Made by a program: the position numbers and the translations under genes. Positions 1-28,314 of a stretch of 28,314 nucleotides of DNA are shown here, one piece after another. Where the stretch lies: positions 1 through 28,314 of the IMG/VR virus record IMGVR_UViG_3300006923_000095. One strand, 5' to 3'. How positions within the stretch are numbered: the stretch's first letter is position 1; each line of letters starts with the position of its first letter. The stretch is from a virus. Below the pieces are notes generated by a model that was not told where the DNA came from, did not search any database, and saw only the letters and a program-made list of their open reading frames with translations.

Positions 1-4
1 AATA

Positions 5-12
5 TATAAATA
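5..12 (+). promoter_or_regulatory. T4-type late promoter (TATAAATA)
   Basis: Exact match to the T4 late promoter -10 element recognised by the gp55 sigma factor. Transcription would start about 6 bases downstream, near position 18, just before the AAAGGA ribosome site of the gene at 33. Exact copies also precede gp23, the gene at 4164 and the gene at 26645, which supports it as a real signal. Confidence 0.8.
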
Positions 13-32
13 ACCCGAAAAGGAATAAAATT

Positions 33-365
33 ATGATTACACACCACTTTAGTTCACAATTACATAGAAAATTTGTTGAAAATGGTTTAGTGACAGATGG
101 CGTATATACACCGCCAACAGAACCACTATTACTCAGTGATATGTTCGACGATCTTTCAGTAGAACTATTACTAGTAGGATACTGCCCGGGAAAAGATGAG
201 TTATGCTCTCTACCCGAAGGTTTGAAACCGGAAGATTTGGGACTATTAAGATCGTTTTGTATGAAGATTAAACAACTGCACAGACTTCTATTGGAAGAGA
301 AGAGGACTATTAAAATGGTTACTTCCTTTGAATTAGAACAACCCGATCCAGAACCAGAGGAGTAA
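33..365 (+). CDS. Hypothetical protein upstream of the prohead genes
   Basis: I do not recognise this 110-residue protein. It has a hydrophobic stretch (VELLLVGY, about residues 43-50) too short for a membrane helix, and an acidic proline-rich C-terminus (PDPEPEE). ATG at 33 has an AAAGGA ribosome site 9 bases upstream and sits directly behind a late promoter. In T4 the corresponding place between portal gene 20 and protease gene 21 holds small prohead-core genes 67 and 68. A head-assembly role is therefore a guess from position only; there is no motif to support it. Confidence 0.75.
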   Translation: MITHHFSSQLHRKFVENGLVTDGVYTPPTEPLLLSDMFDDLSVELLLVGYCPGKDELCSLPEGLKPEDLGLLRSFCMKIKQLHRLLLEEKRTIKMVTSFELEQPDPEPEE

Positions 366-370
366 TCCGA

Positions 371-520
371 ATGGATGAAACAAAAGAACTGATAAATTTG
401 ATTTCTACGGGGAAAATTGGAAGCGCTAAAATTTCCCTTAAAAATCTATTAACAAAACGAGCACTAGAAAATATAGACAACCGAAAGGTGGCAATTGCTC
501 GAAATCTATTCAAGGATTAA
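371..520 (+). CDS. Small prohead core-like protein (49 aa)
   Basis: A 49-residue ORF, MDETKEL to LFKD, with a strong GAGGAG ribosome site (356-363) inside the end of the previous gene. The C-terminal pattern, A-L-E-x-I-D-x-R-K-V-A-I-A-x-x-L-F, resembles the conserved end of short prohead-core proteins of T4-like phages (ALDxxKVEVAxxxF type), recalled from family knowledge. Its place just before the gp21 protease fits that role. The antisense ORF overlapping it is a shadow. Coding status is well supported by spacing and ribosome site; the function is inferred. Confidence 0.65.
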   Translation: MDETKELINLISTGKIGSAKISLKNLLTKRALENIDNRKVAIARNLFKD

Positions 521-524
521 TACA

Positions 525-905
525 ATGGCGGCAAAAACCTTAATGGACATGAAGAAAACTTTCAACAAAGTTGAAGAGGTTGTAGTCGAGCAAGTAGTAC
601 AAGAAAATGAAACAGAAATATTGGTTGAAAATACACAAATACTAAAACCAAAAGAAGAGACACCAACGACGCTTGTACAAAAAGCATTGAAAGAATCCGC
701 AAAATCTGGTAAGAAAACTACTGTCAATTTTCAAGATGGTAACAGTCTTGTAATCCAACCAGAATCTTCATCGATGATATATTCAACTTATACTTCTCTT
801 TCTGAAACAAACAGAAAAGAGATGGATAAGATGCTTAATGAAAGTTTAGAGACATTTTCAAAAGTCATTTTTTTCACGTATAAAAATGCAAAAGAGACAA
901 AATGA
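525..905 (+). CDS. Hypothetical prohead-region protein, gp68 position
   Basis: 126 residues, starting with MAAKTLMDM. The ATG at 525 is preferred over a TTG at 495 because AAGGA (512-516) lies 8 bases upstream and the preceding gene stops at 520. The N-terminal half is rich in Glu, Val and Gln (EEVVVEQVVQENETE). The C-terminal half has a predicted beta segment and an amphipathic helix. It overlaps gp21 by ATGA, so translation is coupled. By position it corresponds to T4 gene 68 (prohead core protein), but I see no convincing sequence similarity. Confidence 0.75.
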   Translation: MAAKTLMDMKKTFNKVEEVVVEQVVQENETEILVENTQILKPKEETPTTLVQKALKESAKSGKKTTVNFQDGNSLVIQPESSSMIYSTYTSLSETNRKEMDKMLNESLETFSKVIFFTYKNAKETK

Positions 906-1534
906 AACTCATAACTGAAACATTAGACATAGAGATATTTTCCGAGGCGACACAAAACGGCAAAAAAGAATACTTTTTAGAAGGTATCTTTATGCAAGCG
1001 GACAAAAAGAACAAAAACGGACGTAATTACCCCCTTAAAATGATGGTTCCTAAAGTAGATCAATACGTCGAAGAGTACGTCAAAACTAACAGGGCAGTGG
1101 GAGAATTGGGACATCCAAAAAATCCAGTAATAAATATGGATAGGATTTCACATAGATTTCTAACCCTGGAAAGACAAGGAAATAATTTTGTTGGAAAAGC
1201 AAAGATACTTGATACTAGATTGGGACGAGAAGTAAAGGAACTTATAAACGGGGAAGTGCGATTGGGTGCTTCATCTAGGGGACTAGGAACCGTAGTAAAT
1301 GAGGATGTCCAAGGTGACTATTATATCGTTACACCATCTGATATTGTTCACGATCCCTCAGCGCCGGATGCTTTTGTAAATGGTATCATGGAAGGCGTTG
1401 AATGGGTGTGGAATAATGGAATACTTACACCACAGGAATTAGAAGAATATAAACAAGAAATACACAATACACACAAAAATGGTCTAAAAGATAAGAAAAT
1501 AGAAATCTATAAAAGGTATCTAAACCGATTATAA
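902..1534 (+). CDS. 21: Prohead core scaffold protease, gp21
   Basis: A 210-residue member of the T4 prohead protease family (MEROPS S80). It matures the prohead by cutting scaffold and capsid proteins after (I/L)-x-E sequences. The catalytic His lies in GELGHP (His71) and the Ser in LGASSRG (Ser124 or Ser125), the motif order and spacing (about 53-54 residues) seen in T4 gp21. The segment DIVHDPSAPDAFVNGIME near 147-164 is also typical of the family. The start overlaps the previous stop (ATGA) and has only a weak purine-rich leader. The gene is followed by gp22 and gp23, its substrates. Confidence 0.96.
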   Translation: MKLITETLDIEIFSEATQNGKKEYFLEGIFMQADKKNKNGRNYPLKMMVPKVDQYVEEYVKTNRAVGELGHPKNPVINMDRISHRFLTLERQGNNFVGKAKILDTRLGREVKELINGEVRLGASSRGLGTVVNEDVQGDYYIVTPSDIVHDPSAPDAFVNGIMEGVEWVWNNGILTPQELEEYKQEIHNTHKNGLKDKKIEIYKRYLNRL

Positions 1535-1572
1535 AATAAATATTGAAAGAGACTATTTTAGGAGTTTAAATT

Positions 1573-2742
1573 ATGCCAGAAAAGATTAATGAAAATAACG
1601 AAGATGAAGTAATTCTAGTCGAAGAACTAGAGGATCTTGACGAAGGTAAAAAGAAAGTCCAGAAAGAAGAAGATGACGAATCGGACGGCGAAGAAGAAAC
1701 TGATGATCCCGATGATTCAGACGACGAAGATGAAGACGAGTCGAAAGATGAATCGGTAGATGCTGACGAAGATTCTACTATAGAGGAAGACATGGAGGAT
1801 GCCTACATTGAAAGCGTTCTCGAAGAATTACCCGAAAGTAAACTTGGTATGGTTCAATCATTCTATGAGATCATGAGCGATCTTACAGAAGACGAATTGA
1901 AAGCGCGATCTAAATTTATTGTCGAAAGTCTCTCAATGGACACTTCTAGATTAACGAATCGAAACTTTGATTTTGACATGATTGACTCTACTCTTGATGA
2001 AGATGTCGAAACTATTCTGGGTGAAGATGATGATCTGGACGAAGAAACAAAACTAAGAGCACGAACAATTTTTGAAGCTGCTGTGCTTCGAAGGGTAGAC
2101 AAGTTACGCCAATCCGTTGAAAGTAATTATAAAGAGGATATGGAAACCAGGCTTACTGAATACAAAGAAAAATTGTCAGAAGCGACAGACAGACTGTTAA
2201 ATGACGCTATTAATGATTGGGTTCAAGAAAACGAACTTGCTATCGTTTCTGGTGTTAAATCTGAAATCACTGAAAATTTCATCATGGAAATGAGAAATGT
2301 TTTTAAAGAAAATTATATCGAATTACCTGATAACAAAGAAAATCTGGTTGAAACTCTTCAATCTAAAGTGGATGAATTGGAACAACTAGCTGGTGATGAG
2401 GTCGATTTAAAATCAACATTACAAGAAGAGAACGAAGCACTAAGAATAAAACTTATTTTTCAAGAAGCTTGTGAAGGATTGACAGAAAATGAAAAAGAAA
2501 GTTTCCAAGAATTAGCGGAACATCTTAAGTACACTGGTGACGAAGAATACACTAGTGGATTGAAACTTATTAAGGAAAGCGTCTATTCAAACAGTTCAGA
2601 TGACGATTCGGAATATCATTTGATTGATGAGGACGTGGACTTTGGTCTTGTAGATACCGAAGGTGTTGAAGATGATGATGATGGAGAAATTGAAACATCT
2701 GAACCAATCGTAAGAGCGGTTGTAGACCAACTCTCAAAATAA
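1573..2742 (+). CDS. 22: Prohead scaffolding core protein, gp22
   Basis: A 389-residue scaffold around which gp23 assembles and which gp21 later degrades. The first ~75 residues are almost entirely Asp, Glu, Ser and Lys. The central part carries the gp22 hallmarks: TIFEAAVLRRVDKL, a long helical stretch, INDWVQENELAIVSGVKSEI and FIMEMRNVFKENYIELP. Coiled coil follows, then a second acidic tail. Many (I/L)-x-E sites are available to gp21. At 389 residues it is longer than T4 gp22 (269), mostly because of the acidic ends. The ATG has AGGAG at 1560-1564. The leader GGAGTTTAAATTATG is identical to that of gene 44. Confidence 0.95.
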   Translation: MPEKINENNEDEVILVEELEDLDEGKKKVQKEEDDESDGEEETDDPDDSDDEDEDESKDESVDADEDSTIEEDMEDAYIESVLEELPESKLGMVQSFYEIMSDLTEDELKARSKFIVESLSMDTSRLTNRNFDFDMIDSTLDEDVETILGEDDDLDEETKLRARTIFEAAVLRRVDKLRQSVESNYKEDMETRLTEYKEKLSEATDRLLNDAINDWVQENELAIVSGVKSEITENFIMEMRNVFKENYIELPDNKENLVETLQSKVDELEQLAGDEVDLKSTLQEENEALRIKLIFQEACEGLTENEKESFQELAEHLKYTGDEEYTSGLKLIKESVYSNSSDDDSEYHLIDEDVDFGLVDTEGVEDDDDGEIETSEPIVRAVVDQLSK

Positions 2743-2750
2743 TAAGGATT

Positions 2751-2758
2751 TATAAATA
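2751..2758 (+). promoter_or_regulatory. T4-type late promoter of gene 23
   Basis: Exact TATAAATA between gp22 and gp23. The predicted start near 2764 leaves a leader of about 24 bases containing AGGAGA. It gives the major capsid gene its own late promoter, as in T4. Confidence 0.88.
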
Positions 2759-2787
2759 AAAATAGAATTTCATAGGAGAAAATGAAA

Positions 2788-4071
2788 ATGCCAAACACTA
2801 ATCAAAATATCAATCAACTTTTGGAAAAATGGGGTCCGGTTCTGGATCATGAAGATCTACCTGGTATCACCGATCCAAACAAACGAAAAGCAATCGCTGT
2901 ACTATTGGAAAACCAAGAAAAAGATTCTCAAGAAAGTAAAACTGGTGGATATGGTCTTTTGAATGAGGCATCAATTACTAACGCAACAGGAGCATCGGTT
3001 GCTAATTTTGATCCTATCTTGATTTCAATGTTAAGGCGTTCAACACCAAATCTAATCGCTTTTGATATCATGGGTGTACAACCGATGAGCGGACCAACTG
3101 GATTGGTATTCGCTATGAGAAGTAAGTATACCTCTCAGGGTGGAACTGAAGCTCTTTTCAGTGAATCAGACACTGACTTTTCTTCTGGAACTGGAACACA
3201 CGCAGGAACAGACCCATTCGATACTTATACTACCGGTGGGGGTATGACAACTGCAACCGCTGAAGCACTTGGACTTTCGGGGGAACAAGATTTCGCTGAA
3301 ATGGCATTCTCTATCGAAAAGATTTCGGTAACTGCAAAATCAAGAGCGTTGAAAGCTGAATACACTTTGGAATTGGCGCAGGATCTTAAAGCGATTCATA
3401 ACCTTGATGCTGAATCTGAATTGTCTTCAATTCTTTCTACTGAAATCATGTCAGAGATTAACCGAGAAATGATTAGAAAAATTAACTTCTCTGCTACCGC
3501 TGGTGCACAAACAGATACAGCTACCGCTGGAACTTTTGACCTTGATGTGGATTCAAACGGACGTTGGTCTGTAGAGAAATTCAAGGGTCTTATGTTTAAC
3601 ATTGAACGAGATGCTAACGCTATTGCAAAGGCAACCAGACGAGGAAGAGGAAACATTATCCTTTGTTCATCTGATACCGCTTCAGCACTCGCTATGACAG
3701 GTGTTTTGGATTACAACCCCGCACTTCAACAAAATCTATCAGTTGATGATACTGGATCAACTTTCGCTGGTGTTTTGAACAACAAATATAGACTTTACAT
3801 TGATCCATATGTATCTGGTGTAGAATATTACACGATTGGATACAAGGGAAGTTCTGCTTTCGATGCTGGATTGTTCTACTGTCCATACGTACCGCTACAA
3901 ATGGTTCGTGCTATGGGTGAGAATACATTTCAACCAAAAATCGGATTCAAGACTCGATACGGATTGGTTGCTAACCCATTCGCAACAACTGATGCTGATG
4001 GTGTTGTCGGAAGTGGCGCAGACCAAAAGAACAAATACTACCGTATTGTTAAAGTAACAAACTTGATGTAA
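2788..4071 (+). CDS. 23: Major capsid protein gp23
   Basis: Forms the hexamers of the T4-like head shell. Landmarks match T4 gp23 closely: WGPVLDHEDLP near residue 15, RRSTPNLIAFDIMGVQPM after residue 80, KSRALKAEYTLELAQDLKA, SEINREM, and GFKTRYGLVANPF near the C-terminus. The gp21 cleavage site is evident as L-L-N-E at residues 57-60, before ASITN, like T4 LTE|AEI; this is inference from the (I/L)-x-E rule. I chose ATG 2788 because AGGAGA (2774-2779) lies 8 bases away; ATG 2782, two codons earlier, is only 2 bases from it. At 427 residues it is about 90 shorter than T4 gp23, and no vertex gene 24 follows. A strong terminator lies just downstream. Confidence 0.98.
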   Translation: MPNTNQNINQLLEKWGPVLDHEDLPGITDPNKRKAIAVLLENQEKDSQESKTGGYGLLNEASITNATGASVANFDPILISMLRRSTPNLIAFDIMGVQPMSGPTGLVFAMRSKYTSQGGTEALFSESDTDFSSGTGTHAGTDPFDTYTTGGGMTTATAEALGLSGEQDFAEMAFSIEKISVTAKSRALKAEYTLELAQDLKAIHNLDAESELSSILSTEIMSEINREMIRKINFSATAGAQTDTATAGTFDLDVDSNGRWSVEKFKGLMFNIERDANAIAKATRRGRGNIILCSSDTASALAMTGVLDYNPALQQNLSVDDTGSTFAGVLNNKYRLYIDPYVSGVEYYTIGYKGSSAFDAGLFYCPYVPLQMVRAMGENTFQPKIGFKTRYGLVANPFATTDADGVVGSGADQKNKYYRIVKVTNLM

Positions 4072-4090
4072 TCATCAAATACGAGAAACT

Positions 4091-4120
4091 AAAAAGGATG
4101 CCCAAAAGGTGTCCTTTTTT
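4091..4120 (+). terminator. Rho-independent terminator after gene 23
   Basis: A stem of about 12 bp formed by 4091-4102 (AAAAAGGATGCC) and 4108-4119 (GGTGTCCTTTTT), closed by a 5-base CAAAA loop. It uses two G-U pairs and ends in a run of six T. It would insulate capsid expression from the next late unit, which has its own promoter at 4139. Confidence 0.88.
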
Positions 4121-4138
4121 GGTTTAGCGCGGTTTTTA

Positions 4139-4146
4139 TATAAATA
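4139..4146 (+). promoter_or_regulatory. T4-type late promoter
   Basis: Exact TATAAATA right behind the gene 23 terminator. The predicted start near 4152 leaves a very short leader that just keeps the AGAGG ribosome site (4152-4156) of the gene at 4164. Confidence 0.8.
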
Positions 4147-4163
4147 AACATAGAGGTATTAAA

Positions 4164-4673
4164 ATGTCAAATTTAATGGAGAAAACTTTGAAATATATGG
4201 ATGGGGATTTCTTATGTGAAGCAAAATCCGAAAATCCACAAATCAAAAAACTAACAAAAGATTTAGAAAAGATTATAAAGCAGGAGGGCGATCTTGTTAA
4301 TATAAAAGATCGTTGGAATGTTCAAGCAAAAAATGAAAAACGGAGAACGAAAAAGGACAGGGCGCTTTTGGATCTATTTGATTCACAATCTAAAAAGCGG
4401 GGCGAACTTCAACAAAAACGGTGGGATATTGAAAATGAGATATCTAAGCTAAAAAAATTAAAGGTAAAACCCGAAATTTTAGAATTAGCTGAATTTCTTC
4501 ATGATGAATTTTGTGACCATGACGATAGGAGTTGTTTATTTTTATATCAACGAGAAGCGGGACATGGAAAGGACTTTGAAAGATATATAAATGTTGCAAA
4601 GAAAACGAAACCCTCATTTGTACGTGAATTAGTTGCATCATATAACAAAATAAAGAAACAATTGAAAAAATGA
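4164..4673 (+). CDS. Lysine-rich hypothetical protein
   Basis: 169 residues, function not recognised. Residues 26-100 are charged, Lys-rich and helical, probably coiled coil. Residues 103-145 form a more conserved-looking segment, LELAEFLHDEFCDHDDRSC, with clustered Cys and His. It vaguely recalls a small C/H-containing segment seen in other T4-like phage hypotheticals; I cannot confirm this. The first gene of a late unit, it is translationally coupled to the next ORF by ATGATG. Virion or head assembly is possible from the late promoter and position only. Confidence 0.8.
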   Translation: MSNLMEKTLKYMDGDFLCEAKSENPQIKKLTKDLEKIIKQEGDLVNIKDRWNVQAKNEKRRTKKDRALLDLFDSQSKKRGELQQKRWDIENEISKLKKLKVKPEILELAEFLHDEFCDHDDRSCLFLYQREAGHGKDFERYINVAKKTKPSFVRELVASYNKIKKQLKK

Positions 4674-5335
4674 TGCGATACTCTGTTAAAAATTACTTGG
4701 ATGAAGGGAAGAAATTTATCAAGGGTTCGCCCAGTATTGAAGATATGGTCGACTCTTACGAACATTTGACTAGTTCTGAGAGATTGGGTATGATAGGCGC
4801 TTTCAAGAAACATAAAATGTCATTTGATAGAGAGGATAGAAAGATATTCCAGTTAAATATTCCAAAAATCAACAAATCGGTTTGGGTTGGTCCGGAGTAC
4901 GCTGTCAAAGAACAAACATTAGATGGAGATATCCCGCTGTATTCTATAAACAAAGACGATCAAACAGTTAAAGTGGTATCAACACACAGGAATTCAAAAG
5001 AAGAAACAACAACAGAAGTTCCATTTAAGATTGTAAATAAAGGTAGGAAAGCTATTATAACATTCATACAAAATGACGATGATAAACTGAATCCTTCACA
5101 CTTCCTCAGACAAGACTCAAAATCAAGTAATTTACACGAACATATAACAAAGAAAGAAGTACCCCCAATAAAAAGTGTCGATGAATTCGAAGCTCGAGAA
5201 ATTTATGAAAAAATCCTATTGCTTATAAAGGATAATTCGGCGTGGAAGGGTGTTTCTTCCTCAACCTCAACTTGGTGGTTGAAGAAAATGGAAGCATTCA
5301 AAAAAGCTGCATCACCGAAGAATACAAAATACTGA
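4670..5335 (+). CDS. Hypothetical late protein
   Basis: 221 residues, not recognised. It begins MMRYSVKNYLDEGKK, overlapping the previous stop by four bases, so it depends on coupled translation. The middle (about 60-135) is predicted beta-rich and the C-terminus is helical, with Trp residues and a Ser/Thr stretch (SSSTSTWWLKK). No signal peptide or membrane segment. Position between gp23 and a tail-tube-like protein suggests a structural or assembly role, but the sequence does not prove it. Confidence 0.75.
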   Translation: MMRYSVKNYLDEGKKFIKGSPSIEDMVDSYEHLTSSERLGMIGAFKKHKMSFDREDRKIFQLNIPKINKSVWVGPEYAVKEQTLDGDIPLYSINKDDQTVKVVSTHRNSKEETTTEVPFKIVNKGRKAIITFIQNDDDKLNPSHFLRQDSKSSNLHEHITKKEVPPIKSVDEFEAREIYEKILLLIKDNSAWKGVSSSTSTWWLKKMEAFKKAASPKNTKY

Positions 5336-5343
5336 CCTAAATA
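5336..5343 (+). promoter_or_regulatory. Possible variant late promoter (CCTAAATA)
   Basis: CCTAAATA differs from TATAAATA at the first two bases; the same 8-mer recurs at 27217. Transcription from it would begin at about 5349-5350, the start codon of the next gene, which has no ribosome site of its own. Weak evidence alone; the recurrence and placement make it worth listing. Confidence 0.4.
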
Positions 5344-5349
5344 ACTTTC

Positions 5350-5859
5350 ATGAGTGAGAGTTTAAACAACAATATAACCAGGAATCTAACACAAAACTTA
5401 AATTTTGAAATTGTGTTTAGCGCTTTTCCCGGAATGGAATATCACTGTTCCTCGGTGTCTTTTCCCGGAATGAATCTCAGTGGACCCAAAATCCCAAACC
5501 AAATGTTAGCAGTACCTTTACAGGGCGACCATATTGAATTCGACGATCTTTCAGTAACATTCAACATTGATGAAGAATTCAAGAATTATTTTGAGTTATA
5601 TGATCGATTTGTAAAATGTGCTCCAATTAACGATTCTAGCACTCATGTGAATTTAACTGATGGAACTGTTATGGGTGATGTAAAATTGATAATATTGTCA
5701 AATAATAAAAATCCCATCAAGGTTATCGATTTTATCGGTCTTATACCGAGAACTTTATCAGGATTCGAATTATCCGCACAGACACCAGAACCAGAACCAA
5801 TACCAGCAACCGCAACATTCTCATATTTAAAGTTTGAAGAAAATACAGAAGCTTTGTAA
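5350..5859 (+). CDS. Tail tube (gp19)-like structural protein
   Basis: 169 residues with the layout of the T4 gp19/gp54 tail-tube fold: NFEIVFSAFPGMEYHCSSVS, then SFPGMNLSGPKIP, then a loop into GDHIEFDDLSVTFNIDEEF. A later strand pair is VIDFIGLIPRTLSGFELS, ending TATFSYLKFE. Equivalent T4 gp19 phrases are the 'ALPAG...' segment, 'FDDWTVTVMNDE' and 'KGLWPTNVGELQL'. It could be the tube protein itself, a tube terminator or a baseplate-tube protein. The ATG lacks a Shine-Dalgarno sequence (ctttc precedes it). Confidence is high for the fold and moderate for the exact role. Confidence 0.7.
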   Translation: MSESLNNNITRNLTQNLNFEIVFSAFPGMEYHCSSVSFPGMNLSGPKIPNQMLAVPLQGDHIEFDDLSVTFNIDEEFKNYFELYDRFVKCAPINDSSTHVNLTDGTVMGDVKLIILSNNKNPIKVIDFIGLIPRTLSGFELSAQTPEPEPIPATATFSYLKFEENTEAL

Positions 5860-5869
5860 GGGGTTTATT

Positions 5870-6322
5870 ATGACGAGAAAGTGCGTACCACTTTCAACTA
5901 TTGAGGAATTCTGGGCAAAAGACAGAATTATAACTGAAGACAATTTGAGCGATTTCAACAAAGGAATTCCAAATCTTCACGGAAAATATCATGAGTTCTA
6001 TAATACCGAGTGTATCAATCGACGACAATTAGAAAACCAAAAGAAAAAGTTATATTTGGATTTAAAGCGATACTACTTGGGTATCATGTCATTACCAGAA
6101 ATAAAATTATTGAAACGAGAACCATGTCAATTCAAATTACTAAAAACTGAAGTTGATGAATATATCAGAGCGGACGATGAATACTGTGAACACGCTAGAA
6201 TCGTTGCAACTTCAGAGACAAAATTAAAATATCTCGAATCTATACTACAGACAGTGAATAGACTAAGTTTTGTTGTCAAGACTCAATTTGATCTTATAAA
6301 GTACAGAAATGGTGAATTCTAA
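5870..6322 (+). CDS. uvsY: Recombination mediator UvsY
   Basis: 150 residues. UvsY loads UvsX recombinase on ssDNA coated with gp32. The pattern matches marine T4-like UvsY: LHGKYHEFYNTE, then a Lys-rich helix with LYLDLKRYYLGIM, a PCQFKLLKTEVDEYIRAD segment, and LKYLESILQTVNRLSF before KTQFDLIKYRNGEF at the end. The start at 5870 has AAGGGG (5858-5863) upstream; an in-frame ATG at 5834 inside the previous gene has none. The last codons overlap uvsW by 14 bases, giving a uvsY-uvsW operon. Confidence 0.85.
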   Translation: MTRKCVPLSTIEEFWAKDRIITEDNLSDFNKGIPNLHGKYHEFYNTECINRRQLENQKKKLYLDLKRYYLGIMSLPEIKLLKREPCQFKLLKTEVDEYIRADDEYCEHARIVATSETKLKYLESILQTVNRLSFVVKTQFDLIKYRNGEF

Positions 6323-7817
6323 AAACTACGACATAATAATTGAAACCCTAGATGAGGTTAATGTAAGGATACGCGCCGAAAAGCATGTTCTCTTTGAATT
6401 AGCGGACTATTTTACGTACAACGTAGAAAACTTCCACTATATGAAGCATCGAAATAAGCATTTAAGGGATTGGGATGGCAAGATAAGATTATTCAATACA
6501 TTCGACAGAAAGATACTGAGAGGTCTTGTAAGCAGGGTTGTTGAATTTGCTCAACGTGCTGGATACTCGGTTAAAGATGAATCATTCGAGGAACCGGAAG
6601 AAATAAACGAAGAGTGGTTTCGAATAATGAAGAAAACTCTGCCATTTGAGATTAGAGATTATCAAGAACTCAGTTTCAGAGAGATGATTAAACGTCAACG
6701 ATCACTATTAGTTTCACCAACAGCAAGCGGAAAATCCCTGATGATTTATTTAATGATGAGATGGTGTCTTGATAATGTCGGTGGAAGATTTTTAATCGTA
6801 GTCCCAAATGTTGCGCTTGTTCATCAAATGGAAGGGGATTTTTTAGAATATTCAAAAAACTCTAATTGGAAAGCTTCTGAACATATACAATCGATATACT
6901 CTGGACAGACGAAAAATTTTGAAAAAGATGTAGTAATAACGACTTGGCAATCCATCTATAAATTACCCAAAACCCATTTTAAAGACGTTTTAAGCGTGGT
7001 AGGTGACGAGGCACACCTCTATAAGGCAAAGTCACTAGAAACAATCATGAAGCGCTTAAACCATGCTAAATATCGCTGTGGGACGACAGGAACCCTTGAT
7101 GATCTAAAAATACATCGATTAGTGCTAGAAGGGATCTTTGGTAAATCTTTCAAGGTTACTAATACTAAAGATTTGATGAATAAAGATTTTCTAAGTCAAC
7201 TTGATATAAAATTACTAAGGTTAAAATACCCACCAGAAGAGGCAAAGAAGGTATCCCATTTAGATTACCATAAGGAAGTTGACCATGTTATTAGCCATAC
7301 TACTAGAAATGAATTTATAACCAAACTAGCAAGGACACTAAATGGTAATACTTTGATACTTTTTAACTACGTAGATAAACATGGTAGGGTTTTGTATGAT
7401 TTATTAAAGAAGACTACTAGTAAACCAGTATATTTTATTCATGGTGGTGTAGATGCTAAAATAAGAGATGATATCAGGTCTTTAATAGAAATAAAATCTG
7501 ATGCTATAATCTTAGCTAGCTATGGTACCTTCTCTACTGGCATAAATGTTAAACGAATAGATAATATGATTTTAGCTGGATCTATAAAATCTAAAATAAG
7601 AACACTACAATCTATTGGTAGAGGACTAAGGTTATCTAAGCATAAAAGTAAATGTAACTTATATGACATTTGTGATGATTTTATAGTAAATGGTAAAGGT
7701 AATTATTTATTTAACCATTCACTAGAAAGATTACAATACTACTATAATGAGGGTTTTAAGGTCATTACTAAAAGTTATAAATTACAAAATGGACTTATTA
7801 GTCCCATACGAACGTAG
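6309..7817 (+). CDS. uvsW: UvsW-type SF2 DNA/RNA helicase
   Basis: 502 residues, the usual UvsW length. An N-terminal DNA-binding domain (WDGKIRLF near 55-62) precedes a helicase core: motif I SPTASGKS (136-143), motif II GDEAH (232-236), motif III TTGT (259-262), motif VI QSIGRGLR (434-441). UvsW dissolves R-loops at T4 origins and migrates replication forks, ending origin-dependent initiation. From roughly residue 262 onward (about 7090), codon choice shifts: more ACT, GGT, TTA/CTA and AGG, fewer GGA, ACA and CGA. This suggests that the 3' half was replaced by recombination. The stop codon lies inside a hairpin that begins the repeat-rich gap. Confidence 0.95.
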   Translation: MVNSKNYDIIIETLDEVNVRIRAEKHVLFELADYFTYNVENFHYMKHRNKHLRDWDGKIRLFNTFDRKILRGLVSRVVEFAQRAGYSVKDESFEEPEEINEEWFRIMKKTLPFEIRDYQELSFREMIKRQRSLLVSPTASGKSLMIYLMMRWCLDNVGGRFLIVVPNVALVHQMEGDFLEYSKNSNWKASEHIQSIYSGQTKNFEKDVVITTWQSIYKLPKTHFKDVLSVVGDEAHLYKAKSLETIMKRLNHAKYRCGTTGTLDDLKIHRLVLEGIFGKSFKVTNTKDLMNKDFLSQLDIKLLRLKYPPEEAKKVSHLDYHKEVDHVISHTTRNEFITKLARTLNGNTLILFNYVDKHGRVLYDLLKKTTSKPVYFIHGGVDAKIRDDIRSLIEIKSDAIILASYGTFSTGINVKRIDNMILAGSIKSKIRTLQSIGRGLRLSKHKSKCNLYDICDDFIVNGKGNYLFNHSLERLQYYYNEGFKVITKSYKLQNGLISPIRT

Positions 7818-8012
7818 TGAGTATTGGGACTATCATAAGCGAAGCGTAGCGTAGCGGGTAGCAGTTATTTTTATCAAAACTAAAATAGTTTGTAATTTGG
7901 GGTAAAAAACCACCTACATAATAACTATAGTATTAAAGTTATACTTATTACTCACTACGTTCGTAATAAGTGTTACGCTAACACTTCGTGTTACCGGTAA
8001 CACTAACTAGTG
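7800..8012. repeat. Chain of hairpins in the gap after uvsW
   Basis: This is the first half of the 418-bp non-coding gap 7818-8235. Visible inverted repeats are 7800-7809/7821-7831 (AGTCCCATAC with one bulge), 7877-7882/7886-7891, 7943-7951/7963-7971 (ACTTATTAC), 7969-7975/7979-7985, a perfect 16-bp palindrome at 7988-8003 (GTGTTACCGGTAACAC) and 8001-8005/8008-8012. The loops of the first and third hairpins are 17-base reverse complements (7807-7823 and 7949-7965). 7838-7860 is GCG/TAGC-rich. No T-run follows any stem, so these are not classic terminators. Confidence 0.85.
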
Positions 8013-8014
8013 GT

Positions 8015-8139
8015 TTACTAAGTTACTAGCTTACTAAGCTACTAGCTTACTAAGCTTACTAAGTTACTAGCTTACTAAGTTACTAGCTTACTAAGCTTAC
8101 TAAGTTACTAGCTTACTAAGTTACTAGCTTACTAAGCTA
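8015..8139. repeat. Higher-order tandem repeat (16+16+9 bp unit)
   Basis: Built from a 16-mer TTACTAAGTTACTAGC (A; one copy has C at base 9) and a 9-mer TTACTAAGC (B). The order is A A' B, A A B, A A, then an 11-base partial unit, giving a 41-bp period. Copies start at 8015, 8031, 8047, 8056, 8072, 8088, 8097, 8113 and 8129. Where A meets a unit with GCTA, the join reads TAGCTTA-C-TAAGCTA, a dyad with 7-base arms. The rest of the gap (8140-8198) shows nothing I can name. An iteron array, origin element or recombination substrate are all possible. Confidence 0.93.
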
Positions 8140-8198
8140 CAGCTTAAATGCAACAATTAGCGATGGTCGATTTTAGACCAAATTATTTCACCAAGGGG

Positions 8199-8228
8199 TT
8201 GACACTAGGTCCCTCTTTATGTTACTAT
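8199..8228 (+). promoter_or_regulatory. Sigma70-type promoter of gene 55
   Basis: TTGACA at 8199-8204, an 18-base spacer and extended -10 TGtTACTAT (8220-8228). The start codon is only 7 bases beyond the -10 box, so RNA should begin at or just before the ATG. It separates the early block from the repeat gap. Confidence 0.85.
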
Positions 8229-8235
8229 AGATTAT

Positions 8236-8913
8236 ATGACTAAAAAAACGAATCCAACAACCAAAAAAACAACCAAAAAAACAACCAAAAAAACACCCAA
8301 ATCTAGGAAACGGCGCACAACAAATAAGCACTATGTAAATAACAAAGAGTTATTTGAAAATTTGTGTCCCTACCTAGAACGAGTCCGAGCGGCGAAATTG
8401 GATCAACCAGGAGTTAAAAAAGAAGATTTGGTTTTACCACAAGTTCCCGAATATATCGCAGATTGCATATTTAAAATTTGCGATAATATGTCAAGGAAAC
8501 CAAACTTCTTTGGATATACGTACCGAGAAGACATGGTTCTAGATGGAGTTGAAAATTGCTTGCGTTACATCGCAAATTTCAACGCAGAAAAATCTACAAA
8601 TCCATTTTCTTATTTTTCCCAAATTGCCCACTTCGCTTTCATTCGACGAATTAAATCGGAACACAAAGAAACGTATGTAAAGTGTAAAGCGATGGAATTG
8701 GCAGTCTTGGATTATGATAAAATTGGCGATTTGAATCCTCACGATACATCGGGTTTCGCCGCCCACTCGGGCATGGCGTATGATAACATTTATGATTTCA
8801 TCGACGAATACGAGTCGAAAATGAAAGCGAAGAAGAAAGACAACCCCAAACCCAAAAAGAAAAAACTTGAGGAATTCATGGACGACGACACAAAAAAGGA
8901 TAGCGATGAGTGA
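8236..8913 (+). CDS. 55: Late-transcription sigma factor gp55
   Basis: A 225-residue divergent sigma factor that directs host RNA polymerase to TATAAATA promoters. Core matches to T4 gp55: YVNNKELFENL (near 34-44), SRKPNFFGYTYREDMVLDGVENCLRYI and NFNAEKSTNPFSYFSQIAHFAFIRRIKSEHKE. The N-terminus has an additional Lys/Thr tail made by three exact 12-bp repeats. The C-terminal part is Lys-rich with KKLEEFMDDD, possibly the equivalent of the T4 clamp-binding SLDFLYE peptide, though not at the very end. The ATG has no Shine-Dalgarno and lies 7 bases after the -10 box. It overlaps the next gene by 8 bases. Confidence 0.95.
   Translation: MTKKTNPTTKKTTKKTTKKTPKSRKRRTTNKHYVNNKELFENLCPYLERVRAAKLDQPGVKKEDLVLPQVPEYIADCIFKICDNMSRKPNFFGYTYREDMVLDGVENCLRYIANFNAEKSTNPFSYFSQIAHFAFIRRIKSEHKETYVKCKAMELAVLDYDKIGDLNPHDTSGFAAHSGMAYDNIYDFIDEYESKMKAKKKDNPKPKKKKLEEFMDDDTKKDSDE
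8258..8293 (+). repeat. Three exact 12-bp tandem repeats in gene 55
   Basis: CAACCAAAAAAA at 8258, 8270 and 8282, encoding Thr-Thr-Lys-Lys units. Each contains an A7 run. In-frame copy-number change would lengthen or shorten the basic tail; slippage within A7 would break the gene. Confidence 0.9.
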
Positions 8914-9091
8914 GGAAATCCCATATTATACAATTGGTACTGATGATTTGATTACTCGCCATTGTCCTCACTGTGGAACAAAAATAGTCGCTAATTACAA
9001 GGATCATGCTGAGATGAAATTCTGCTCAAACTGTGGAACAAAAATTCTCAGGGAGACCGCTTCAAATAAAAAAGATTTGTTATTGGGTTGA
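8906..9091 (+). CDS. Small zinc-ribbon protein
   Basis: 61 residues starting MSEEIPYY. The start at 8906 has AAGGA (8896-8900) 5 bases upstream, better than the in-frame ATG at 8867 within gp55. Two zinc-knuckle pairs, CPHCG and CSNCG, about 18 residues apart, define a zinc ribbon for nucleic-acid or protein binding. Coupled to gp55, so a role with the sigma factor or RNA polymerase is plausible but unproven. Its TGA stop lies inside the -35 box of the gene 47 promoter. Confidence 0.85.
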   Translation: MSEEIPYYTIGTDDLITRHCPHCGTKIVANYKDHAEMKFCSNCGTKILRETASNKKDLLLG

Positions 9092-9117
9092 CAAATCACC
9101 CAGAAATATTGTATAAT
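9088..9117 (+). promoter_or_regulatory. Sigma70 promoter of genes 47-46
   Basis: Perfect TTGACA (9088-9093) and TATAAT (9112-9117) with an 18-base spacer. The gp47 ATG starts 9 bases after the -10 box, with no ribosome site between, so the message should have zero to two leader bases. The GGGTTGACAAAT context is shared with the gene 43 and 45 promoters. Confidence 0.92.
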
Positions 9118-9125
9118 AGTATTAT

Positions 9126-10196
9126 ATGAAAATTGCTCTTGTGACGGACAGTCATTTCGGCGCTAGGAACGATAACTTAGTTTTCAATGAATATTTCTTT
9201 GATTTTTGGGAGAATCATTTTTTTCCATACCTTTTGAAGAACAACATTAAACAAGTTATCCACCTTGGCGATATCTTAGATAGAAGGAAATTTGGTAATT
9301 ATAATACCTTGTTCTCTTTCCGCACCCGCTTTCTTGATTTCTTTGAGAAAAACAAGATAAAGATCGACATTATTATCGGAAATCATGACACGTACTATAA
9401 GCGTACAAACACAGTAAATTCGGTATCCGAGATCGCCCAGGGACGATACAAATACATTAATGTCTTCCCAAGTCCAAAAGTTGTAAAACATGACAAATTG
9501 AAAATATTGTACCTTCCATGGATAAACTCAGACAATAACGCTGAATCAACAAAAATGATAGAATCAAAACCCGCCGATGTTATCATGGGGCACCTTGAAT
9601 TGAATGGATTTGAGATGTACGCTGGACATACTATGGACAAGGGTGGCGACTCTTCGATTTATTCTGATTATGAAACTGTCATGACAGGACATTACCATCA
9701 CAAATCAACAAGAGGGAACATTCATTATCTTGGAAGCACTTATGAAATAACTTGGCATGATTTTGGGGATGATAGAGGATTTCATATATTCGACACCAAC
9801 ACAAAAGAACTGGAATACGTAAAGAATCCTTTAAAAATGTTCCATAAAGTTTATTATGATGATTCCTCGGTATCCAAACCCGATGATATTTTTGACAAAT
9901 ATGATTTTGAGAAATACCGAAACAGATACGTAAAAGTTATAGTCGAATCAAAAAATAACTCAGCGCTCTTTCAAAGATTTGTAGACAGATTACATGAATT
10001 CAACCCATATGATCTTTCTGTTATAGACAGTTTTGAAATGGGTGGATCTAATTTATCATCCGTTGGTCAAGTTGAAGATACGTTGACACTTTTATCAAAT
10101 TATATAGAATCAATGGTTGACATGAATGACAAGGAGAAACGACAACTGAAAAATCTTATGAATTCCCTTCACTCTGAAGCATTAGAAATGGAATAA
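9126..10196 (+). CDS. 47: Recombination nuclease subunit gp47 (SbcD/Mre11-like)
   Basis: 356 residues. The nuclease half of the gp46/gp47 complex, which resects DNA ends for recombination-dependent replication. Phosphoesterase motifs in order: D8-S-H10, GDILDRR (48-54), GNHD (85-88), GH at 155-156 and GHYHH (188-192), all metal ligands present. The C-terminal capping domain and a helical segment that should contact gp46 follow. Directly abuts gene 46 (no gap). Predicted leaderless start. Confidence 0.96.
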   Translation: MKIALVTDSHFGARNDNLVFNEYFFDFWENHFFPYLLKNNIKQVIHLGDILDRRKFGNYNTLFSFRTRFLDFFEKNKIKIDIIIGNHDTYYKRTNTVNSVSEIAQGRYKYINVFPSPKVVKHDKLKILYLPWINSDNNAESTKMIESKPADVIMGHLELNGFEMYAGHTMDKGGDSSIYSDYETVMTGHYHHKSTRGNIHYLGSTYEITWHDFGDDRGFHIFDTNTKELEYVKNPLKMFHKVYYDDSSVSKPDDIFDKYDFEKYRNRYVKVIVESKNNSALFQRFVDRLHEFNPYDLSVIDSFEMGGSNLSSVGQVEDTLTLLSNYIESMVDMNDKEKRQLKNLMNSLHSEALEME

Positions 10197-11918
10197 ATGA
10201 TACAATTTAAGCAGTTAAGATATAAGAATTTTTTATCAACTGGAAACTATTTTACAGAAATAGATTTAGTTCGTCCGAGCAATACTCTGGTCGTCGGAAA
10301 AAATGGTAGTGGGAAATCTACAATGCTCGACGCTCTGACTTTTGTCCTTTTTGGGAAACCGTTTAGACGAGTAAATAAACCTCAATTAGTGAACAGTATA
10401 AACGAGAAGGGTACGCTTGTTGAAATTGATTTTAGTATCGGGACGAAGGATTTCATGGTTCGTCGAGGAATATTGCCGAACATTTTTGAAATATGGGAAA
10501 ATGACGTACAATTACCCCAACCGGCAGCGATCAAGGATTATCAAAAGAAATTAGAGAAAAATATATTGAAGATGAATTATAAGTCTTTCACACAAATAGT
10601 GATACTTGGTTCGTCTGGATTTACACCATTCATGAAATTACCACCACATCATAGGCGTATTGTCATAGAGGATATCCTAGATATTGGAGTATTTAGTCTG
10701 ATGAATCAAGCGCTCAAATCAAGAGCAGTAGCACTAAAGGACGAATTGCAAGAAATAGATAAAAATCTTGAAATACTTTTGGAGAAAATACGACTACAAT
10801 CCGAGTACATTTCTAAGATCGAACACAGCAACAAGGAACGACATACAGAAATCAATGATAAAATACTAGACAGAAATAAACAGAATAGAGAACTGACAAC
10901 GGAAGCGACACAAACACAAACTAGGATTTCTGAACTGATTACCCAAATTTCAAAATCTGATGAAATTCGCAAAAAACACAGGGACTATATTAATATTGAA
11001 CGGGATATAGTACGGAAACATCAAGAATGTAATCATAGAATAACATTTTTTAATGAGAATAGTTCATGTCCAACATGCACACAAAGCATTACTACTGATG
11101 TTTCGATGGGTGTCATAAACGAGAATACCACAAAATTATCAACATTTAACGAGGCGTTGGAAAAGATAAAGTCCAATCTGTTAGTTTTAGAAGATACATT
11201 ATCAAATATTAGTTTAGTAGAGAAAAATATATCAAACGAAAATCGGGAATTGCAAGCGAAAATGCTTGGTATAAAACATAATACTGAGTTGATCGAAAAA
11301 TTGACGGAAGAACGAGACAACTTGGTATCGACTGATAATTTAGAGGAAGAAAAAACTGGATTAGCTAATCAGAACGAACAACTCGAAGGTGTCAGAAAAC
11401 ACAAAGACAAGATAATTTCAACGAAAAACATCTATAATCGTGCTTATATGATGTTGAAAGATAGCGGTATAAAAACAAAGATTATAGAGCAATATCTCCC
11501 AATTATGAACAAACTCATCAATCAATACTTGACAGAATTTGATTTTTTTGTTAACTTTAACTTGGATGAGAATTTTAACGAAGAGATCAAATCAAGGCAC
11601 CGAGATGCTTTTTCCTATGATTCGTTTTCAGAGGGAGAGAAACAACGGATTGATTTGGCGATATTGTTTTGCTGGCGAGAAATTGCACGAATGAAAAATT
11701 CAGTATCAACCAATCTTCTTATTCTGGATGAACTTTTTGACTCATCACTAGATTCAGAAGGAACGGACGATTTTTTGAAGGTTATATCAGTGTTAGAAAA
11801 GAAGGGTGATAACCTTTTCGTGATAAGTCATAAAACTGATATTTTGTCTGAAGTATTTGAGGACGTTATAGAATTCGAAAAGATTGGGGATTTTTCACAA
11901 TTGAAGGGAAAAGAGTAA
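10197..11918 (+). CDS. 46: Recombination ATPase subunit gp46 (SbcC/Rad50-like)
   Basis: 573 residues, close to T4 gp46 (560). SMC-like layout: Walker A GKNGSGKST (34-42), Q-loop region near 133, coiled coil from about 175, zinc hook CPTC (291-294), returning coiled coil to about 410, ABC signature FSEGEKQR (477-484), Walker B LLILDE (507-512), and the His switch ISHK. Works with gp47 to open DNA ends. The start codon follows the gp47 stop immediately, and its own stop overlaps the next ATG by one base. Confidence 0.96.
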   Translation: MIQFKQLRYKNFLSTGNYFTEIDLVRPSNTLVVGKNGSGKSTMLDALTFVLFGKPFRRVNKPQLVNSINEKGTLVEIDFSIGTKDFMVRRGILPNIFEIWENDVQLPQPAAIKDYQKKLEKNILKMNYKSFTQIVILGSSGFTPFMKLPPHHRRIVIEDILDIGVFSLMNQALKSRAVALKDELQEIDKNLEILLEKIRLQSEYISKIEHSNKERHTEINDKILDRNKQNRELTTEATQTQTRISELITQISKSDEIRKKHRDYINIERDIVRKHQECNHRITFFNENSSCPTCTQSITTDVSMGVINENTTKLSTFNEALEKIKSNLLVLEDTLSNISLVEKNISNENRELQAKMLGIKHNTELIEKLTEERDNLVSTDNLEEEKTGLANQNEQLEGVRKHKDKIISTKNIYNRAYMMLKDSGIKTKIIEQYLPIMNKLINQYLTEFDFFVNFNLDENFNEEIKSRHRDAFSYDSFSEGEKQRIDLAILFCWREIARMKNSVSTNLLILDELFDSSLDSEGTDDFLKVISVLEKKGDNLFVISHKTDILSEVFEDVIEFEKIGDFSQLKGKE

Positions 11919-12925
11919 TGATAACAGGTTTGACGTATGACGATATATTGTTAATACCGTCCAAAAGTTTAGATTCTAGGAATGATCCAAATTTAGAGAC
12001 ACAATTGACACGAAATATAAAAATGGATATTCCTATAGTTTCAGCGAATATGGATACCGTTACAGGACCAAACCTCGCTGTTGCTATGTCAAAATTCGGT
12101 GGAACCGGTTTTTTGCACAGGAATAATTTAGTAGATGAATGTGTCGATAATTTTGAACAAACACAACGACGAATAACGGGTTCATTAACACCCGCTATAC
12201 CAACTGTGGGTGTTAATGAAATTTTTCGTATAGACCGTATACTTCACTGCACACCAAAAGCAATCTGTATAGATATTGCTAACGCATATTCTGACAAAGT
12301 TAAACAGATGATAGAACATATTCAGAATATAGACCCAGACGTTGAGATTATAGTTGGTAATGTTGCGTCGGCGCCCGGTGCATTATTTCTTGCTGATTTG
12401 GGAGTATCCGCTATAAAAGTTGGCATTGGACCAGGATCAGTTTGCACAACACGCTCGACGACAGGATTTGGAATACCACAATTCACAGCAGTTCAAATGG
12501 TGAAAGCGGGATTAGTTTATAGGGGATTTTTAGACGTTCCAGTTATCGCAGATGGGGGTCTCAAAAACTCTGGTGATATTGTCAAAGCGATTTTTGCTGG
12601 TGCTAATGTTGTAATGTCTGGAAGATTTTTTGCTGGTTGTGTAGAATCCGAACAATCTAATCACTATCGTGGAATGGCATCATCTGAAGCACGAAAGATA
12701 CTACATAACGATGAATATGTGGATACAATCGCAGAAGAAGGTGTGGTAACAGATTTAGAATGGACCGGATCAGTTATGCAAGTTTTGGAAAAACTTTGTA
12801 ATGGTATTCGGTCTGGCATGTCTTACGGTGGATGTCGAACAATAGATGAACTCATAAGATCTGAACATATTACACCAATAAGACAAACACAAAACGGAAT
12901 GATTGAATCAGGAACAAGAATTTAG
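11918..12925 (+). CDS. IMPDH/GMP reductase family enzyme, probably GMP reductase-like
   Basis: 335-residue TIM barrel of purine interconversion. The catalytic loop [11 protein letters not shown] (169-179) carries Cys176 and Thr178, and [14 protein letters not shown] binds the phosphate. It has no CBS domains, as in GMP reductase. GMASSEA (252-258) resembles the GMPR sequence GMSSE rather than IMPDH GMGS. The flap reads NDEYV...AEEGV: the Arg-Tyr pair IMPDH uses for hydrolysis is missing its Arg, and Glu274 fits the GMPR catalytic Glu. So I favour GMP + NADPH to IMP, but a CBS-less IMPDH is the alternative. Inserted between gp46 and gp45; no homologue exists there in T4. Confidence 0.85.
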
Positions 12926-12927
12926 GG

Positions 12928-12956
12928 TTGACAAATGACTTGCAACCTGTTACTAT
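12928..12956 (+). promoter_or_regulatory. Sigma70 promoter of gene 45
   Basis: TTGACA (12928-12933), 17-base spacer and extended -10 TGtTACTAT (12948-12956), two bases after the previous stop codon. Unlike the 55, 47 and 43 promoters, it leaves a leader of about 20 bases with AGGAG. Confidence 0.88.
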
Positions 12957-12982
12957 AGTACTTGATAGGAGATAATTACATT

Positions 12983-13663
12983 ATGAAAATTTCGAAAGAA
13001 ACACTACAACTATTGAAGAACTTCTCTTCAATAAACTCCAGTATTTTTGTTAAAGCTGGGAACACAATTTCTACAGTGTCAAAATCCAAGAATATTTTGG
13101 CGACTGGAACAGTATCAGAAACCTTTCCTGTGGATTTTGCGATCTACGATTTAGCGAAATTCTTGGGCGCTTTGTCTTTATTTGAAGAACCAGAACTAGC
13201 ATTTGAAGCGGAACATGTCACAATTAAAAGTGGGACAAAAAACCACTCTATCCGATATGTTTTCTCCGCTCCTGAAAATGTCAACAAACCAAGGAAGGAT
13301 AGAATTGTTCTGCCCCAAAATGACGTTGAATTTAACTTATCAGCGGAAACAGTCAAAGATATTGTCAAAGCATCCTCTCTTATGTCTTTACCGAATATGA
13401 AGATCAAGGGGAATGGTAAGACAGTTAAAATTGTTTTGGATGATAGCGCTGTACCAGGTTCCAGCAATTACAAAGTTGAGACAGGAACAGACACCGACAA
13501 AAAGTTTGAATTTGTGTTCAAAGTTGAGAACATGAAATTACTCGATGGACCTTATGACGTTGTTTTGTTTTTCGACCAGAAAAAGAAGATGGGGTTTGGT
13601 TATTTTAACGGCAACCAAGCAGAATATTGGATTGCTATTGAGTCTGATTCTTCCATGAAATAA
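12983..13663 (+). CDS. 45: Sliding clamp gp45
   Basis: 226 residues, matching T4 gp45 (228). Trimeric ring giving processivity to gp43 and activating late transcription with gp55. MKISKETLQLLKNFSSINSSIFVKAG at the N-terminus, then FDFAIYDL-type strand (VDFAIYDLAKFLGALSLF) and the C-terminal GFGYFNGNQAEYWIA are characteristic of the T4 clamp. The start is ATG 12983, 11 bases after AGGAG, rather than an in-frame TTG at 12962 that would overlap the transcription start. Confidence 0.93.
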   Translation: MKISKETLQLLKNFSSINSSIFVKAGNTISTVSKSKNILATGTVSETFPVDFAIYDLAKFLGALSLFEEPELAFEAEHVTIKSGTKNHSIRYVFSAPENVNKPRKDRIVLPQNDVEFNLSAETVKDIVKASSLMSLPNMKIKGNGKTVKIVLDDSAVPGSSNYKVETGTDTDKKFEFVFKVENMKLLDGPYDVVLFFDQKKKMGFGYFNGNQAEYWIAIESDSSMK

Positions 13664-13679
13664 AACTGGAGTTTAAATT

Positions 13680-14636
13680 ATGAATGAAGTGTTTGAACGG
13701 GGTGATGAGTTCATCTGGCCTCAGAAATATCGACCCAGGAAAATTGAAGATTGTATTTTACCAGAAGGTGTGAAATCTGCATTTACTAATTTTGTAAAAC
13801 AAGGAAATCTGCCAAATATGGTTCTATATGGACCCGCTGGAACTGGAAAAACTACCATTGCTATGGCGGCTCTCGATGAATTGGATTGTGACTATATGTT
13901 CATTAACGGTTCGTTGGAAACGGGTATCGATGTATTGCGTAATAAGATACAGGATTTTGCTTCCAGTATTTCACTCCAAGGTGGTCGAAAATATGTCATT
14001 ATTGACGAGGCGGATTTCTTAAATCAACAATCCACACAACCAGCGTTACGTGGTTTCATGGAGCAATTTTCCCAGAATTGCGGGTTTATTTTAACGTGCA
14101 ACTACATGAATAGGATCATTGAAGCGATTCGGAATTCTCGCTGTGTAAATATGGAATTCGTGATTCCAAAAGAGGAACAACCAAAACTCGCTATGGAATT
14201 TATGAAAAGAACTATTCAAATTCTTGATAATGAGAAAGTTGAATATGACAAGAATTCTGTAGTGAAACTTATTAAGATGTACTTCCCCGATTTTCGCCGG
14301 GTTCTGACGGAATTACAACGTCATTCCGCTAGCGGTTCTATCGATGATGGAGTGTTATCCAAAACAAGTATCAAAATTGGTGAACTGATAGAAACATTGA
14401 AAAATCAGGACTTCAAAGCGATGCGATCCTGGGTCGTCGCAAATTTAAACAACGACTCAGCACGAATTTTTAGATCCATTTATGATGGAATGTACGACCA
14501 CCTGAAAGACTCTCAAATACCGCAAACTATATTAACTATTGCTGATTATCAGTATAAATCAGCGTTCGTCGCTGATCAAGAAATCAATATGGTTGCGTTT
14601 TTGACAGAATTGATGGCGGCGGATGTATGTAAGTGA
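13680..14636 (+). CDS. 44: Clamp loader large subunit gp44
   Basis: 318-residue AAA+ ATPase that with gp62 opens and loads the gp45 clamp. W-P-x-K-Y-R-P at 14-19, Walker A GPAGTGKTT (51-59), Walker B VIIDEAD (106-112), sensor 1 LTCNY, and the SRC segment with Arg finger (IRNSRC) are all present. The leader GGAGTTTAAATTATG is identical to that of gene 22; in T4 this start is a RegA target. Confidence 0.97.
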   Translation: MNEVFERGDEFIWPQKYRPRKIEDCILPEGVKSAFTNFVKQGNLPNMVLYGPAGTGKTTIAMAALDELDCDYMFINGSLETGIDVLRNKIQDFASSISLQGGRKYVIIDEADFLNQQSTQPALRGFMEQFSQNCGFILTCNYMNRIIEAIRNSRCVNMEFVIPKEEQPKLAMEFMKRTIQILDNEKVEYDKNSVVKLIKMYFPDFRRVLTELQRHSASGSIDDGVLSKTSIKIGELIETLKNQDFKAMRSWVVANLNNDSARIFRSIYDGMYDHLKDSQIPQTILTIADYQYKSAFVADQEINMVAFLTELMAADVCK

Positions 14637-14643
14637 GAAACTA

Positions 14644-15030
14644 ATGAAACTTTCTGACTACTTAAATTCAATCAACAAGACAAAAAAGGATTTAATGTCC
14701 AGTCCTGAAAAGGAACTGGAAGAGAAGTTATATACGCCGTTCATAATTAATCGATCCCTGTCATATTTTAGGGATACGATCTATTTAGCGAACGAGATGA
14801 ACGCTAATCATTCGTTGGATAAAAGACTACAATACCACTTCTATTTGCATGGTGTGAGGAAGATGAGTAGGTTTTCACGATGGGATAAACAACTAAAAAG
14901 CGATGACTTGGAGGTGGTAAAAGAATATTTCAATATAAATACACCCAAAGCGGAAGAGTATTTAACTCTGCTGAACGCCGATGATCTTATAACAATAAGA
15001 AAAAGACTAGAAAAGGGTGGCAGAAAATGA
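14644..15030 (+). CDS. 62: Clamp loader small subunit gp62
   Basis: 128 residues starting MKLSDYLNSINKTKKDL. Small, poorly conserved partner of gp44. Matches to marine T4-like gp62 include YTPFIINRSLSYFRDTIYLANEMN and FSRWDKQLKSDDLEVVKEYFNIN. Shorter than T4 gp62 (187), as usual in such phages. ATG 14644 places the conserved SDYL start correctly; an ATG at 14623 would overlap gene 44 and add seven residues. Ends in ATGA overlap with regA. Confidence 0.9.
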   Translation: MKLSDYLNSINKTKKDLMSSPEKELEEKLYTPFIINRSLSYFRDTIYLANEMNANHSLDKRLQYHFYLHGVRKMSRFSRWDKQLKSDDLEVVKEYFNINTPKAEEYLTLLNADDLITIRKRLEKGGRK

Positions 15031-15422
15031 TAGATGATGTAGTCTCAGAACTAATCGAAGTTGAACTAAGTGATACACAAGATTTTTTAAAAATTAAAGA
15101 AACACTGACCAGAATAGGGATTTCCTCTACAAAAAACAAACAATTATTTCAAACTTGTCATATTTTGCATAAGCGAGGACGTTATTATATAACACACTTT
15201 AAAGAATTATTCAAACTAGATGGAAAATCATCCAATTTTTCAGAAGATGATAAAGCGCGTAGAAATACTATCATATCCCTTTTGTATGAATGGAATTTAA
15301 TCGATATTGTGGAACCCCACAGGGTAGAAGCACCAAGAGTAATGATGAACAAAATTAAAATTCTTAAACACTCTGAGAAGGGTGATTGGGAGTTGGTACA
15401 AAAATATAATATTGGATCGTAA
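15027..15422 (+). CDS. regA: Translational repressor RegA
   Basis: 131 residues. RegA binds the start regions of early phage mRNAs, including 44, 45 and its own, and blocks ribosomes. The match to T4 RegA is long: DFLKIKETLTRIGI, CHILHKRGRYYITHFKELFKLDG, FSEDDKARRNTI, LYEWNLIDIVEP and the end WELVQKYNIGS (T4 WKLVPKYTIGN). About nine residues of N-terminal extension relative to T4. ATGA overlap with gp62. Confidence 0.97.
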   Translation: MIDDVVSELIEVELSDTQDFLKIKETLTRIGISSTKNKQLFQTCHILHKRGRYYITHFKELFKLDGKSSNFSEDDKARRNTIISLLYEWNLIDIVEPHRVEAPRVMMNKIKILKHSEKGDWELVQKYNIGS

Positions 15423-15423
15423 A

Positions 15424-15861
15424 ATGACAAATTTTGAAATGGTGAAAGAGTTTAATAGGAAATTTAAACTTGATTTTAAAGAAGAACCGACCAGACCAGA
15501 GGATATTGACAGTATTGAACTAGGTTTGAATTTGATTACAGAAGAGTGTGACGAATTAACAGAAGAACATGATCAGTTGGTATCCGAGCATTTCGCTATA
15601 TCCCGTGGCATACTTGCCGAACACGATTATACAGAACTTAGAAACAAATTAGCAAAAGAAACCGCTGATTTGTTGTATGTCGTTTATGGATATGCTGACA
15701 GACTTGGGATACCGATAGATGAAGTTTTCGCAGAAGTTCACCGTTCTAATATGAGTAAACTTGACAAAGACGGGAATCCGACGTATAATGAACAAGGAAA
15801 GTTGCTCAAACCCGACAACTACTCACCCGCTGATCCGGGTAAAATAATGGATGGTGAATGA
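15424..15861 (+). CDS. MazG-like nucleotide pyrophosphohydrolase
   Basis: 145 residues. All-alpha NTP pyrophosphatase fold: EECDE (40-44) and KETADLLYVVYG (78-89) give the E-x-x-E and E-x-x-D metal sites; FAEVHRSNMSKLD (102-114) is the typical C-terminal motif. It may hydrolyse dNTPs or ppGpp-like molecules; the substrate is not readable from sequence. The start at 15424 follows the RegA stop by one base; the in-frame ATG at 15382 lies inside regA. Confidence 0.88.
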   Translation: MTNFEMVKEFNRKFKLDFKEEPTRPEDIDSIELGLNLITEECDELTEEHDQLVSEHFAISRGILAEHDYTELRNKLAKETADLLYVVYGYADRLGIPIDEVFAEVHRSNMSKLDKDGNPTYNEQGKLLKPDNYSPADPGKIMDGE

Positions 15862-15932
15862 TGAGTTTTTATGGTGGTGAACGACCCACTCCAGTTGATA
15901 CTGGTGATGATATTTGTATGGATTATCGATAA
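15861..15932 (+). CDS. Tiny ORF after MazG, possibly the first half of a frameshifted gene
   Basis: 23 residues, MSFYGGERPTPVDTGDDICM and three more. Its ATG shares an A with the MazG stop (TGATG). It ends at 15932, while a second frame stays open from about 15908 to 16072. Coupled start and native-looking codons suggest real translation, but it may be only the N-terminal part of a longer protein. Confidence 0.4.
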   Translation: MSFYGGERPTPVDTGDDICMDYR

Positions 15933-16072
15933 TCCAAACCGAAATTTCTTATGATAAGGAAGCGGATTATATCACAATAGATTCCGTCGCCAATTTTAAT
16001 CTAATTCACCCAGAGGATTTGAATAAATTTATGGATATGGTGAACAAATATAGGAGTGAAAATGACCTTTGA
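15914..16072 (+). pseudogene. Open frame continuing in the -1 frame; small unknown protein or frameshifted C-terminus
   Basis: From TTG 15914 the frame reads YGLSIIQTEISYDKEADYI and continues to NKYRSENDL. About 50 residues, acidic, with alternating strand-like and helix-like segments that look like real protein. There is no ATG near its start and only a weak ribosome site. Either it starts at TTG, or it is the rest of the ORF begun at 15861, displaced by one base through mutation, sequencing error or programmed -1 shift; I see no clear slippery heptamer. It overlaps the amidase start. Confidence 0.45.
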
Positions 16073-16490
16073 CAAAACAACAAGACACGTAAACCGAGTT
16101 TTTGTACACTGCTCCGCTAGCGACCATGACGACCATGACGATGTTTCAGTAATGAGAGAATGGCATGAAAAACGTGGATGGCGTGACGTTGGATACCATT
16201 TTTTCATCAAAAAAGATGGAACGGTTCAAAATGGACGAGATTTAGAGTGGACACCCTCAGCACAAAGAGGACACAATACCGGAACTATCGCTATTTGTTT
16301 GCATGGACTTTTAGAAGAAAATTTTACACAGTCTCAATTTTCCTCTCTAAGACGATTATGCCGACATATCAATAGTATTTACTCTGACATAACTTTTCAT
16401 GGACACAAAGAAGTAGCAAATAAATCTTGCCCAGTATTCGACTACGTGGATGTTCTCGGTTTGGATGATGAAGGAAATTTAGGAATATAA
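16062..16490 (+). CDS. N-acetylmuramoyl-L-alanine amidase (T7 lysozyme type endolysin)
   Basis: 142 residues, Amidase_2/PGRP fold, cutting the amide bond between MurNAc and the stem peptide. Zinc ligands His16, His115 and Cys123, catalytic Tyr45 and Lys121 match T7 lysozyme H17, H122, C130, Y46 and K128, including the H-x7-C and K-x-C spacing. Other family motifs: GWRDVGYHFFIKKDG and N-T-G-T-I-A-I. No signal peptide, so a holin from elsewhere would be needed. ATG 16062 has AGGAG 5 bases upstream. An odd DHDDHDD run lies at 21-27. T7 lysozyme also inhibits its RNA polymerase, but there is no evidence for that here. Confidence 0.93.
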   Translation: MTFDKTTRHVNRVFVHCSASDHDDHDDVSVMREWHEKRGWRDVGYHFFIKKDGTVQNGRDLEWTPSAQRGHNTGTIAICLHGLLEENFTQSQFSSLRRLCRHINSIYSDITFHGHKEVANKSCPVFDYVDVLGLDDEGNLGI

Positions 16491-16491
16491 T

Positions 16492-16530
16492 TGTCAGAGA
16501 ATATCTGATATATGTCAGAGCATATCTGAC
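16492..16530. promoter_or_regulatory. Tandem operator-like repeat upstream of gene 43
   Basis: TGTCAGAGAATATCTGA (16492-16508) and TGTCAGAGCATATCTGA (16513-16529) differ by one base and start exactly 21 bases apart. Each contains inverted TCAGA/TCTGA half-sites. Two helical turns between copies would place two dimers on the same DNA face. It lies about 57 bp before the gene 43 promoter. Nothing else is visible in 16531-16586 except a 5-bp hairpin near 16545. Confidence 0.7.
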
Positions 16531-16586
16531 GATTCCAACATAGATAATCCTCATTTAAAGGATTTACCATGCAAAAATGTACAGGG

Positions 16587-16615
16587 TTGACAAATCAACC
16601 CGAAAGTGATATAAT
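16587..16615 (+). promoter_or_regulatory. Consensus sigma70 promoter of gene 43
   Basis: Perfect TTGACA (16587-16592), 17-base spacer, TG extended element and perfect TATAAT (16610-16615). The ATG begins 6 bases past the -10 box with no ribosome site, so transcription should begin at the start codon. Confidence 0.93.
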
Positions 16616-16620
16616 ATATT

Positions 16621-19098
16621 ATGGAGTTTTATACAAACGTACAGACCCGCGGTAATAATGTTTTGCTTAGGGGTGTCGATGAGAAGGGAAATCGATTTAA
16701 TAAAAAAGTCCCTTATGAACCCACCTTATACACTCAAACATTCGTCGATAGCGATATTACGACAACACTCGGAGAACCCGTAGAACCAATCACTTTCCAG
16801 AATATGAAGGATGCTAATGAGTGGAAACGGAAAATGGGTGAATCTGTTTATGGTGGAATCCCTTTTAAGTACGCTTATATTTCCGATAATTATCCAGAAT
16901 ATATCGAATTCAATCTAGAAAAAATAAAAATTCAATATCTTGATATTGAGTGTTCTACTGAAAATGGTTTCCCCGATTCAGCAAATCCCATCGAAGAAAT
17001 TACCGCTATAACTGTTTCTGATGGACGCAGGTATTTTGTCTTCGGCAACGGGAAATATAAAAAACACCGGGAAGACGTAATATACAAGGATTTTGGTTCT
17101 GAAAAAGAACTTTTGAGAGCGTACATAGCGTTTACTCATGGATCGGCGCCCGATGTTATCACGGGATGGAATACCAAATATTTTGACATACCATATTTGG
17201 TATCTCGAGCAAGAAAAGTACTTTCAAATAAGGAAGTATCCCAAATTTCACCGTGGGGAATTGTAACTGAGAGTACAGAAAAATGGCAAAACAAAGAAAT
17301 TATGGTTTATAATATATCAGGTATTTCTCAGTTGGATTATATGGATGTTTATCGTACTTACGTAAAGACGCCTAGAGAAAGTTACCGATTGGATCATATC
17401 GCCCATATAGAATTGAATGAGCGGAAGTTGGATTATTCAGAACATGAGAGTTTACTTGCATTATATAAGAACGACTATCAAAAATTTATTGAATACAATA
17501 TCAAAGACGTTGAACTCATTGTTAGACTGGAGAACAATCTCAAACTTCTCGAAATGATTTTTACGCTCTCTTATGATGCCAAGGTGAATTATGAGGATAC
17601 ATTTCTTCAAGTTCGAACTTGGGACGCTATTTTGTATAACGCTTGTAGAAAAGAGAACATGGTAATTCCACCGAAAGTTGACAATAATTTCACGGGGAAA
17701 TATGTTGGCGCTTATGTAAAATCACCACAAGTCGGTGCTCATGGATGGGTCGTTAGTTTTGACCTTACAAGTTTGTATCCCTCTCTTATGCGTCAATGGA
17801 ATATGAGTCCCGACACAATAAAAGGAATGTATCAGGATCGGAATATGGTTGATGATCTTCTTGAGGGAGAATCTATGCCGGATTTCTTGCGTGATTCGGA
17901 TGTTTGTCTCGCTGCAAATGGAGCATTATTTTCAAACGAGAAAGAGGGTATTATATGCAAAACTCTCGCCCGCATGTTCCAGGATAGAGTAAACTATAAA
18001 AAAGAGATGAAGAAATACCAAAAAATGTACGAGGACACGCACGACCCGGATCACAAAATGTTGGCGAATCGGTATAATAATCTACAATTGACAAAGAAAA
18101 TCCAATTGAACAGTTGCTACGGTGCTGTGGGGAATCGGTATTTTAGATTTTTTGATCTAAGGATCGCTGAAGCAGTCACACGAACCGGGCAATTAGTTAT
18201 TCGATGGGCAGAAAAGAAAGTTAATGAGTATCTGAACAATATGAACTCAACTGAGAATGTTGATTATGTTATCGCTTCTGATACAGACTCACTGTATGTC
18301 AATATGGACAAATGGGTAGAATTATTTATTGGAAATGATCTTGAAAAATCGCTGATTATCAATCAACTTGATGAAGCAAGCGAGAAGCATTTAAACCCAC
18401 TCATGAATAAAATTTATGAGGAACTCAGAGAAAAATTGAACTGCAAAGATCAATTAATGTTTATGGATAGAGAAGCGATTGCTGATAGAGCAATATGGGT
18501 CGCTGGGAAGAATTACATCCTGAACCTGTGGGATATGGAGGGTGTTCGGTATTCAGAACCAAAACTCAAAATCATGGGTATTTCCGCTGTAAAATCAAGC
18601 ACACCAGAGTTTTGTAGAAACAAGATCAAGAAGTGTATCGAGATTGTAATGCGGGGTAATGAAGCGGAACTAATTGACTATATTGAAGAAACAGAAACCG
18701 AGTTTAAAACACTCCCCAGCGAGGATATAATGTCTCCAAGAGGGGCAAATGGTTTGGATAAATACTATGACCCAAATACAGTATACACAACAAAAACACC
18801 CCTTCAAGTTAAGGGTTCGCTGTTATTCAATAAGATGTTAAAAGATAAGGGGATCGATAAAAAGTATGAACCCATTCAAAATGGGGATAAGGTGAAATAT
18901 TGTTATTTGTTACAACCAAATCCAGTTCATGATACCGTTATCGCTATCAAGACGATCCTACCAAAAGAGTTGAAATTAGAACCATATTTGGACAGAAATA
19001 AACAATTCCAGAAAACATTTAAAGATGGATTAGAACCGATAGTTCGATCTATTGGATGGAATATGGAGAGAATTGCCAGTCTTGAGGATTGGTTTTAA
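16621..19098 (+). CDS. 43: DNA polymerase gp43 (family B)
   Basis: 825-residue replicative polymerase (T4: 898). Proofreading exonuclease intact: D108-x-E110 (LDIE), NTKYFD (Asp189), YNIKD (Asp296). Polymerase motif A DLTSLYPSLM (Asp381), motif B KKIQLNSCYGAVGN (492-505), motif C SDTDS (Asp554, Asp556). The extreme C-terminus, ASLEDWF, is the clamp-binding peptide. It heads the 43-uvsX-41 segment and has its own strong promoter. The start fits the T4 N-terminus (MKEFYISIET), although the mRNA would be leaderless. Confidence 0.98.
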   Translation: MEFYTNVQTRGNNVLLRGVDEKGNRFNKKVPYEPTLYTQTFVDSDITTTLGEPVEPITFQNMKDANEWKRKMGESVYGGIPFKYAYISDNYPEYIEFNLEKIKIQYLDIECSTENGFPDSANPIEEITAITVSDGRRYFVFGNGKYKKHREDVIYKDFGSEKELLRAYIAFTHGSAPDVITGWNTKYFDIPYLVSRARKVLSNKEVSQISPWGIVTESTEKWQNKEIMVYNISGISQLDYMDVYRTYVKTPRESYRLDHIAHIELNERKLDYSEHESLLALYKNDYQKFIEYNIKDVELIVRLENNLKLLEMIFTLSYDAKVNYEDTFLQVRTWDAILYNACRKENMVIPPKVDNNFTGKYVGAYVKSPQVGAHGWVVSFDLTSLYPSLMRQWNMSPDTIKGMYQDRNMVDDLLEGESMPDFLRDSDVCLAANGALFSNEKEGIICKTLARMFQDRVNYKKEMKKYQKMYEDTHDPDHKMLANRYNNLQLTKKIQLNSCYGAVGNRYFRFFDLRIAEAVTRTGQLVIRWAEKKVNEYLNNMNSTENVDYVIASDTDSLYVNMDKWVELFIGNDLEKSLIINQLDEASEKHLNPLMNKIYEELREKLNCKDQLMFMDREAIADRAIWVAGKNYILNLWDMEGVRYSEPKLKIMGISAVKSSTPEFCRNKIKKCIEIVMRGNEAELIDYIEETETEFKTLPSEDIMSPRGANGLDKYYDPNTVYTTKTPLQVKGSLLFNKMLKDKGIDKKYEPIQNGDKVKYCYLLQPNPVHDTVIAIKTILPKELKLEPYLDRNKQFQKTFKDGLEPIVRSIGWNMERIASLEDWF

Positions 19099-19105
19099 GG
19101 AAAAT

Positions 19106-19363
19106 ATGAAAATAAAAATATCATTATGGATTTTGTGTATATTTCAGAGCTTTGCTTCCATGGAAAATATTAAAGAATCTGACATTCTCAGACAAGAAAT
19201 AGTAAGAATGAATAAGAGATTCAGTTTGAAAGTTCAATGCTCTTCGAATTTTATAGCCCACTTGATAGTTTATGGCAATAAACCGGTTTCAGTAGAAAAG
19301 GGTTTTCGTGAATGGAATAATTGTCTAATAGGTGTACAAACAAAGGATGAAAATAAAAAATGA
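19106..19363 (+). CDS. Small exported protein of unknown function
   Basis: 85 residues. Residues 1-18 form a typical signal peptide: Lys-containing start, hydrophobic ISLWILCIF, and Ala-Ser near the predicted cut (FAS|M). The mature part of about 67 residues holds two Cys (45 and 73), which could form a disulfide in the periplasm. ATG 19106 has AAGGA 4 bases upstream; the in-frame ATG at 19052 lies inside gp43 and would bury the signal. Coupled to uvsX by ATGA. Function unknown; an envelope-acting early protein such as superinfection immunity is a speculation. Confidence 0.7.
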   Translation: MKIKISLWILCIFQSFASMENIKESDILRQEIVRMNKRFSLKVQCSSNFIAHLIVYGNKPVSVEKGFREWNNCLIGVQTKDENKK

Positions 19364-20460
19364 GCGCTTTTGAAAACTTAGTAAAATCAACCGGGAATGA
19401 ATTATCAATATCCGGTACAGAATTACCAGAAACGCAATCATTTGTAGACACAGGATCATATATGCTTAATGCTCTGATTTCTGGATCTATTTTTGGTGGT
19501 ATCCCTTCTAATAAGGTGACGGGATTCGCAGGAGAAGAAGCGACAGGGAAAACATATTTTGTTCTTTCATGTTGTAAAAATTGGTTGGATCAAGCGAAAA
19601 ATAATTTCGTAGTGTACTTTGAATCTGAAAATGCCGTACAAGATAAAGCGGATTTAATCAATCGTGGTATCGATGTCAGACGATTCGAAATCCTACCTGT
19701 AAATACCATTGAGGAATTTTCAACTCAATGCTCGAAAATGTTGACGAAAATTCTATCAATGAAGAAAAATGAGAGACCGAATGTTATGATGGTTCTAGAC
19801 TCACTTGGGAATTTATCAACTAACAAAGAATTGAAGGATATTGAAGAAGGAAACGACAAAGTTGACTTTACAAAACCAAAAAAGATTCGTGCTTGTTTTC
19901 GTGCTGTTACACAAAAACTGGCGAGAGCGAATGTTCCTTTCCTATTGACAAATCACATATATCAAACGATGGACGCTTACGATTTTGAAGGGGAAATGGG
20001 TGGTGGAGGTGGAACCAAGTATGCTTGCAGTTCCATTGTCTGGTTGAAAAAGAAGAAAGAACTTGATGGGAAATTTCAGATTGGGAATATCATACGATGT
20101 GCTATGTACAAGTCTAGAATCACGAAGGAAAAGACAAAAGGTGAAACTAGAATTTTGTTCAAGGGTGGACTCGACCGATATCATGGATTATTCGATCTTG
20201 CTGTAACGGCGGAAATTGTCAAAAAACCGCTAGATGAAAATGGAAAAATCAAGGACAAATCACCGTATTGGGTTCTTCCATGTGGAAAAAGTGTCTATGA
20301 GAGCAAAATAAAAAAGGAACCGGAGATGTTATATACTCCAGAGGTCTTGACAAAGATTGATGAATATGTTAGAATGAACTTTAAGTATGTTTCTGATGTT
20401 CCTGTATCGGATGAGACAGTAACTGAAGTAGAAGTCGAAGAAATTGAAACTTCAAATTAA
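19360..20460 (+). CDS. uvsX: RecA-like recombinase UvsX
   Basis: 366 residues. Strand-exchange protein of the phage, loaded by UvsY. Walker A GEEATGKT (58-65), the catalytic region VYFESENAV (85-93), Walker B NVMMVLDSLG (141-150), and a Gly-rich L2-type loop GEMGGGGGTKYACS. The acidic C-terminal tail (TEVEVEEIE) is normal for the family. Walker A is a canonical GxxxxGKT, unlike T4 UvsX (GPSKSFKS). Confidence 0.97.
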   Translation: MSAFENLVKSTGNELSISGTELPETQSFVDTGSYMLNALISGSIFGGIPSNKVTGFAGEEATGKTYFVLSCCKNWLDQAKNNFVVYFESENAVQDKADLINRGIDVRRFEILPVNTIEEFSTQCSKMLTKILSMKKNERPNVMMVLDSLGNLSTNKELKDIEEGNDKVDFTKPKKIRACFRAVTQKLARANVPFLLTNHIYQTMDAYDFEGEMGGGGGTKYACSSIVWLKKKKELDGKFQIGNIIRCAMYKSRITKEKTKGETRILFKGGLDRYHGLFDLAVTAEIVKKPLDENGKIKDKSPYWVLPCGKSVYESKIKKEPEMLYTPEVLTKIDEYVRMNFKYVSDVPVSDETVTEVEVEEIETSN

Positions 20461-20479
20461 ATTATGATAAAGGTGAAAT

Positions 20480-21877
20480 ATGAGAACAGAAAGAGTAATA
20501 CTTTCAGGGTTGCTCAAGTTGGAAAAATATCGTACAAAAGTGGTTCCTCACATGAAAAAGGAGTATTTTTCTGACAGAATAGAGTCGTGCATATTTGGGA
20601 CAATATACGATTATTTTTCGAGATATAAAGCGGCGCCAACAATCGACGACATTTCAGTTGAATTATCAGAATCAAGCAATTTATCGGATACAGAACTTGA
20701 AAATTCGGAGGACATTTTAAAATCTATTTTTGAAATTCAGACGAATAGTGAAGAATGGTTATTGAAAACAACCGAGGATTTTTGTCAAGACAAATCGCTT
20801 TATAATGCTATTAAAACTTCGATTGAAATTGTAGACGATCCAAGAAAGAACCGAAACTCTATCCTTGAGGTTCTAAAGGACGCTCTTTCGGTTTCATTTG
20901 ATAAGGACTTGGGACACGATTATGTAGAAGATTATGAAGCACGATTTAGATCGTACCACGAGGGGTTTAAGGATAGAATACCCTTTGATATAACTTTGTT
21001 GAATGATATTACAAATGGCGGAATCCCAGCAAAAACAGGTACGCTTAATTTAATTATGGCGGGTACAAATGTTGGGAAAACTCTATTCCTTGTACATTAT
21101 GCTGCTCAATGTCTTTGCATGGGATATAAAGTCGCCTATTTCAGCATGGAGATGGATGAAACAGAATTATCAAAACGTATTGATGCTAGTTTGCTCAATA
21201 TTGATATAAACGATTTGGAGGAAACGCCGATCGGATTTTTGAATGATCGATTTAAGAAAATACAGTGTGATAAGATTAAAGGACAGATGAAGATTAAGAG
21301 ATTCCCAACTGGTCGTGCTTCTACTATAGACTTTGACTCATATTTGTCGGAATTAAGGTTGCAAGATGATTTTGTACCTGATATAATATTCGTTGATTAT
21401 ATTGGAATTACCGCTTCATCGACATTACCACAATCAGCGAAGCAGAATTCTTATCTGTATTTTAAGAGTGTAGCGGAGGAGTTACGTGCTTTTGGAATCG
21501 ATCATTCAGCGCCGGTTTTCTCTGCTGTACAAACAAACAGACAGGGATTCGCAGACAGCGACCCGGATTTGGACAAAACTTCTGACTCGTTTGGAATTAT
21601 GATGACTTCAGATTTTGCGGTTGCGATGTTGACAAATGATGAACTTGAACGACTTAATCAATATCAGATGAAGCAATTGAAAAGTCGATACAATCAGAAG
21701 ACGAAAAATAAGCGATTTATGGTTGGATATGATCTAAGTCGGATGAGAATTTTTGATGTAAGTGCTTCTGCACAAACAAGCGGACTTCCACCCGTACAAA
21801 GTAATGATGCTGATACAATAGCAGTTAATACAAATAATAGAACTTCAGTTCTTGATTTTGGGAAAATAAAGGTTTGA
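20480..21877 (+). CDS. 41: Replicative DNA helicase gp41 (DnaB family)
   Basis: 465 residues. N-terminal helical domain to about 150, then RecA-like motor: Walker A GTNVGKT (195-201), YFSMEMDETELSKRIDA, Walker B DIIFVDYIG (301-309), AVQTNRQGF, and the Arg-containing KQLKSRYNQK near the C-terminus. Hexameric helicase that drives the fork and stimulates the gp61 primase. AAGGTG precedes the ATG. Confidence 0.97.
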   Translation: MRTERVILSGLLKLEKYRTKVVPHMKKEYFSDRIESCIFGTIYDYFSRYKAAPTIDDISVELSESSNLSDTELENSEDILKSIFEIQTNSEEWLLKTTEDFCQDKSLYNAIKTSIEIVDDPRKNRNSILEVLKDALSVSFDKDLGHDYVEDYEARFRSYHEGFKDRIPFDITLLNDITNGGIPAKTGTLNLIMAGTNVGKTLFLVHYAAQCLCMGYKVAYFSMEMDETELSKRIDASLLNIDINDLEETPIGFLNDRFKKIQCDKIKGQMKIKRFPTGRASTIDFDSYLSELRLQDDFVPDIIFVDYIGITASSTLPQSAKQNSYLYFKSVAEELRAFGIDHSAPVFSAVQTNRQGFADSDPDLDKTSDSFGIMMTSDFAVAMLTNDELERLNQYQMKQLKSRYNQKTKNKRFMVGYDLSRMRIFDVSASAQTSGLPPVQSNDADTIAVNTNNRTSVLDFGKIKV

Positions 21878-21878
21878 T

Positions 21879-22472
21879 ATGAAAAAGAATATTGATTTTA
21901 CTATTGATTTTGAGTCTTTGGGACTCTACGAAAACTCGGTTTTGTTGTCAATTGGCGCCGCTAAATTTGATGATGCAGAGATCGAAGGTAAGACTAATGC
22001 TGATATTTTTGATGGGGCGCTGAATGATGGGTTTCAACTAAAACTCGATGTCAAAGATCAATTGAGATCAGGGAGAAAAATCGACCCGGACACCGCTGAG
22101 TGGTGGAAAACTCAGGAATCAGAGTCAGCAAAAGCAGTTTTAAAACCTTCGATTTCTGACGCTAGTTTAGATTTAGCGATCAAGAAGTTCCATGAATACC
22201 TTCAATTTAATGGATTTTCCCGAAACAGTAATATTTGGGGTCGTGGATATGTAGAACCCATGTGGTATTTTGCGATCTGTAAACAATATGATATTGATCC
22301 AATGGTAAAATATTGGCAATTTCGTGATGCAAGGACATTTTTGTATACAGAAATGCACCCACAGCGATTTCCGAAAACTGTACAACCAACAAATTTCATT
22401 CCACATAATGCTTTACATGATTCAGCATTTCTAATTGTGACAATGATCGACCCTTTGGATGAGAGAGAATAA
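21879..22472 (+). CDS. dexA: DexA-type 3'-5' exonuclease
   Basis: 197 residues, DEDD superfamily (Rv2179c/DexA family). Asp10-x-Glu12 (DFESL) forms Exo I. DTAEWWKTQ (71-79) is the typical phrase, as in T4 DexA STIEWWKNQ. WGRGYVEP (120-127) is the Exo II region, FRDART (149-153) and HNALHD (176-181) complete the site. Exo II shows Glu126 where the family normally has Asp, so activity may be altered. In T4, dexA is also an early gene near the replication functions. The ATG follows the gp41 stop by one base. Confidence 0.88.
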   Translation: MKKNIDFTIDFESLGLYENSVLLSIGAAKFDDAEIEGKTNADIFDGALNDGFQLKLDVKDQLRSGRKIDPDTAEWWKTQESESAKAVLKPSISDASLDLAIKKFHEYLQFNGFSRNSNIWGRGYVEPMWYFAICKQYDIDPMVKYWQFRDARTFLYTEMHPQRFPKTVQPTNFIPHNALHDSAFLIVTMIDPLDERE

Positions 22473-22496
22473 ATTATTTTATTTTCCTAAAAACCC

Positions 22497-22525
22497 TTGA
22501 CGAACCACTCTAAAACCCTTATAAT
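22497..22525 (+). promoter_or_regulatory. Sigma70 promoter of the small gene at 22558
   Basis: TTGACG (22497-22502), 17-base spacer, perfect TATAAT (22520-22525). Predicted start near 22532 gives a leader of about 26 bases with a strong AAAGGGAG ribosome site. Confidence 0.87.
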
Positions 22526-22557
22526 AGTAGTGTAAGGTTAAGAAAGGGAGAAACAAA

Positions 22558-22743
22558 ATGGAAACAAGAAAATCAGATTCGCAACAGGGACGAGAACTAA
22601 ACGACAAACTCAAGGGATTCAATAAGAATCAGAAATTAGCATGGGCGTTAGGTGTAAACCCCGAATTCGCTCAAGAAGCATTAGAATATTTGACTGAGAA
22701 CGGGGTAACAGCATTTCTTGAAAATCGAAAATACAAACTATAG
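22558..22743 (+). CDS. Small hypothetical early protein
   Basis: 61 residues, not recognised. Charged N-terminus (METRKSDSQQGREL), then two predicted helices (NKNQKLAWALGVNPEFAQEALEYL) and a short basic end. No Cys pairs, signal or membrane segment. It has a dedicated near-consensus promoter and a strong ribosome site, suggesting substantial early expression, perhaps a host-takeover or regulatory protein; this is only inference. Confidence 0.8.
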   Translation: METRKSDSQQGRELNDKLKGFNKNQKLAWALGVNPEFAQEALEYLTENGVTAFLENRKYKL

Positions 22744-22747
22744 AGAG

Positions 22748-22755
22748 GATAAATA
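22748..22755 (+). promoter_or_regulatory. Possible late promoter variant (GATAAATA)
   Basis: One mismatch from TATAAATA. The predicted start would fall at about 22761, the ATG of the next gene. The following genes look late or virion-associated, which supports a late promoter here. Confidence 0.45.
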
Positions 22756-22760
22756 TAATT

Positions 22761-24050
22761 ATGTCGTACTCTATTGCAAATTACACCGACCCGCAAACCA
22801 TAGAGGAGTCAACAGGAGGTAAAAACCTTCATATGACTCACTTAGACGAATTGATATTAGCATCAGAATCACCGAAAGATTTTACAGCAACAACAAATTT
22901 TCTAAAATCCGTTGTAGAACTCCTACATGGTCGCTCGACCAAAAAATCAGCAATAACTACAAAATGGGACGGAGCGCCCGCTATTTTTTGTGGACTCGAT
23001 CCCGCCGACAGTAAATTCTTTGTTGGAACCAAAGCAGTTTTCAACAAGGTTCCAAAACTAATTAAAACCGAATTGGATTTGGATTTATTTGGTTTCAAGG
23101 GAGATTTGAAAACAAAACTCTTGATAGCACTGAAAGAACTCCCAAAATTAAACATCCCAAGGGGAATAGTTTTACAAGGCGATATGCTCTTTACAACAGG
23201 AGATATCACCGACAAAAATATTGATGGTTTGGATTATATAACTTTCCAACCCAACACTATCATGTATGCTGTACCTGTCAAATCCGACCTTGCAAAACAG
23301 ATGAGGCGATCCAAATTGGGGATGATATTCCATACGACATATACTGGTACTACTTTACAAGGAATGAAAGCATCCTTTGGCGCTGATGTTTCAAAATTGA
23401 ATCGGATAAAATCAGTTTGGTTTGATGATGCAGAATACAAGAACTTTTCAAACATCTTATTCTCAGCATCTGAATTTGTTAAACTCTCGGACGACATAAA
23501 AAAGATAGAGAAACTCGAAGTTAATATAACTGGGAAAAACTCTAAACAATATCAGGAATATCATTTAATTCAGAGAAACTTAAAATCCTCAGAATTGGGA
23601 GCGGGTTTGATGACCTTTTTTAATTCACAAATTAGAAAGGGATCGACTGTCAGACGAGGAAAACTCGCTGTTCTCGACTACTTTAACCATGTTGAGAGTC
23701 ATTTCAACGACAAGGTTATAGCAAAGGTTAAATCGGAGAAAGGGAAGACACAGAAGACAGAAAGGCGGGATCAAATCTTATCATCCCTGAAAAATCTTCG
23801 ACCTCTCATAATTGATATTGTGAATTTTACAACCGCCGTATCAAACATCAAGGATCGTATAATCAGAAAATTGGAATCTGGTGTAAACAAGGAAATCAAG
23901 AATTTCGTTGTAGATAAAACCGGAATAAGGGTCACAAACCCGGAAGGATTCGTAGCAATTGATAAATTAACTGGTGGCGCTGTTAAATTCGTTGATAGAT
24001 TAGAATTTTCAAATCTAAATTTTAATGTTGACAAAAAATGGAGCAAATAA
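22761..24050 (+). CDS. Putative ligase-like covalent nucleotidyltransferase
   Basis: 429 residues. I see the landmarks of the DNA/RNA ligase and capping-enzyme superfamily in the right order: TTKWDGAPAIF (66-76) with motif I K68-W-D-G, a strand with FFVGTK (86-91), LQGD (138-141) as a possible motif III, EGFV (395-398) as motif IV and AVKFVD (407-412) as motif V. Lys68 would be the AMP/GMP acceptor. Between III and IV lies an unusually long, mostly helical insertion (about 225-390). Relatives exist among marine T4-like phages, I believe only as uncharacterised proteins. The GATAAATA late-like motif and the following genes suggest a late protein. Motif V is weak. Confidence 0.6.
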   Translation: MSYSIANYTDPQTIEESTGGKNLHMTHLDELILASESPKDFTATTNFLKSVVELLHGRSTKKSAITTKWDGAPAIFCGLDPADSKFFVGTKAVFNKVPKLIKTELDLDLFGFKGDLKTKLLIALKELPKLNIPRGIVLQGDMLFTTGDITDKNIDGLDYITFQPNTIMYAVPVKSDLAKQMRRSKLGMIFHTTYTGTTLQGMKASFGADVSKLNRIKSVWFDDAEYKNFSNILFSASEFVKLSDDIKKIEKLEVNITGKNSKQYQEYHLIQRNLKSSELGAGLMTFFNSQIRKGSTVRRGKLAVLDYFNHVESHFNDKVIAKVKSEKGKTQKTERRDQILSSLKNLRPLIIDIVNFTTAVSNIKDRIIRKLESGVNKEIKNFVVDKTGIRVTNPEGFVAIDKLTGGAVKFVDRLEFSNLNFNVDKKWSK

Positions 24051-24961
24051 TGGGGAAATCAGTTGTATTTACATTTGGTCGAATGAATCCAGTAACTACT
24101 GGACATGAATTTTTAGTTGATAAATTAAAATCAGTATCCAAAAAGAAAAACGCAGATACAATGATTTTCCTTTCTCATACAAGGAACATGAAAAAAGACC
24201 CGCTGAAATACGACGACAAGTTAAAGTTTGCTAAATTGGCATTTGGTAATATTGTAAAATCGTCCAAATCTCGCCAAGTATTCGAAATAATGCCCGAACT
24301 CGAAAAGAAGGGTTATACGGAAGTTACTATGGTTGTGGGTTCTGACAGAGTTCCCGAGTTTAAACGTGTTCTAGAGAAATATAATGGAGATCTTTACAAT
24401 TTTGACAAAATAGAAGTTATTTCTGCTGGCGAACGAGATCCCGATGCTGACGATGTTTCTGGAATGTCCGCTTCTAAGATGAGAAACTTTGTAAAAAGTG
24501 ATGATATTACATCATTTGCAAAGGGAACCCCAAAATCTCTAAATAATAAAGAGATTAAAAATCTGTTTAACCTAGTTGCAATTGGACTTAGAGAAATGGT
24601 GGATACCACAGAAAATTTAGAGACCCAACTATTTGAAGTATTATCACGATCCGACCGCATAAAACGTGGTCGAGTTATGAAGCGTATGAAAAATAAAATA
24701 AAGATGAAGAGAAAACTTGCCATGAAGCGTCGATCAACTCCAGAAAAATTGGACAAGAAATCACGGAAAATGGCAATTAATACGCTAAAGAAGAAATTCG
24801 CTGCCGGAAAATCTTTGAGCGATTTGACACCGGGAGAGAAGGCGAGAATAGAAAAAAGAATCACTTCCAAGAAAGGACTAGTTGACAGACTAGCACGAAA
24901 ATCCAAAAAAATAGTTCGACAAACTGAACGTGAACGATTAAGCGGTGGGAGCAAAAAATGA
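24050..24961 (+). CDS. HxGH-type nucleotidyltransferase fused to a basic domain
   Basis: 303 residues. Residues 1-185 are a cytidylyltransferase/NMNAT-like domain: FGRMNPVTTGH (9-19) with T-x-G-H, VVGSDRVPEF (95-104) and SGMSASKMR (137-145), the ISSTxIR equivalent. The substrate is uncertain. Residues 199-303 are strongly basic helical sequence (RGRVMKRMKNKIKMKRK), with TPEKLDKKSRK and LTPGEKARIEKR; similar tails occur in other marine phage proteins, to my recollection. ATG 24050 is preferred (GGAG 6 bases upstream) over ATG 24038. TAATG junction with the previous gene, so the pair is co-translated. Confidence 0.8.
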   Translation: MGKSVVFTFGRMNPVTTGHEFLVDKLKSVSKKKNADTMIFLSHTRNMKKDPLKYDDKLKFAKLAFGNIVKSSKSRQVFEIMPELEKKGYTEVTMVVGSDRVPEFKRVLEKYNGDLYNFDKIEVISAGERDPDADDVSGMSASKMRNFVKSDDITSFAKGTPKSLNNKEIKNLFNLVAIGLREMVDTTENLETQLFEVLSRSDRIKRGRVMKRMKNKIKMKRKLAMKRRSTPEKLDKKSRKMAINTLKKKFAAGKSLSDLTPGEKARIEKRITSKKGLVDRLARKSKKIVRQTERERLSGGSKK

Positions 24962-25041
24962 TGATAAACGAAGATATCAAAGATGATGCAAAAAAAGCAT
25001 TAGAACTTTTTGATGCTGAAATATGCGGGAAGAAACTATGA
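24958..25041 (+). CDS. Very small ORF linking two late genes
   Basis: 27 residues (MMINEDIKDDAKKALELFD and eight more), acidic and helical. It overlaps the previous stop (ATGATGA) and the next start, filling the gap exactly. The tight coupling at both ends supports translation, but it might serve only to carry ribosomes to the next gene. Confidence 0.4.
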   Translation: MMINEDIKDDAKKALELFDAEICGKKL

Positions 25042-26612
25042 TGAGAGAGGGAAAGAAAATAACTACACCCGAACAACTAGTTAAATTAGTACCATCGGAA
25101 GCAAAAATTTGGAACGGTAATACAGCGAAGATACCGAAACCCAAAGCTATTAATAGAGATACCGTGGTTATACCAAGTGCGCTAACACTCGATGAGATCA
25201 TGAAAGTGTTAGAATCAAATGGATACAAATATAATGCTAAATCGTCAACATGGAAATCTGGTAAATCGGTAATAGGGATTAATTGGAATGATAGTGGCGG
25301 TCGAGGAAGCGCTGTATTATGGCAAGAGTCTAATACTATGAATGAGAAAGTAGACATCAAAAAATTAAAAGGACCATTCCCATTCAGAGCGAAATCTGGA
25401 AAGGACATTGACATTTATCTTGACGACAATAGAGATAAAAAGCAATGGTACATTCCTCAACTTGATAAATTTGTGGATGAAAAAGAAGCGCAAAAATGGT
25501 TGAAGAGTGAAGACTCTGGAGAACTTGAAGAGTCTACATTAAGAATTGCTCCTAAATTTTCTTCAAAAAAAGGTGTGATACCGGTTATAGACACAGGGAC
25601 AGAAAAGAAAGGAACTCCTGGTGATATCGTCGGAGAAATAACCCGAGGCGGAAAAGGTTTTTCTTTTGAATTTGAGGATGAATTACAAGATAAATTGAAA
25701 CCCAGTGAAAAAGAATTCTCGCATAGGAACATGCAATCAGTGATTTCCCACATGAATAAACTATTTTCAAAATTATCACCGAAGAAAGAATCCACAAATA
25801 ACCAAGAGGATAATGATATGCTAGATGAAAAAGATAACAAAAGTACTTTAAAAACTCATGATCTTGGTAAAACTGATGATGATAAAGATAACGAGTTGCA
25901 AAAAAATGTCAACTCTCTTTTCAGTTTGCTAAAGAAGGGTGGACACTCTAAAGCGCCAACCTCTTTTAATGGTCTAGCAGTTCCACCAGATATGCAAAAA
26001 ATTCTGAATCAAAAATTTTCTGGTAAGGGTTCCCTCGCTGAAGATACCGAAGATGTTGAATTGGATGAAGGTATTGATCCAAAAGCTCATGGCGCTGGTT
26101 CTGGACCCGCATTAGATCAGCATCAAATGATTGACGATCTTTTTAGATTAAGTAAAGGGATGGGACGAACAAAACCACTCAGAACTTATAAAGGTGTTCA
26201 ATTAGAATCACACACTCTTATCGCTGTTCAACAGAAACTCGATGAATACTATCAAGCGGAAACCGAAGCAATTGAAGAGAATGACAGATTGAAGATCAAT
26301 ACGCTTTATGTCGATCAACTTTCTATGGACGCAGCTGCCGATAAGGGACAAACTTTAAAAAAAGTAATTGAGGAATCCCATAATGTCGGAGATTGGATAC
26401 ACCAGAAACAAAGTGATTTTGACTATTATGGGAAAGTTACAGAATTATTGAAAAATGGATCAGCGAAAGCTTTCGTAGTTCGTGTTGAAGGATCTAGAAT
26501 AGAGAAACCAAAACAAACGTCATTGAGGGGTTGGTATCCAGAACCGCGCAGAATTAAAGAAACTGATATTCCACCCAAAGCGCTAGCAAAATTAAAGACC
26601 AAATTGGACTGA
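25038..26612 (+). CDS. Large late protein with internal repeat
   Basis: 524 residues, not recognised. Residues 40-100 look globular (LTLDEIMKVLESNGYKY, WKSGKSVIGINW). Residues 105-160 may form another module. From 250 on, acidic linkers separate two ungapped 37-residue repeats (291-327 and 365-401; shared L-F-x-L, K, G, Q-K-[FL], 9 identities). Glu-rich linkers contain (I/L)-x-E sites such as L163-E-E165 and L342-D-E344 that the gp21 protease could cut. No signal peptide. ATG 25038 or 25041; GGGAAG lies upstream. A packaged or head-associated protein is a reasonable guess. Confidence 0.75.
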   Translation: MMREGKKITTPEQLVKLVPSEAKIWNGNTAKIPKPKAINRDTVVIPSALTLDEIMKVLESNGYKYNAKSSTWKSGKSVIGINWNDSGGRGSAVLWQESNTMNEKVDIKKLKGPFPFRAKSGKDIDIYLDDNRDKKQWYIPQLDKFVDEKEAQKWLKSEDSGELEESTLRIAPKFSSKKGVIPVIDTGTEKKGTPGDIVGEITRGGKGFSFEFEDELQDKLKPSEKEFSHRNMQSVISHMNKLFSKLSPKKESTNNQEDNDMLDEKDNKSTLKTHDLGKTDDDKDNELQKNVNSLFSLLKKGGHSKAPTSFNGLAVPPDMQKILNQKFSGKGSLAEDTEDVELDEGIDPKAHGAGSGPALDQHQMIDDLFRLSKGMGRTKPLRTYKGVQLESHTLIAVQQKLDEYYQAETEAIEENDRLKINTLYVDQLSMDAAADKGQTLKKVIEESHNVGDWIHQKQSDFDYYGKVTELLKNGSAKAFVVRVEGSRIEKPKQTSLRGWYPEPRRIKETDIPPKALAKLKTKLD

Positions 26613-26613
26613 T

Positions 26614-26621
26614 TATAAATA
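26614..26621 (+). promoter_or_regulatory. T4-type late promoter
   Basis: Exact TATAAATA two bases after the preceding stop codon. The start near 26627 leaves a short leader with AGGAG (26634-26638) for the structural gene at 26645. Confidence 0.87.
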
Positions 26622-26644
26622 CTCTAAAATACTAGGAGAGAATT

Positions 26645-27178
26645 ATGTCACTTTGGGGGACCGGAACTGGCGGGGACGAAGCCAAACCAAAATATTTGTC
26701 CGATACTGAAAAGAAGAAAACCTATGCCGACAAAACTGGATGGGTGTATGAACGACCCGATGGAACAAAAGAAATACTGGTTGCTGCTGGATCATTGTCA
26801 GACTCACTTGCTGGAGCAACGATCAACTCAATCGAATTTGTCGGAACCAATGTAACAGAAGCGCTCGAAGGACAAGTTAAAGTAATTTTTAATGAGGAAG
26901 TAGTCGTTGCAGGAACAACTGGAGATCTAACAATCCCATTGACAGCAACAACTGCCGGCGCTCTAACCGCAGCATACACTGCAGGAACAGGAACGAACCA
27001 ACTTACATTTGATTTCACAGCTCCCGACGCTCCCGATACCATTTCTGTAACCGGAACTACATTGACAAAAGGTTCTGCTACATTGAAGGATAAGGATGGT
27101 GACCTTGCTGACTCTGGTATTACATATACCGCAGGGATGGCAACAGGTGCTGGAACAATGACAGTGGACGCCGCATAA
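26645..27178 (+). CDS. Virion structural protein with Ig-like domain
   Basis: 177 residues. The start MSLWGTGTGGDEAKPKYLSD and the phrase TGWVYERPDGTKEILVAAGSL are typical of short head or neck structural proteins of marine T4-like phages (MSLWGK... type), as I recall. Residues 58-175 form one bacterial Ig-like/SwmB-like beta domain: VKVIFNEEVVV, a Thr/Ala-rich loop, NQLTFDF and ATLKDKDGDLADSG. Low Lys/Arg and high Gly/Thr/Ala match surface decoration. Exact late promoter and AGGAG site. Exact place in the virion unknown. Confidence 0.72.
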   Translation: MSLWGTGTGGDEAKPKYLSDTEKKKTYADKTGWVYERPDGTKEILVAAGSLSDSLAGATINSIEFVGTNVTEALEGQVKVIFNEEVVVAGTTGDLTIPLTATTAGALTAAYTAGTGTNQLTFDFTAPDAPDTISVTGTTLTKGSATLKDKDGDLADSGITYTAGMATGAGTMTVDAA

Positions 27179-27204
27179 AATAAATTTCAAAGAACTTAAA
27201 ACAC

Positions 27205-27261
27205 TAATCTATTTGTCCTAAATAATATTGACTATTACTATTAGAAAGGACAAATAGATTA
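27205..27261 (+). promoter_or_regulatory. 15-bp hairpin sequestering the start of the gene at 27261
   Basis: Left arm 27205-27219 (TAATCTATTTGTCCT) and right arm 27247-27261 (AGGACAAATAGATTA) are perfect complements around a 27-base loop. The right arm includes most of the AAGGA site and the A of the ATG. No T-run follows, so it is not a terminator. Read-through RNA would fold and hide the start. Confidence 0.85.
27217..27224 (+). promoter_or_regulatory. Variant late promoter inside the hairpin
   Basis: CCTAAATA, the same 8-mer as at 5336, spans the end of the left arm and the loop. RNA starting near 27230 would lack the left arm and leave the ribosome site free. Confidence 0.5.
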
Positions 27262-27704
27262 TGAGTGAAGAAATTAATGTTTTAGATTATGTTGAGAATT
27301 TCCGCAACAGTCTAGCAAACCAATCCCAGACAGATACCGCAAATTATGCCGAGTTGAGTCGACAAACCACCCAAATTGGAAAAGATATAGAATCTCTTAG
27401 AGGTGCTATCGCTTTATGTAATGAATTTATTACAGAAATTTCAGCGGAGGATGACCAACATGTCGTTAGACGAAACGAATTGACACAACAGCGGACGAAT
27501 CTTGTCACAACATACAGACAGAACGAAAAACAGCTGACAGATTTACATTCAGTTTTGCTATCAACGTCGGGTGCCCTGGAAGCACTACATCACGTATCGT
27601 CTAGATTTACAAATCAAGTTGATACGGAAGTAAATACTGAAGTTGATACCATTGTGGATGTTGAAGAGATGCCAGCAGTTCCCGATGATATTGAAGAGAA
27701 GTAA
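27261..27704 (+). CDS. Coiled-coil hypothetical protein
   Basis: 147 residues, not recognised. Residues 25-115 are helical, with heptad-like spacing (DIESLRGAIALCNEFITEI, NLVTTYRQNEKQLTDLH), probably a coiled coil. The acidic C-terminus has a degenerate Val-Asp/Asn-Thr-Glu repeat (QVDTEVNTEVDTIVD). Its start is buried in the 27205-27261 hairpin, implying tight timing of translation. TAATG junction with the next gene. Confidence 0.82.
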   Translation: MSEEINVLDYVENFRNSLANQSQTDTANYAELSRQTTQIGKDIESLRGAIALCNEFITEISAEDDQHVVRRNELTQQRTNLVTTYRQNEKQLTDLHSVLLSTSGALEALHHVSSRFTNQVDTEVNTEVDTIVDVEEMPAVPDDIEEK

Positions 27705-28096
27705 TGCTTTTTGAAAATATTGACAGTTCTAATTTTATAGATTATGCTGAAACTTTCTATCACAACCCTCAGTGTACTTGTTATGATGATTTTTTGGAAG
27801 ACATAAACAGAATCAAGTATGTTAAAAGATTGTTTAATAAATACACTAGAAGTGGAGAATTCAAAGAACGACTAGTGCTCAATCATGTTATAGCGTTTTA
27901 TAATGTGTTTGATAGTTATGCTGCAACAAGGATTTGGTTTACTAGGATCGACAAGGAACATTGGTCAACTTTACATGCAGTATTGAAATTCTTGGGATAC
28001 ATGCCCAGAATTATACATGGCATTAACGAAACACATGTGCTTTCTGATGAACTTCCACTAAACGAGGAAGTTTATAATAAACTAGAAAGTCTATGA
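27704..28096 (+). CDS. Conserved T4-like phage protein of unknown function
   Basis: 130 residues, mainly helical. The phrase DINRIKYVKRLFNKYTRSGEFKERLVLNH followed by YNVFDSYAATRIWF and HAVLKFLGYMP is, to my memory, a pattern common in marine T4-like phages, but with no assigned function. No catalytic motif or membrane segment seen. Cys-containing CTCYDD near residue 24. Linked by TAATG upstream and ATGA downstream, so expressed with its neighbours. Confidence 0.85.
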   Translation: MLFENIDSSNFIDYAETFYHNPQCTCYDDFLEDINRIKYVKRLFNKYTRSGEFKERLVLNHVIAFYNVFDSYAATRIWFTRIDKEHWSTLHAVLKFLGYMPRIIHGINETHVLSDELPLNEEVYNKLESL

Positions 28097-28314
28097 TACT
28101 AAATGAAGGGTTACTCGGTTCAGCAACAAGTCTATTTGTCTTGTACAAAATAATTTCCAAGATGGTCACTCCTATTGAGTCGACTCAAGCATATAAATTG
28201 GGAATAGTTGACGACAAGGGGAAAATACTTAGAAAATCTAAAACTCTGACAACACAAGAGGAAAAGGATTCTCTGACTTTATTAGATGTCTTTATATTCA
28301 ATTTGAAGCGGACT
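28093..28314 (+). CDS. Conserved phage protein, N-terminal part (runs off the window)
   Basis: 74 residues visible from ATG 28093, which overlaps the previous stop. Begins MILNEGLLGSATSLF, then YKIISKMVTPIESTQAYKLGIVDDKGKILRKSK and LTLLDVFIFNLKR. The pattern 'P-x-E-x-T-x-A-Y-x-L-G-I-x-D-x-x-G-K' followed by 'F-N-L-K-R' is familiar from an uncharacterised family in marine T4-like phages. The C-terminus is missing, so nothing more can be said. Confidence 0.8.
   Translation, partial: MILNEGLLGSATSLFVLYKIISKMVTPIESTQAYKLGIVDDKGKILRKSKTLTTQEEKDSLTLLDVFIFNLKRT

Follow-up and report, generated by a model that had tools for sequence, protein, structure and literature searches.

The window, that is, the whole stretch of 28,314 nucleotides analysed here, is a 28.3-kb virus record with matches to the gp21-like protease, gp23 and gp55, which identify a T4-like phage, and its gp23 is ~59-65% identical to those of Methylophilales phage Melnitz, Pelagibacter phage HTVC008M and cyanophages: the phage is a marine relative of T4. 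The T4 late transcription machinery is represented in the window by a homologue of the late sigma factor gp55 (8236-8913, + strand; phrog_234, E = 2.7e-53), and the gene at 12962 is probably gp45-like, as judged from its position and sequence. Between the latter and a gp46-like gene lies a putative GuaB/GuaC-like gene of the IMP dehydrogenase/GMP reductase type (11918-12925, + strand).

The feature under study spans positions 27205-27261 and is preceded by a gene of phrog_11617 (26645-27178, + strand), whose relatives are annotated as S-layer domain proteins. The gene which starts at its last nucleotide (27261-27704, + strand) encodes a 147-aa protein predicted to form a two-helix coiled-coil hairpin (pLDDT 85.5, helices 7-59 and 65-132). 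This protein has no family match and no close homologue in phages, PHROGs or Pfam, its only occurrence in IMG/VR is in the same virus, and a structure search with the coiled coil returned nothing at E <= 0.001. It is followed by a phrog_407/DUF7207 gene (27704-28096, + strand), the start of which overlaps the preceding stop codon in TAATG (27702-27706), and by a third gene (28093-28314, + strand), which overlaps its predecessor in ATGA (28093-28096) and runs off the window. The third gene carries on in the sole close relative, contig IMGVR_UViG_3300025103_000243, which is 99.94% identical over 4.9 kb, has an identical hairpin and is the same virus. Past the window end (L003 / L197), this contig next contains a gene of unknown function and also a gene for what appears to be a membrane-anchored FtsH-like AAA protease.

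The hairpin is composed of a left arm, TAATCTATTTGTCCT (27205-27219, + strand), a 27-nt loop (27220-27246, + strand) which upon folding forms a small inner hairpin, and a right arm, AGGACAAATAGATTA (27247-27261, + strand), the two arms being complementary over 15 bp without a mismatch. The right arm comprises the Shine-Dalgarno AGGA (27247-27250) and reaches the A of the start codon at 27261, and the spacing between AGGA and ATG is 10 nt, on the long side. A late-promoter-like box, CCTAAATA (27217-27224, + strand), overlaps the last 3 nt of the left arm. A sequence-only reading of this DNA had described a perfect 15-bp inverted repeat whose right arm covers the ribosome site and the first base of the ATG, with a promoter box across the border between left arm and loop, and this description holds, for the repeat to the base. 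The hairpin is the top-ranked inverted repeat in the 28 kb; indeed, a perfect 15-bp repeat occurred in only 1 of 300 dinucleotide shuffles when the longest perfect repeat of the whole window was scored, and the local fold has a z-score of -5.4, with none of 200 shuffles being as stable. The hairpin region has no Rfam match near any gathering score. We have rejected its reading as an intrinsic terminator, because no U-tract follows the stem (there is none in 26400-28314). As 26 nt separate the stop codon of the upstream gene (27178) from the left arm, ribosomes terminating there should leave the stem intact. A second inverted repeat, of 23 nt and imperfect (78%), is found at 7929-7985 in the gap between the UvsW-like and gp55 genes, where it is followed by a palindrome (7985-8006).

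Folding predictions with and without the left arm gave the outcome which the sequence-only reading had anticipated, the start site being buried in read-through RNA and freed in RNA beginning at 27230. In the former, which includes RNA from the promoter at 26614, AGGA is predicted to be unpaired at 0-6% and the AUG at 3-10%, a stable stem thus burying the Shine-Dalgarno and the start codon, whereas in the latter the stem is unable to form and the corresponding values rise to 77-99% and 31-93%. The calculated cost of opening the start site decreases from 19.3 kcal/mol in read-through RNA to 2.3 kcal/mol in the late RNA, which corresponds to a difference of 17.0 kcal/mol; T4 gene e, scored in the same way as a positive control, yields 11.8 kcal/mol. 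When all 34 gene starts of the window are compared under a common protocol, the start at 27261 has the highest opening energy (17.3 kcal/mol), the second highest being 8.2 and the median 3.4 kcal/mol.

A consensus late promoter, TATAAATA, is present, as had been stated, at 26614-26621 (+ strand), upstream of the gene at 26645, where it could act as a source of late read-through, and the same box precedes gp23 (2751) and further genes. The other well-placed late boxes of the window are either TATAAATA or AATAAATA, whereas the hairpin box CCTAAATA is a variant. This variant had been regarded as lacking a known counterpart, which turns out not to be the case, as the late promoter of the T4-like phage Aeh1 is CTAAATA (PMC1524935). 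Since, in addition, marine T4-like phages have NCTAAATA upstream of gene starts preferentially on the sense strand (CC 10:0, AC 24:3), CCTAAATA at 27217 is a plausible candidate late promoter. From the geometry of T4 late promoters, the 5' end of its transcript would be expected at the G or A at 27230-27231 (+ strand), 13 nt from the box start; the box is thus positioned where the late RNA is predicted to lose the left arm and to have its ribosome site released. Another CCTAAATA occurs at 5336-5350 (+ strand), 14 nt before the ATG of the gene at 5350, and leaves no room for a leader with a ribosome site; the late message may be leaderless, the start may be wrongly assigned, or the box may be due to chance.

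We consider it probable that 27205-27261 is a translation lock of the type described for T4 genes e, soc, 49 and I-TevI. RNA started upstream of 27205, either early or late from 26614, would hold both arms, as only such RNA contains the whole left arm, and would fold at approximately -20 kcal/mol, burying the AGGA and the start codon of the 27261 gene. Late in infection, polymerase with gp55 would start at CCTAAATA and produce RNA from ~27230, which would lack the left arm and would therefore have a free ribosome site; the two downstream genes would then follow by translational coupling through their overlapping starts (TAATG and ATGA). The sequence-only reading had proposed a timing switch of this kind, with the gene hidden in read-through RNA from 26614 and freed by the internal late promoter. 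The predicted folding, the position of the box, the T4 gene e control and the enrichment described below all favour this mechanism, but the designated source of the silenced RNA does not fit, as the promoter at 26614 is itself a consensus late promoter: for a timing switch, the read-through RNA would have to be early or middle and to originate further upstream. Such early read-through into the 27261 region is plausible on sequence grounds, because perfect or near-perfect matches to the sigma-70-type promoter consensus are found at 16587, 20347 and 22497, the last of which (22497-22525, + strand, 11/12) is a possible source, and because no terminator-like site was found on the + strand after 24103. 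With a late promoter at 26614, the lock would in addition set the 27261 gene apart from the late message that carries its upstream neighbour, a role which differs from timing alone.

Comparison with related phages did not yield compensatory changes in the arms, because the sole other carrier of the hairpin is the same virus and no diverged homologue keeping the hairpin was found. Melnitz-like phages have, as counterpart in this position, a coiled-coil gene of 85 aa (Melnitz gene 24 and others), which shares a GAI-x-x-C motif with the 147-aa protein, the homology being weak (hhalign probability 23%). These counterparts start ~20-35 nt after the S-layer-domain gene and have neither a hairpin nor a late box of their own. 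The sequence-only reading had held that relatives keeping the gene and not the pairing would speak against the lock, and the 85-aa genes correspond to this situation in part, to the extent that so weak a homology makes them the same gene. In a second lineage, that of G006, G017 and their relatives, another gene occupies the slot between the S-layer-domain and DUF7207 genes, and its start is buried because it pairs with the late box of this same gene. That the slot carries a lock with a late box here too, although one of different build, speaks for the lock of the window; leaders of boxless homologues of the G006/G017 gene are devoid of that pairing. In G006 and G017 the left arm consists of the box, which abuts the stop codon of the preceding gene, and upstream translation might thereby open the lock.

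We have surveyed 2.6 Mb of T4-like phage sequence, computing the opening difference wherever a NNTAAATA box is followed by a ribosome site and a start. Within this set, whose loci were partly gathered around the neighbourhood of the window and are thus not an unbiased census, the window difference of 17.0 kcal/mol ranks second among 460 late-box/gene-start pairs, and differences of at least 10 kcal/mol were observed 13 times against 0.33 expected from shuffling the sequence upstream of the start point. RuvC-like and RusA-like resolvase genes are among these 13, as is the gene slot of the window in another lineage. When the box was replaced by seven other AT-rich hexamers with no TAAATA nearby, 3 of ~1,850 cases reached this value. 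Among the late-box pairs themselves, it is still reached by 10 of 446 after exclusion of starts flagged as divergent. The scan that detects the lock of the window also finds T4 gene e; T4 soc was missed under the fixed start rule, hence the scan has false negatives. Divergent late-promoter pairs (Melnitz L174 12721/37239 and L188 5792/14179) were discounted as locks, their high scores being due to two facing boxes which pair with each other. At these sites (Melnitz L174:12700-12780 and L188:5779-5833) the facing promoters give mutually complementary leaders, and each of the divergent genes has a start predicted to be buried in read-through RNA. The SNase-domain gene of S-SSM7 was rejected as a conserved second example: its hairpin is weak (3.6-6.3 kcal/mol) and missing in most of 51 variants of the leader, which resemble upstream coding sequence, and for this reason differences below about 7 kcal/mol were not counted as real.

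The strongest lock in the survey belongs to a RuvC-like resolvase gene (21.2 kcal/mol) and is kept in relatives 97-100% identical; locks of another build are found in the homologues L244 (9.5 kcal/mol) and L418 (37% identical; 8.5 kcal/mol), and most other RuvC-like homologues have no box. Late boxes embedded in hairpins are seen on RuvC-like/RusA-like resolvase genes at L198:9360-9941, L244:6072-6650, L184:5886-6233 and in L418. Two related proteins of 113-114 aa with no family match (L188:11459-11800 and L217:4698-5042) likewise have a late box in a start-burying hairpin, with strengths of 10.2 and 7.0 kcal/mol, respectively. We see about even chances that late promoters locked in hairpins form a widespread level of regulation in marine T4-like phages rather than a peculiarity of T4, independently invented with different sequences and repeated on resolvases (RuvC-like, RusA-like) and in the S-layer/DUF7207 slot.

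Other explanations of the hairpin have to be weighed. It could silence translation of read-through RNA without CCTAAATA being a promoter, the gene being then opened by a protein or RNA acting in trans or by translational coupling, or simply kept low. The deviation of the box from the TATAAATA boxes of the window would agree with this, and with 21 occurrences of TAAATA on the + strand of the 28 kb, the chance of finding it in a given 15-nt slot is ~1%. However, the box lies exactly where a transcription start removes the left arm, 3 of the 14 CCTAAATA boxes in the survey are in locks (difference of at least 8 kcal/mol, that of the window counted), and both the sense-strand enrichment of NCTAAATA in related phages and the Aeh1 late promoter argue for promoter function; we thus regard this explanation as unlikely. 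It is more doubtful still that the hairpin is an element of RNA processing or stability, i.e. a site of cutting by a host RNase or a 3'-end protection of the 26645 message, to which the overlap with the ribosome site would be secondary. Stems of such length can attract an RNase III-type enzyme, for which the 15 bp stem with its inner 5-bp stem is long enough, and the distance of 26 nt from the stop codon of the 26645 gene would suit a 3' element; yet the right arm includes the Shine-Dalgarno and ends exactly on the start codon, so that cleavage there would hit the ribosome site or its immediate vicinity, and the missing U-tract speaks against a terminator.

An element acting at the DNA level, either a dyad operator or a recombination scar which mimics an RNA lock, appears very improbable. 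Operators and scars can also be perfect inverted repeats, but here the two arms, with 27 nt between them, enclose a late box, the stem matches the position of the start codon to the base, and the combination of hairpin and late box is enriched in relatives. That the repeat is due to chance and has no function is hardly credible: although the genome is AT-rich and one window shuffle in 300 contains a perfect 15-bp repeat somewhere, this repeat lies in addition on a ribosome site and has a late box in the right place, and as each of these coincidences has a chance of a few per cent or less, their joint chance is very small.

The device itself is long known in T4; what is new is the phage and the gated gene. 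Few genes have been known to carry the lock, in phages infecting enteric bacteria or Aeromonas, and the window, together with the box-specific enrichment, suggests that marine T4-like phages apply such a lock, dependent on the RNA 5' end, to their own set of genes. This matters for reading the timing of expression in these phages from sequence alone, and the apparent recurrence of the locks among them is the more interesting lead. Gene e was found in none of the cyanophages examined by a 2010 review (PMC3014915), and the 2010 cyanophage papers searched contain no mention of such a hairpin. For T4 genes e, soc, 49 and I-TevI, translation is blocked on read-through RNA and permitted on late RNA (PMC3014915, PMC2988022), and the structure in gene e cuts lysozyme synthesis ~100-fold (PMC3014915). 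As in the window, the start site of gene e is buried in the long RNA and a late promoter lies in the region encoding the 5' strand of the stem. However, it is the late box of gene e that forms the pairing with the ribosome site, while here most of the left arm precedes the box; the present stem is also longer and free of mismatches, and it belongs to an unrelated gene. The same regulatory logic is shared by T4 soc, 49, I-TevI/II/III and segB and by Aeh1 mobE (PMC3014915, PMC2988022). These genes come from phages that infect enteric bacteria or Aeromonas, and their products are a capsid decoration protein, endonuclease VII and homing endonucleases; in the marine phage studied here, the gene under the putative lock encodes a coiled-coil protein without an assigned function. 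As for the box, Aeh1 CTAAATA is the same variant as that of the hairpin, with the A before TAAATA replaced by C (PMC1524935), but Aeh1 uses it as its late promoter in general, whereas here most late boxes are TATAAATA. Late boxes with a start-burying stem of comparable strength are found in G006 L189, G017 L216, G005 L183, Melnitz L174 and the RuvC-like L198; G006 L189 and G017 L216 occupy the gene slot of the window, and the gated genes of all five are unrelated to the one studied here. Finally, the locks on RuvC-like/RusA-like Holliday-junction resolvases recall that of T4 gene 49.
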